Below are positions 1 through 39,332 of a stretch of 39,332 bases of DNA, piece by piece. Position 1 is the stretch's first letter; the number at the start of each line of letters is the position of its first letter. This DNA is from a virus. Location: the IMG/VR virus record IMGVR_UViG_3300027739_000001, positions 1 to 39,332 of that record. One strand, given 5' to 3'. Below the pieces are notes generated by a model. The model had not been told where the DNA came from. It saw only the letters and a list, made by a program, of their open reading frames with translations, and did no database searches. Position numbers and translations under genes: made by a program.

Positions 1-127
1 TGACCGTGAATCACCGACCATTCAAACACAAGTATCATCGGCTCTTGAGTCTGTTAGATCATCACTCTCAAGCACTGAGGGGGCAATGGACCAAGAAGTC
101 AGAACTACCTCAAGCCCTACCTTTGCA
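1..127. repeat. Terminal direct repeat, left copy
   Basis: These 127 bases are identical to 39206-39332. An open reading frame runs without a break from the right end into base 2 onwards. The simplest reading is the overlap left when a circular assembly is written as a line, because 127 is a common maximum assembler k-mer. It need not be a biological terminal repeat. Confidence 0.95.
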
Positions 128-439
128 GGGTTGACGGTGACGGGGTTTACTAAGAGCGGTGCCGATGCTCCTGCCTTGAAAAGTAAAAAATTGACAGGGA
201 CCACCAACGCCACAGCGGGGGGGCTTGCGGTGGTTCTTCATGGGTTGGATTGGACAAAAATAAGGCAATGGTTTACCCAAGTTTACAACGGTACTTGGTG
301 GGTTGAGTCCGGGAGTTATGATGCAAATAATTCTTTCATAGCATATAAGGCCGCCTCAGGATTTTTAGTTTTTACAAATCCTGGTGCAACCCTTTTACTA
401 TCAAAAGCAATCGAAATATTAGTTTGGTACGAGGAATAA
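2..439 (+). CDS. Gp37-like tail protein, C-terminal part (continues from 38163)
   Basis: This is the 3' part of the gene that begins at 38163. Base 1 equals base 39206 and the frame is kept, so on the circle the protein has about 493 residues. The part here covers the end of the conserved domain, a short Ser-rich linker, and a C-terminal extension of about 110 residues. The extension has the form of a small tail-tip or fibre domain, with SSPTFAGLTVTG near its start (a motif common in phage tail fibres) and an aromatic segment ending ILVWYEE. It stops 3 bases before the next gene. The cut is an artefact of linearisation, not a truncation. Confidence 0.85.
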   Translation, partial: DRESPTIQTQVSSALESVRSSLSSTEGAMDQEVRTTSSPTFAGLTVTGFTKSGADAPALKSKKLTGTTNATAGGLAVVLHGLDWTKIRQWFTQVYNGTWWVESGSYDANNSFIAYKAASGFLVFTNPGATLLLSKAIEILVWYEE

Positions 440-441
440 AA

Positions 442-969
442 ATGACAGACCTAGAAAAAAGTTTAGACATGGCAGACCTAGTTTGGAGATCCCCGGACAT
501 TACCAAAGGCCACACTCAGGCCAAAGCCTTGGAGATAGATGGTTCCAAATGGGTAGTTTTTGAAGCTTCCGATAGCCTCACCGATATCCTTGACCACATC
601 CAATTTTGGCCTACAAAATTCAATGGATACTATGTCCATACTGGGTGGCTAAACCAATACAAAAAGATTAGGGCATGGGTTAAGCATCAATGCGATACCG
701 ACCTTCCGATTGTCTTTTGTGGCCATTCTCTAGGCGGTTCATTGGCTCAAATAGCAAGTTTAGACCTAGGAGGCCGGGTGGTATCCACCGGAAGCCCAAA
801 GCCTTTCTTTGGCAAGGTTCCTAAGATGGATTGTATACGGTTTAGGACCAAGGATGATCCAATTCCTACCCTCCCACCGGGCTATAAATCCGCTGGTTTT
901 GAGGTTGTTCTACCCGGTGGACAGGGGTGGAAGGATCACCTCCCCGGAGCATACCGAAAGTGTATATAG
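442..969 (+). CDS. Class-3 lipase-like alpha/beta hydrolase
   Basis: The 175-residue product has the layout of the Lipase_3 family. VHTGWL (about 65-70) precedes the nucleophile elbow GHSLGG with Ser96. TGSPK (116-120) follows, then DDPIP with the likely catalytic Asp138 or Asp139, then His166 in DHLPGAY. These could form a Ser-Asp-His triad. There is no signal peptide or membrane segment. A TTG codon at 424 keeps the frame open further upstream, but ATG 442 has GAGG eight bases ahead and is preferred. The gene lies just after the tail-tip gene and just before the lysis promoter, so it may be a virion-borne or late lysis esterase acting on host lipid. The fold is clear; the substrate is not known. 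Confidence 0.8.
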   Translation: MTDLEKSLDMADLVWRSPDITKGHTQAKALEIDGSKWVVFEASDSLTDILDHIQFWPTKFNGYYVHTGWLNQYKKIRAWVKHQCDTDLPIVFCGHSLGGSLAQIASLDLGGRVVSTGSPKPFFGKVPKMDCIRFRTKDDPIPTLPPGYKSAGFEVVLPGGQGWKDHLPGAYRKCI

Positions 970-973
970 TAGT

Positions 974-1002
974 TTGACAATATATAGATATTAGAATAAA
1001 AT
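974..1002 (+). promoter_or_regulatory. Sigma-70 type promoter for lysis cassette
   Basis: TTGACA at 974-979, a 17-bp spacer, and TAAAAT at 997-1002. It sits in the short gap after the lipase stop codon, about 25 bases ahead of the first lysis gene, which has AGGAGG before its ATG. Confidence 0.75.
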
Positions 1003-1026
1003 AGATTTATCCCAGGAGGCGATTAA

Positions 1027-1446
1027 ATGGCATGGGACGGCACAGACAGGAGAACCCCAGTGAGCATAGAAACAATCGACCGGGAAATGGGACAGGTTAC
1101 TGCTTTAATAGAGTCCATGGGGAAACGCATGGAAGAGGACCGGAAGGAATGGAAAGAGGGATTCTTGTCAATGAGACGGGATATAGAAGCCTTAACCCGG
1201 ATTATCTCAGATTACAAAACTAGCCATGATCTACAATCACAAAAAGACTATACATACCTTGATAATAAAATAGACGAATTGAAACTTGCACAAAAGATAC
1301 TTGAGGTCAGGCTTAAGACATTAGAAGAAGCCAAGACCAAGGGGATACTACCAAAAATCCTTGACACCGGGGTGAGAGGACTAACTACCGGGGCAATGGT
1401 GGTTATAGCCTGGTTAATTATGGAATATTTTAAGGCGGTTAAATAA
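1027..1446 (+). CDS. Coiled-coil protein with C-terminal membrane segment (lysis cassette)
   Basis: The 139-residue product is charged and helical, with a predicted coiled coil from about residue 15 to 110. A single hydrophobic segment lies near the end (about 118-133, GLTTGAMVVIAWLIMEYF). The topology resembles XhlA-type or other holin-accessory membrane proteins, but there is no clear family match by eye. It starts with ATG after AGGAGGCGATTAA, the strongest ribosome-binding site of the cassette, and is the first gene behind the 974 promoter. Its stop overlaps the endolysin start (TAATG). I infer a role in membrane permeabilisation or its timing; a structural role is possible. Confidence 0.6.
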   Translation: MAWDGTDRRTPVSIETIDREMGQVTALIESMGKRMEEDRKEWKEGFLSMRRDIEALTRIISDYKTSHDLQSQKDYTYLDNKIDELKLAQKILEVRLKTLEEAKTKGILPKILDTGVRGLTTGAMVVIAWLIMEYFKAVK

Positions 1447-1874
1447 TGGGACTAAATAGGGATGTTAAAGCATTAAAGGCTGAAGCTCAGACCAAAGCAG
1501 ATGTTCTTTTGTATAGTTGTAATCAAAACGGCCTAAGAGTTATGATACTTGAGACACTACGATCTCAGGACGTTCAGGAAGCCTATTATTCCCAAGGTCG
1601 ATCACCGCTTGAAGAAGTTAATGCAAAACGCTTAAAGGCTGGTTTATGGGCCATTGGAGAAGCGGAAAACAAGAGAGTCATAACATGGACTCTAAAGTCT
1701 AAACATCTCGAAGGTAAAGCAATTGACATAGTACCGATCACACCGGAAGGGAAAACATGGTGGAATGCTCCGGCGGACGTTTGGGAGAAACTAGGAGTAT
1801 TGGGTGAGAAAGCAGGGTTCAAGTGGGGTGGACGATGGAAAACAAAAGACTCCCCACATTTTGAGGTGCAATGA
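1446..1874 (+). CDS. M15-family peptidoglycan endopeptidase (endolysin)
   Basis: A 142-residue single-domain M15 metallopeptidase, of the kind that includes T5 endolysin and CwlK-like L-Ala-D-Glu or D-Ala-D-Ala peptidases. The zinc-ligand pattern is visible: SKHLEGKAID supplies His87 and Asp94, and KDSPHFEV supplies catalytic Asp135 and His138. There is no signal peptide and no cell-wall-binding domain, so export would depend on a holin. The start codon overlaps the stop of the previous gene (TAATG) and the end overlaps the next start, so the cassette is translationally coupled. It cuts the peptide part of murein at the end of infection. The family is secure; bond specificity is not. Confidence 0.88.
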   Translation: MGLNRDVKALKAEAQTKADVLLYSCNQNGLRVMILETLRSQDVQEAYYSQGRSPLEEVNAKRLKAGLWAIGEAENKRVITWTLKSKHLEGKAIDIVPITPEGKTWWNAPADVWEKLGVLGEKAGFKWGGRWKTKDSPHFEVQ

Positions 1875-2062
1875 TGATCAAACGAATAAAAGAATTAGTT
1901 TACAAGACAATATCAATCAAGGGTCTTTTTACTGGGACAACTTCAGTATTGTTCTTTCTAAACCCTGAGAAGGATTGGGCTTTTTGGGCTTTCATCACCG
2001 CATGGCTAGTATTTATCGGTGAACGTCTAGCCTTGAAGATATTAACAATTCTTAAAAAATGA
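1871..2062 (+). CDS. Small membrane protein, putative holin
   Basis: 63 residues with two consecutive ATG codons at the start (1871 and 1874). A basic N-terminus is followed by hydrophobic stretches around TTSVLFFLN and WAFWAFITAWLVFI, then a Lys-rich tail. Size, position directly after the endolysin and overlap with it (ATGATG over the stop) fit a small holin that forms lesions in the inner membrane. Sequence alone does not place it in a named holin family. Its stop overlaps the start of the next gene (ATGA). Confidence 0.6.
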   Translation: MMIKRIKELVYKTISIKGLFTGTTSVLFFLNPEKDWAFWAFITAWLVFIGERLALKILTILKK

Positions 2063-2385
2063 AAGGATTAATCAGTGCGTTCATTCTCGGTGTTATTCTT
2101 ACTTCTATTGGGTTCCTCATTATCGGGGGAAACTCAATATCTGATTTCAGAAAGCGACTTGATAAAGCTCAGAATGAACTTGAACTTGCAGATAAGTCTC
2201 TTATCCGCAGCCGAATTAGAATTGTCCAATCTGTCCGAATCGTTGAGACTGTCCGAACTGAAATTAGGTACATTAGAGACGGACTTGAAAGCGTCAATCA
2301 AGGACTTGGAAAAATCTCAGACCTCTCTAGGGATAGTCTCCAAATCCTTGAAGGACTTAAAAGAGTCCCAAGTCCTCTGGATTAG
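2059..2385 (+). CDS. Spanin-like protein, frame A (inner-membrane type)
   Basis: 108 residues: an N-terminal transmembrane anchor (about 3-24) followed by a long helical, heptad-rich segment with few Cys or Pro. This is the plan of an Rz-like inner-membrane spanin, N-in and C-out. The ATG overlaps the stop of the holin-like gene (ATGA) and has no ribosome-binding site of its own, so coupling is expected. Leu codons are mostly CTT, as in neighbouring genes, which suggests this is the older frame. A second ORF in another frame covers nearly all of it. Confidence 0.6.
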   Translation: MKGLISAFILGVILTSIGFLIIGGNSISDFRKRLDKAQNELELADKSLIRSRIRIVQSVRIVETVRTEIRYIRDGLESVNQGLGKISDLSRDSLQILEGLKRVPSPLD

Positions 2386-2440
2386 TCTTGGAGTTGTCGG
2401 TGGTATTGGCGTTGGCTATTTTCTTGCGAAGTGCTTCTAA
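2075..2440 (+). CDS. Spanin-like protein, frame B (overlapping frame)
   Basis: 121 residues from a GTG start that has AAAGGA eight bases ahead. It has a hydrophobic N-terminal signal-like segment (LFLLLLGSSLSG), a Leu/Ser-rich coiled coil with regular heptads, and a C-terminal transmembrane helix (VLWISLGVVGGIGVGYFLAKCF region). No lipobox cysteine is present, so it is not a classical Rz1 or u-spanin lipoprotein. It covers frame A for 311 bp. Inside the overlap its Leu codons are TTG, CTG and TTA; after the overlap they switch to CTT. That is what overprinting on frame A would produce. It could be the second subunit of a spanin pair or a chance ORF; its regular architecture favours the former. 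Confidence 0.5.
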   Translation: MRSFSVLFLLLLGSSLSGETQYLISESDLIKLRMNLNLQISLLSAAELELSNLSESLRLSELKLGTLETDLKASIKDLEKSQTSLGIVSKSLKDLKESQVLWISLGVVGGIGVGYFLAKCF

Positions 2441-2641
2441 ATCTGGTGTTATTTTCCGATCTTTGGAGAATAGGAACTCCATTGCCTTTTCTTTAACCTC
2501 TGGTAATTTTGACCCTCTCAAGAGGTCATAGCAAGCCCAAATACCTTTTCGAACATTTATCAGTCTAGGATTATCTTTTATTTCCAAATCCCATTTGTCA
2601 AGGATTGGATTAGACGGTGTATTGAAAACTTTATTAATCAT
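2357..2641 (-). CDS. Hypothetical protein, distal end of leftward operon
   Basis: 94 residues, mixed charge, helical, with no membrane segment or motif I recognise. It is the last leftward gene and its 3' end overlaps the end of the rightward spanin-like frames, so the two operons converge without spacing. Its ATG lies 3 bases after the tRNA-like 3' end of the structured RNA locus and has no visible ribosome-binding site. If real, it is probably carried on the transcript that starts at about 3012. Confidence 0.5.
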   Translation of the reverse strand: MINKVFNTPSNPILDKWDLEIKDNPRLINVRKGIWACYDLLRGSKLPEVKEKAMEFLFSKDRKITPDLEALRKKIANANTTDNSKTNPEDLGLF

Positions 2642-2643
2642 AT

Positions 2644-2731
2644 TGGAAGCGACTGGAATTGAACCAGCATCTTGTCACAAAGTGGCAAGCATCCCACTCG
2701 ACTTTAATCGAGTTGAAATTATCACACTCCC
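2644..2731 (-). tRNA. tRNA-like element, class II size, non-canonical
   Basis: 88 nt. The acceptor GGGAGTG pairs with CGCTTCC (7 bp, two G-U), TG fills positions 8-9, the T-arm is GCTGG-TTCAATT-CCAGT, and the discriminator is A. The middle does not fold as a normal D-arm plus anticodon arm: a 6-bp stem with a 6-nt loop (TTAAAG) and a long stem CTTGcCAC/GTGaCAAG take their place. CCA is not encoded in the usual place. A Ser or Leu tRNA with a lost D-arm, or a tRNA mimic, are both possible. Confidence 0.35.
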
Positions 2732-2870
2732 ATAGTTGACACCCGATCTTGTTAAATCCGGTGTCCCTCGCTTTGAAAATTAGTTGTATTTTTACCACAC
2801 TACCGGTATAAACACGTTAAGGTGTTGTTTTTTCCTACAACTCGGATAATTTTTCACCCATACGGGCTAA

Positions 2871-2938
2871 GCAAGTTTCAGGAGTTGAACCCGAACTTTT
2901 CACTAACTGTGATTGTACTCCCATTATACTAAACTTGC
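2871..2938 (-). tRNA. tRNA-like element, possibly Asn(GTT)
   Basis: 68 nt. The acceptor GCAAGTT/AACTTGC is a perfect 7 bp, followed by TA, a D-arm GTAT-AATGGGA-GTAC, and a T-arm TCGGG-TTCAACT-CCTGA with one G-U. The anticodon arm is short: TCAC-AGTTA-GTGA instead of 5+7+5. GTT would be the anticodon if read in the centre. A standard scanner may score it low because of that arm. Confidence 0.45.
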
Positions 2939-3018
2939 GGATTGGCCGTACTCTCCGACCTGTCTCCCATTATCGTTAAGAGGATCAAGCCTCTTATGGT
3001 GCGATACCCTACCAAAAA

Positions 3019-3047
3019 ACTATAACAGTACTAACAAATAATGTCAA
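3019..3047 (-). promoter_or_regulatory. Promoter of the structured RNA locus
   Basis: On the minus strand TTGACA (3047-3042), 17-bp spacer, TATAGT (3024-3019). Transcription would begin near the GG at 3012. No coding gene starts within 350 bases downstream, so the promoter appears dedicated to the RNA. Confidence 0.7.
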
Positions 3048-3088
3048 TACAGAAATCCAAAATAAAATTGAACCGATGTAAAATGAGT

Positions 3089-3274
3089 TCATTTTGTTTT
3101 TGTAATCTCCTTGTATCCGTCCTCTGTCAATTCGTACTGGACAATTCCTTTCTGGTAATCAAGCTGGCCTCTCTTGTATGACTCTAGGCTAAATGGTATA
3201 CCCCAAATTACCAGGCCAAATAATAGACCTAGTGCGATACCTGACCACAGGATAGCTTTTTCAACCGAACTCAC
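3089..3274 (-). CDS. Small single-pass membrane protein
   Basis: 61 residues starting at GTG, with a hydrophobic helix at about 8-28 (ILWSGIALGLLFGLVIWGI) and a charged C-terminal half. GGAGGTGAATT precedes the GTG, and the start overlaps the previous stop (GTGA). No family is recognised. It belongs to a run of small leftward genes of unknown function at the end of the early operon. Confidence 0.6.
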   Translation of the reverse strand: MSSVEKAILWSGIALGLLFGLVIWGIPFSLESYKRGQLDYQKGIVQYELTEDGYKEITKTK

Positions 3275-3717
3275 AATTCACCTCCAATTCCTTCCCAATC
3301 TTCCCGGTAGGGGGCTGGAATGATGAAATAATTACCATTATTATCCTCTATCCAAACTCCATCTATATCTGTAAAATGTATGCTGTTTGCACAAGTATAA
3401 AACCACCGTACCGCCCCTTTTACGTATCCACTGAGGTGCTTAAGTATCACTTCGATGGGGAAGGCGTGGAAGTTGAAACTGTTTATATAATGCTCATTAT
3501 CATAGACTGCAATCCGAACAAATTCATCGCCATCATACCATTTTCCCAAACACCCTTTCCAGATATCAGGATTTTTCAGTTTTTTGAGTAGACCTCTCTT
3601 TTCAGTCAAAACACACATGGTCGAAAAACTATCATCATTCGCCGGGCTTGCTTCCATGATCTCAAGAGCCTCTTCCAGAACCTTAATCTCATGTTCCAAT
3701 TTTTCTTTTTCGGTCAT
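3271..3717 (-). CDS. Hypothetical protein
   Basis: 148 residues. The first 30 form a predicted amphipathic or coiled helix (EKEKLEHEIKVLEEALEIME). The rest is a globular domain rich in aromatic residues (WYDGDEFVRIAVYDNEHY, YKGAVRWFY-like stretch, VWIEDNNGNYFIIP). No catalytic motif is recognised. It is coupled upstream (ATGA with the 51-residue gene) and downstream (GTGA). Confidence 0.6.
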   Translation of the reverse strand: MTEKEKLEHEIKVLEEALEIMEASPANDDSFSTMCVLTEKRGLLKKLKNPDIWKGCLGKWYDGDEFVRIAVYDNEHYINSFNFHAFPIEVILKHLSGYVKGAVRWFYTCANSIHFTDIDGVWIEDNNGNYFIIPAPYREDWEGIGGEL

Positions 3718-3869
3718 TTTGTTTTCCTTATTTCTTCCTTTATTTCCTCAATGCCAAACATAATACCATTCCAGGCTATTACTACAATTAAAGAATCCTT
3801 ATTTGATCCTTCTAAAAATAAGTACCCAATTAAGGTGAGTACACCAATTCCGGCATATATCCATTTCAT
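3714..3869 (-). CDS. Small two-helix membrane protein (51 aa)
   Basis: A short gene starting MKWIYAGIGVLTLIGYLFLE and ending KEEIRKTK. Two hydrophobic stretches suggest a hairpin in the membrane. GGAGGAAACAAA precedes the ATG and the stop overlaps the next start (ATGA), which together make it convincing despite its size. Function unknown. Confidence 0.65.
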   Translation of the reverse strand: MKWIYAGIGVLTLIGYLFLEGSNKDSLIVVIAWNGIMFGIEEIKEEIRKTK

Positions 3870-3889
3870 TTTGTTTCCTCCATTTCCTT

Positions 3890-4312
3890 TTAAAAAAATG
3901 ATAGTTTTTTTCTCTCATGTTTAAACCCATCTATAGAATAGGAAAAAGAATTTCCTTTATTGATTATATGCGTTGAAAAATTTCCTTCAACTGATAAACT
4001 TCCGTCTTTTAAAACTTCAATGGAAAATAGATTTTCTCCGTTAAGACTGCAAAAATCTTGAATCTCTTTCAGATTTTCTCCTGTCCAAACTATCCTTTTT
4101 TGTGGGACGTGTGGTTTTTGGTCTCCGTTCATCCTACTGCTTTGAAAGTGTACACATCCAAACAATGGGCCAGTTTGAAAGCCTCCACCCTCATTGTACG
4201 AATAGTCAAGCTCATCAATATTTTCTTCTTCATTTAAATAGATATTTTCGTGTAGTTTTCCTTCATTTCTACACATTCTTTTTTTCCACCATTTACAATC
4301 TTTACAGTACAT
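3890..4312 (-). CDS. Hypothetical protein with N-terminal Cys cluster
   Basis: 140 residues. The N-terminus MYCKDCKWWKKRMC, followed by GCVHF at about 52-56, is a Cys-rich pattern that could bind zinc; it is common in small phage proteins. The C-terminal 70 residues look like a separate beta-rich domain (FSIEVLKDGSLSVEGNFSTHII). GGAGGACTAA precedes the ATG. No function can be assigned. Confidence 0.6.
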   Translation of the reverse strand: MYCKDCKWWKKRMCRNEGKLHENIYLNEEENIDELDYSYNEGGGFQTGPLFGCVHFQSSRMNGDQKPHVPQKRIVWTGENLKEIQDFCSLNGENLFSIEVLKDGSLSVEGNFSTHIINKGNSFSYSIDGFKHERKKLSFF

Positions 4313-4396
4313 TTAGTCCTCCATTTCCTTTTCGATAGACCACAAAATAGCGATTGAGTACACACTCAGTAATATTAAAAAATGTAAAATTGTCAT
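4313..4396 (-). CDS. 27-residue membrane micropeptide
   Basis: An ORF with product beginning MTILHFLILLSVYSIAILWS and ending IEKEMED: one transmembrane helix with an acidic tail. The ATG overlaps the stop of the preceding coiled-coil gene (ATGA) with GGAG a few bases ahead. Its last codons contain the ribosome-binding site of the following gene. It fills an otherwise unexplained gap in a densely packed operon. Short, so moderate confidence. Confidence 0.45.
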   Translation of the reverse strand: MTILHFLILLSVYSIAILWSIEKEMED

Positions 4397-4899
4397 GACT
4401 CCATTTCCTTCAGCTTGGCGAGGGTTTCCGCCATAGCTTTTGCATTGTAAAACTTGATAGCCTCCCCCAACTCCACCGCCATAGCCTTCCACGTGTCCCG
4501 GTCGGCTTCCATTGCCTTTCCTGTTTCAACGCTAAATGTAGAAACTCCCCCTTTGAGGGCTTCGTGTATTGGTATCCAAACATCATCACCGCAAACGTCA
4601 CTAGACAGGCTATTGCAAAACTTTTCAGCAATTTTCAACGCCTCCATAAGCCGTTTGTTTTCGGCCTTTGAATTGTTAAATTCATTTTGGAAATCCTGAG
4701 CGATATCCTTCCATTTATCAATCTCAACGGAAAGCCGTTTGTTCTCGGCCTTTGAATTGTTAACTTCATTTTGGAAATCCTGAGCGATATCCTTCCATTT
4801 ATCAATCTCAACGGAAAGCCGTTTGTTCTCGGCTTCGAGGGCTTCGCACTTTGTTTCAAGTTCTTCTATTTTTTGCTCTAGGGATTTAAAATCACTCAT
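4393..4899 (-). CDS. Coiled-coil protein with tandem 28-residue repeat
   Basis: 168 residues. The first 90 form a strong coiled coil containing two nearly identical 28-residue units (AENKRLSVEIDKWKDIAQDF...) and the start of a third. The C-terminal half has WIPIHEALKGG and DTWKAMAVELGEAIKFYNAK, again helical. GGGAGGTGGTGGA precedes the ATG, and the start overlaps the previous stop (ATGA). No enzyme motif. The repeat is an exact-length 84-bp DNA duplication, so copy number may vary among relatives. Confidence 0.65.
   Translation of the reverse strand: MSDFKSLEQKIEELETKCEALEAENKRLSVEIDKWKDIAQDFQNEVNNSKAENKRLSVEIDKWKDIAQDFQNEFNNSKAENKRLMEALKIAEKFCNSLSSDVCGDDVWIPIHEALKGGVSTFSVETGKAMEADRDTWKAMAVELGEAIKFYNAKAMAETLAKLKEMES
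4648..4833. repeat. 84-bp tandem repeat, about 2.2 copies
   Basis: Units begin at 4648, 4732 and 4816 (each with AAGCCGTTTGTT). The first two differ at only a few bases. They encode the 28-residue coiled-coil repeats on the minus strand and preserve the frame. Confidence 0.9.
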
Positions 4900-5291
4900 T
4901 CCACCACCTCCCGTCCAAACGGCACACCTTCCAGGGTGTCGGTGACGTCTAAAAAGTCACTTAGCAAAGTTTCAAACGATACCTCCGAATCTCTGTTATT
5001 TGTTGTATAAACATATATGTCTAAAACTGCATCTACTAAAAAATAGTATCCACTGCTTTTACTTTTCGCTTTCCTCCCCACAAGCCAAGCCCCATCCTCC
5101 GGGCCATAGGGGACAAGTTTAGGCTCGGGTATTTGTCGGATATTGTATTCATCTTTTAAATATTCAAGAATGTGGTTAAGAGATTCTATATCCTCCCACC
5201 ATTTACCAGTTATGCCTACTATCTCACACTGATATTTCTTACCAGCCTTGAACCCTTGTAAAATCTCGATCATTTCGTCAATCGTTTTCAT
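4896..5291 (-). CDS. Hypothetical protein (MKTIDEMIEIL type)
   Basis: 131 residues from ATG 5291, chosen because GGAGGG lies just upstream; an in-frame ATG at 5306 contains that ribosome-binding site. The N-terminus MKTIDEMIEILQGFKAGKKYQ resembles small phage proteins of unknown function that begin with a helix followed by a beta domain with W residues (GKWWEDIESL). The rest is globular. It is coupled to the next gene by ATGA. Confidence 0.6.
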   Translation of the reverse strand: MKTIDEMIEILQGFKAGKKYQCEIVGITGKWWEDIESLNHILEYLKDEYNIRQIPEPKLVPYGPEDGAWLVGRKAKSKSSGYYFLVDAVLDIYVYTTNNRDSEVSFETLLSDFLDVTDTLEGVPFGREVVE

Positions 5292-5473
5292 CGTGTAACC
5301 CTCCATTTAAGTTCATCAAGTTCTCTGACAGTCAAAAGGTTTGTTACCTCTCGGCCGTGCAAATAAATCCCTCGGTTTATGAAATAGTAATAATCGAACC
5401 CCTGGTCATCGATGGTAAAGTCCACCTCTAGTTCGTGGATTTTTTCTCCACGTCGCAATGTGTAGCTAGTCAT
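5288..5473 (-). CDS. Hypothetical protein
   Basis: 61 residues from ATG 5473 (MTSYTLRRGEKIHELEVDF). A TTG further up is in frame, but the GTGGGGA before this ATG fits better. A small all-beta-looking protein with several Tyr and acidic residues. It overlaps both neighbours by a few bases. No family recognised. Confidence 0.5.
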   Translation of the reverse strand: MTSYTLRRGEKIHELEVDFTIDDQGFDYYYFINRGIYLHGREVTNLLTVRELDELKWRVTR

Positions 5474-5711
5474 GTTTTTTCCCCACAATCAAAGGAAAAT
5501 CCATCCCCCGGTCATAAATCTCAAGGTGGTATCCGTCACCATACTGAATCCAAAACCCATCTTCTCCAATGGGGTGGTATCCGGTGACACCATCCAAGTT
5601 AAGCTTTTCATTGACCACGTTTTGATAGGGTGTCAGGGGGTGCACCTGAGTCCCAAAGGCTAGGGCAATAATAAAAAGCCCAGCAACAATACTAAGGGTT
5701 AATGTTCGCAT
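5466..5711 (-). CDS. Small exported or membrane-anchored protein
   Basis: 81 residues. MRTLTLSIVAGLFIIALAFG is a signal peptide or N-terminal anchor, followed by a polar domain (GYHPIGEDGFWIQYGDGYHLEIY). GGAGGCTTTAA precedes the ATG. Envelope-directed proteins in early phage operons can act in superinfection exclusion, but nothing here proves that role. Confidence 0.6.
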   Translation of the reverse strand: MRTLTLSIVAGLFIIALAFGTQVHPLTPYQNVVNEKLNLDGVTGYHPIGEDGFWIQYGDGYHLEIYDRGMDFPLIVGKKHD

Positions 5712-5877
5712 TTAAAGCCTCCTGTGCTATCTTCATTCGGTTGGCTGTTTCTTGGAGTTTCCACTTGTCATTAATCACAAACGAAGTTGTTACTCCACTA
5801 CCAATGATCACAACTTGGCGGATTCCGGGGAATAGCACAACCTCCACATCACCCATCATCAATCTTATCTCTTCCAT
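5692..5877 (-). CDS. Hypothetical protein
   Basis: 61 residues from ATG 5877 (MEEIRLMMGDVEVVLFPGI). The in-frame ATG at 5898 lies within the -10 region of the 5897 promoter, and GGGAG sits 7 bases ahead of ATG 5877, so the latter is chosen. Beta-rich N-terminal half, helical C-terminal half. First gene of the small-gene block behind that promoter. Confidence 0.55.
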   Translation of the reverse strand: MEEIRLMMGDVEVVLFPGIRQVVIIGSGVTTSFVINDKWKLQETANRMKIAQEALNANINP

Positions 5878-5896
5878 TTTTTTCTCCCTTGAATAC

Positions 5897-5925
5897 ATAC
5901 TAAATTAATAACCAAAATCTATCAA
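5897..5925 (-). promoter_or_regulatory. Internal leftward promoter (TAGTAT type)
   Basis: Minus strand TTGATA (5925-5920), 17-bp spacer, TAGTAT (5902-5897), then GTATTCAAGGGAG leading into the next gene. Same design as the promoters at 8696, 11644 and 14421. The -35 lies within the end of the methyltransferase gene. Confidence 0.75.
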
Positions 5926-6633
5926 GAGGTTCCATGCGAGTTTAACCACTGCTGGAACTTGGCCATTCCCAAGGGCTGCAAGTCTGTCCACCCGATTGGC
6001 CACCCCATTAGCCACTCTACCCATGACGGGTTCAGAGCCATTGGCAGGGTCGTTGTCCCACCACGATCGTTCACTGTTGACGGTAGATCGTCTCCCTTCC
6101 AGTTCTCCGATTTCACTCTGGCACAAGTGTCCCTCTTTTGTGGCGTTGGCCAGTATCCAGATTCTTTTTCTTCGGTGACAAGCTCCGGCATCGTCTGCTC
6201 CCAAAACTCCCCATTTTGCATCATACCCCAGTTGGGCCAAGTCTCCGAGAACGGTTCCAAGTCCCCTAGAAGTGAGCATTGGTGAGTTTTCCACAAGGAC
6301 GAAACTGGGTCGTACCTCGCCAATGATGCGGGCCATCTCCCCCCAGAGTCCAGACCTTGCCCCCGATAATCCTGCTCCTTTTCCGGCGACTGAAATATCT
6401 TGGCAGGGGAATCCTCCTGTGACGATATCAATTTTTCCTCTCCATGGATTTCCGTCGAAGGTACAAACATCGTCCCAGATAGGGAATTTAGGTAGGATTC
6501 CGTCAGACTGCCTTTGCAATAAAACTCGGCGTGGGTAATCTTCGATTTCAACGGCGCACACGGTTCTCCACCCGTGCAACAAACTACCGAGGATTCCTCC
6601 CCCGGCTCCTGCAAATAATGCCAACTCATTCAA
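5905..6633 (-). CDS. DNA cytosine-5 methyltransferase
   Basis: A compact phage-type C5 methyltransferase of about 242 residues from TTG 6633 (MNELALFAGAGGG). Motif I FAGAGGG (about 7-13) binds AdoMet. Motif IV GGFPCQDIS holds the catalytic Cys77. Motif VI is ENS (115-117), motif VIII HRRKRIWIL, and motif X ALGNGQVP is near the end. The target-recognition region is very short. The TTG overlaps the previous stop (TTGA), a pattern repeated at three other genes here; ATG 6660 is an alternative without a ribosome-binding site. It methylates phage or host DNA, probably for protection from restriction. A second long ORF overlaps it in another frame from 6629. Confidence 0.88.
   Translation of the reverse strand: MNELALFAGAGGGILGSLLHGWRTVCAVEIEDYPRRVLLQRQSDGILPKFPIWDDVCTFDGNPWRGKIDIVTGGFPCQDISVAGKGAGLSGARSGLWGEMARIIGEVRPSFVLVENSPMLTSRGLGTVLGDLAQLGYDAKWGVLGADDAGACHRRKRIWILANATKEGHLCQSEIGELEGRRSTVNSERSWWDNDPANGSEPVMGRVANGVANRVDRLAALGNGQVPAVVKLAWNLLIDFGY
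5922..6629 (-). CDS. Overlapping-frame ORF inside the methyltransferase gene (WVEWLMGWP type)
   Basis: 235 residues in a different frame of the same strand as the C5 methyltransferase. ATG 6629 has GGGGAG at good spacing (8 bases), better than for the TTG four bases upstream. The product has SLWKTHQCSLLGDLEPFSETWPNWG-like and SGYWPTP segments and ends with WVEWLMGWPIGWTDLQPL. I recall this pattern from phage proteins annotated as methyltransferase-related or hypothetical. If both frames are used, over 700 bases are dual-coding. Alternatively the similarity seen in other phages is an echo of the conserved methyltransferase frame. Confidence 0.45.
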   Translation of the reverse strand: MSWHYLQEPGEESSVVCCTGGEPCAPLKSKITHAEFYCKGSLTESYLNSLSGTMFVPSTEIHGEEKLISSQEDSPAKIFQSPEKEQDYRGQGLDSGGRWPASLARYDPVSSLWKTHQCSLLGDLEPFSETWPNWGMMQNGEFWEQTMPELVTEEKESGYWPTPQKRDTCARVKSENWKGDDLPSTVNDRGGTTTLPMALNPSWVEWLMGWPIGWTDLQPLGMAKFQQWLNSHGTS

Positions 6634-7874
6634 TTTACTCCCCCTGTTTTCTCTTTCCATTTATCATCTTTCAAAATATCTTGTAATATTTCTTCTGCTT
6701 TCTCTCTTGAGAATCCGTGATACCATACGTATCTCTTTCCCATGTAACACAAATTAATACTCCACTTTGGGCCACTCTTGGATATCACAGGAGGTCTAAG
6801 AGGTTTAAAATTCTTTTGAATCTCTTTAATCTCGATTCTAAAGTCCTTGTATATGATGATTCCTTTACCGGCGTTATCCTTGAAAAAGTTTCTAACCAGT
6901 CCTGTTAATTCACTAGCCTGAGCATAATTCATCTTAACGCAGTTGACGTGTAAGGCCGATTTTTTAGGATTAGGCTTCACATCATAGGGTATAATCTCAA
7001 AAACTGGTTTTTCTTTTTTAGGCTTTTGGGGCTTGACAATCTTTTCTTTTTTAGGCTTTGCAAGTCTTGTATACCGTTCAAGCTCATAGGCTTTGCGTTT
7101 AGCCTTTATTTCTTCCGGTGTAAAGGTCTTAGGTCTTCCTGGTGACTTTTTAGGCATCTTCTCTTTCGGTGTCTTTTGAATCTTGACTAAGTTTCTCACA
7201 TCTACCTTATGACCTAGATACTCCCAATCACCGATCTTGCAAAGATGTTGAATAATATCATCCGGTAGATGGTAAAGTTTAGCCACGTCACGCCGAGTTG
7301 CCTGTACACCGTCAATATAAATCCTTCCGCAGCCACGTCTAATCTCTTCTTTCCGAATGACCCAAGTCAAAAGATTCTTGAGTTTTGCAATTTTATTTTC
7401 TTTCCAATTTCTTGTGTAGTCTGCCCTGGTTAATTTAGGTCTTGACTCTTTTCTGATTCTTGCACGTTCAAGAGTCTCTAATCGTCTAACCTCTGCTTCA
7501 TGTGCTTCTCTTTCATCTCTCTTGGCTCTTTCATTTTCCCATGTTTCACACTTTAAATGGTATCCATCCATGTCAATATCCCATTTAAAGTCAAGATACC
7601 GAATCGCTCCATGGTAAACTTGATTAGAAAAAGTATGATACTTCACGCCAAGAATGGAAGCCATTTCTTTCCCGGGTACAACTCGACCTTGATAAATCAC
7701 ATCCGGACATTCAAAAAATCGCCAATAGTATTTATATGTTTCAAGTTTATACCCAATCCAATGATCACAGAACCACTTAGGCATCTTATATGGTGTCGAT
7801 CCAAGGACACTAAACTGTCGATCCTCAGTAATCTTGAGCCATTTAGGTCTTGCGTCTAGTCCCCAATTACTCAT
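6630..7874 (-). CDS. Putative DNA-binding protein with AP2-like C-terminus
   Basis: 414 residues, very basic. An N-terminal helix-turn-helix-like segment lies around VPGKEMASILGVKYHTFSN (about 65-85), followed by a long charged helix (ENERAKRDEREAHEAEVRRL). A second HTH-like segment is ATRRDVAKLYHLPDDIIQHL (about 190-210). An AT-hook-like SPGRPK motif comes next, then a Lys/Pro linker. The C-terminal 45 residues (KWSINLCYMGKRYVWYHGFSREKAEE) resemble an AP2 or integrase-arm DNA-binding fold. No nuclease motif was seen. It lies between two methyltransferase-like genes and could guide or regulate DNA modification, or be a transcription factor. Family uncertain. Confidence 0.6.
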   Translation of the reverse strand: MSNWGLDARPKWLKITEDRQFSVLGSTPYKMPKWFCDHWIGYKLETYKYYWRFFECPDVIYQGRVVPGKEMASILGVKYHTFSNQVYHGAIRYLDFKWDIDMDGYHLKCETWENERAKRDEREAHEAEVRRLETLERARIRKESRPKLTRADYTRNWKENKIAKLKNLLTWVIRKEEIRRGCGRIYIDGVQATRRDVAKLYHLPDDIIQHLCKIGDWEYLGHKVDVRNLVKIQKTPKEKMPKKSPGRPKTFTPEEIKAKRKAYELERYTRLAKPKKEKIVKPQKPKKEKPVFEIIPYDVKPNPKKSALHVNCVKMNYAQASELTGLVRNFFKDNAGKGIIIYKDFRIEIKEIQKNFKPLRPPVISKSGPKWSINLCYMGKRYVWYHGFSREKAEEILQDILKDDKWKEKTGGVN

Positions 7875-8488
7875 TTATTCACCTCTTTAAAAGAGTTCGC
7901 AAAACCTTGACTACATAGCGACCTAAAATCAGCATCGGTATTGATATGGTCTTTAGCCCAAGAAAACTCGGGGATTAAATTAATGGCAGATTTATGGAAA
8001 AATGCTAGTGCTGGTTTTTTCCTACCCGGTCTTGTGTAAAGTTTTTCATTTTTTTGGACAGAATCCCATTTTTTAAATAATGGCTCCGGCATGGTAAAAT
8101 CCCCCCATAGGGCTGTTTTTTTAGTCCATGGGCTGCCATACTGCCAAGGTTGATAAATTGCCCTAGGATTTCCTAAAAAATCTTTAAGTCTACCATTGGC
8201 CGGATTCTCCAATACCCACCAAACAGGTTTTGACTCTTTAATAATCCTTAGACAATGATTTACAAGAAACATGCCAATATCAAGATCCCCTGTCTTATGG
8301 AACCCTGAAGCAGTCGAGAACTCAGTACACACCGGGTTTGCTATTATTCCGTGGATTGGCTTATCGGGGGAGTAATTTTCCACCCCTATGTCTTTCCCGA
8401 TTTTGATAACCTCATAATTCTGGTCTAAAGAATAGGGCCGTGAATCTGATCCAATATCAGCACATAAATGGAGTATTGTTTTTTTCAT
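7871..8488 (-). CDS. C5-methyltransferase-like protein without obvious target domain
   Basis: 205 residues. The N-terminus LHLCADIGSDSRPY replaces motif I. ANPVCTEFS carries the PC catalytic pair (Cys54), and VLENPANGRL (94-100) matches motif VI. PWQYGSPWTKKTALWGDF follows, a signature of a group of phage proteins related to Dcm. The usual motif X is not evident. It may be an active base methyltransferase of unusual specificity or another base-modifying enzyme. It is coupled to both neighbours by ATGA-type overlaps and has GGAGATGG ahead of the ATG. Confidence 0.7.
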   Translation of the reverse strand: MKKTILHLCADIGSDSRPYSLDQNYEVIKIGKDIGVENYSPDKPIHGIIANPVCTEFSTASGFHKTGDLDIGMFLVNHCLRIIKESKPVWWVLENPANGRLKDFLGNPRAIYQPWQYGSPWTKKTALWGDFTMPEPLFKKWDSVQKNEKLYTRPGRKKPALAFFHKSAINLIPEFSWAKDHINTDADFRSLCSQGFANSFKEVNK

Positions 8489-8673
8489 TCTACCATCTCC
8501 AAGTACTCAAAAAACCTCACAGTATCTCTACTTCTGAGAATCTCCCTCAGGACTTTAACGTCCATTTCTTCAACCTTTTGGACACCGTGAGCGCCTCCGG
8601 GGATAAACCACCGGACAACATTATCCGGTGATATTGACGCACATAATTTTTTACCTATCGTGTAACCTAGCAT
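8485..8673 (-). CDS. Hypothetical protein
   Basis: 62 residues from ATG 8673 (MLGYTIGKKLCASISPDNVV). The frame is open further upstream, but that part contains the 8696 promoter, so the internal ATG behind AAGAGG is the start. The C-terminal half is a helix-rich segment (DVKVLREILRSRDTVRFFEYLEMVE). First gene of the transcript from the 8696 promoter. Function unknown. Confidence 0.55.
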   Translation of the reverse strand: MLGYTIGKKLCASISPDNVVRWFIPGGAHGVQKVEEMDVKVLREILRSRDTVRFFEYLEMVE

Positions 8674-8695
8674 GATCTTTTTACCTCTTGAATAC

Positions 8696-8724
8696 ATACT
8701 AAAGTAATATAGAAATATTGTCAA
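8696..8724 (-). promoter_or_regulatory. Internal leftward promoter (TAGTAT type)
   Basis: Minus strand TTGACA (8724-8719), 17-bp spacer, TAGTAT (8701-8696), then GTATTCAAGAGG. It lies immediately after a terminator (8728-8751), so it re-starts transcription of the downstream block. Confidence 0.8.
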
Positions 8725-8727
8725 TAG

Positions 8728-8751
8728 AAAAAAAATCCCCAATTAAGGGGA
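8728..8751 (-). terminator. Intrinsic terminator, leftward
   Basis: On the minus strand TCCCC-TTAATT-GGGGA followed by eight T. It is placed just after the stop of the 53-residue gene and just before the next promoter. Confidence 0.8.
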
Positions 8752-8756
8752 CTCTT

Positions 8757-8918
8757 TTATTGTTCCTTTGTGACACGTTTCTCCCATCGTCTCTTGACTA
8801 GCATTGATCCCCAGGCCGAGTCTTTCTTAGCCCCTGAAGCCTTGCCAGCATTCCTCGCTCTCTCTCTCACCTTGTCCGATACGGTGTACTCACGCTTTGG
8901 TTTAGGTTGATCGCTCAT
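8757..8918 (-). CDS. Small basic protein (53 aa)
   Basis: The product starts MSDQPKPKREYTVSDKVRER and continues with an Ala/Gly/Lys stretch (ARNAGKASGAKKDSAW). It is strongly basic and probably binds nucleic acid. The ATG overlaps the stop of the preceding gene (ATGA) and a terminator follows the stop closely. It has no named family that I can support. Confidence 0.6.
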   Translation of the reverse strand: MSDQPKPKREYTVSDKVRERARNAGKASGAKKDSAWGSMLVKRRWEKRVTKEQ

Positions 8919-9103
8919 ACATCCCCCATTGCATCATGTCTTGACAATACAGTCGCATTTTCGTTAAAGGCGATTGTCTCAGCTGTCTCATAATCAAAGA
9001 CCTTTGCACTCTCTCGGTGTCCTGACCAGGACTTCATGTGATCATCATATCCGGTCAAATATAGCTCGGTATTTTTAAGCTTAACTAAGTATCCTGTTTT
9101 CAA
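8915..9103 (-). CDS. Hypothetical protein, TTG start
   Basis: 62 residues. The start is TTG at 9103, eight bases after GGAGGT, and it overlaps the MazG stop as TTGA. The product (MKTGYLVKLKNTELYLTGYDDH, then SAKVFDYETAETIAFN) looks like a small alpha/beta protein of the kind often encoded among phage early genes. Function unknown. Confidence 0.6.
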   Translation of the reverse strand: MKTGYLVKLKNTELYLTGYDDHMKSWSGHRESAKVFDYETAETIAFNENATVLSRHDAMGDV

Positions 9104-9399
9104 TATCGTTTACCTCCATGCCGTACTTCCCGGCTTTTATTTTTAAGCATCTTTTTAAATACCGCATCGTCAATATCCCACTTACGATAGGCGCAATAAT
9201 CAAGGACTCTGATAATCACATCGGCCAACTCTTCTACGGCTTTTGATTCATCATAGACCGCTTTTCTTTCTTCTTCCACGAACTCTGAAACCTCGGAATG
9301 GATAAGAGCAGCTATCTCCATTGGATTACGCTCTTGCTCCCACCATCCCTTCGATACCGATATTTGATGGGCTTGAAAGCCTAGACTGTTAAGACTCAA
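9100..9399 (-). CDS. MazG-like nucleotide pyrophosphohydrolase
   Basis: 99 residues. IHSEVSEFVEEER (about 33-45) and VEELADVIIRVLDYC (about 55-69) are the two acidic helices (ExxE and ExxD type) that bind Mg in all-alpha NTP pyrophosphatases of the MazG/dUTPase-like superfamily. Such enzymes hydrolyse nucleoside triphosphates to monophosphates; in phages they are thought to adjust nucleotide pools or alarmone signalling. It starts at TTG 9399 overlapping the previous stop (TTGA), with GGGGGA ahead. Substrate unknown. Confidence 0.8.
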   Translation of the reverse strand: MSLNSLGFQAHQISVSKGWWEQERNPMEIAALIHSEVSEFVEEERKAVYDESKAVEELADVIIRVLDYCAYRKWDIDDAVFKKMLKNKSREVRHGGKRY

Positions 9400-11624
9400 A
9401 ATAATTCCCCCTGTTTTTTTTCTTCAATTAAAGTTGATAGATTAATTTTTGCCTGATTGAAATATGACTCTTTCAATTCAAATCCAATGCCCCTCCTTCC
9501 CATTTTACATGATTGATACACTTCTGATCCGATCCCCATGAATGGTGTTAATACCGTGTCTCCTGGATTAGTATAAAGGAAAACAAGCCGTTGAATCACA
9601 CCGATTTGAAGAGGGCATAAATGTTTTTCGTCTTCTTCTTCTCTAGCCATTCTAAAGTTTAAAGTATCTCCCTGGTCAATATCCATCCAAATGGGGCTTG
9701 CGTATTTCTGCCACATTTCCACATCAAAAACTCTTGACATCTCGATTGACTTTTGATCATCGGTCAAGTCTTTATCGGCGATTGCATTAACCGCTTCGTT
9801 GTAATTTCCATAATGCCAAACTGGATCCGACCGTTCTCCATCCTTGCGGAATACTAGAATGGTATCGGGAATCCCTACACGACTCATGGTTGAATCTTTT
9901 CTAATCTGCTTATGGAGTAGTCCAAGAGCTTTTGTCCTTTGCATGGCCACTACTGGATCTTTCCATATTGTTACCCGGGAGTGATAAATAAAACCTTCTT
10001 CTTCAAAAACTTCTCTAATCATTCCTGAAAAATCACGTATCCCAATATGACCATGACGACCTTTCTGAGTAGGTAAATCCATGCAATGGACTGCCACATT
10101 TCTCCCTGGTTTAATAACCCGGAATAATTCTTTAACTAAAAACTTGAATTGATTGATAAAGTCATCCTGATCTTTGCAATTCCCCATGTCCTCAACATGG
10201 CTTGAATAGGTAAAAAGGTCAGCGAAGGGGGGACTAAAAACCGAGAACCCTACCGAGTCATTGGGTACATCCTGGATCAATCTAACACAGTCTCCCCTGC
10301 GGATATGAAACATATCATTGGTCACGTCTTCGATGTCATAGTCTCCGGTGGTCATTTGACTTTTATTTAGTGTTGCATTGACAGCATCGCTCATTTGCTT
10401 TTGCATTTCCTTGAACTTCCTTTGTTTTTCTTGAACCGCTGAAATGACATTTGTCATTGTATCGGTGGTGATTAAATGCACCTTGACGGAATGAAGTTGC
10501 CCGAATCGGTAGGATCTTCGGATAGACTGATAAAGCCCCTCAAAACTAAAATCTAAGGATGCAAAAACTTGGATATGGCAATTCTGATAATTTAAACCAA
10601 ACTGGGCTATCTTTGATTTAGTAATTAGAACTCTAAAGTCATTATGAGCGAATCCGAGTAGCTTATCTTTCTTGAATTCAGGAGTATCATCCCCTCGGAC
10701 TTCCACGGAATCGGGGATCAGTTTCCTTAAAATATCGCCCTCTTCATTTTGTTTAATCCAAACAATGACTTGTTCTTTTGTGGAGTTGGCAAGTTCCGCA
10801 GCCATGGTCAATCTTTCTTCTTTAGTCCGGCGTAGTTCTTGATTAAATCCAGTGGCATTTACCGCCGTATCATTGAATAATTGACCGTCACCTTTTGACT
10901 CGGTTTCAATCTTGTGTTCAATCATTTCCAATGGTGGTAAATCGTATCCATCCATGGGAAATCCAATCTCACGAGGATTATTGAGCATGATAGCCCATCC
11001 AGAAACAAACTCCCAAAAATGCTTAATAGCATGACCTTTAATCCGCCATTCTCCAGTGTCTCCAGCATCATGGACAAAATACATGGCAAGCATCTCAGCT
11101 CTTGACATGACGTTTAAGAACTCGGCATGGTTCCCAATTTCCTCAGGATCATTTGGTGAAGGTGTGGCAGTACAAGCCAATTTATATGAGGTAAACTCGA
11201 ATAGATCGACAATCTTCTTTTTAGTCGCTCCATCGAAGTTTTTTAGAATACTTGACTCATCCAAAACTATCCCGGCATACTTTGAACAATCGAGGTTATC
11301 AATCTGTTCATAGTTTGTTATGGTGATCCCATTTAGTGGGATATCCCATTTATCAGCTTCCTCCGTAGTTTGTCCGACCACTGCCAAAGGTGCAAGGATC
11401 AAGACTTCCTTTCCGGTATGCCGATGGACCCTGTGAGCCCATTCCAACTGCATAAACGTCTTTCCAAGACCAGTATCAGCAAAAACAGCATACCTTCCAG
11501 CTATCAAAGCTCTCAAAACTATAAACTTTTGAAATGGAAATAGTTTAGGATTTAATTCAGTCGGTTCAAAACCACTAGGCTTAACAGTTCTAAGCTTCTC
11601 CTTTAAAAAATCATCATACTCCAT
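9396..11624 (-). CDS. SNF2-type helicase fused to DNA N4/N6 methyltransferase
   Basis: 742 residues in two parts. Residues about 25-410 are a superfamily 2, SNF2-like ATPase: motif I DTGLGKT (50-56), motif II DESS (122-125), motif III CTATPSPND, and motifs V/VI GLNYQN and QSIRRSYRFGQ (366-376). Residues about 430-742 are an amino-methyltransferase with catalytic SPPF (464-467) and the AdoMet motif TPFMGIGSEVYQ near the C-terminus, so motif IV precedes motif I as in the beta class. This fusion is known from phages and probably couples translocation on DNA to modification. It starts at ATG 11624 behind AAGGGAG and its own promoter. Confidence 0.88.
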   Translation of the reverse strand: MEYDDFLKEKLRTVKPSGFEPTELNPKLFPFQKFIVLRALIAGRYAVFADTGLGKTFMQLEWAHRVHRHTGKEVLILAPLAVVGQTTEEADKWDIPLNGITITNYEQIDNLDCSKYAGIVLDESSILKNFDGATKKKIVDLFEFTSYKLACTATPSPNDPEEIGNHAEFLNVMSRAEMLAMYFVHDAGDTGEWRIKGHAIKHFWEFVSGWAIMLNNPREIGFPMDGYDLPPLEMIEHKIETESKGDGQLFNDTAVNATGFNQELRRTKEERLTMAAELANSTKEQVIVWIKQNEEGDILRKLIPDSVEVRGDDTPEFKKDKLLGFAHNDFRVLITKSKIAQFGLNYQNCHIQVFASLDFSFEGLYQSIRRSYRFGQLHSVKVHLITTDTMTNVISAVQEKQRKFKEMQKQMSDAVNATLNKSQMTTGDYDIEDVTNDMFHIRRGDCVRLIQDVPNDSVGFSVFSPPFADLFTYSSHVEDMGNCKDQDDFINQFKFLVKELFRVIKPGRNVAVHCMDLPTQKGRHGHIGIRDFSGMIREVFEEEGFIYHSRVTIWKDPVVAMQRTKALGLLHKQIRKDSTMSRVGIPDTILVFRKDGERSDPVWHYGNYNEAVNAIADKDLTDDQKSIEMSRVFDVEMWQKYASPIWMDIDQGDTLNFRMAREEEDEKHLCPLQIGVIQRLVFLYTNPGDTVLTPFMGIGSEVYQSCKMGRRGIGFELKESYFNQAKINLSTLIEEKKQGELF

Positions 11625-11643
11625 ATTTTCTCCCTTGTCTCAT

Positions 11644-11672
11644 ATACTAACTTATTAATGAAAACGTGTCAA
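11644..11672 (-). promoter_or_regulatory. Internal leftward promoter (TAGTAT type)
   Basis: Minus strand TTGACA (11672-11667), 17-bp spacer, TAGTAT (11649-11644), 20 bases ahead of the helicase-methyltransferase start. The -35 overlaps the end of the upstream small gene. Confidence 0.8.
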
Positions 11673-11831
11673 CCTCTTTTTAATTCTTCCTCCAATATGC
11701 CACTTTCCACACTCAATACACTTATAGGCATTCAAACATCTATCACTCCCTGATTTATTCCTCCTTGACCGTTTAAGTATCTTCATTGCATCGCTGAAAG
11801 TATCAAATGATTCTTTTCCATTACAGATCAA
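11655..11831 (-). CDS. Small zinc-finger-like protein (CxxC, GKWHIG)
   Basis: About 58 residues from TTG 11831, which overlaps the previous stop (TTGA) and has GGAGG five bases upstream. The open frame extends to 11897, but that part lies inside the preceding gene. The C-terminal YKCIECGKWHIG motif recalls a family of very small phage proteins with a single CxxC plus His. The many basic residues (RSRRNKSG, RIKKRLTRFH) suggest nucleic-acid binding. Role unknown. Confidence 0.6.
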   Translation of the reverse strand: MICNGKESFDTFSDAMKILKRSRRNKSGSDRCLNAYKCIECGKWHIGGRIKKRLTRFH

Positions 11832-12688
11832 TCCTTCCTCCTTGGAGCCGTCAAAACACTGAACGCTTGCAATAAAACCAAAGCCCCAATCCACCAATAC
11901 CGAGCCATGGTCACACCGTCAAGACCGAATAGTTCCCCCATGGTGTCAAATGTACTTGTCACTGTTTCCCTAGGAACTTCTAGAATGGCCTTTATTTCCT
12001 TGTTTCTAGTTTGGAGTCCGATTATCTGTCTTTCTATGGACTCAGCCGTATCTGTTGCCCACTGATTGAGAGAAACCATTTTAAGAGTAAGAGACTCAAT
12101 CAATTCAGTATTCCGTTTAAGTTCTCCCATTTCAATACTCAAAGACTCCCCAGCCTCTTTAACGGTGATTAAGTTACCCACCGTCCAACTCCAATTCAAA
12201 AGGACAAAAAGGATTGCATAGACCACCCAAGCAATAACACCAATTAGATCACCTCTGAGGAAAAGATAGATCCCTAATATTGACGCAGCCACACCGATTA
12301 TTACTAGTCCGATTGAGATAACAAGAGAATCTCCTAGACTCCACATGGCTAGGCTGGTCAAGACAATCTCGACCAGGACTAGGAGACTATAGGACAGGAG
12401 CTTGATTAGATCCCATGGGTTCCAACTATCCGGTAATTCCGGATGGTTCAACCTGTAATTATTGCTTACAGGTTCATTTTCTTTAATGATTTCATCAATC
12501 TTTTTTTCATCAAGATATCCTTTCTCACGGATCTTTTTAAACCCTTCTGATATACTAGGTTTAGGACTTGGTGGTAGACTAACCTTTGGCGGTGGATCTG
12601 GTGTCCATTTTTTGACATCTGGAATCATCGGTATTTCAACCTGTGAAAATAAATCCATTTGTTTTAATCCAAGACCAAGTTTACTCAT
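11828..12688 (-). CDS. Multi-pass membrane protein with coiled-coil segment
   Basis: 286 residues. The N-terminal 95 are soluble, with a Pro-rich stretch (PDPPPKVSLPPSPKP) and a charged helix. Three to four transmembrane helices follow between about 98 and 165 (LLVLVEIVLTSLAMW, ISIGLVIIGVAASILGIYLFL, GVIAWVVYAILFVLLNW). A helical region of about 80 residues with MGELKRNTELIESLTLKM comes next, and a last hydrophobic segment lies near the C-terminus. No known family. It is unusual between nuclease and helicase genes, and might anchor replication to the membrane or act on the host envelope. Confidence 0.65.
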   Translation of the reverse strand: MSKLGLGLKQMDLFSQVEIPMIPDVKKWTPDPPPKVSLPPSPKPSISEGFKKIREKGYLDEKKIDEIIKENEPVSNNYRLNHPELPDSWNPWDLIKLLSYSLLVLVEIVLTSLAMWSLGDSLVISIGLVIIGVAASILGIYLFLRGDLIGVIAWVVYAILFVLLNWSWTVGNLITVKEAGESLSIEMGELKRNTELIESLTLKMVSLNQWATDTAESIERQIIGLQTRNKEIKAILEVPRETVTSTFDTMGELFGLDGVTMARYWWIGALVLLQAFSVLTAPRRKD

Positions 12689-13109
12689 CCCGGATTACCT
12701 GACTTCTCAATGCCGTTGCAAGTATCCATACGGGGCCTGTAAAGTGCTCCATGGACTCTTCAATCAATGTATTCCAGGTCAATTCTTTCCATTCCCTCAA
12801 GAGTCCATAATCAAGCTTGACAAGGTGTCCCGTCCCATAATGGTCAAATGCGATCCATAAACAATCACCACCACCTGACTTATAGAAATTAATGTAAAAT
12901 GGAAGCTGTGTAGCTTGGAAACTTTTATGAATAAATGACTCCATTTTATCAGCTATCTTTACTTCAATAAGAGCAACCTTTCCATCATGGATAGCTAGGA
13001 TATCAGGAAACCCACCTTGATTCATAATATTTGGATGGATGCAAAAAAACCCTGCATCTCGCAAGGCTCCAATTAGTTTATCTTCAAATCTTTTTTCTGT
13101 GGTATTCAT
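12681..13109 (-). CDS. VRR-NUC-like nuclease (PD-(D/E)XK fold)
   Basis: 142 residues. GGFPDILAIHDGKVALIEVK (about 32-51) gives the PD...ExK catalytic core with Asp36, Glu49 and Lys51 approximately, followed by the Gln-containing helix QATQLPFY. Size and pattern match phage VRR-NUC or Holliday-junction-resolvase-like nucleases, which process branched replication or recombination intermediates. ATG 13109 follows GGAGAATAA. A strong intercistronic hairpin lies upstream. Confidence 0.75.
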   Translation of the reverse strand: MNTTEKRFEDKLIGALRDAGFFCIHPNIMNQGGFPDILAIHDGKVALIEVKIADKMESFIHKSFQATQLPFYINFYKSGGGDCLWIAFDHYGTGHLVKLDYGLLREWKELTWNTLIEESMEHFTGPVWILATALRSQVIRDE

Positions 13110-13121
13110 TTATTCTCCAAG

Positions 13122-13143
13122 GCCGGGAGCCTTAGCCCCCGGC
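13122..13143 (-). promoter_or_regulatory. Intercistronic hairpin
   Basis: A 9-bp GC-rich stem with one G-U on the minus strand (GCCGGGGGC-TAAG-GCTCCCGGC) between the ssDNA-binding-like gene and the nuclease. There is no T-run, so it is more likely an mRNA-stabilising or processing structure than a terminator. Confidence 0.6.
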
Positions 13144-13150
13144 GGATTAT

Positions 13151-13903
13151 TTAGAAAGGTGCTTCCTCATCTTCGGCGGTGGTATCGTCTACCATTTTAA
13201 TGGGCTTGCCTTTAAGCTCCTGTACTTCAGCAAATGCAGCCTGAACTACGGGGAATTGATCAGCGGTGATCCACCCACAATCTTTAATAGCCTTGGTGTC
13301 AACAGTGTAGTAAACTCCCTTGTCACCACTTACCTTGACGGTGGATAACTCCCAAACTTTGGAATAAATCGGAGCAGTGATCATTACCCCGTTTTTATTG
13401 GCCTTAATTGCAGCCATACGGCTATTCCATGCCCTGGAAGTTCCGACTCCTGTACTTTCCATGGTCCAAAGCATGATTCCAGATCCAAGGTCATCCGCAA
13501 CCATTACAAAGTGATTCCTTGCATCGGAGTACTTTTCACCATTGGGAGCAACCATCTTTCCACCATCTCGAGTCAACCCGGATTCGATGTGACTAAAGGC
13601 TTCCTTAGTCACGGTTCCCATGAACTTTGATTCTTTACCTTCTCCAGGTCCACGGTGAAGGTAATTCTGATAGAATCCTACACAAATAACCTTGACGGTT
13701 TTCCCATAAGTTTTCCCTGTCGATGGGCTGAAAAAATCACCAGGGTTCACACCTTCAGGAACATCTGATAAAGGTTGAACAATCCTAAAAAATGGAACAA
13801 CTACGCTATCGGCGGTGAAGTCCTCCATCCCGTTTGGTCCTGTCATTTCTCCAAAAAATGCCGGAGCTTGATCCAATATCTCTTTCTTAGTTAAATCAGT
13901 CAT
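13151..13903 (-). CDS. Putative single-stranded DNA-binding protein
   Basis: 250 residues. The body has repeated beta-type segments (VVPFFRIVQPLSD, GKTVKVICVGFYQNYLHRG, GVMITAPIYSKVWELSTVKV). The C-terminus is short, acidic and ends in an aromatic residue (DDTTAEDEEAPF). That tail is typical of single-strand-binding proteins that recruit partners. Position between a replicative helicase and a nuclease supports this role. I know similar proteins as a common phage family without a firm name, so the function is inferred from composition and context. Confidence 0.5.
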   Translation of the reverse strand: MTDLTKKEILDQAPAFFGEMTGPNGMEDFTADSVVVPFFRIVQPLSDVPEGVNPGDFFSPSTGKTYGKTVKVICVGFYQNYLHRGPGEGKESKFMGTVTKEAFSHIESGLTRDGGKMVAPNGEKYSDARNHFVMVADDLGSGIMLWTMESTGVGTSRAWNSRMAAIKANKNGVMITAPIYSKVWELSTVKVSGDKGVYYTVDTKAIKDCGWITADQFPVVQAAFAEVQELKGKPIKMVDDTTAEDEEAPF

Positions 13904-13906
13904 TCG

Positions 13907-14401
13907 TTATTCCTTTTTCGTTTTTATTTCTGCTTTCTCAAAAACAGTAATCGTCAAAATGTTATCACTTGGCAATTCTTCACCAAGCTCCATCAACTTA
14001 TTCACCGTAGCCTTTAATGTCTGAGGGTGAATACTTGTTTTTCTGGAATAATCATAACCTCCTTTTTCCAAAAACTCTTTCATAGACTCATCAAACTGAC
14101 CCTTTCCAAGGTCAATCTGATCCTTAATAATTGCGCCTAATCCATGCAATTCTAGCCATGAATAGAACTCAATTTCATCTTGTACTTTAGGACTCACATA
14201 GCTCTTTAGCTTAACGGTAGTACCATCGTCTAAAGTAGCATGAGTAAATCCATACTCGTGGAATATTGACGGTATTTCATCGGTCTCAATGCTGTCAATC
14301 TTTTCCTTGATTAATGAAAGTTCTTCTTCAAGCTCTTCCATACTTGCTCTGTAAGTCTTGGAAATATCCAAGGCTCTTGTTATCTCTTCCTTAAATCCCA
14401 T
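13907..14401 (-). CDS. Conserved phage protein of replication/recombination operon
   Basis: 164 residues. A helical N-terminus (MEELEEELSLIKEKIDSIET) is followed by a domain with GTTVKLKSYVSPKV, FYSWLELHGLGAIIKDQ and SIHPQTLKATVNKLMELGEELP. The last motif (HPxTL...G..lP) is a pattern I recall from a widespread phage family that often sits beside the ssDNA-binding-like protein, as here. It may be an accessory DNA-binding or recombination protein. The start ATG 14401 lies behind AAGAGGTAAAAAG and the 14421 promoter. Confidence 0.55.
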   Translation of the reverse strand: MGFKEEITRALDISKTYRASMEELEEELSLIKEKIDSIETDEIPSIFHEYGFTHATLDDGTTVKLKSYVSPKVQDEIEFYSWLELHGLGAIIKDQIDLGKGQFDESMKEFLEKGGYDYSRKTSIHPQTLKATVNKLMELGEELPSDNILTITVFEKAEIKTKKE

Positions 14402-14420
14402 CTTTTTACCTCTTGATAAT

Positions 14421-14449
14421 ATACTAACTTAAATATTAGTAAGTGTCAA
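14421..14449 (-). promoter_or_regulatory. Internal leftward promoter (TAGTAT type)
   Basis: Minus strand TTGACA (14449-14444), 17-bp spacer, TAGTAT (14426-14421), then ATTATCAAGAGG and the ATG at 14401. Best match to consensus of the four TAGTAT promoters. Confidence 0.8.
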
Positions 14450-14451
14450 GC

Positions 14452-15879
14452 CTAAATTAAGTCGATTAGGTTAATTTTTCCAGAAGTGAAAGAATTAGCA
14501 ATGTCAACCTTTTGATTCAATAGTTCATAAACTCTAGTATCAACAGTCCCCCTTGCCATGAGTACCCGGTAAACGCAAGTCTTAGTTTGGCCTATCCGGT
14601 GGATACGGTCCTGAGATTGAAGCCAATGTTCTGCCCCTGCTGGTAGGGAGTAATAATACATCAAAGAGCAATCGGCCTGGAGATTTAACCCTCTTGACCC
14701 GGCTGCCGGGTTAGCTACGAAAAACCTAGCAGTTCCTTTATTAAATCTCTCAACCGCTGAAACCCTATCTTCTTCACTTGTAGCCCCGTGGAAAATAACA
14801 GTCTCCCCAATCTTGGATAGGGCATTGGCTATCATTTCCACTTCATGGGTGAACACTGCCCAAATAATAGCCTTCTCAGAAGTGTCTGATAATTCATCAA
14901 CTAATAGATCAAGCTTAGGGGGCTTTTCATCAAGTTCAACAGTCCCATTCTCAGTAATTAAAGTTCCACCGGTGATCTGCCTAAACTTAGCAAAAAGACT
15001 AGTTTTACTTTGAACCGTTAAGGCTTCACCATTTGCAAGCCATGTCATAAGATCCCGTTTTAAATCCTTGTATACCTTCCCCTGGGCCGGGGTCATATCC
15101 ACATAAACAGGCTCAAATATCTTTTCAGGTAAATCTAAGCATTCAGATTTCTTAGCTCTCAGGTGATAAGGTCCGATGATCCCAGCCATCTTGTCAAGGC
15201 TCTTAAATCCTACAACTTCATCAAAAGTGGTTCCATTTCCTAGATATCTTTTAGCCATAACAGCATATTCATGCTGAAAGAAAAAGAAGTTTTTATGTCC
15301 CCATATTCCTTTTTCTAAAAACTCCATTTGTGAGTACAAGTCAAGTGGACTCTCAGCAACTTCAGTACCTGTCAGAATCAGCCTACACTTAGCCAATGGA
15401 GCAAGCTTTAAAACCTTTTTAGTCCTTGCGCTCTTTGGACCCTTGATAGTTGTGGATTCATCTATGATCCATAAAACCTTTCTAGACTTTAGCCAAAGGT
15501 CTAAATGTTTATCAGCTGACTCGCCTTGAAAGGCTTCAATGTTCACAATGAAAAATGGAAGATGACCCTGAAAAAATAACCTCTTGAACTCATCCCCCCA
15601 TTTATTAGATCCCTTTTTCACAGAGTCCCAAACCAATGCCTTGTATTCTATATTGCAGTGTTGCTCTAGTTGATCAATCCATGTTCCTGCCAAGGATTTA
15701 GGAGGTGACACCATGACCGCATCAATGATACCATCCTGATAAAGTCTCATAGCTGTCTCAATCGTGGTACGAGTTTTCCCGGTTCCAGGCTCAAAGAAGA
15801 AAGCAAATCCAGATCCACTTTTCAAGACTGGTAAAGCCTTATCAATTCCGTCTTGTTGATGTTTATATAGTGGGTTCAT
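14452..15879 (-). CDS. SNF2-like DNA helicase
   Basis: About 475 residues from ATG 15879, which overlaps the previous stop (ATGA). ATG 15894 is also in frame. The SF2 motifs are clear: EPGTGKT (I, about 29-35), MVSPPKSL (Ia), IIDESTTIKG (II), LTGTEVAESP (III), GSRGLNLQ (V) and QSQDRIHRIGQ (VI). There is no extra nuclease or methyltransferase domain. Phage SNF2 helicases of this size are found next to nucleases and SSB-like proteins and probably act in recombination-linked replication. It is the second SNF2 ATPase of this genome and diverges strongly from the fused one. Confidence 0.88.
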   Translation of the reverse strand: MNPLYKHQQDGIDKALPVLKSGSGFAFFFEPGTGKTRTTIETAMRLYQDGIIDAVMVSPPKSLAGTWIDQLEQHCNIEYKALVWDSVKKGSNKWGDEFKRLFFQGHLPFFIVNIEAFQGESADKHLDLWLKSRKVLWIIDESTTIKGPKSARTKKVLKLAPLAKCRLILTGTEVAESPLDLYSQMEFLEKGIWGHKNFFFFQHEYAVMAKRYLGNGTTFDEVVGFKSLDKMAGIIGPYHLRAKKSECLDLPEKIFEPVYVDMTPAQGKVYKDLKRDLMTWLANGEALTVQSKTSLFAKFRQITGGTLITENGTVELDEKPPKLDLLVDELSDTSEKAIIWAVFTHEVEMIANALSKIGETVIFHGATSEEDRVSAVERFNKGTARFFVANPAAGSRGLNLQADCSLMYYYSLPAGAEHWLQSQDRIHRIGQTKTCVYRVLMARGTVDTRVYELLNQKVDIANSFTSGKINLIDLI

Positions 15880-16130
15880 TCTCCAATTCTCCATTCCATA
15901 TTAGATACGCCTTTTTGTGTCTCAATATATAATGAGTGCAATTTTTCTCTACCATTTTCATTATTAAAAATAATTTGGCCTATTTCATATAGCCATGGAT
16001 GGCAATGTTCACATCCAAAGTATATACTTCTTGATAGCGACTCGCTAACTTCCATATTACCATCAAACCCAGTTGACCCAATTAGGTGCATATTCTCTCC
16101 ACCGCACTTAGGACACTTTATCTCAGTCAT
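15876..16130 (-). CDS. Zinc-ribbon protein
   Basis: 84 residues from ATG 16130, which overlaps the primase stop (TAATG) and has GGAGAG upstream. CPKCGG near the N-terminus and CEHCH about 35 residues later form a four-Cys zinc ribbon. The remainder is helical. Such small ribbons often bind nucleic acid or a partner protein; the position between primase and helicase suggests a replication accessory role. Function not established. Confidence 0.6.
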   Translation of the reverse strand: MTEIKCPKCGGENMHLIGSTGFDGNMEVSESLSRSIYFGCEHCHPWLYEIGQIIFNNENGREKLHSLYIETQKGVSNMEWRIGE

Positions 16131-18595
16131 TATTTCTCTCCTTTTTCCCAATCTCTTTTTAGTCTAAATCCGGTCCATACCGTATTAGCTTTATTTATAT
16201 CTTTTTTCCCAAATCCATTTTGAATCATCATGTAACTTATTTTATTAGTCTGCATTTTTCTTGACCCATTACCTGTTCTGATAAGCCAATCATTAAATGC
16301 CATTATCACATCACCGGGCTTTTCATATTCCTCAGGTCCAACCACACACAAATCATCAATAAACATTTTGAATATATTTTCCTGGTCCTGGTATTCTTTT
16401 GTCGCATCATCTACGGTCTTAGATTGTGGTATCTTCATACCATTATCAAACCAAAGAACTGCCCCACGGACCATCCATAATAATATTCCTGGCAATTCTT
16501 CCATAAGCTTAGATTCTAACTCCGGGTCTTTATCTCCATCTTCTAGTTTTAAATCAAATGGGATATTCCTAACACGTCTCCATATACCATCATCCATAGC
16601 CGATATTCTAGGCTTATGATTAGTCAATAGAATGATCTTAAACGTAGGATAATAAGTAAAAAAGTTTTTATGCAAAAATCTACAAGTAATTGGATCTCCA
16701 CCTGTAGCACTTTTAACCAGTGCAGTATCTAGGTGTCCTGACTCTCTTGACTCACTCATAACCTGTATTCTTGTACCCTTTGCAGCGGCTAAAGAAGTCC
16801 TTTTATCATCACCTCCACTACTTTGAGTCAAGGCATCTGCCGGAAGTGTACCGGAGAACTCACCTAAAATCTTGTTTACAATGTTAATTAATACAGATTT
16901 TCCATTTCCACCAGTGCCATAGAAAACTGGGAATATCTGCTCATTAGTCAATCCAGTTAAACAGTACCCTAAAAAATGTTGAAGCCACAATTCAAGGTCT
17001 TTTCTTCCTACCGTTACTTGATGAATAAACTTTTCAAACATTGGAGCTTTTGCATTAATATCAAATATTACAGGACATTTTCTAGTAAACATCCACTTTT
17101 GATCATGGGGTAAAAGTTCACCGGTCCTTAGATTCAATACTCCATTTTTAACAGGTAAATGGTCATGGAACCTATCAAATGATTCTTCCATTGAAAACAC
17201 TTCAATCTCAGCTCCTGCCATGTTCCTAATTGCATCAAAATGACCTTTAGACTCACTTGTTTTTGCCCATGATATAACAGCTTTTTTATACTCTTCAGGA
17301 ACCTTATCAGTCTTGATTGACCTCACAGTCCGCTTAATCGCACTTTGAATCTGACTTGTTGATTCCCTTTTCCATACTCCATTTTCAAACCATAGCCAAT
17401 CCTTATTCTCAGCAGAAAATCTTATTCTTTCTTTCCACATCGATACAAATCTCTCAGCATTTCCAAGGTCAGTATATGGAAATGGTACTGATAAATAAAA
17501 CTCATCATCCATTTCATCTTCAGATTCTTTTTCTACTTTTTCGGCTTTTATTGTTTCCTTTGCAGTCTCTTTTGCTATCTCTTCAACACTCTCACGGCTT
17601 ATCTTTACTGCCGTAGGATCTGGGACTCCAGCTACTTCTAAAATTGCCCTGCACGCTTGATTAAATGTCATACCTCCAAACTTAGTCAACCAATAAGAAA
17701 ACCCCATGGCTCTTTCAGTACCATTAAAGTCATGAATCATTTGTTTTTTAGGTGAAAATAAACAGGACTTACCCTTAGTGAACCCTGTATAATCACCAGT
17801 ACTATAATGACCTAGTTTTTCATTCCATTCGGCAGCTGGAACATATTTTTCAACTAGCCTATGGAATAGGTTAGAGTCCATATTTTTTTCAACAGTATCA
17901 AGTAATTCTGAGTATCTAAGCTCTTCTTTCTCAAACTCAACAGAAGGTCCTTTGATATAATCAGGCATATCTTGGACTTTATTCCCACTTGTTTTTTTAT
18001 CTTGCTTAGACTGCCTTGACCATCTAAAATATGGGATTAACTCGCTAGGGAAATCTGGAGCATCTTTAAACTCACCTTCAAGAGTATAGTGTTTCCACTC
18101 TTCATCTATAATAGACCATCCCAATGAACCAGGTGCAACAAGCCATCCAAGCTTATCGGCTCTTACATCAACACCGATCATTATACCATTTTCAGAAAAC
18201 CTTAAATCCTCTGGTACTGATTCAATATTAAATATTAAGTGCATACCGTTTGGAGTCTCACAGTATACGCTAGGATTTTTAAGCCATTCTGCATTTCCAA
18301 CTAATCTTGATAACGTTTCATATCCGCTTTTACCTTTCTTTTCATCAAGGTCTATAACATATATTCCACAGTCCTCAGGGTGAAAACCGAATGCCTGAAC
18401 TCCTGAGTTAACATCAATCTCAAGCCTATCTATAGTTGATATTCCTAGCTTTCTGTCTTCTTGCCATCCTTTCTCCATTGGCATCTTCCTAATTGATCCA
18501 TCTTCATTAATAAGATTTACACCCATTAATGAACCACCAGATATTAAAACCTCTGATAATTGTTTAATATCCGCCTTTGCATAACATTTGATCAT
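16130..18595 (-). CDS. Primase-polymerase / D5-like superfamily 3 helicase
   Basis: About 821 residues from ATG 18595, behind AGGAGTTACT. The upstream in-frame extension to 18661 lies in the leader hairpin and is not used. The N-terminal third is an AEP-type primase-polymerase: IYVIDLDEKKG supplies the acidic pair, ETPNGMHLIF follows, then GVDVRADKLGWLVAPGS. The C-terminal part is a P4/D5-like helicase with Walker A FYGTGGNGKSVL, a following MSESRE acidic motif, and LLTNHKPRI as sensor, ending in a winged-helix-like region. It unwinds and primes phage DNA. As the only primase and replicative helicase here, it marks a self-contained replication module without a separate DNA polymerase. Confidence 0.88.
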   Translation of the reverse strand: MIKCYAKADIKQLSEVLISGGSLMGVNLINEDGSIRKMPMEKGWQEDRKLGISTIDRLEIDVNSGVQAFGFHPEDCGIYVIDLDEKKGKSGYETLSRLVGNAEWLKNPSVYCETPNGMHLIFNIESVPEDLRFSENGIMIGVDVRADKLGWLVAPGSLGWSIIDEEWKHYTLEGEFKDAPDFPSELIPYFRWSRQSKQDKKTSGNKVQDMPDYIKGPSVEFEKEELRYSELLDTVEKNMDSNLFHRLVEKYVPAAEWNEKLGHYSTGDYTGFTKGKSCLFSPKKQMIHDFNGTERAMGFSYWLTKFGGMTFNQACRAILEVAGVPDPTAVKISRESVEEIAKETAKETIKAEKVEKESEDEMDDEFYLSVPFPYTDLGNAERFVSMWKERIRFSAENKDWLWFENGVWKRESTSQIQSAIKRTVRSIKTDKVPEEYKKAVISWAKTSESKGHFDAIRNMAGAEIEVFSMEESFDRFHDHLPVKNGVLNLRTGELLPHDQKWMFTRKCPVIFDINAKAPMFEKFIHQVTVGRKDLELWLQHFLGYCLTGLTNEQIFPVFYGTGGNGKSVLINIVNKILGEFSGTLPADALTQSSGGDDKRTSLAAAKGTRIQVMSESRESGHLDTALVKSATGGDPITCRFLHKNFFTYYPTFKIILLTNHKPRISAMDDGIWRRVRNIPFDLKLEDGDKDPELESKLMEELPGILLWMVRGAVLWFDNGMKIPQSKTVDDATKEYQDQENIFKMFIDDLCVVGPEEYEKPGDVIMAFNDWLIRTGNGSRKMQTNKISYMMIQNGFGKKDINKANTVWTGFRLKRDWEKGEK

Positions 18596-18610
18596 AGTAA
18601 CTCCTGAAGT

Positions 18611-18691
18611 AAAAAAAATGCCCTTAGGAAAGAGCCGGGAACCACCCCGGAAGAGTGCCACTGATAAACACCCTCGCTCTTTCCTAAGAGC
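18611..18691 (-). promoter_or_regulatory. Attenuator-like leader of the primase gene
   Basis: The minus-strand leader holds two related hairpins: GCTCTT-AGGA-AAGAGC (18691-18676) and, downstream, GCTCTT-TCCT-AAGGGC followed by A and eight T (terminator, about 18636-18611). The arms are also complementary across 18623-18635 and 18676-18688 (13 bp), so alternative folds compete. An inner GGGGTGGTTCCCG element adds further structure. The arrangement lies between promoter and primase start and looks like transcription attenuation. Confidence 0.65.
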
Positions 18692-18734
18692 AATTTAATC
18701 ACAGTGATTTAGTAACTGGTCAGGTTACATTGAT

Positions 18735-18763
18735 AGATTATCCTAGTTATAGATTAGTGTCAA
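18735..18763 (-). promoter_or_regulatory. Leftward promoter for replication operon
   Basis: Minus strand TTGACA (18763-18758), 17-bp spacer, TAATCT (18740-18735). The transcript would pass through the attenuator-like leader before reaching the primase start at 18595. The -10 is weaker than that of other promoters here. Confidence 0.6.
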
Positions 18764-19175
18764 GGTGATTTATTTATGTTTTTTCACCTTACCTCAAAAC
18801 GATTGTGAGGTAAGATTTGGGTCAAGGTGAGGTAAGCTTTTACCATTTTCCTTGACCCTCTCTTGACTCAACCTTACCTCAAAACGAAAGTGAGTCAAGG
18901 CTAGTAATTCCTTTTAATATAACAAGTTATACACTTACCTTACCTCTCTTGACTCAAAATAGGGTAATTAGGTATATATTAAGATTTTATATGTTTAGTT
19001 AGCATATATACATACTAATATAGCTATATATAGGAGAAATGAAAAAAAACAATTTTTGAGTCAAGAGAGTCAAGGTTACCTTGTCTATATTGTTAGTATA
19101 GATTAAAATATAGTGTAACCATTGACATTAATACTATTATTCATTACACTTGACTTAATCTTTTTCCTCCCTTCT

Positions 19176-19203
19176 CCCTCGGTGTAAAAGCCGGGGGTTT
19201 TTT
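19176..19203 (+). terminator. Intrinsic terminator, rightward
   Basis: A 7-bp stem CCCTCGG/CCGGGGG with an 8-base loop (one T-G pair) followed by a run of T. It lies just before the structural promoter, insulating it from upstream rightward transcription. Confidence 0.7.
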
Positions 19204-19208
19204 ATCTC

Positions 19209-19237
19209 TTGACAAAGGGTTAAATTGAGATTATTAT
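19209..19237 (+). promoter_or_regulatory. Rightward promoter for head genes
   Basis: TTGACA (19209-19214), 17-bp spacer, TATTAT (19232-19237), about 45 bases ahead of the terminase small-subunit gene. GAAGGA precedes its ATG. Confidence 0.75.
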
Positions 19238-19282
19238 TAAGGAACTTTTCAGGTTAAACTTGATGGGTGAAGGATTAGAAAA

Positions 19283-19594
19283 ATGCCTGTTGAAAACAAC
19301 GATGAATCAACCGGAGGAATTACAGGTAAAGGATTTCAGAAAGGAAAATCTGGAAATCCAGGTGGACGTCCTAAAATGTCTGAGGAACTAAGAGAAGCAT
19401 TCAAGGCTAGAGGCCATGATGCTCTTAATTGTCTAATCGAAGTTATGCAATCCGGTGAGAAAGGATCTGAGAGAGTGGCAGCCGCTAAAGAGATTCTTGA
19501 CCGTGGATTCGGTAAAGCGGTCCAAACTATCGAAGGTGATATTACCGCTGAAATCGGAGTTCATCATATTGGTAAACCTGACTTCCTAAAATGA
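19283..19594 (+). CDS. terS: Terminase small subunit-like protein
   Basis: 103 residues. The N-terminus contains KGKSGNPGGRPK, the signature of a DUF5681/terminase-small-like group. A helical region with MSEELREAFKARGHDALNCL and ERVAAAKEILDRGFGKAVQ then forms a probable HTH or oligomerisation part. It is placed directly ahead of the large subunit with an ATGA overlap, as expected for the DNA-recognition partner of the packaging motor. Short but complete; its identity depends partly on context. Confidence 0.7.
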   Translation: MPVENNDESTGGITGKGFQKGKSGNPGGRPKMSEELREAFKARGHDALNCLIEVMQSGEKGSERVAAAKEILDRGFGKAVQTIEGDITAEIGVHHIGKPDFLK

Positions 19595-20817
19595 CTATTG
19601 ACTGGTCAGGGTTAAACGATTGGACAAACGATACATATAAACCACTTTACAATGACTGGTCAAGATTCCAAGTTATATTTGGTGGATCTGGTTCTGGGAA
19701 ATCAGTATTCATTGCTCAAAGGTACATTTACAGATTATTGACCATCCAAGGGTACAATTTACTTGTAACACGTAAGTACGGAGTAACTAATCGCTTTTCG
19801 ACCTTTGCTCTTATGAATCAAATCATCGGACAATGGAACCTTGAATCTCTTTTCACGGTGAATAAGACCGATATGACTATAACGGCGATTAATGGAAATC
19901 AAGCCTTATTCTTAGGTCTTGACTCTCAGGATAAAATCAAGTCCATAACCTTCAAGACAGGTATTCTTCAAGCAGTTTGGATGGAAGAGGCTAACGAGTT
20001 TGAAGAAAATGATTTTGCACAATTAAACCTACGTCTAAGAGGTGCAAGTCAGATACCTTTCCAAATCACAATATCATTCAATCCGGTGTCGGCTATGCAC
20101 TGGCTAAAGGGTAGATTCTTTGACAACCCATTACCCGGGACAATGACCTTAAAAACCACATATAGAGATAATCGGTTCATTGATGATGCTTATCGGCAGC
20201 AGTTAGAATCTTTGACCGGGGCTTTCCGTCAAGTGTACGCTCTCGGTGAATGGGGGGTAATTGAGGGTCTTGTGTTCAAGGATTTCAAGATAAACGAAAT
20301 ACCTTCAGGGGCTAAACTTCTAGGTCATGGGCTTGACTTCGGGTTTTCTCAAGACCCTTGTTCACTAATTTCTATCTATTCACTCGGTAATGCTCTTTAT
20401 TTTGATGAATTGATATATAAGACAGGATTGACCAACTCAGACCTAAGCCGTGAAATAAAGAATCTTGGAGTAAGCCAATATTCAAGGATAATAGCCGATA
20501 GTGCTGAGCCCAAGAGTATCGAGGATTTACATAGGGCAGGATGGAACGTTCACCCGGCTAAAAAGGGGCCTGATTCAATCCGATTTGGTCTTACTTGGAT
20601 GATGTCAAAAGAGCTTAATATTACTCCAAGATCGTCTAACCTTCAAAAGGAGTTCTACGCATACTCTTGGAAGAAAGACAAAAATGGAAAGATGCTTCCT
20701 GAACCTGAGGACGCATGGAACCATGGTATCGATGCGTGCAGATACTTTTGCATGGATATCGCCAAAGGTAAACCCGGTGTCCCAAAATCAAATCTTCGAG
20801 GATCATTGGGGATTTAG
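19591..20817 (+). CDS. terL: Terminase large subunit
   Basis: 408 residues, PBSX/SPP1-like. Walker A FGGSGSGKS (about 30-38) is followed by a Walker B-type VWMEEANEF. The C-terminal RNase-H-like nuclease has GLDFGFSQDPCS with the first metal Asp, IADSAEP, and DAWNHGIDACRY. It powers DNA translocation into the prohead and cuts the concatemer. The start overlaps the small subunit. The PBSX/SPP1 type would fit headful (pac) packaging with circularly permuted DNA, which also agrees with the circular assembly. Confidence 0.9.
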   Translation: MTIDWSGLNDWTNDTYKPLYNDWSRFQVIFGGSGSGKSVFIAQRYIYRLLTIQGYNLLVTRKYGVTNRFSTFALMNQIIGQWNLESLFTVNKTDMTITAINGNQALFLGLDSQDKIKSITFKTGILQAVWMEEANEFEENDFAQLNLRLRGASQIPFQITISFNPVSAMHWLKGRFFDNPLPGTMTLKTTYRDNRFIDDAYRQQLESLTGAFRQVYALGEWGVIEGLVFKDFKINEIPSGAKLLGHGLDFGFSQDPCSLISIYSLGNALYFDELIYKTGLTNSDLSREIKNLGVSQYSRIIADSAEPKSIEDLHRAGWNVHPAKKGPDSIRFGLTWMMSKELNITPRSSNLQKEFYAYSWKKDKNGKMLPEPEDAWNHGIDACRYFCMDIAKGKPGVPKSNLRGSLGI

Positions 20818-20818
20818 A

Positions 20819-20847
20819 TTGACAACATAGTATTATGACTATATAGT
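20819..20847 (+). promoter_or_regulatory. Promoter directly before the portal gene
   Basis: TTGACA (20819-20824), 17-bp spacer, TATAGT (20842-20847). The portal ATG is at 20856, only 8 bases after the -10, so transcripts would be nearly leaderless. Confidence 0.75.
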
Positions 20848-20855
20848 ATTAAATC

Positions 20856-22115
20856 ATGGATAAAGAAACTCTTAAAAAACTTGTTGACGATCACGCATCT
20901 ACCGTATCTCGGTTCAATACTCAAAAAGCATACTTCAACGGTACACACGTGGCAATCAATCAACCTGCTCCTAAATCATCACCTGATAACAGGGTATCGG
21001 TTCCTTTTGCCCGTAGAGCCGTGGCCATGATCAAGGGTTACATGAGCAAGCCCGGGTCAATCAAGTACACCGGGGATTTTTACGAGAACACCTTAAAAGA
21101 GATCTATGAATACAATGACGAACAATTAACCACGTCAAATGAGTTGGAAGATGCTTTGATTTATGGTCGGTGCTTTGAACTCCATTGGATGGGTGAAAAT
21201 GGAATGAAGAACTTTTACCCAATCCCGGCGAGTCAATCAATCCCAATTTACAATAGCGAATTGAGACCTAAACTAATCGGCTTCATTTGGGTTAGAACTG
21301 TGGACGGTGTACAGACTGCCACTGTCTACGATGACACGTATTATCAGGTATGGACTTTTGATAAGGACTGGACACAAGGTGATGAACTACCCCACGGATA
21401 CGGTAAAGTGCCTGTCAATATCGGTATGATTGACCGAGATGGAAGAAACTTTTTTGACCATGTTCTCGGTCTAATTGACCTTTATGACAAACTAATATCA
21501 GAGGATCTCGGGAACGAATTGCAACGCCATTCAAATGCCATCCTAGCCATGGCTGAAAGACTTGACACCGAGACCGCCGATGATAATGGGCGTACAATGG
21601 TTGAAAGAATGAAAGAACTAGGTTTGATTGACGGCTTAGGCGATGGGGATGTAAAGTCAAAACTTGCTTATATTACCAAAGATCAACCTAGTGACTTTAT
21701 ATCATTCTCAGCTCAAACGATTGAGCGTCTAATTTATGAGATGCTAATGATCGTCAATCCAAATGACGATACCTTTGCCGGATCTTCCGGTATCGCTCAA
21801 GCCTGGAAAACATTTGGAATGGAGCTTGCGTGTTCATCCATTGAAGCGTACTTTCTCCGGTTCCTTTACAACCGTATCTACATGATTGGTGGAATATCTG
21901 AGAGTGTAGGAGATGACACTGAAGGAACAACCGAAGTGCAAATATCAATGAGTCGGAATACTCCGGTAAACCTAGTCGAGCTTGCAGATATTGCATCTAA
22001 GCTAAAGGGACTGATAAGCGATGATTCCTTGATCGGTCTTTTCCCGGTCGAGGTTGTAGCAGATAAAGAACAAGAGCTTGAGAGACTTGGATCCGGGATG
22101 GAGCTTGAGGGATGA
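20856..22115 (+). CDS. Portal protein (SPP1 Gp6-like)
   Basis: 419 residues. The pattern of an SPP1-type portal is visible: an N-terminal clip/wing region (NRVSVPFARRAVAMIKGYMSKPG), the YGRCFELHWMGENG strand, a central GYGKVPVN and a later crown helix region (ERLIYEMLMIVNPNDDTFAGSSGIAQAW). The dodecameric portal forms the DNA channel at one capsid vertex and docks the terminase. No ribosome-binding site lies before the ATG, unlike neighbours. The end overlaps the MuF gene by an ATGA overlap. Confidence 0.85.
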   Translation: MDKETLKKLVDDHASTVSRFNTQKAYFNGTHVAINQPAPKSSPDNRVSVPFARRAVAMIKGYMSKPGSIKYTGDFYENTLKEIYEYNDEQLTTSNELEDALIYGRCFELHWMGENGMKNFYPIPASQSIPIYNSELRPKLIGFIWVRTVDGVQTATVYDDTYYQVWTFDKDWTQGDELPHGYGKVPVNIGMIDRDGRNFFDHVLGLIDLYDKLISEDLGNELQRHSNAILAMAERLDTETADDNGRTMVERMKELGLIDGLGDGDVKSKLAYITKDQPSDFISFSAQTIERLIYEMLMIVNPNDDTFAGSSGIAQAWKTFGMELACSSIEAYFLRFLYNRIYMIGGISESVGDDTEGTTEVQISMSRNTPVNLVELADIASKLKGLISDDSLIGLFPVEVVADKEQELERLGSGMELEG

Positions 22116-23860
22116 CCTTTGAGCAGTACCTAGCCGGGGGAAGAAAAGCTGCCGATAGGGATTTAATCAGCGTTGAAAAAGAACTTCAAGCCATGTACAT
22201 TGACGCCTATAAACAAGCATCGAGTGACCTTGAAAAGTTTTTAGCTAAAGGCTTTTCACCTGAGGAAGTCCGAAAGTATGGCAGATTAACTCAGCTTATC
22301 GAAGGGATAAAAAAGGAATACAAAAAGCTATCAGGTAAAGCACTTGATACAACCTTGACCGCTGGAGCTGATACATTTATCGAGTCCTTTAAGTACCTTG
22401 AGTTTGCCCTAGATGCCACTGAGGGAGTAGCCGTAGGTTTTGGAATGCCCCCTGTGGACGTGGTTAGACTCTCAGTCAACTCAGACCATGCCGGGCTATC
22501 GGTAGAAGAAATATACGGGAAAAATGTTATCTCTGAGTTTAGTAAGATCCAGGGAACTATTACCCGGGGTATTATCCAAGGCCAAGGATATAAAAAGATG
22601 GCAGGATTACTCAAGGATGATTTCGCCGGAGGATATAAAAACGCTCTACGGGTGATTAGAACAGAGAACACTAGGCTATGGACTGAAGGACAGCTTGAGT
22701 CAATCGCCTACGGTGAGGATCTCGGGATCAAGTTTCGTACTCGGTGGATTGCTTCACTTGACCAAAGGACAAGGGAATCACACGCAATGCTTGACGGTGA
22801 ATACGCCGATGAGAATGGATTATTCTGGATTGGTAGTGACTCAGCTAAAGGGCCGGGGTTATTCGGTATCGCCTCCGAGGATATAAACTGCTTCCCTGGT
22901 CACATGATCCCGGTAGCAGTTGATATTGAAAAACTTTACAAAAGAGAATATTCGGGAAACTTAATCGGGATTAAAACATCCTTCGGCAGTTATTTTGAAG
23001 TTACGGTTAATCACCCTATACTTACCGACAAAGGATGGGTTCCCTCTGGCATCCTTAATAAAGGAAGCAATATAATCTCCATGAGCCTGGGTAAGAAACC
23101 TGGAATAGGTTGCAAGATAAAGAACGGTCCATCCACGTTCGCAGAGGTATATAATCTTTCTTCTATCAAAAGCTCTATCCATAATGTTCATGGAACCGTT
23201 ATACAATTCCACGGCGATGGGTCCAATGGAGAAGTCGAGATTAAAACGGTCGATAGGTGTCTGCCTGTCAAGAACAATTCCAGCATTCTTCACAAATTGA
23301 AACAGTTCATCTTCACCGCTCCCAACATATTGCATAGTTTTTTTTCTAGTAATAGCCCTAGCAACAAGTTCATCCTTTTCTCTGGTCATCCCTCTAACAG
23401 CATCATGCGCAGCCTTAGAAAGAGCTTGTCTTTCCTCGGGAGTAGATTTGGCCATCCTAGCGAACATCCCCTCGCTTCTATTCCTTTGAGTAATTCCATT
23501 ATTTCTCAAGATTCTAACAATAACAGATCTACTGACATTAAATCTGGAAGCAATAGACTTAACGGACTCCCCATCGGTGTATTCTTTGATGAAGTGGTCG
23601 ATATTCAAATCAAACCCTATTCTGGACATGTGTACAACCTCCAAACCTCAAGCGGTATGTATGGATTATATAACAACAATGGCATTGTGTCAATTACTCA
23701 TAACTGCCGTTGTGCAATCACTCAAGAGGTTGAAGGGTTCCCGGCTGAGGAACGTAGGATCAAGGGTGAAGGTGTGGTCAAGTATACCAATTTCACCGAT
23801 TGGGCTGAATCTAAAGGGTGGACACCCGAGAAAGGCTGGCCGAAAGTTGAAAAAGTTTGA
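22112..23860 (+). CDS. MuF-like head morphogenesis protein containing an intein
   Basis: 582 residues in one open frame. Residues 1-259 and 532-582 make a SPP1 gp7/MuF-like minor head protein: RVIRTENTRLWTEGQ, then TRWIASLDQRTRESHAMLDGE, then the joined EDIN/CRCAITQEV, a conserved C-terminal motif. Residues 260-531 interrupt this motif exactly before its Cys and have intein features (separate entry). The spliced protein would have 310 residues. MuF proteins bind the portal and enter the procapsid. The start overlaps the portal stop. The middle of the frame (about 23080-23600) encodes Ser/Asn-rich sequence because its antisense strand carries another gene. Confidence 0.88.
   Translation: MTFEQYLAGGRKAADRDLISVEKELQAMYIDAYKQASSDLEKFLAKGFSPEEVRKYGRLTQLIEGIKKEYKKLSGKALDTTLTAGADTFIESFKYLEFALDATEGVAVGFGMPPVDVVRLSVNSDHAGLSVEEIYGKNVISEFSKIQGTITRGIIQGQGYKKMAGLLKDDFAGGYKNALRVIRTENTRLWTEGQLESIAYGEDLGIKFRTRWIASLDQRTRESHAMLDGEYADENGLFWIGSDSAKGPGLFGIASEDINCFPGHMIPVAVDIEKLYKREYSGNLIGIKTSFGSYFEVTVNHPILTDKGWVPSGILNKGSNIISMSLGKKPGIGCKIKNGPSTFAEVYNLSSIKSSIHNVHGTVIQFHGDGSNGEVEIKTVDRCLPVKNNSSILHKLKQFIFTAPNILHSFFSSNSPSNKFILFSGHPSNSIMRSLRKSLSFLGSRFGHPSEHPLASIPLSNSIISQDSNNNRSTDIKSGSNRLNGLPIGVFFDEVVDIQIKPYSGHVYNLQTSSGMYGLYNNNGIVSITHNCRCAITQEVEGFPAEERRIKGEGVVKYTNFTDWAESKGWTPEKGWPKVEKV
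22889..23704 (+). mobile_element. Intein in the MuF gene
   Basis: 272 residues starting at Cys260 (CFPGHM, block A) after extein Asn259. Block B is TVNHPIL (about 38-44 of the intein) in GSYFEVTVNHPILTDKGWV. Block F-like is GHVYNLQTSSG, and block G ends SITHN before extein Cys532 (His-Asn-Cys). All residues for standard splicing are present. There is no LAGLIDADG or HNH domain in the sense frame; the linker between the splicing halves is the complement of an antisense gene. Insertion at the conserved NC of MuF is a functionally critical site, as is usual for inteins. Confidence 0.88.
22961..23629 (-). CDS. Homing-endonuclease-like gene antisense to the intein
   Basis: 222 residues from ATG 23629, which has GGAGG eight bases upstream. 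A helix-turn-helix lies at about 21-46 (ESVKSIASRFNVSRSVIVRIL), followed by a charged linker. A Vsr-like/EDxHD-type nuclease domain follows: GEDELF (Glu106, Glu108), RFNLDFSIGPIAVEL (Asp132, Glu141), then YLCERGWTVLYL. The usual His of the motif is not evident. This nuclease class is known beside split inteins. It is the only leftward gene inside the rightward structural operon and lies wholly within the intein. I infer that it cuts intein-less MuF alleles to spread the intein. Confidence 0.8.
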   Translation of the reverse strand: MSRIGFDLNIDHFIKEYTDGESVKSIASRFNVSRSVIVRILRNNGITQRNRSEGMFARMAKSTPEERQALSKAAHDAVRGMTREKDELVARAITRKKTMQYVGSGEDELFQFVKNAGIVLDRQTPIDRFNLDFSIGPIAVELYNGSMNIMDRAFDRRKIIYLCERGWTVLYLATYSRFLTQAHGDYIASFIKDARGNPSFVGKYRVINRNFKITAEGCFNPD

Positions 23861-23885
23861 CATAATAGTAAAAATCATATATACT
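23857..23885 (+). promoter_or_regulatory. Promoter for GIY-YIG gene
   Basis: TTGACA (23857-23862) overlapping the MuF stop, 17-bp spacer, TATACT (23880-23885). Transcription would start about 23892, at the first base of a leader with predicted pairing. Confidence 0.75.
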
Positions 23886-23890
23886 AATTT

Positions 23891-23968
23891 TAGTGACTAG
23901 AAGGCATTCGAAAAGCGACTATCCATCGCCTGTCACTAACTTATGGATACCATCGGGAGGTGGCTCAA
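23891..23968 (+). promoter_or_regulatory. Structured leader with possible pseudoknot
   Basis: TAGTGAC (23891-23897) pairs with GTCACTA (23932-23938). Inside, GCGA/TCGC (23915-23918, 23926-23929) closes a loop whose TATCCAT (23920-23926) is complementary to ATGGATA (23943-23949), just before GGGAGG of the next gene. This is an H-type pseudoknot layout that could control translation. Confidence 0.5.
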
Positions 23969-24205
23969 ATGAAAACAGCAATAATCTATATGTATACTTC
24001 TCCAAGCGGAAAATCTTATATCGGACAAACGTGGAACGAAGAACGAAGGAAAAAAGAGCATAATAAACATTATTCATCTACAATATTTCACTCTATAAAT
24101 GACGCCACTATCTTCTATTCAATCAATAGAAATCAGATAAGAGAGAATATTGTTAATTGTAAAAAGTTAAAAAGAGACTTGCAATTTTCTTATCTAAAAA
24201 AATAA
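23969..24205 (+). CDS. GIY-YIG family protein, short, free-standing
   Basis: 78 residues from ATG 23969 behind GGGAGG. The N-terminus KTAIIYMYTSPSGKSYIGQTWNEERRKKEH matches the GIY-YIG nuclease core (Y...G...YIG, then the conserved Arg). The rest is short and basic, and a C-terminal DNA-binding domain is missing. It may be a minimal or decaying homing endonuclease. Both flanking genes are intact, so it is free-standing and not in an intron. It has its own promoter and structured leader, and lies immediately after the intein-bearing gene. Confidence 0.7.
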   Translation: MKTAIIYMYTSPSGKSYIGQTWNEERRKKEHNKHYSSTIFHSINDATIFYSINRNQIRENIVNCKKLKRDLQFSYLKK

Positions 24206-24215
24206 TAACCAAGTC

Positions 24216-24244
24216 TTGACAACTGGTACAACATAATATATTCT
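24216..24244 (+). promoter_or_regulatory. Promoter for scaffold and capsid genes
   Basis: TTGACA (24216-24221), 17-bp spacer, TATTCT (24239-24244), 45 bases before the scaffold ATG at 24289, which has AAGGAG. It would raise transcription of the two most abundant head proteins. Confidence 0.7.
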
Positions 24245-24288
24245 AGAATTACTATATAGGTTTTTGACTTGTATGGTAAGGAGAGTAT

Positions 24289-24918
24289 ATGAGTTTGGAA
24301 CTGTACACGGATAAACTTCCAGCAGAATTGCAAGAGGCATATAAAGCGGATATCGCTAAAGCCGTAATTGTATCAGATAGGGATCAGGCTAGAAAGCTTA
24401 TTGCTGAAAACCAGAACCTACAAGCGGAGTTTCAGGCTTCTTTGAGTCGGAAACATGAAGAGTCCTTACAACGGTTTCATACCGAGAAGCTACCTGAGAT
24501 TATCGAAGCAGAGATTAGAAAGAGGTCTACAAAAGATCCTACTACTCTCGAAATAGAAAAGCTTAGAGCTGAAATCGAAGCAGAAAAAAGAAATGGTTTA
24601 TTGAAAGAAAGAAAGAGTCAAGCTATTTCCGAGTTTGCAAAACTAGGAATGAGTCCTGATCTTTCTGATTTTGTTATAGATGCGGATGAAACCGTATTTA
24701 TTGACAGGATGAATAAGCTTACAAGCAGTTTAACTGCATGGAAGGATGCTGAGATTAAAAAGGCTGGTATAAGTGCATTTGGTCAGAAAACACCTACCGC
24801 TGGTCAAGTTGGAAATATTGATTTCTCGAAAATGACAGTAACAGATGTAATGGCTTATGCTGGGCAGTCAATTGAAAACAAGAACGCTGTCAATCAATGG
24901 CAACGATCTAAAAAATAA
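24289..24918 (+). CDS. Capsid scaffold protein
   Basis: 209 residues, strongly helical and charged, with a central coiled coil (RKHEESLQRFHTEKLPEIIEAEIRKR and LEIEKLRAEIEAEKRN regions). A C-terminal part with small and basic residues ends WQRSKK. Size, composition (DUF4355-like) and position directly before the capsid gene identify it as the internal scaffold that directs shell assembly. The basic C-terminus would bind capsid subunits. No protease domain was seen. Confidence 0.8.
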   Translation: MSLELYTDKLPAELQEAYKADIAKAVIVSDRDQARKLIAENQNLQAEFQASLSRKHEESLQRFHTEKLPEIIEAEIRKRSTKDPTTLEIEKLRAEIEAEKRNGLLKERKSQAISEFAKLGMSPDLSDFVIDADETVFIDRMNKLTSSLTAWKDAEIKKAGISAFGQKTPTAGQVGNIDFSKMTVTDVMAYAGQSIENKNAVNQWQRSKK

Positions 24919-24930
24919 GGAGTCATCAAA

Positions 24931-25938
24931 ATGGCCGAAACTCGTATCGCAAACGTAATTGTTCCTTCAGTGTTCACAGGGTATGCCCTTGAACCTTCTA
25001 TCTATAAATCTAGATTCTGGCGTTCCGGTGTTATCACCGAGAATCCAGCAATCTCCGCTCTCTTGGCTGGTGGTGGTACTACCTTCAACCTTCCTTTCTG
25101 GAAAGATACCGTTGGAACATCCGGTGATATTCCTTCCGAAACTGTGGCCACAACTGTAAACAATGCCACAAGCGGAAAACAAGTCGCAAGACGTCAGCTC
25201 CGGGAAAAAGCATGGGGTGCAAATGATATCTCTGCTATTTTCGCAGGTGAAGATCCCATGGGAGCATTGGCCGCTCGAGTGTCCGATTATTGGGCGCAAG
25301 CTTACGACCTCAACTCTATCGCTACTCTCCGTGGCGTGATCGCTGATAATATCGCCAACGATGCTTCTAGCCTTGTGAACGATATCTCCGGTGGTGCAGG
25401 TGCAGCCGCTATCATCTCTAATTCTGCCGTGATCGATGCTCAGGGTAAACTTGGAGAGAATGGAACCGTGGCAGCCAATGACCTGAATAACGGTGGTTTC
25501 GCCGCTATCTTGGTTCACCCTGCTACTTATCAGGTTCTTCGGAAAGCCGATTTGATCGACTTTGTGAAGCTCTCTGAGCAAGAACTCCCCGTGGAGACTT
25601 ACATGGGAATGCGAGTGATTGTAAACCGGAATGCTTATGTCAACGGTGCAATCTATGACTCTTATATTCTGAAACAGGGCGCACTTCAGTTCGGTCAGTC
25701 TAACGTAGGTTATGAACCAACTGAATTGTATCGTAACCCAGGAGTTGGTTTCGGTATCGACTCTCTGTACACCCGCCGGGTATTTGCAATGCACCCTCTC
25801 GGAACTGAATGGACTGAGAACACTGTGACCGATGGTATCAGCCCTTCCGATGCTAACTTGGTACTTGCTGCCAACTGGAACCGGACCTTTGAGACTGAGA
25901 ACATGGGTATCGTGGTAGTCCGTCACAAGATCGCCTAA
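24931..25938 (+). CDS. Major capsid protein
   Basis: 335 residues, HK97-fold coat-protein type. Typical pieces are the N-terminal arm leading to SRFWRSGVI, the LPFWKDTVGTSGDIPSE strand, the KQVARRQLREKAWGANDI segment and the P-loop-like stretch GFAAILVHPATYQVLRKADLIDF. The end region is NRTFETENMGIVVVRHKIA. Codon choice is biased to C/G-ending codons compared with neighbours, as expected of a highly expressed gene; that bias also opens a long false ORF on the other strand. GGAG precedes the ATG. A terminator-like hairpin follows. Confidence 0.88.
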   Translation: MAETRIANVIVPSVFTGYALEPSIYKSRFWRSGVITENPAISALLAGGGTTFNLPFWKDTVGTSGDIPSETVATTVNNATSGKQVARRQLREKAWGANDISAIFAGEDPMGALAARVSDYWAQAYDLNSIATLRGVIADNIANDASSLVNDISGGAGAAAIISNSAVIDAQGKLGENGTVAANDLNNGGFAAILVHPATYQVLRKADLIDFVKLSEQELPVETYMGMRVIVNRNAYVNGAIYDSYILKQGALQFGQSNVGYEPTELYRNPGVGFGIDSLYTRRVFAMHPLGTEWTENTVTDGISPSDANLVLAANWNRTFETENMGIVVVRHKIA

Positions 25939-25944
25939 ATAATA

Positions 25945-25972
25945 ACCCCGGTTTAATCGCCGGGGTCTTTTT
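25945..25972 (+). terminator. Terminator-like hairpin after capsid gene
   Basis: ACCCCGG (25945-25951), 8-base loop, CCGGGGT (25960-25966), then CTTTTT. It probably reduces read-through so that capsid mRNA exceeds downstream mRNA. Confidence 0.75.
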
Positions 25973-25985
25973 ACAGGAGTAAAAA

Positions 25986-26378
25986 ATGCCAAGCAGAACA
26001 AGAGCCGGGGATGTAACCCCAAATCAGCAATTGAACGAATTAAACCAGTATTCTCCATTTATCCTCAGGTTTCCCGTTACCGTGGATAGTAGTACCGCTA
26101 AGGTCGCCTTTATCGCTCCATTTCCTATGCAGATTTTGGACGTGATGGTACTTGCTCAGGCTACTTCCGGTGGTGGTACAATCACTCCACGAAAGGGAGC
26201 CGATGCGATGTGTACCGCTATTGCGTGTGCTACTGACGGAGCCATGGCAAGGATGTCTGCCGGGGCCGTGGTAGCTAATGCCGCACGTTTAATCCTTGCA
26301 AAAGGTGACACCGTGAACATCATAGCCGCCGGGGCAGCCGACAGGGGAATCGTAACTTTCTTGGGTGTTAGGGTATGA
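25986..26378 (+). CDS. Putative capsid decoration or head protein
   Basis: 130 residues, rich in Ala, Gly and Val, with beta-type segments (FILRFPVTVDSSTAKVAFIAPF, QILDVMVLAQATSGGGTIT, LAKGDTVNIIAAGAADRGIVTF). Position right after the capsid gene and the compact beta composition suit a decoration or stabilisation protein on the shell. No specific family is recognised. CAGGAG precedes the ATG and the stop overlaps the next start (ATGA). Confidence 0.55.
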   Translation: MPSRTRAGDVTPNQQLNELNQYSPFILRFPVTVDSSTAKVAFIAPFPMQILDVMVLAQATSGGGTITPRKGADAMCTAIACATDGAMARMSAGAVVANAARLILAKGDTVNIIAAGAADRGIVTFLGVRV

Positions 26379-26527
26379 ACATCTTAACCGAGATACCGTT
26401 AAGACCAAAACAGACTAATGCCACTCGACAAGAGGTCTTAGACTTGCAAGACAGGGTTGAAACTTTGGAAAGAATTGTACAGGAATTGTTGACCGATAAG
26501 AAACGGAAAGCAGTTAAGACAGAATAA
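26375..26527 (+). CDS. Small coiled-coil protein (50 aa)
   Basis: The product begins MNILTEIPLRPKQTNATRQE and continues with a heptad segment (VLDLQDRVETLERIVQELL), then a Lys-rich end. Its ATG overlaps the previous stop and a terminator follows its own stop, so it fills the space exactly. Possible head-protein linker; function unknown. Confidence 0.65.
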   Translation: MNILTEIPLRPKQTNATRQEVLDLQDRVETLERIVQELLTDKKRKAVKTE

Positions 26528-26532
26528 TAAAG

Positions 26533-26556
26533 CCCGGATTAATCTCCGGGTTTTTT
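26533..26556 (+). terminator. Terminator-like hairpin
   Basis: CCCGGA-TTAATC-TCCGGG stem (6 bp) followed by six T, just before the ribosome-binding site of the next gene. A second step-down point after the capsid gene. Confidence 0.75.
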
Positions 26557-26566
26557 GGAGTTAAAA

Positions 26567-27316
26567 ATGGGAAGCATAGCAGATAAGCATATTGAACCAG
26601 ATGGAGCTTTGAGAGTACAATTACAAGACAATCAAGCCGAATTGGTTGGATTGAAAATCTGCCAATTTTTAAACTCTATCACACTAGCCTCTAACTCCAC
26701 GATTGATGCAAGGACTATAACATTAGTAGCAGGTCATAACGTAGTCGTTGGAAATACTGTTTGTCTAAGAGAAAACGGAAGGTTCTATCAAGCGGATGTT
26801 TTGATTGTTGCTACAAACGTTATCACACTTGATACTCCGCTTGACTATGCGTTTACAACTTCTGCGGCATGTTTCAGATCGCAAGACAACATGAACCTTA
26901 ATGGATCGGTTACACCTATAATTTTTAAGGTTAGTCCACCTGCTAATACTAAATGGGATATCTATGGATGTAGTTTCCACTTACTCTCAGGATCGGCGAT
27001 GGATGATTCAAAGTTTGGATCATTGACAGCCTTGACTAATGGTCTTGTGATACGGAAAAAAGATGGTGATTACAAGAATGTTTTTAACGTCAAATCTAAT
27101 GCAGATTTTGCATTTAGAGGCGATGAAATAGTTTATGCAGACAAGGCTCCTGCCGGTGTTTATGGCGTCACAGCTAAAAAAACATTTAGCATTAGACATG
27201 GGATTGTAATTAGACTTGACGCTGATAAAGGAGACGAGTTCCAAGTTATTATCCAAGACAATTTAACAGGACTAACAAGTATGAGAGCGGCCATTTGGGG
27301 CCATGTAGTGAGTTAG
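26567..27316 (+). CDS. Structural protein of unknown role
   Basis: 249 residues from ATG 26567 behind GGAGTTAAAA. It is beta-rich and repetitive in feel (TIDARTITLVAGHNVVVGNTVCLRENGRFYQADVLIV). The CRSQDNMNL and KWDIYGCSF segments contain its few Cys. No enzyme motif. The location between capsid and head-tail joining genes suggests a virion surface or neck component. Confidence 0.55.
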   Translation: MGSIADKHIEPDGALRVQLQDNQAELVGLKICQFLNSITLASNSTIDARTITLVAGHNVVVGNTVCLRENGRFYQADVLIVATNVITLDTPLDYAFTTSAACFRSQDNMNLNGSVTPIIFKVSPPANTKWDIYGCSFHLLSGSAMDDSKFGSLTALTNGLVIRKKDGDYKNVFNVKSNADFAFRGDEIVYADKAPAGVYGVTAKKTFSIRHGIVIRLDADKGDEFQVIIQDNLTGLTSMRAAIWGHVVS

Positions 27317-27324
27317 GGGGAAAA

Positions 27325-27690
27325 ATGGCAGCCAAGGTCGAAGATTTACTTATTGAACAAGGGGCAACCTTTAAAAAAACTATCACAGTCAAGGATGCTT
27401 TAGGTGTAGCCTTTGACCTAACAGGGTTTATTGCTAGAGGTCAAATAAGAATAGGGGCAACTAGTCCAACGGTAATTGCGGACTTTACATTTACATTCGT
27501 TGAACCAAGAACAACAGGTCAAATCATAATGGAACTACCTGCCACGGTGACAGAGTTAATGCCTACCACAGGAGAGAAGTATTCAAGTCTCACTAAGTAC
27601 CAATACGATGTCGAAATTGAGTCTAGTGGTGGAGTAGTTTATCGTCTTCTAAATGGTGGTGCAAATGTGTCACCTGAGCAAACAAAATGA
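27325..27690 (+). CDS. Virion protein, small beta domain
   Basis: 121 residues from ATG 27325 behind GGGGG; a start at 27295 would lie in the previous gene. LLIEQGATFKKTITVKDALGVAFDLTGF resembles the N-terminal beta sandwich found in BppU-like baseplate or fibre-linker proteins, with ARGQIRIGAT following. It may connect receptor-binding parts. The stop overlaps the next start. Confidence 0.5.
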   Translation: MAAKVEDLLIEQGATFKKTITVKDALGVAFDLTGFIARGQIRIGATSPTVIADFTFTFVEPRTTGQIIMELPATVTELMPTTGEKYSSLTKYQYDVEIESSGGVVYRLLNGGANVSPEQTK

Positions 27691-27932
27691 GCGATATAAA
27701 TGTAAGTATTCATGATGATAACTTTGAATTAAAGATCGAAGTGCCTGAGTATGAAGTAACCCTTGAGAGTGATGACTTAGATGTATCAATTCAGGGCGAT
27801 GATATTGAAATTGAAATTAATGACGATCAACTAGAAATCCAATTTTCAGACAATGGATTGACGGTTGAATTAATAGACTTTGAGGGCGGTGGCAGTTCAC
27901 CGTCATTATATTTTGGGAGGTACTTTTTATGA
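27687..27932 (+). CDS. Small acidic beta-repeat protein
   Basis: 81 residues, extremely acidic, built from alternating beta units: FELKIEVPEYEVTLESDDLDV, SIQGDDIEIEINDDQLEIQFSD. The alternation of hydrophobic and acidic residues suggests a short beta-solenoid or sheet. Ends GGGSSPSLYFGRYFL. No family recognised; probably structural, given its place and coupling (ATGA) to neighbours. Confidence 0.55.
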   Translation: MSDINVSIHDDNFELKIEVPEYEVTLESDDLDVSIQGDDIEIEINDDQLEIQFSDNGLTVELIDFEGGGSSPSLYFGRYFL

Positions 27933-28369
27933 GCATGTCTAATGTGTCAGAACAATCTCTTTTAGAGTTGTTATTTAATAATACAGCATGGGCGGACTTT
28001 GGTAGCGCTGGTGGATTACAGCCGTCAAGTGTTGCTGGTTCTCTTTATGTTGCACTACACACAGCGGATCCGGGGGAAGCCGGGACACAGGCCACCAATG
28101 AAGTGGCATACACTGGTTATGCCCGGGTAGGGGTGGTAAGGTCTGCTGGAGGATTTACCGTATCGGGTAACACAGTTTCCAATACGGCCACAGTGCAATT
28201 TGGTGAGTGTACCGCAGGAACATCGACAGCGACTCACTTCTCCGTAGGACTCGCCGGATCGGGAGCAACCGACATTTTGTACTCAGGAACTTTATCAGCC
28301 TCTCGGGCGATTAGTGCTGGTATCACCCCACTATTCAACCCAGGTGCATTACAGGGAACCGTAGACTAA
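27929..28369 (+). CDS. Phage virion protein of the YVALHTADPGEAG type
   Basis: 146 residues. SLYVALHTADPGEAGTQATNE, YTGYARVGVVRS, FTVSGNTVSNTATVQFGEC and ATHFSVGLAG with a final GALQG form a pattern that recurs in many phages. It is usually annotated as a tail-fibre-like or hypothetical virion protein. The domain is a small beta sandwich. Placed in a block of surface proteins between head and tail genes. Confidence 0.65.
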   Translation: MSMSNVSEQSLLELLFNNTAWADFGSAGGLQPSSVAGSLYVALHTADPGEAGTQATNEVAYTGYARVGVVRSAGGFTVSGNTVSNTATVQFGECTAGTSTATHFSVGLAGSGATDILYSGTLSASRAISAGITPLFNPGALQGTVD

Positions 28370-28503
28370 TGGTCGCCTTTATTTGCGATCATTGCTTAAC
28401 CAATCTAGGGGAAGTAGTCGATGGGGTGGATCAACCCCATTGCTTAGACCACCCGGATGGGTCCGTGTCTATACATGAGGTCGGGGATGCTGAAAACATT
28501 TAG
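28369..28503 (+). CDS. Small CxxC protein (44 aa)
   Basis: The product begins MVAFICDHCLTNLGEVVDGV and continues with PHCLDHPDGS. CDHC and HCLDH could bind one zinc ion. The ATG overlaps the previous stop (TAATG), and the end overlaps the start of the next gene by 17 bases. No function assigned. Confidence 0.5.
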   Translation: MVAFICDHCLTNLGEVVDGVDQPHCLDHPDGSVSIHEVGDAENI

Positions 28504-29344
28504 GGATATAGCACAGGCCGAAAACCTCGGAAAATCTCACACTCAGAGATTTTTCAAAAACGGTGCGACCTCTGGTGATACCTTCTGGCAAGATTGGTCT
28601 TATACCACAGGACAACCAGGATATGATGCTAGAATCGGGGTGTCGAATACGTTCACCCCGGCCTATGGAATCGGGAATGATGCTATCTATTTCCCCGATA
28701 TTCCAGCCGGGGAAGAAAGGATTGTTTCAGAGGTTACCATGAGAACAACCGCCGGGGGTGTTTCGCAAGCCTCGGTGGATTTTATCATGTACGATCTTAT
28801 TGGGTACTACCCTTTGATTGACGGTGACTCGACCGATACCCAAATTATGAATAACTCCTTAACTCTCCCCAGGTATGAATCTGGGGATGGATTAATGGCG
28901 GTCCTGGTAAACCATATCAGTCCAATGTCGGCAATTGCTAACGGAAATATGACCTATTTGGATTCGGATGGTAATACGAAAAACACCGCCTTGAGAATTG
29001 TAAACTCAGGACTTGGGAAAGTCTCTTCCGGGGCAGGGATTAGTGGATCTGCCGGACCTTTGGCAGTGAGTCTTGCAAGTGGGTCAAAGGGGATAAGGCA
29101 GATACTTGATATAACCTTCACCAATGCGCCCGGCGGTCTTTTTTGTCTTTATATCGTAAAGCCACTCTTGACCACAAGAAATGATGACGGGCTTTTAGTT
29201 GCTGAAAAAATTGCAACGGAAAAAAGTTTCTTTCCCTCTTATCCGAGGGTGAAAGATGGAGCGCATCTTGGTTTCTTTTATCGACCTAACGGCGGTAATC
29301 GGAACCTATCAATTTTTGGATTAGTTAAGTTTCTATGGGGGTAA
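28487..29344 (+). CDS. Virion structural protein, paralogue 1
   Basis: 285 residues from ATG 28487 (MLKTFRDIAQAENLGKSHTQ); earlier ATG codons lie in the previous gene. MYDLIGYYPLIDGD, LPRYESGDGLMAVLV and the ending FGLVKFLWG belong to a phage family that I recall as beta-rich virion proteins next to tail genes. It resembles the next gene in order of motifs (GYYP..., LP.., KDGA..L, ...WG at the C-terminus), so the pair likely arose by duplication. Confidence 0.65.
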   Translation: MLKTFRDIAQAENLGKSHTQRFFKNGATSGDTFWQDWSYTTGQPGYDARIGVSNTFTPAYGIGNDAIYFPDIPAGEERIVSEVTMRTTAGGVSQASVDFIMYDLIGYYPLIDGDSTDTQIMNNSLTLPRYESGDGLMAVLVNHISPMSAIANGNMTYLDSDGNTKNTALRIVNSGLGKVSSGAGISGSAGPLAVSLASGSKGIRQILDITFTNAPGGLFCLYIVKPLLTTRNDDGLLVAEKIATEKSFFPSYPRVKDGAHLGFFYRPNGGNRNLSIFGLVKFLWG

Positions 29345-29345
29345 T

Positions 29346-30224
29346 ATGATTCAATCAATGGACAATTTAATCGCGAGTATTTCGAACGGTCAATCTAATC
29401 GGTGCGATTGGAATAAAATAACAGGGGCCACCGCCTACACTGCCGGAAGGTGGTATGAAATGGCATCCTTGGGAGGGTTCCCAGTGGGTACAACTTTCCC
29501 AGGTACTGCCCTAACGTGGGTAGGGACAACCGAAACCACGGGGGACGGGACCAATGTTTTTGGGCTTCCTCACGGTGGAAATGTTTCAACACTGGTAAAA
29601 AACCTTTTAAACATGAGTGCTTGGTCAACTGCCGCAACCGGAGTTCCAGCGGTCCTTATGCTTGTGGACATGGAGGGTTATTACCCTGGAATAAACATGA
29701 ACACCTTGTCAGCTCAAACACTCCTTGGAACACCCTCTCTTAGGGCGACTAATGGGAATGGAGTCAGGGCATACTTAACCGCAAGAGCTACCACAGGAGC
29801 GACTGGACACAATATTGCTTACAGCTACAACAACCAGGCCGGAGTAGCAAAAGCCAACCCGGTGACGGTATCGGCCACGGTATCTGCTATCACCCCTCAC
29901 ATAGTCCACTCTGGAATCGCCGCAAATAACTACGGACCATTCCTCCCCCTGGCAAGTGGTGACACCGGGATTCAAAAGTTCAATACACTCACCCTCTCCG
30001 CCGCCTCTGGTACAGCATCCACCGCCGCCTTGGTTCTTTGTAGACCGATAGCACAGATCACCATAGGAGTGGCTTCATTAATGACCGAAAAAGATTTACT
30101 TAACCAAATCCCATCCTTGCCTGTGATCAAAGATGGGGCTTGTCTTACCTGGATTCTAGGAGCCGGGGCCGCCGTGGCAGGGTCTACAAACTTCGCCGGG
30201 TCCACAGAAGTGGTCTGGGGTTAA
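29346..30224 (+). CDS. Virion structural protein, paralogue 2
   Basis: 292 residues. DMEGYYPGINMNTLSAQTLLG, RATNGNGVRAYL, PFLPLASGDTGIQKFNTLTLS and PVIKDGACLTWIL parallel the preceding protein. It is Ala, Thr and Gly rich, consistent with a beta-structured surface protein. It starts right after the previous gene (spacing 1 base). Probably displayed on the head or neck; exact place unknown. Confidence 0.65.
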   Translation: MIQSMDNLIASISNGQSNRCDWNKITGATAYTAGRWYEMASLGGFPVGTTFPGTALTWVGTTETTGDGTNVFGLPHGGNVSTLVKNLLNMSAWSTAATGVPAVLMLVDMEGYYPGINMNTLSAQTLLGTPSLRATNGNGVRAYLTARATTGATGHNIAYSYNNQAGVAKANPVTVSATVSAITPHIVHSGIAANNYGPFLPLASGDTGIQKFNTLTLSAASGTASTAALVLCRPIAQITIGVASLMTEKDLLNQIPSLPVIKDGACLTWILGAGAAVAGSTNFAGSTEVVWG

Positions 30225-30225
30225 A

Positions 30226-31062
30226 ATGCTTTACCCGAATAACCTCAGGACCGGGGCCGGATGGGGGCCGCTTAGGAATATCGGAATTCCCACCCTCACA
30301 AATTACGTTCCCCCAGGTGGGACAGTAAGAAATATCTTTACAAGTAATTTCCTCCCCACTTCCTCGGTCCCTGAGGGTTATGCCGGGGAAGGGGCTTGGA
30401 TCTATCCGATCAAAGCCGGGGGAATGTCTAGCCTTGCTCCAGTGCTTGAATTACAGGGTACAGGTAACGCCTTAAACGGTGGCCCTGTCAGTGGTACAGG
30501 TGCTATCACATTGATCGGGGATAACCTTACCTTGTCCATTGTAATGTCGATGGATGGAACCGGGGCTATTACCTTAAGTGGCAACGGTAATCAGTTAAAA
30601 TTGACTATCGGTCTTGATGGATCGGGGACATTTACATTTACCGGGGATGGAAATAGCCTTGCCTTGATTGTTCCCTTTGAGGGGCTTGGAAGCTTTACAA
30701 TCACCGGGATATCGGACCTAAAAGGACGACTAAGTATGTCCGGTGAATGGACCCCCTTTACCGAGTTAAGTCCTCAGAACCTTGCAACGGCAGTATGGGA
30801 ATCGGTGGCAGCGGATAATAATAATCCGGGAACTATGGGTGAGAAACTTAATGGGGCTGGTTCTGCCGGGAATCCTTGGACCGAGGTTATAGAATCGGGA
30901 TTGACCGCTTCTCAAGTTATGAGGATCATCTTGTCAGTCTTGTCAGGTGAGACTACAATAGACGGTAATGAATACAAGTTTAAATCGGTTGATGGTACGG
31001 TGGACCGAGTGACGGCGATAGTTGAAACCACAGGTAGAACTACCACGATTGAGGGAGATTAA
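30226..31062 (+). CDS. Virion protein with beta repeats
   Basis: 278 residues. Residues about 75-170 contain four repeats of about 23 residues of the form GTGAITLIGDNLTLSIVM (GTGAITLSGNGNQL, GSGTFTFTGDGNSL, GLGSFTITGISDL). The C-terminal 80 residues (NPWTEVIESGLTASQVMRIIL, then VTAIVETTGRTTTIEGD) match a domain seen at the end of many phage neck or fibre proteins. It may be a surface fibre or decoration protein. No enzyme motif. Confidence 0.6.
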   Translation: MLYPNNLRTGAGWGPLRNIGIPTLTNYVPPGGTVRNIFTSNFLPTSSVPEGYAGEGAWIYPIKAGGMSSLAPVLELQGTGNALNGGPVSGTGAITLIGDNLTLSIVMSMDGTGAITLSGNGNQLKLTIGLDGSGTFTFTGDGNSLALIVPFEGLGSFTITGISDLKGRLSMSGEWTPFTELSPQNLATAVWESVAADNNNPGTMGEKLNGAGSAGNPWTEVIESGLTASQVMRIILSVLSGETTIDGNEYKFKSVDGTVDRVTAIVETTGRTTTIEGD

Positions 31063-31494
31063 ATGGCAGTAATAACACTAGATGAAGCAAAGGTTTTCTT
31101 ACAGATAACAGGTACAAGTAAAGATGATCTAATTGAGGCTTTGATACCTGAGATCGAGGCTGATTGGTCAAGTTATTGTAACAGGACTTTTACCGATCCT
31201 TGGCCTAGTGGAATGAAACTCACTAGTGCTAGGATGATCGGATATCAGCTTAACTCGGTGACATCAATAGGCTTGCAATCTGAGAGTCAAGGGGAATACT
31301 CATACTCCAAGGGAGCAAGCTCTAAAGGTCAATATCCTGATGAAATCACCAAGGCTATGGACCTGTTTAAGTACACTCGGGCGCACATTGCAAAGACTGC
31401 CCAAGTATCAAGAGATCGTAGGGGATTATCTATCGAGGAACTAGCTAAGGATGTTTATGTCCAAGGTATCGAAGGAGAAAAACTTGAGGATTAA
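31063..31494 (+). CDS. Head-tail connector protein (Gp6/Gp15-like)
   Basis: 143 residues. ITLDEAKVFLQITGTSKDDLIEALIPEIEADWSSYCNRTF is the start typical of HK97 Gp6 or SPP1 Gp15-like connectors (short helical proteins that extend the portal). The C-terminal KYTRAHIAKTAQVSRDRRGLSIEE is also usual. It forms the first ring under the portal. Position at the head of the joining block supports it. Confidence 0.75.
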   Translation: MAVITLDEAKVFLQITGTSKDDLIEALIPEIEADWSSYCNRTFTDPWPSGMKLTSARMIGYQLNSVTSIGLQSESQGEYSYSKGASSKGQYPDEITKAMDLFKYTRAHIAKTAQVSRDRRGLSIEELAKDVYVQGIEGEKLED

Positions 31495-31810
31495 AAGGCA
31501 CGATGTTCCGGTTGATGGATACACCGTATCTGAGACACCGAATGCAGAAGGATTTATGGTCAAGACTCTAACCAAGACCATAGACGCTGAGGGCATGGAT
31601 TTACAGCCGATTGGTAGTAAAGTAGACCTTAGAGCTTATGGTTTAGAAAGTGTCAATGAAGGTGCGTTGAAAGCGTTCTATGACTTCCCAATTCTATCCG
31701 CCGGAATGATCGTCTACGCTAAGTCAAAAACATTTATGGTCAAGGGTCCTCGGGAATGGTACACACACTCAGAGGCTATCCTTGAGCCGTTTGAGGTGGT
31801 GCTGCCGTGA
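31484..31810 (+). CDS. Head closure/neck protein
   Basis: About 108 residues from TTG 31484, with GGAG six bases upstream and an 11-base overlap with the connector gene. In-frame ATG codons at 31451 and 31457 are further into that gene. The beta-rich product (SKVDLRAYGLESVNEGALKAF, MIVYAKSKTFMVKGPREWYTHS) has the size and pattern of SPP1 gp16-like stoppers or HK97 head-closure proteins. Identification is mainly by order. Confidence 0.6.
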   Translation: MRIKRHDVPVDGYTVSETPNAEGFMVKTLTKTIDAEGMDLQPIGSKVDLRAYGLESVNEGALKAFYDFPILSAGMIVYAKSKTFMVKGPREWYTHSEAILEPFEVVLP

Positions 31811-32148
31811 GTGTATCAAGCAACTCTGATAAGGTTAGTGAAGATCTTTCAAAGGTATCGGAATCGGTGAAAGGCAACATTACAAAAGCCTTGGAAACAT
31901 CGGCTATCCTTGTAGAAAATGAGGCTAAACATTTGGCTCCTGTCGATCTTGGGAACCTCAGAAACTCAATTGATCATGAATCAGATAATGAATCCGCAAC
32001 AATTGGAACTAATGTGGAATACGCTCCATTTCAAGAGTTTGGAACAAGTAAAATGAAGTCACAACCATTCCTAACTCCGGCGTTTGAGTCCAATAGATCA
32101 AGGATAGTTCAGATACTAGCAAGTGGCGTAAAAGAGGGAACATCATGA
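31807..32148 (+). CDS. Tail component, HK97 gp10-like
   Basis: 113 residues from GTG. KALETSAILVENEAKHLAPVDLGNLRNSI, IGTNVEYAPFQEFGTSKMKSQPFLTPAFE is the conserved core of the HK97 gp10 family, which makes the ring joining neck and tail. The start overlaps the previous stop (GTGA). Confident by motif and order. Confidence 0.82.
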   Translation: MSVSSNSDKVSEDLSKVSESVKGNITKALETSAILVENEAKHLAPVDLGNLRNSIDHESDNESATIGTNVEYAPFQEFGTSKMKSQPFLTPAFESNRSRIVQILASGVKEGTS

Positions 32149-32522
32149 CCGATGGAAAAACATTATTAAGATCAATTCTCACAGGTTCAACAGTGGTGAC
32201 AAATCTAGTCCCGGCTAGTCGGATATACTTTAATTTTCCGACTAGCTTTAATACGTTCCCCATCATCTCATACTCTGAAAATAACAACTTCACCGAGGCA
32301 GATGGATACGAAGATAACTCACCTAAATCTGATTCGTTATTATTCCAAGTTGATATTTGGCAGTCACCAAATACAAGTACAACAGCGATAGCACAAGCCG
32401 TGTCAAATGCAATGGAATCAAAATTATTTAATCGTGATTCATCCATTGATATGGTTGAACCTGATACAGGGGTTATACATAAGGTTTTAAGATTTAGTGG
32501 CCGTGTTTACAATGGTCAATAA
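32145..32522 (+). CDS. Tail completion / terminator protein
   Basis: 125 residues, alpha/beta. FPIISYSENNNFTEADGYEDNSPKSDSLLFQVDIWQ and AIAQAVSNAMESKLF resemble the DUF3168/gpU-like tail-terminator group that caps the tail tube. Its position directly before the tail tube gene is the expected one. Coupled to the previous gene by ATGA. Confidence 0.7.
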   Translation: MTDGKTLLRSILTGSTVVTNLVPASRIYFNFPTSFNTFPIISYSENNNFTEADGYEDNSPKSDSLLFQVDIWQSPNTSTTAIAQAVSNAMESKLFNRDSSIDMVEPDTGVIHKVLRFSGRVYNGQ

Positions 32523-32534
32523 ATAATTTATACT
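32506..32534 (+). promoter_or_regulatory. Promoter for tail tube gene, with dyad
   Basis: TTTACA (32506-32511), 17-bp spacer, TATACT (32529-32534). A perfect dyad ACTAAAC-CAA-GTTTAGT (32533-32549) overlaps the -10 and start region and could be an operator or a 5' mRNA hairpin. Confidence 0.65.
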
Positions 32535-32566
32535 AAACCAAGTTTAGTAAATAAGGAGGCCAGAAA

Positions 32567-33466
32567 ATGGCACTAGAAAGAAGGCCGAGTATCGGCATCC
32601 AGGACTTTGTTTATGCACAGTATGATCCAGCGTTGGATACATACGGCACAATCAGGTCCATCCCAGGTCTTAGGAAATTAGGGTTCAATAAGAACTCTTC
32701 TATGACCACGTTTTTTGCTGACAATGGGCCACTAATCACCGGGGAAACTATCGGTGAAATGGCTATCAGTCTTGAGCTTGCGGATTTACTCCCTCAGGAT
32801 ATCGCTTATATGTTAGGTCATACCTACGTCAACGGAATCCTTCAGGAAGGTTCTAATGACGCAAGCCCTGAATTGGCGGTCGGTGCAAAGATCCTTAAGA
32901 ACGGTTCTGACGGTGGACTCCCTGTCTATCAGTACTTTTGGCTCCCTCGGGTTAAGTTCTCCAAACCTTCCGTTGAGGACATGACCAAAGAATCTTCATT
33001 GGCTTACAAGACCCCTGTACTTGAAGGACGGGTGATGATTACCGCCGATGGAACCTACAAGACTTCTATCAGAACCGATGACACCACTGTGCCAGCCGGG
33101 ACCAAGACAAACTGGTTTACTGCCGTTGTAGAATCTACAGGTGCAAGTTTAACCGCCGTGACTGTCGGAACTATCGTAGGTGGTGCTGCCGCTCATACAA
33201 TCACTGTACCATTTGCCAAGAGTGGTGAAACCTTCAGTCTTAGACCGATTGATTCTTCTGACATTACAGTGTCGGTGGTTTCTACAGGTGTACTATTGGC
33301 CGGAACTTCAACCTTTACTTATTCCGCTGCCGGAGTCGCTCCGACAATCACCATAACCAATGCTAACATCTCCGGTGTTCCTTACTTGGTATCCGTGACT
33401 TCCGATGTGACTGACTCGAATAATGTTCGAGTAACACCAAAGAGTCAATTGGTGACACCCGTTTAA
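32567..33466 (+). CDS. Major tail (tube) protein
   Basis: 299 residues. The first 200 form a phi13-type tail tube protein (IQDFVYAQYDPALDTYGTIRSIPGLRKLGF, ITGETIGEMAISLELADL, LPRVKFSKPSVEDMTKES). The last 100 (LTAVTVGTIVGGAAAHTITVPFAKSGETFSL, onward) are a separate Ig-like or bacterial-surface-type beta domain, likely displayed along the tail. It has its own promoter and GGAGG site, in line with high copy number. Confidence 0.82.
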   Translation: MALERRPSIGIQDFVYAQYDPALDTYGTIRSIPGLRKLGFNKNSSMTTFFADNGPLITGETIGEMAISLELADLLPQDIAYMLGHTYVNGILQEGSNDASPELAVGAKILKNGSDGGLPVYQYFWLPRVKFSKPSVEDMTKESSLAYKTPVLEGRVMITADGTYKTSIRTDDTTVPAGTKTNWFTAVVESTGASLTAVTVGTIVGGAAAHTITVPFAKSGETFSLRPIDSSDITVSVVSTGVLLAGTSTFTYSAAGVAPTITITNANISGVPYLVSVTSDVTDSNNVRVTPKSQLVTPV

Positions 33467-33468
33467 TT

Positions 33469-33528
33469 AACCTCCAAGGCTCCACCCCGGGGGAGTTTAC
33501 CCGGGGAACTTTTTAACCTTGGAGGGTT
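33469..33528 (+). promoter_or_regulatory. Hairpin hiding the tail-chaperone ribosome-binding site, with inner terminator
   Basis: Outer arms AACCTCCAAGG (33469-33479) and CCTTGGAGGGTT (33517-33528, one extra G) contain the GGAGG of the next gene. An inner stem CCCCGGG/CCCGGGG (33485-33491, 33500-33506) is followed by AACTTTTT and can act as a terminator. Together they would lower expression of the chaperone below that of the tube protein. Confidence 0.7.
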
Positions 33529-33530
33529 TA

Positions 33531-33902
33531 ATGAGTGCGAGAAATATTCTTCCGGCTAAGGAGTCGGTGATAGAATTAGGTGGTAAAAAGTTTACCATTA
33601 AGTTTACAATGTCGAGTAGTGCTGTATTGAGTTTAAAGTATGGGACACCTTCAGGTGTTATCAAATTACTAAAAGGTATTAATCCTGTCACGGTGACGAT
33701 TGAGCAACTTGATGCACTGTGCGATTTAATAAGCTCGTCAATAATCAAGAATCATCCTGAAATGACGGATCAATACATATCCGATACTTTTGAAATCTTG
33801 GAAGTATTAGAAGTGTTCCCTGAAGTCTTAGCCTGTTATCTTGATTCAATGGGGATTGATGGAGGAAAAGTTAGGGATGTCGGGAACCCTCTGAAGCCGT
33901 AG
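33531..33902 (+). CDS. Tail assembly chaperone (gpG-like)
   Basis: 123 residues from ATG 33531. It begins with a beta segment (ESVIELGGKKFTIKFTMSSS) and continues helical to MGIDGGKVRDVGNPLKP. Place between tube and tape-measure genes, and the overlapping second ORF in the -1 frame, mark it as the short form of a lambda gpG/gpGT pair, which coats the tape measure during tail assembly. The ribosome-binding site is within a hairpin. Confidence 0.75.
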   Translation: MSARNILPAKESVIELGGKKFTIKFTMSSSAVLSLKYGTPSGVIKLLKGINPVTVTIEQLDALCDLISSSIIKNHPEMTDQYISDTFEILEVLEVFPEVLACYLDSMGIDGGKVRDVGNPLKP

Positions 33903-34147
33903 AGGAAAAGGATTGGCCATGGGAGTATTACTACACTATGGCAAAAGTTCATCTACGGCTAAGTGATAGTGAGTTTTGGGATATGGCTCCGAGAGCGTTT
34001 TTTTGTGTAATTTCTGAGTACATGGAAATCAGAAATTATGACCTGAGTTTATCCGCTTATGTAAAGAGTGGAGGAAAACTTGAACAAGTATATAAACCCC
34101 ATCGAGGGGATGAAGTTGAAGAGTTAGTTGATGCGGATTGGTTCTAA
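33875..34147 (+). CDS. Tail assembly chaperone extension (gpGT-like, -1 frameshift)
   Basis: In the -1 frame relative to gpG, open from 33875 (just after a TAG at 33872) to 34147. It has no good start before ATG 33938, and the conserved part EEKDWPWEYYYTMAKVHLRLSDSEFWDMAPR begins ahead of that ATG. It is therefore probably made as a fusion after a -1 slip between 33875 and 33900; the most likely site is CGGGAAC at 33881-33887. The slip site is not a canonical heptamer, so efficiency is unclear. Confidence 0.65.
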   Translation, partial: GCREPSEAVEEKDWPWEYYYTMAKVHLRLSDSEFWDMAPRAFFCVISEYMEIRNYDLSLSAYVKSGGKLEQVYKPHRGDEVEELVDADWF

Positions 34148-34156
34148 GGGGGCTTT

Positions 34157-36532
34157 ATGGCAACGATAAGTACATTAAAGGTTGAGATCACCGCCGATAC
34201 TAAAGGATTAGATCAAGGAATCAATTCAGCTAAAAAAAGTATTGATGAAGTAGGAAAGTCAGCAGATCAAGCCGGAACTAAATCTCAGAATCTAACTCAA
34301 AAGTTTCAAGCAATGAAACCAGAATTACTAGCCATGGCCGGGGTTGCTAGTGCCGTTGCCGTTGCCGTTTTCTCAATGGTGAAAGAGTTTGCTTCCGCTG
34401 AGATATCCATGCTCAGATTAGAGAAAGCGGCAGAACTGGCCGGGGTTAAAGACGGTGCTGAAGAGATAAATGAGCTTGCAAAGGCTACTCAAAAAGCAAC
34501 AGGGGCAAGTGCCGATTTAGTAGTACAACTTGGAGCCGAATTACTAGCTCAAGGGAAAAGTTTAGAGCAGACTAAAAAGATTATTGAAGCCGCAACCGCA
34601 CTATCAGCGGTTACAGGGGAAAGTCTTTCATCAAGTGTTCAACAGTTAAACGATACCTACGCCGGAATGACAAGGACTCTTGGAAAGACTAACCCTGAGA
34701 TCAAAGCACTTACACAAGAGCAACTGAAAAACGGTGAAGCCGTTGATATTATCCTTGCAAAATATGGTCAATTCTCCGATGAACTTTCAGGCTCCACCGA
34801 TGTGGCAATTAAACGTGTTACTGAGAACCTGGGAGACCTTGCAGAGTTTGCCGGAAGTGTGGCCGCTCCGGCATTTACTACCCTTGCAAATGCGTTCTCA
34901 GAGATCATTGAAGGCTCACTTGGTGCGATTGATAACTTCATCAAAGTTCACGTCGAATGGGCAACGGCTTTAAGGTCAATCGTTGATGAAACTTTCCGGA
35001 ACCAAATTGCCAATGAGAAATTGCAAGAGGTCACAAAGAGAGGTGATACACTTCTCAGAAAGTACATCGATACCCAAAGAGAAGCCACAGTCGAGGAAAG
35101 AGCCTTAACTAGAACTAGACTTGAAAATGCAATAATTCAAGCCAAGGGAAACACAGTCTTAGTCTCAGGTCTTAAAGCATCATTAGCTCAAATGCAAGCC
35201 TTGGAAGTAAGCTACGCCGCTGAAAAACGGATAGCCGAACAAAAGGCGATTGATGATAAAATTGCAAGTGAAAAAGCTTTCAGAGACAAGCAGAAAACAC
35301 TTTTAAATAATGGGATTATTGACCAAGAAGAGTACTATAAATCAATCCTTGAGTTTGAGAAAAAAGCATCCGATGAACTGATAAAATCTGACAAAGAACT
35401 CACCACCACTCAATTAGCGGAATTGAAAAAACGTGGATTGGCGATTACTCAAATTGAAACAAGTATCAAAAAGATCACCGAAGCTGAAAAGAAGTCAACT
35501 GAGGAAGTTGTAAAGGGTGAAGACAAAAAAGTCGATGCGGTTCAAGAGACAAATAAGGAAGTTAAACAACAAAGCATAGACTACGATAAAGTTTCAAAAG
35601 TTGCAAAGACTTCCTCAGATGTGATTGTAAAGGCTTTATCATTAGTCGGTAAAGAAGCAGATGAAGTAGCTCTTACTATCGCCGATGGGATTGGTGGTGC
35701 GTTAATGGCCACGGGTGAACCTACCACCATGGCGGTCGGTGCGATACTCTCAGGTCTTGCGGCTATCGGTGATGCTATCGGTGATATGTTCGACGGTATC
35801 GACCAAGCGGCAGAAGCTCGAAAACTCAAGTCAATGGAGATTGAAAGTCAGATTCTTGATAACAAAATCACCATCGAGGAAGAAAAACTAAGAGTCGCAC
35901 TTGATGCTATTGATGAAGAAACAAAAGCGCAATTAGCAAAGCTTGGAATCATTGAAGAAACTGAAATAGAAAAAGCTGAAAAGAAACTAAAGCTAGCTAA
36001 AGAATCAGGTGATCTAGAAGCTATCGCCCTGGCAGAAAAAGAACTCAAGAAAGAGCAAATAATCGCAGAAGGTGAAGCTAAACGGCTCAAAGCTCAAGAA
36101 GAGTTTGATAAAGCAAAAGCTAAACTTGAACATGATAAAGCCGTCCTTGATCAGAAAATTACTATCGCAAAGTTGAAGATTGAAAAAGATAAAGCTTATG
36201 CCGAAGTAGGCTTTTTTGGATCCGATTCTGATAGACGTAAAGTCAAGAAAATGTATGATGAGTTAATTGACTCCGTGGCCTCACTCCCAATTCCAGCCTA
36301 TGCAAGAGGAACCGATTATCACAGCGGTGGACCTGCCTTAGTCGGTGAGAATGGACCTGAGATTGTGAATCTTCCGACCGGGGCAAGCGTAACTCCGGCA
36401 ACTAGGACAATGAATGGAGGTGGATCAGGAATGACAGTTAATATATACTCTCCCATGGCGGTGACACCTTCAGAAGCTAATGCGATATTTAAACAAACGG
36501 CTAGAGAGCTTTCATTTTCAGGAGTGCTATAA
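34157..36532 (+). CDS. Tail tape measure protein
   Basis: 791 residues. N-terminal helical segment (TADTKGLDQGINSAKKSIDEVGKS) and a hydrophobic helix at about 55-75 (AMAGVASAVAVAVFSMV). Long coiled coils follow (AEKRIAEQKAIDDKIASEKAF; EEEKLRVALDAIDEETKAQL), with a hydrophobic patch around IADGIGGALMATGEPTTMAVGAILSGLAAIG. The C-terminal motif ARGTDYHSGGPALVGENGPEIVNLP is characteristic. At the usual 0.15 nm per residue it predicts a tail near 120 nm. Stop and next start overlap (ATAATG). Confidence 0.88.
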   Translation: MATISTLKVEITADTKGLDQGINSAKKSIDEVGKSADQAGTKSQNLTQKFQAMKPELLAMAGVASAVAVAVFSMVKEFASAEISMLRLEKAAELAGVKDGAEEINELAKATQKATGASADLVVQLGAELLAQGKSLEQTKKIIEAATALSAVTGESLSSSVQQLNDTYAGMTRTLGKTNPEIKALTQEQLKNGEAVDIILAKYGQFSDELSGSTDVAIKRVTENLGDLAEFAGSVAAPAFTTLANAFSEIIEGSLGAIDNFIKVHVEWATALRSIVDETFRNQIANEKLQEVTKRGDTLLRKYIDTQREATVEERALTRTRLENAIIQAKGNTVLVSGLKASLAQMQALEVSYAAEKRIAEQKAIDDKIASEKAFRDKQKTLLNNGIIDQEEYYKSILEFEKKASDELIKSDKELTTTQLAELKKRGLAITQIETSIKKITEAEKKSTEEVVKGEDKKVDAVQETNKEVKQQSIDYDKVSKVAKTSSDVIVKALSLVGKEADEVALTIADGIGGALMATGEPTTMAVGAILSGLAAIGDAIGDMFDGIDQAAEARKLKSMEIESQILDNKITIEEEKLRVALDAIDEETKAQLAKLGIIEETEIEKAEKKLKLAKESGDLEAIALAEKELKKEQIIAEGEAKRLKAQEEFDKAKAKLEHDKAVLDQKITIAKLKIEKDKAYAEVGFFGSDSDRRKVKKMYDELIDSVASLPIPAYARGTDYHSGGPALVGENGPEIVNLPTGASVTPATRTMNGGGSGMTVNIYSPMAVTPSEANAIFKQTARELSFSGVL

Positions 36533-38163
36533 TGGGAAGAAAATTAGTATTTACAAATTCTCGGGGTGGTGTCATTGAGTTTGAAAACTCACCGTATATG
36601 ATATTGAAACTTGATGGACTTGGGACACCTGGAACAAGTCTACAAGAGCAAAAGGCTCCCGATCAAGATGGAACAACTTATATTGGAAACTTATTGCAAA
36701 GTAGAACCATAGTCCTTGAGCTTGGAATCATTAAAAAAGCGGTGGTGGATATCGACACTGCTAGGCGTGATATCATCGCTAAACTTAATCCTAAAATGGG
36801 AATGGGTGACCTTGTCTACACTACCACAGGTGGTAGTCAGTACCGGATTAAATGTGTTCCACTATCCTCACCCAATATTCCAAATCAGGATTACAGAGAC
36901 CCATTTCTAAGGGTCCAGATAAGTCTTTACGCTCCTGACCCAATGTGGAAAGAAATGACCGATGAAACCGTAAGTTTACCGACTTCGGTAAATAGTGCTG
37001 AGAGTGTTATTAATGGGGCTGTTACTTCACGGTCAAGTATTATTCAATTAGCTAATGGTAACTTGTTTGTTGCTTATGTTAGAGGATCTGATGGCTACCT
37101 TGTGTCGAGAACTTATACAACTTCTTGGAGTAGCGAGAGTATAATAAATGGATCGTCTACTACGTTTGTATCTATTATTCAATTAGAAAATGGAAATCTA
37201 TTTGTAGTATACACAAGGTCTTCAGATAACTTTATTGTTTCAAGGACTTTCACAAGCTCTTGGAGTGGTGAGACAGTAATTAATAGTGCAGTTAGTAGCT
37301 ACTCAAGAGTAATACAATTACTCAATGGGGACTTGTTTTTAGTATATCAAAACTATGATCCTAATCCGGCTAATAGATACATTGTTTATAGAGTGTACAC
37401 AAGCTCATGGAGTTCAGCTCTTGCAGTCGATACAAACGGTTCCGAATCTCCTGATATCGTTCAATTAACTAATGGAGATGTTTTTTGTTTTTATAGACGA
37501 TACTCAGACGGCGCAATGGTATCCAAGACTTTAAGAGGTACTACTTGGGGGTCTCTGAGTGTTGTAAGTTCTTACGGTGGAAGTTATGGAAACTCAATAT
37601 TAAAATTAAAAAATGGAAGTTTACTAGCGGCCTATATTAACTTTAATAGTGATCTAGTTTACAAGATATATAAGACAACTTGGAGTAGTGATAGTGTTGT
37701 AACTTCAGGATGGTCGGCTACTTATACTTCAGCTATCCAACTAGAAAATGGTAGTCTTTTTTTCTTGTATAGAAGGGTGACCGATTCTTTCTTAGTCTCA
37801 AAAACTCGTTCAGTCACTTCCGTACCAGTCACAATAACAGGCGATGTAAACTCGCCTATCCTTGTCACAATGAATGGCCCGGCAACAAATCCAAGGATCA
37901 TCAATGAAAATACACTTGAGTATATCAGATTAAATACAACCTTGACCGCTTCTGATTCATTTGTGGTGGATACTTCTTTTGGTCAAAAAACAGTTACCTT
38001 GACTCAAGGTGGAATCACTAAAAACGGTATCGCATTCCTAGATATTGGGTCAACATTCTTTAGTTTGACACCGGGAAGTAATACTGTTTATCTTGAAGAT
38101 GACTCAGAGCTATCGACCGCTACGGCGTCCATGGTATATACTAATCGGTACGTGGGGGTATAA
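36532..38163 (+). CDS. Distal tail (Dit)-like protein with inserted six-repeat propeller
   Basis: 543 residues. Residues 1-150 match the N-terminal Dit ring domain (SPYMILKLDGLGTPGTSLQEQKAPDQDGTTYIGN and later VQISLYAPDPMWKE). Residues about 156-420 hold six repeats of about 45 residues of the pattern IIQLxNGxLFxxYxRxSDxxxVSRTYTxSWSS, with Asp-box-like turns, most simply a six-bladed beta propeller of sialidase type. Residues 421-543 (VPVTITGDVNSPILVTMNGPA...) are the C-terminal galectin-like Dit domain. An insertion between Dit halves is the mark of an evolved Dit, which binds host carbohydrate. No catalytic residues can be assigned. Confidence 0.75.
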   Translation: MGRKLVFTNSRGGVIEFENSPYMILKLDGLGTPGTSLQEQKAPDQDGTTYIGNLLQSRTIVLELGIIKKAVVDIDTARRDIIAKLNPKMGMGDLVYTTTGGSQYRIKCVPLSSPNIPNQDYRDPFLRVQISLYAPDPMWKEMTDETVSLPTSVNSAESVINGAVTSRSSIIQLANGNLFVAYVRGSDGYLVSRTYTTSWSSESIINGSSTTFVSIIQLENGNLFVVYTRSSDNFIVSRTFTSSWSGETVINSAVSSYSRVIQLLNGDLFLVYQNYDPNPANRYIVYRVYTSSWSSALAVDTNGSESPDIVQLTNGDVFCFYRRYSDGAMVSKTLRGTTWGSLSVVSSYGGSYGNSILKLKNGSLLAAYINFNSDLVYKIYKTTWSSDSVVTSGWSATYTSAIQLENGSLFFLYRRVTDSFLVSKTRSVTSVPVTITGDVNSPILVTMNGPATNPRIINENTLEYIRLNTTLTASDSFVVDTSFGQKTVTLTQGGITKNGIAFLDIGSTFFSLTPGSNTVYLEDDSELSTATASMVYTNRYVGV

Positions 38164-39332
38164 TGTTAAATCCAATCCGAATCTATGAAAATGATTTAAC
38201 TCTAGTCGGTGAGATTGATGATTATTCATCGGCTTATCTTACTAGGTCTTGGCATGGAGTTGGATCATTTTCAATCCAGATTAATGCTAACATGACTCAC
38301 TCCGGTGATCTTGCAAAAGGCCGGATTGTGATGTTTGCAAAAGATAAGTACCGATGCGGTTTAATTACAACGCTTGAAAAATCATTAGGTGCAAATGGTA
38401 AAGGGGATGAAGTAATCACCGCCTCAGGATATGAACTCCCCTTCATATTCTCTTGGCGTACAATCCTACCTCAATCAGGTCAAGCAGAGTATACTTTAGA
38501 TAATTCCGCTGAAACCGTTATGAAAACATTGGTCAAGGATCAATGCGGTTCAACTGCTGATTTAGACCGGAGATTTACAGGACTTGAGATTGATACAGAC
38601 CTTGACCTAGGTACAACGTATCTATTAAAAAATCGGTACTCCGGCAGCGTCCAAACGGAACTTCAAAAGATATCAGTCGCCACGGGATCAGGATACTTTA
38701 TCTACATTGATGAAAGCACGAAAAAACTAAGGTTTCAAACTGCTTTAGGGGTTGATAGAACCGCTGGTCAGTCGGTTAATCCTAGAGCGATTTTCTCAAG
38801 CGATTATGACACAATTAAATCGGCTAAATGGTCAACCTCAGATAATAACTTTAGAAACTATGCTTTTGTGGCTGGTCAAGGAATTGGTGATCTTAGAGTT
38901 ATCCGTGAAGTGTTCACAGGAGCAATTGAGCCGACTGGTTTTGAGCGTAAAGAAATGTTTGTTGATGCAAGAGATTTATCTGCCACAGGTGACATTGATA
39001 AAAGAGGATCTCAGAAGCTCTCAGAAATGAACATTGAAACATCGGTGAATGGGACACCATTAACTCAATCGCCTTTGGTTTATCGTACTGATTATGACCT
39101 TGGGGACATTGTGACGATTGATGTTTATGACACCGCTTACAATGCGAGAATCACAGAAGTAAAAGAATCTTGGAGTCCACTTAACTACTCGATTGACTTG
39201 TCCTTTGACCGTGAATCACCGACCATTCAAACACAAGTATCATCGGCTCTTGAGTCTGTTAGATCATCACTCTCAAGCACTGAGGGGGCAATGGACCAAG
39301 AAGTCAGAACTACCTCAAGCCCTACCTTTGCA
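38163..39332 (+). CDS. Gp37-like tail protein, N-terminal part (continues at base 2)
   Basis: The gene starts at ATG 38163 overlapping the Dit stop (TAATG) and runs off the right end, continuing in frame at base 2 to stop at 439 (about 493 residues in total). It matches the ReqiPepy6 Gp37-like tail-hub family (Sipho_Gp37): MLNPIRIYENDLTLVGEIDDYSS, RSWHGVGSFSIQINA, GLITTLEKSL, and TYLLKNRYSGSVQTELQKISVATGSGYFI. Such proteins form the baseplate hub beside Dit and carry the tail tip. Confidence 0.85.
   Translation, partial: MLNPIRIYENDLTLVGEIDDYSSAYLTRSWHGVGSFSIQINANMTHSGDLAKGRIVMFAKDKYRCGLITTLEKSLGANGKGDEVITASGYELPFIFSWRTILPQSGQAEYTLDNSAETVMKTLVKDQCGSTADLDRRFTGLEIDTDLDLGTTYLLKNRYSGSVQTELQKISVATGSGYFIYIDESTKKLRFQTALGVDRTAGQSVNPRAIFSSDYDTIKSAKWSTSDNNFRNYAFVAGQGIGDLRVIREVFTGAIEPTGFERKEMFVDARDLSATGDIDKRGSQKLSEMNIETSVNGTPLTQSPLVYRTDYDLGDIVTIDVYDTAYNARITEVKESWSPLNYSIDLSFDRESPTIQTQVSSALESVRSSLSSTEGAMDQEVRTTSSPTFA
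39206..39332. repeat. Terminal direct repeat, right copy
   Basis: Identical to bases 1-127. On the circle this segment exists once. Confidence 0.95.

Follow-up and report, generated by a model that had tools for sequence, protein, structure and literature searches.

The minus strand of IMG/VR virus record IMGVR_UViG_3300027739_000001 (positions 1-39,332; this whole 39,332-nucleotide stretch is referred to as the window) carries a locus that very probably encodes a two-chain C5 methyltransferase of the M.EcoHK31I kind, with two nearly completely overlapping genes that start 4 bases apart (Table 1). Coding is conserved in both frames, constraint is handed over from the first frame (alpha) to the second (beta) past motif VIII, and the motifs on the two predicted chains are complementary.

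The beta ATG (6629) lies 4 bases downstream of the alpha TTG (6633), in the +1 frame, and the beta ORF falls entirely within the alpha ORF, sharing 708 of its 729 bases. An in-frame ATG at 6660 is also open for the alpha frame. The TTGA at the alpha start overlaps the stop codon of the upstream gene (6630-7874), and the purine run listed in Table 1 is separated from the alpha TTG by 4 nt and from the beta ATG by 8 nt, so a single ribosome-binding site could serve both starts. A preliminary description of this DNA had claimed two long frames starting four bases apart, a ribosome-binding site common to them and about 700 dual-coding bases. The starts are as described, the purine run is placed where it may act for both, and dual coding of the shared bases is supported by several sequence tests. 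The elements SETWPNWG, YWPTP and WVEWLMGWPIGWTDL, which the same description assigned to the second product, are all present in the beta translation.

Table 1. Features of the overlapping methyltransferase locus in the window
Feature	Position	Strand	Basis
Alpha chain (C5-cytosine methyltransferase frame), TTG start, 242 aa	5905..6633	(-)	PF00145, phrog_363
Beta chain (second frame, +1), ATG start, 235 codons/aa	5922..6629	(-)	phrog_1008, openness, start conservation
Purine run AGGGGGAG, likely shared ribosome-binding site	6638..6645	(-)	read from sequence
Motif VIII region of alpha (RKRIWI); past it, the constrained frame is beta	6154..6171	(-)	
Segment from motif VIII to the C-terminal block, with YWPTP (beta) at its beginning; predicted unfolded in alpha	6034..6150	(-)	alpha pLDDT, codon-position shares
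Beta motif-IX-like segment LNPSWVEWLMGWPIGWTDL, overlapped in the alpha frame by the beginning of the C-terminal block	5979..6035	(-)	
Alpha motif X (LGNGQVP)	5953..5973	(-)	

Alpha matches PF00145 in Pfam (E 8e-30, residues 4-167) and phrog_363 in PHROG (E 8e-64). It has motifs I, IV and VIII, which mark the catalytic domain of a C5-cytosine DNA methyltransferase; the recognition region and motif IX that usually accompany them on a single chain were not found in it. An alpha profile run against PDB sequences matched residues 15-179 only of M.HhaI, and the predicted alpha model aligns with M.HhaI (2uyc) over 199 of 327 residues (Z 22.3). The model is confident at residues 1-165 and 211-240, and mostly has pLDDT <50 across residues 170-210.

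The second frame is open far beyond chance. Relatives were fetched with the methyltransferase alignment alone, the second frame being left unused, and the window together with 76 of 80 relatives (4 duplicates dropped) gave 77 genes. All 77 keep the +1 frame open across at least 85% of the gene length, versus none of 46 control single-frame C5 methyltransferases; these counts, like those for start codons, come from related sequences that are not independent, and are strong but not simple probabilities. Two sets of 80 loci each likewise overlap in many contigs and are not independent. The control family is P0001, the second methyltransferase of Vibrio phage 1.091.O, which was used after Papez gp46, tried as a single-frame control, gave one viral locus only. 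The median longest open fraction is 0.98 for the +1 frame versus 0.19, 0.36, 0.42 and 0.32 in the other four. When synonymous codons were permuted with the alpha protein kept, a second frame as open as that of the window gene arose in about 1 of 1000 permutations (p 0.001). The same permutation reaches p<0.05 in 74 of the 77 genes, the three that fall short being L073 and L088, both GC-rich, and L044, in which alpha is truncated at 107 codons.

The second start is equally well kept, being ATG in 97 of 100 complete genes and GTG in the other 3. Codon 2 of the methyltransferase, when it encodes Asn, is AAT in 96 of 96 cases (5 of 99 having been dropped as near-duplicates), versus 354 of the 882 Asn codons at other positions of these genes; AAC at this position would abolish the second start. 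Stops interrupt the alpha frame in 3 of 80 relatives. L044 and L128, which lie on the same contig, have one stop within the catalytic part of alpha, and in L145 and L513 alpha ends after motif VIII; beta stays open in all four. L023 was omitted from the alignments: a switch of frames in the first ~20 codons (L023:2439-2523), either a natural indel or a sequence error, takes an ORF begun at the usual alpha start into the beta frame.

A chance ORF was ruled out by the openness contrast (77/77 vs 0/46), the conservation of the start, the codon-position reversal and the conservation of synonymous codons. It is also scarcely conceivable that the second frame is no more than an echo passively produced by the methyltransferase one. 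Mean z for similarity between relatives, from 300 sampled of 875 eligible pairs, is 6.8 for the +1 frame and 3.9, 4.6, 4.5 and 1.4 for the +2, -0, -1 and -2 frames; this measure alone is not decisive, because shared descent makes the other frames, too, more alike than permuted codons, as an echo would have it. The openness, the start codon, the codon-position reversal and the control family all contradict an echo. What the preliminary description had named as fatal to dual coding was antisense or shifted echoes with neither a stand-alone member nor purifying selection; no stand-alone member was found, but selection on the second frame is strong.

Codon positions show which frame is constrained where. 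Alpha position 3 is beta position 2, and alpha position 1 is beta position 3. Mismatch shares at alpha positions 1/2/3 were taken over 4605 pairs from 97 of 99 genes (L042 and L148 were dropped, their region boundaries not being found). The part up to motif VIII has.26/.14/.60, the region between that motif and the C-terminal block.58/.22/.20, and the block itself.44/.15/.41. With each gene used once, position 3 exceeds position 1 in 48 of 48 pairs in the catalytic part, position 1 exceeds position 3 past motif VIII in 31 of 36 pairs (3 reverse, 2 ties), and the C-terminus is balanced at 22 to 18. The corresponding region past motif VIII in the P0001 control family has shares of.22/.14/.64. 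Relatives in bacterial genomes repeat the hand-over, with.25/.14/.61, then.54/.17/.30, then.44/.17/.39 along the gene (62 of 80 fetched loci used). Synonymous codons are conserved above expectation in every testable 10-codon bin (1.14-2.58), with peaks at the start, at codons 101-150 and at codons 201-220, where the value at the alpha codons is 2.5 times expectation; most control bins are near 1.

Constraint acts on the alpha frame up to motif VIII, on the beta frame thereafter and on both at the C-terminus. The stretch constrained in beta is the one in which the target recognition domain of other C5 enzymes lies. The codon-position shares and the synonymous-codon conservation together make beta a coding frame throughout, most strongly past motif VIII; constraint on its N-terminal half is modest. 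Between motif VIII and its C-terminal block alpha is a linker, since the constraint there is that of the beta frame and the alpha model is mostly of low confidence.

A passage of constraint from frame 0 to +1 just past motif VIII is also what would be expected if a programmed +1 frameshift after this motif produced one chain with motifs I-VIII, the recognition region and motif IX. Fused single-frame relatives do exist (26 of 80 loci), and the Cluster O phage paper left frameshift, hop or two products open (PMC4351075). Such a frameshift is nevertheless improbable here: the beta frame is open from 4 bases past the alpha start, upstream of any slip site, the beta start codon is preserved, synonymous codons are conserved across alpha codons 1-70, and motif X, needed to complete the fold, remains downstream in the alpha frame. 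Two products are favoured in the nested form, because an open, start-conserved beta frame begins upstream of the hand-over.

The two frames divide the C5 motifs between them. Motif X is on alpha and a motif-IX-like segment on beta in 94 of 101 nested pairs, and motif IX is on alpha in none. The exceptions are four beta motif IX segments missed by the pattern, two alpha motif X segments missed (one alpha being cut by a stop, the other having a GNRQVP variant) and L145. In most pairs that were read, both frames jointly hold one motif set, and beta is therefore probably the other subunit of the same enzyme. The preliminary description had linked the beta elements to separately annotated phage proteins; a second subunit is the likelier reading of the beta product.

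Beta matches phrog_1008 (PHROG; E 9e-21) and has no match in Pfam. A beta profile found no C5 enzyme among PDB sequences, and neither did four split second genes. Its AlphaFold model is poor (mean pLDDT 55.9, pTM 0.22), with no confident fold for beta alone. The terms motif IX and recognition region consequently rest on motif resemblance, position, PHROG and hhalign, and the segment between motifs VIII and IX is probably the target recognition region, judged by that position. Profile-profile comparison (hhalign) of 95 betas with the four split second genes gave a probability of 99.4 (E 1.3e-21). The family phrog_1008 also matches ORF30 of phage K1G, the Rani internal gene and the second split-methyltransferase genes of Alma (gp82), Hammer and Ryadel, as well as gp46, the single-chain methyltransferase of phage Papez, in its in-frame C-terminal part (5e-30); phrog_363 matches gp46 over almost its full length.

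It is quite unlikely, more so than the frameshift, that beta is a separate phage protein, such as a regulator or an anti-restriction factor, that merely overlaps the methyltransferase. Its lack of a Pfam family, an N-terminal half without a known homologue outside these genes, and records that annotate beta only, as a hypothetical protein, would fit such a protein. Against this, a C5 methyltransferase catalytic half accompanies every clear beta homologue found, which is nested within it, split off from it or fused with it. The C-terminal half of beta shows homology to split second genes and to the in-frame part of a single-chain enzyme, and alpha is without motif IX throughout the 101 pairs. 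To the question, posed in the preliminary description, of whether homologues are stand-alone genes or always overlap a methyltransferase, the answer is divided: none was found without a methyltransferase partner, but separate-gene and in-frame fused relatives exist.

Beta as the second subunit also fits into a series of gene arrangements. By pattern, 80 loci were classed as 24 split, 26 fused, 26 'neither' (pattern misses), 2 ambiguous and 2 without the motif-IX pattern. Reading by eye of six 'neither' loci showed L379, L386, L394, L399 and L416 to be split and L417 to be cut at a contig end. In split genes the catalytic frame stops 5-10 codons past motif VIII (23 of 24; 57 codons in L367). 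Encoded in the +1 frame are PTP modules, a motif-IX segment of the EWMMG type and a motif X of the GN type. L361 and L367 are close relatives, one fused in one frame and the other split. In L145 and L513, where alpha ends just past motif VIII, beta carries motifs IX and X in its own frame, and this form is intermediate between nested and split. Among named phages, split genes were examined in Ryadel, Alma, Hammer and Jumbo. In genome contigs, 174 of 228 pattern matches encode a protein related to the window beta. At the sensitivity used, a relative of the Salmonella phage S9-5 gene was present in 4 of 5426 E. coli genomes and 8 of 72,556 plasmid records.

Two other methyltransferase subfamilies with nested second frames were compared by match coordinates, using 78 of 80 K1G-type, 60 of 80 Rani-type and 46 of 47 control loci; these coordinates replaced a motif filter and duplicate removal that had cost 45 of 80 and 34 of 80 loci. 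All 78 K1G-type loci have an open +1 frame, and their shares past motif VIII are mixed (.35/.23/.42), with no clean reversal; of the Rani-type loci 50 of 60 have it open, with shares of.65/.21/.14.

In the proposed two-chain enzyme, ribosomes from the one binding site would start at either TTG 6633 or ATG 6629, giving alpha or beta. Alpha would provide motifs I-VIII, which form the SAM-binding and catalytic core, and also motif X, connected to that core by the unconstrained linker, and beta would provide the small-domain segment of ordinary C5 enzymes, probably target recognition plus motif IX. The two chains may then assemble as a heterodimer, a single enzyme that would methylate the DNA of the phage, most likely as protection from host restriction. 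Translation of both chains, their association and these roles are predicted from the sequence features above.

It is reasonably likely that such 'relay' genes form a large overlooked class in phages and prophages, with catalysis encoded in one frame and recognition in the +1 frame. Specificity could then drift or be swapped in its own frame where the other frame encodes only a linker, the recognition half and motif X would change from one chain to another along the series of nested, split and fused forms, and annotating one frame only would have hidden the second subunit. Among 12 phage records, with frames worked out from coordinates, the annotated gene is in the alpha frame in 9 and in the beta frame in 3; no record has both. 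The beta frame is annotated and alpha is not at L010:2489-2989, L004:2501-3229 and L007:392-652, where the names on beta-only annotations are DNA-cytosine methyltransferase or hypothetical protein. Many records named 'DNA cytosine methyltransferase' or 'hypothetical protein' may thus each describe half an enzyme, and, if the two-chain reading is true, alpha expressed alone would give an inactive or unspecific one. Convincing long same-strand overlaps are rare; here there is family-wide evidence, an internal frame switch and a control.

Several other ORFs in the window are unusual. A second weak C5-methylase-like ORF lies two genes upstream (7871-8488, minus strand), matching phrog_757 (5e-22) and PF00145 below cut-off (0.0097). 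The 742-aa ORF at 9396-11624 (minus strand) joins an N6/N4 DNA methylase (PF01555, 1.8e-17) to a weak SNF2/helicase match (PF00176, 2.2e-5; PF00271, 1.8e-4; both below cut-off). The plus strand at 22112-23860 encodes a Mu F-like head protein (PF04233, 5.9e-12) with an intein-like insert, for which PF14890 (4e-4) and TIGR01445 (4e-4) are both below their cut-offs. Antisense in this insert is a 227-aa ORF (22961-23644, minus strand; HTH_23, 2.6e-5; DUF559-like, 0.012) that is perhaps a homing endonuclease antisense within the intein.

Among open-licence papers, no description of the nested phage form as a two-chain enzyme was found, and passages of PMC3091744, PMC6070908, PMC10885494 and PMC4168068 hold nothing bearing on it. 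A related published question concerns the Cluster O mycobacteriophages, in which the catalytic and C-terminal halves lie in adjacent genes (Corndog gp7/gp6); the paper on them noticed second-frame coding potential in the overlap, and reports no splicing by RT-PCR and products unseen by mass spectrometry (PMC4351075). The present locus bears on whether those genes yield two products or use a frameshift, hop or intron. In Cluster O-like split genes alpha stops shortly past motif VIII and motif X is on the second gene, whereas the window genes are fully nested. M.AquI (CYCGRG) consists of two polypeptides with the break after motif VIII, inside the variable region (PMC3404938). Its second chain has both motif IX and motif X, an arrangement on tandem genes that was not found in the window, where alpha holds motif X and one frame lies inside the other; of the forms seen here, L145, L513 and the split phage genes resemble it most.

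Nested second ORFs within C5 methyltransferase genes, with both ORFs annotated and the second matched by phrog_1008, are found in Escherichia phage K1G (ORF31/ORF30) and Paenibacillus phage Rani (gp50/gp51, 'g50 Internal gene'). These belong to other methyltransferase subfamilies, and their second ORFs start 88 and 202 bases inside the first, respectively. M.EcoHK31I, which recognises YGGCCR, reportedly has its small chain encoded within the large-chain gene in a different frame, and the window shares this layout (5922-6629 inside 5905-6633), although its second ORF starts only 4 bases in and covers 708 of 729 bases. The motif division is also alike. In the published description, the larger chain has motifs I-VIII and X, and motif IX is on a smaller second polypeptide (PMC3404938). 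For M.EcoHK31I the same source assigns the recognition domain to the larger chain, as a prediction that is not clearly defining, whereas in the window family the corresponding region is constrained in beta. This discrepancy is either a real difference between the enzymes or a reason to re-examine the published prediction.

Follow-up and report, generated by a model that had tools for sequence, protein, structure and literature searches.

An intein in a phage MuF head gene with a homing-endonuclease-like gene on the opposite strand

The stretch of DNA analysed here (the window) comes from IMG/VR and is a virus contig of 39.3 kb. Structural genes lie on its plus strand and replication genes on its minus strand. 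One plus-strand gene encodes the precursor of a MuF-like minor head protein; it is preceded by terminase and portal genes and followed by scaffold and major capsid genes. Pfam Phage_Mu_F matches residues 145-260 of the ORF (E 5.9e-12), and PHROG assigns it to the minor head proteins. The reading frame contains a putative intein, and a second gene runs antisense within it. The features of the region are as follows.

22112..23860, plus strand: MuF-like minor head protein precursor, 582 aa (Pfam Phage_Mu_F, PHROG minor head proteins)
22889..23704, plus strand: putative intein, 272 aa, Cys1 to His-Asn (sequence, Intein_splicing in relatives, Hint fold, exact 816-bp absence in a relative)
22994..23035, plus strand: intein block B (FEVTVNHPILTDKG), with T39 and H42 invariant, facing the conserved nuclease tail GKYRVIN
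23605..23658, plus strand: intein block F region (..IQIKPYSGHVYNLQTSSG), whose complement carries the Shine-Dalgarno sequence and start codon of the nuclease
22961..23629, minus strand: antisense homing-endonuclease-like gene, 222 aa, HTH and PD-(D/E)xK/EDxHD nuclease (profile, Foldseek, AlphaFold, Pfam)
23636..23642, minus strand: Shine-Dalgarno GGAGGTT, 6 nt before the ATG (sequence; conserved across the family)
23665..23693, minus strand: sigma-70 consensus TTGACA-N17-TATAAT, 12/12, directed towards the nuclease (sequence; family enrichment against synonymous recoding)

Directly after the MuF gene, a short ORF (23960-24205, plus strand) has a partial GIY-YIG match and may be left over from another homing endonuclease. 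It is preceded by a promoter-like site (23857-23885, 11/12).

The intein comprises exactly 272 codons. Its first residue, Cys, follows ...EDIN, and its last residues, ...ITHN, precede the CRC motif of MuF, the Cys of which provides the +1 position. Cys1, TVNH (TxNH), His-Asn and Cys+1 are residues of the class-1 type, and C1, G23, T39, H42, G49 and N272 are invariant in an alignment of 66 relatives. The Pfam Intein_splicing score of the window copy alone falls under the gathering score (E 7e-5), and the same family matches 78 of 79 aligned relatives. The AlphaFold model, computed with the 66 relatives, shows a Hint fold formed by residues 1-66 and 230-272, with pLDDT mostly >90, and its Foldseek matches are solved inteins. 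The centre of the intein has low pLDDT (about 40-60 over residues 121-210), and Pfam and profile searches found no endonuclease match in this part of the sense frame. A sense-strand endonuclease was rejected on this basis. A first-pass annotation had described a 272-residue intein at an Asn-Cys of the MuF frame without an endonuclease in its sense-strand centre. Boundaries that are exact to the base, the splice-site residues, the Hint assignment and the absence of a match in the poorly modelled centre all agree with that description. Judged from sequence and model, the region 22889-23704 is a class-1-type intein. Splicing itself is inferred, and excision is predicted to leave a 310-aa MuF product.

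The minus-strand ORF begins with ATG, ends with TAA and contains 222 codons; an alternative in-frame TTG is located at 23644. AlphaFold models all 222 residues with a pLDDT of 94.5, as an N-terminal helical HTH region (HTH at residues 10-43) and an alpha/beta nuclease. In a search of the PDB, a profile of 88 relatives matched 3hrl, an endonuclease-like protein (E 1e-7), and 3r3p, I-Bth0305I (E 8e-6). The match to Vsr (1cw0) was weak (E 0.02). The sole credible Foldseek match of the model was the catalytic domain of I-Bth0305I, 3r3p (probability 1.0). Pfam MTES_1575 is found in 53 of the 88 relatives, and the domain is of the EDxHD/DUF559 type. The catalytic E106, D132 and E141 are invariant in the 88 aligned members, while the His-Asp part of I-Bth0305I was not aligned residue by residue. 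The gene is thus complete as first annotated, with 222 residues, HTH, start, ribosome-binding site and stop, and the nuclease fold is supported by both profile and structure. The term 'Vsr-like' used at that stage holds only in a broad sense, as the EDxHD enzyme I-Bth0305I, and not Vsr itself, is the nearest solved structure. The nuclease is unannotated in nearly all phage records that we inspected, including those of cultured phages.

With tblastn, 128 phage records were found to carry the nuclease. Viral-contig scans yielded 188 and 56 relatives, and only the best of these were fetched. The 156 loci that we compared were almost all obtained through nuclease queries. The sense and antisense genes share one codon register exactly, with every antisense codon complementary to a single sense codon. 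In this register, 153 of the 156 loci keep a stop-free sense frame opposite the nuclease; the other two sense frames contain 2-47 stops. In all 18 intein-bearing loci inspected (the window and 17 from the 128 phage records or from IMG/VR), the nuclease lies opposite a MuF-like gene. A nuclease-blind scan, in which the query consisted only of the intein C-terminal block and the CRC motif, yielded 79 scorable loci. The antisense nuclease is present in 78 of these, and the remaining locus is truncated by a contig end. A genome scan with alignment subset A2 used one narrow pattern and returned one locus (a MAG contig); the frequency in prophages cannot be inferred from it. The two-strand design, which had been proposed from a single sequence, therefore recurs in phage genomes, and the antisense ORF is conserved across the family. 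An assembly error was rejected, since the arrangement is repeated in more than 150 loci and in cultured phage genomes. A split intein in a fractured gene was also rejected, the sense frame being unbroken.

The open sense frame is missing in three loci. In L106 both strands are frame-broken, and the locus was excluded as a case of sequencing error or decay. In L012 (Acinetobacter phage BUCT629, 2324-3217) and L023 (about 635-1303), the nuclease gene is free-standing and is the convergent neighbour of an intact, intein-free MuF gene. The strand opposite these nucleases contains 12 and 15 sense stops, respectively. The two free-standing genes branch at separate places among the embedded ones in the nuclease tree; L023 adjoins the window with a support of 0.91, and the grouping of L012 is weaker. 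Judged from this tree, departure of the nuclease from the intein, or of the intein from the nuclease, seems to have happened more than once.

Further variation was observed within the family. Escherichia phage KMB36 (L018, 1883-3874) carries an intein with an antisense nuclease elsewhere in MuF (TSTT before CRARDG); as read from these loci, the two-strand design is present at two or more sites of MuF. In L052 and L111, the sense ORFs contain the end of an apparent second intein upstream in the same MuF protein. In Rhodococcus phage REQ3 (L021, 2072-3850), the antisense nuclease is shorter and lacks the HTH, and the intein, which starts after HPN, apparently begins with Ala rather than Cys.

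Long antisense ORFs in the same register can arise from codon bias alone. In the window, a 363-aa ORF (24967-26058, minus strand) opposite the major capsid gene is longer than the nuclease ORF. It has no Pfam or family match, only weak partial ones, and is probably a product of codon bias. The length of an antisense ORF is therefore not in itself evidence for a nuclease, and the ORF described here could be the mirror image of a real, conserved sense gene whose codon pattern leaves the other strand open. The substitution pattern argues against this. Every one of 44 distinct pairs (10,052 codons in all) has its substitution maximum within the overlap at antisense position 3, equivalent to sense position 1. 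The period is reversed in the flanks that code on the sense strand only, where the maximum falls on sense position 3. Amino-acid identity in the overlap is 63% for the antisense and 51% for the sense frame. Together with the matches to families and folds, which occur on the antisense side only, the free-standing homologues with sense stops opposite and the contrast in pLDDT between nuclease and sense centre, this led us to reject mirror conservation, which retains no more than a negligible chance. Purifying selection, as read from the substitution period, acts on the nuclease frame in all 44 pairs.

The sense gene in turn leaves a mark on the nuclease. Among 120 embedded nucleases left after dereplication, which contain 4027 Leu and Ser codons (2126 and 1901, respectively), TTA, CTA and TCA do not occur, while 570 are expected from the codon usage of the same loci. 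Their absence is explained by the stops that they would place in the sense frame. Block B (TPNHPxLT) faces the conserved C-terminal YRVI strand of the nuclease. The codon opposite the catalytic His of block B is GTG in 74 and ATG in 17 of 91 sequences, and that opposite the Asn of the block is ATT or GTT in 90 of 91. The sense motif FHGDG (residues 107-111 of the window intein) is also highly conserved. It is the exact complement of the catalytic IAVE/VAVE motif of the nuclease, so that its conservation can be explained without a function in the sense protein.

The C-terminal part of the intein appears to contain the start signals of the nuclease. The sigma-70 consensus lies 36 bases upstream of the nuclease ATG, between block F and the intein end, and the region contains 12 promoter-like sites against 4.5 in shuffles. 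Over 108 loci, the promoter score upstream of the nuclease exceeds that of synonymously recoded sequence (mean 6.9 versus 2.1). The nominal p of 1e-13 is overstated, as the loci are related and the score is simple. In block F (HVYNLQT), which lies opposite the Shine-Dalgarno sequence and start codon, Leu is encoded by CTC in 63 of 77 cases (about 24% expected) and His by CAT in 64 of 73 (about 39% expected). In relatives, the GII-HN codons of block G are a frequent location of the -10 hexamer, and the second Ile there is ATA in 28 of 55 (about 16% expected). By these counts, codon choice in the C-terminal part of the intein favours the nuclease start signals across the family. This suggests that the intein provides the nuclease with its own promoter; there are no transcription data, and the consensus fits sigma-70 hosts, the host of the contig being unknown. 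Since the replication genes are on the minus strand, the nuclease shares their strand. The perfect consensus and this location strengthen the earlier proposal of nuclease expression that does not depend on late head-gene transcription, although expression itself is inferred.

Six loci (L089, L114, L152, L153, L154 and L157) have a stop within the nuclease, and in all of them the sense frame is open across the region. This fits a situation in which the head gene alone is essential, so that the nuclease may decay and the head gene may not, and it is consistent with nuclease decay in a homing cycle. The same stops could indicate a relic, in which the intein splices but the nuclease is unexpressed or inactive in most phages, and antisense coding persists without present function, its decay slowed by the long coding overlap. 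Most nucleases are, however, intact and retain their start signals, the catalytic residues show no exception in the alignment, and the nuclease frame is under purifying selection in all pairs. We consider a relic very unlikely.

Comparisons between phages indicate mobility of the element. In Escherichia phage Snoke and Salmonella phage LSPA1, the overlap is 97.5% identical (2.5% difference), whereas the MuF flanks are 79-90% identical (10-21% difference). Klebsiella phages P12620-1 and RCIP0015 differ by 2.3% in the overlap and by 21-36% in the MuF regions. MuF genes of fEg-Eco19 and other Kagunavirus phages lack exactly 816 bp at the homologous site; these intein-free relatives are close to Snoke, with MuF identity of up to 94%. 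Insertion is precise as far as these alignments show, the host gene without the element being intact. We infer a homing pattern from the distribution and divergence of the intein, and recombination without the nuclease is not excluded.

It is possible that the nuclease is real but serves defence or competition, with the intein as a safe site and no role in homing. Its cleavage target is unknown, the MTES_1575 and DUF559 families contain proteins of unknown function, and L012 and L023 persist beside MuF genes without an intein. On the other hand, the best structural match is a homing endonuclease, the gene is always found with an intein in MuF or directly beside MuF among the examined loci, and the divergence pattern of intein and extein speaks against it. 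We regard this explanation as unlikely.

We consider it highly probable that the locus is a mobile intein with its splicing and homing functions encoded on opposite strands. On the sense strand, the Hint domain would excise itself from MuF after translation and join ...EDIN to CRC. On the antisense strand, a separate HTH nuclease would be made, with a promoter and a ribosome site of its own located within the intein. It would recognise and cut intein-free MuF genes near the Asn-Cys codons, and repair off the intein-bearing copy would insert the whole element. As the codons of the two genes are exact complements, the nuclease would be free to vary within two limits: an open sense frame and the retention of blocks A, B, F and G. 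Both frames and their register, the selection on the nuclease frame, the open sense frame, the conserved antisense start signals, the exact empty sites and an intein that diverges less than its host gene are read from the sequences. Splicing, cleavage of empty sites, transcription from the antisense promoter and early expression are only inferred.

The homing endonuclease of an intein is usually part of the spliced polypeptide; in split inteins, its gene lies in the gap. Work by Dassa et al. from 2009, which PMC10448857 cites, reportedly described split inteins in fractured phage genes, with a nuclease gene in the gap. The MuF intein resembles these in combining a phage gene, an intein and a separate Vsr-related/EDxHD nuclease gene. 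While in split inteins host gene and intein are broken in two, the MuF precursor has one continuous frame with the nuclease gene antisense within it.

Inteins with in-frame homing endonuclease domains, such as the LAGLIDADG VMA inteins (PMC8966425), likewise combine Hint with an endonuclease between the N- and C-terminal splicing blocks. They are one polypeptide, whereas the MuF-intein nuclease is a separate protein encoded on the opposite strand, in overlap with blocks B and F. Antisense homing endonuclease genes are known from group I introns of nuclear rDNA (PMC9548176), where the gene is antisense to both element and host gene and the enzyme has its own expression. Unlike the MuF intein, these are RNA introns in eukaryotic rRNA genes with His-Cys box enzymes, and there is no coding overlap with a protein frame. 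An out-of-frame HNH insertion in a phage methylase (PMC11855218) also hides a nuclease in another frame and keeps the host gene open, but it is an HNH on the same strand, and no splicing domain was found. I-Bth0305I (PDB 3r3p), an EDxHD homing endonuclease, shares its catalytic fold with the antisense nuclease. Its PDB annotation as a mobile intron protein makes it intron-associated, while the MuF nuclease is encoded antisense within an intein and carries an HTH at its N terminus.

The MuF intein of Snoke and LSPA1 was reported by the authors of PMC6776784 and is a member of the two-strand family. The antisense nuclease is absent from the record annotation and from the text of that paper. A limited literature search found no antisense endonuclease within an intein; it did not cover a preprint on non-canonical actinophage inteins (10.1101/2025.01.02.630785), which may include the Gordonia members. 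New here is that a minus-strand sigma-70 promoter, a Shine-Dalgarno sequence and a start codon all lie inside the C-terminal part of an intein. We lean towards regarding the family as a distinct and widespread homing element, with codon-for-codon coding on two strands, C-terminal blocks that double as promoter, ribosome site and start, and an early enzyme convergent with a late head gene.

The family represents overprinting, in which one stretch of DNA encodes two proteins from two strands, each with its own job. It is a natural system for the evolution and maintenance of antisense overlapping genes, and occurs in phages of Salmonella, Escherichia, Klebsiella, Pseudomonas, Vibrio, Gordonia and others. 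Carriers of the unannotated nuclease include cultured phages and are open to early experiment. Two-strand inteins would also offer a clean means to examine the uncoupling of homing from protein splicing.
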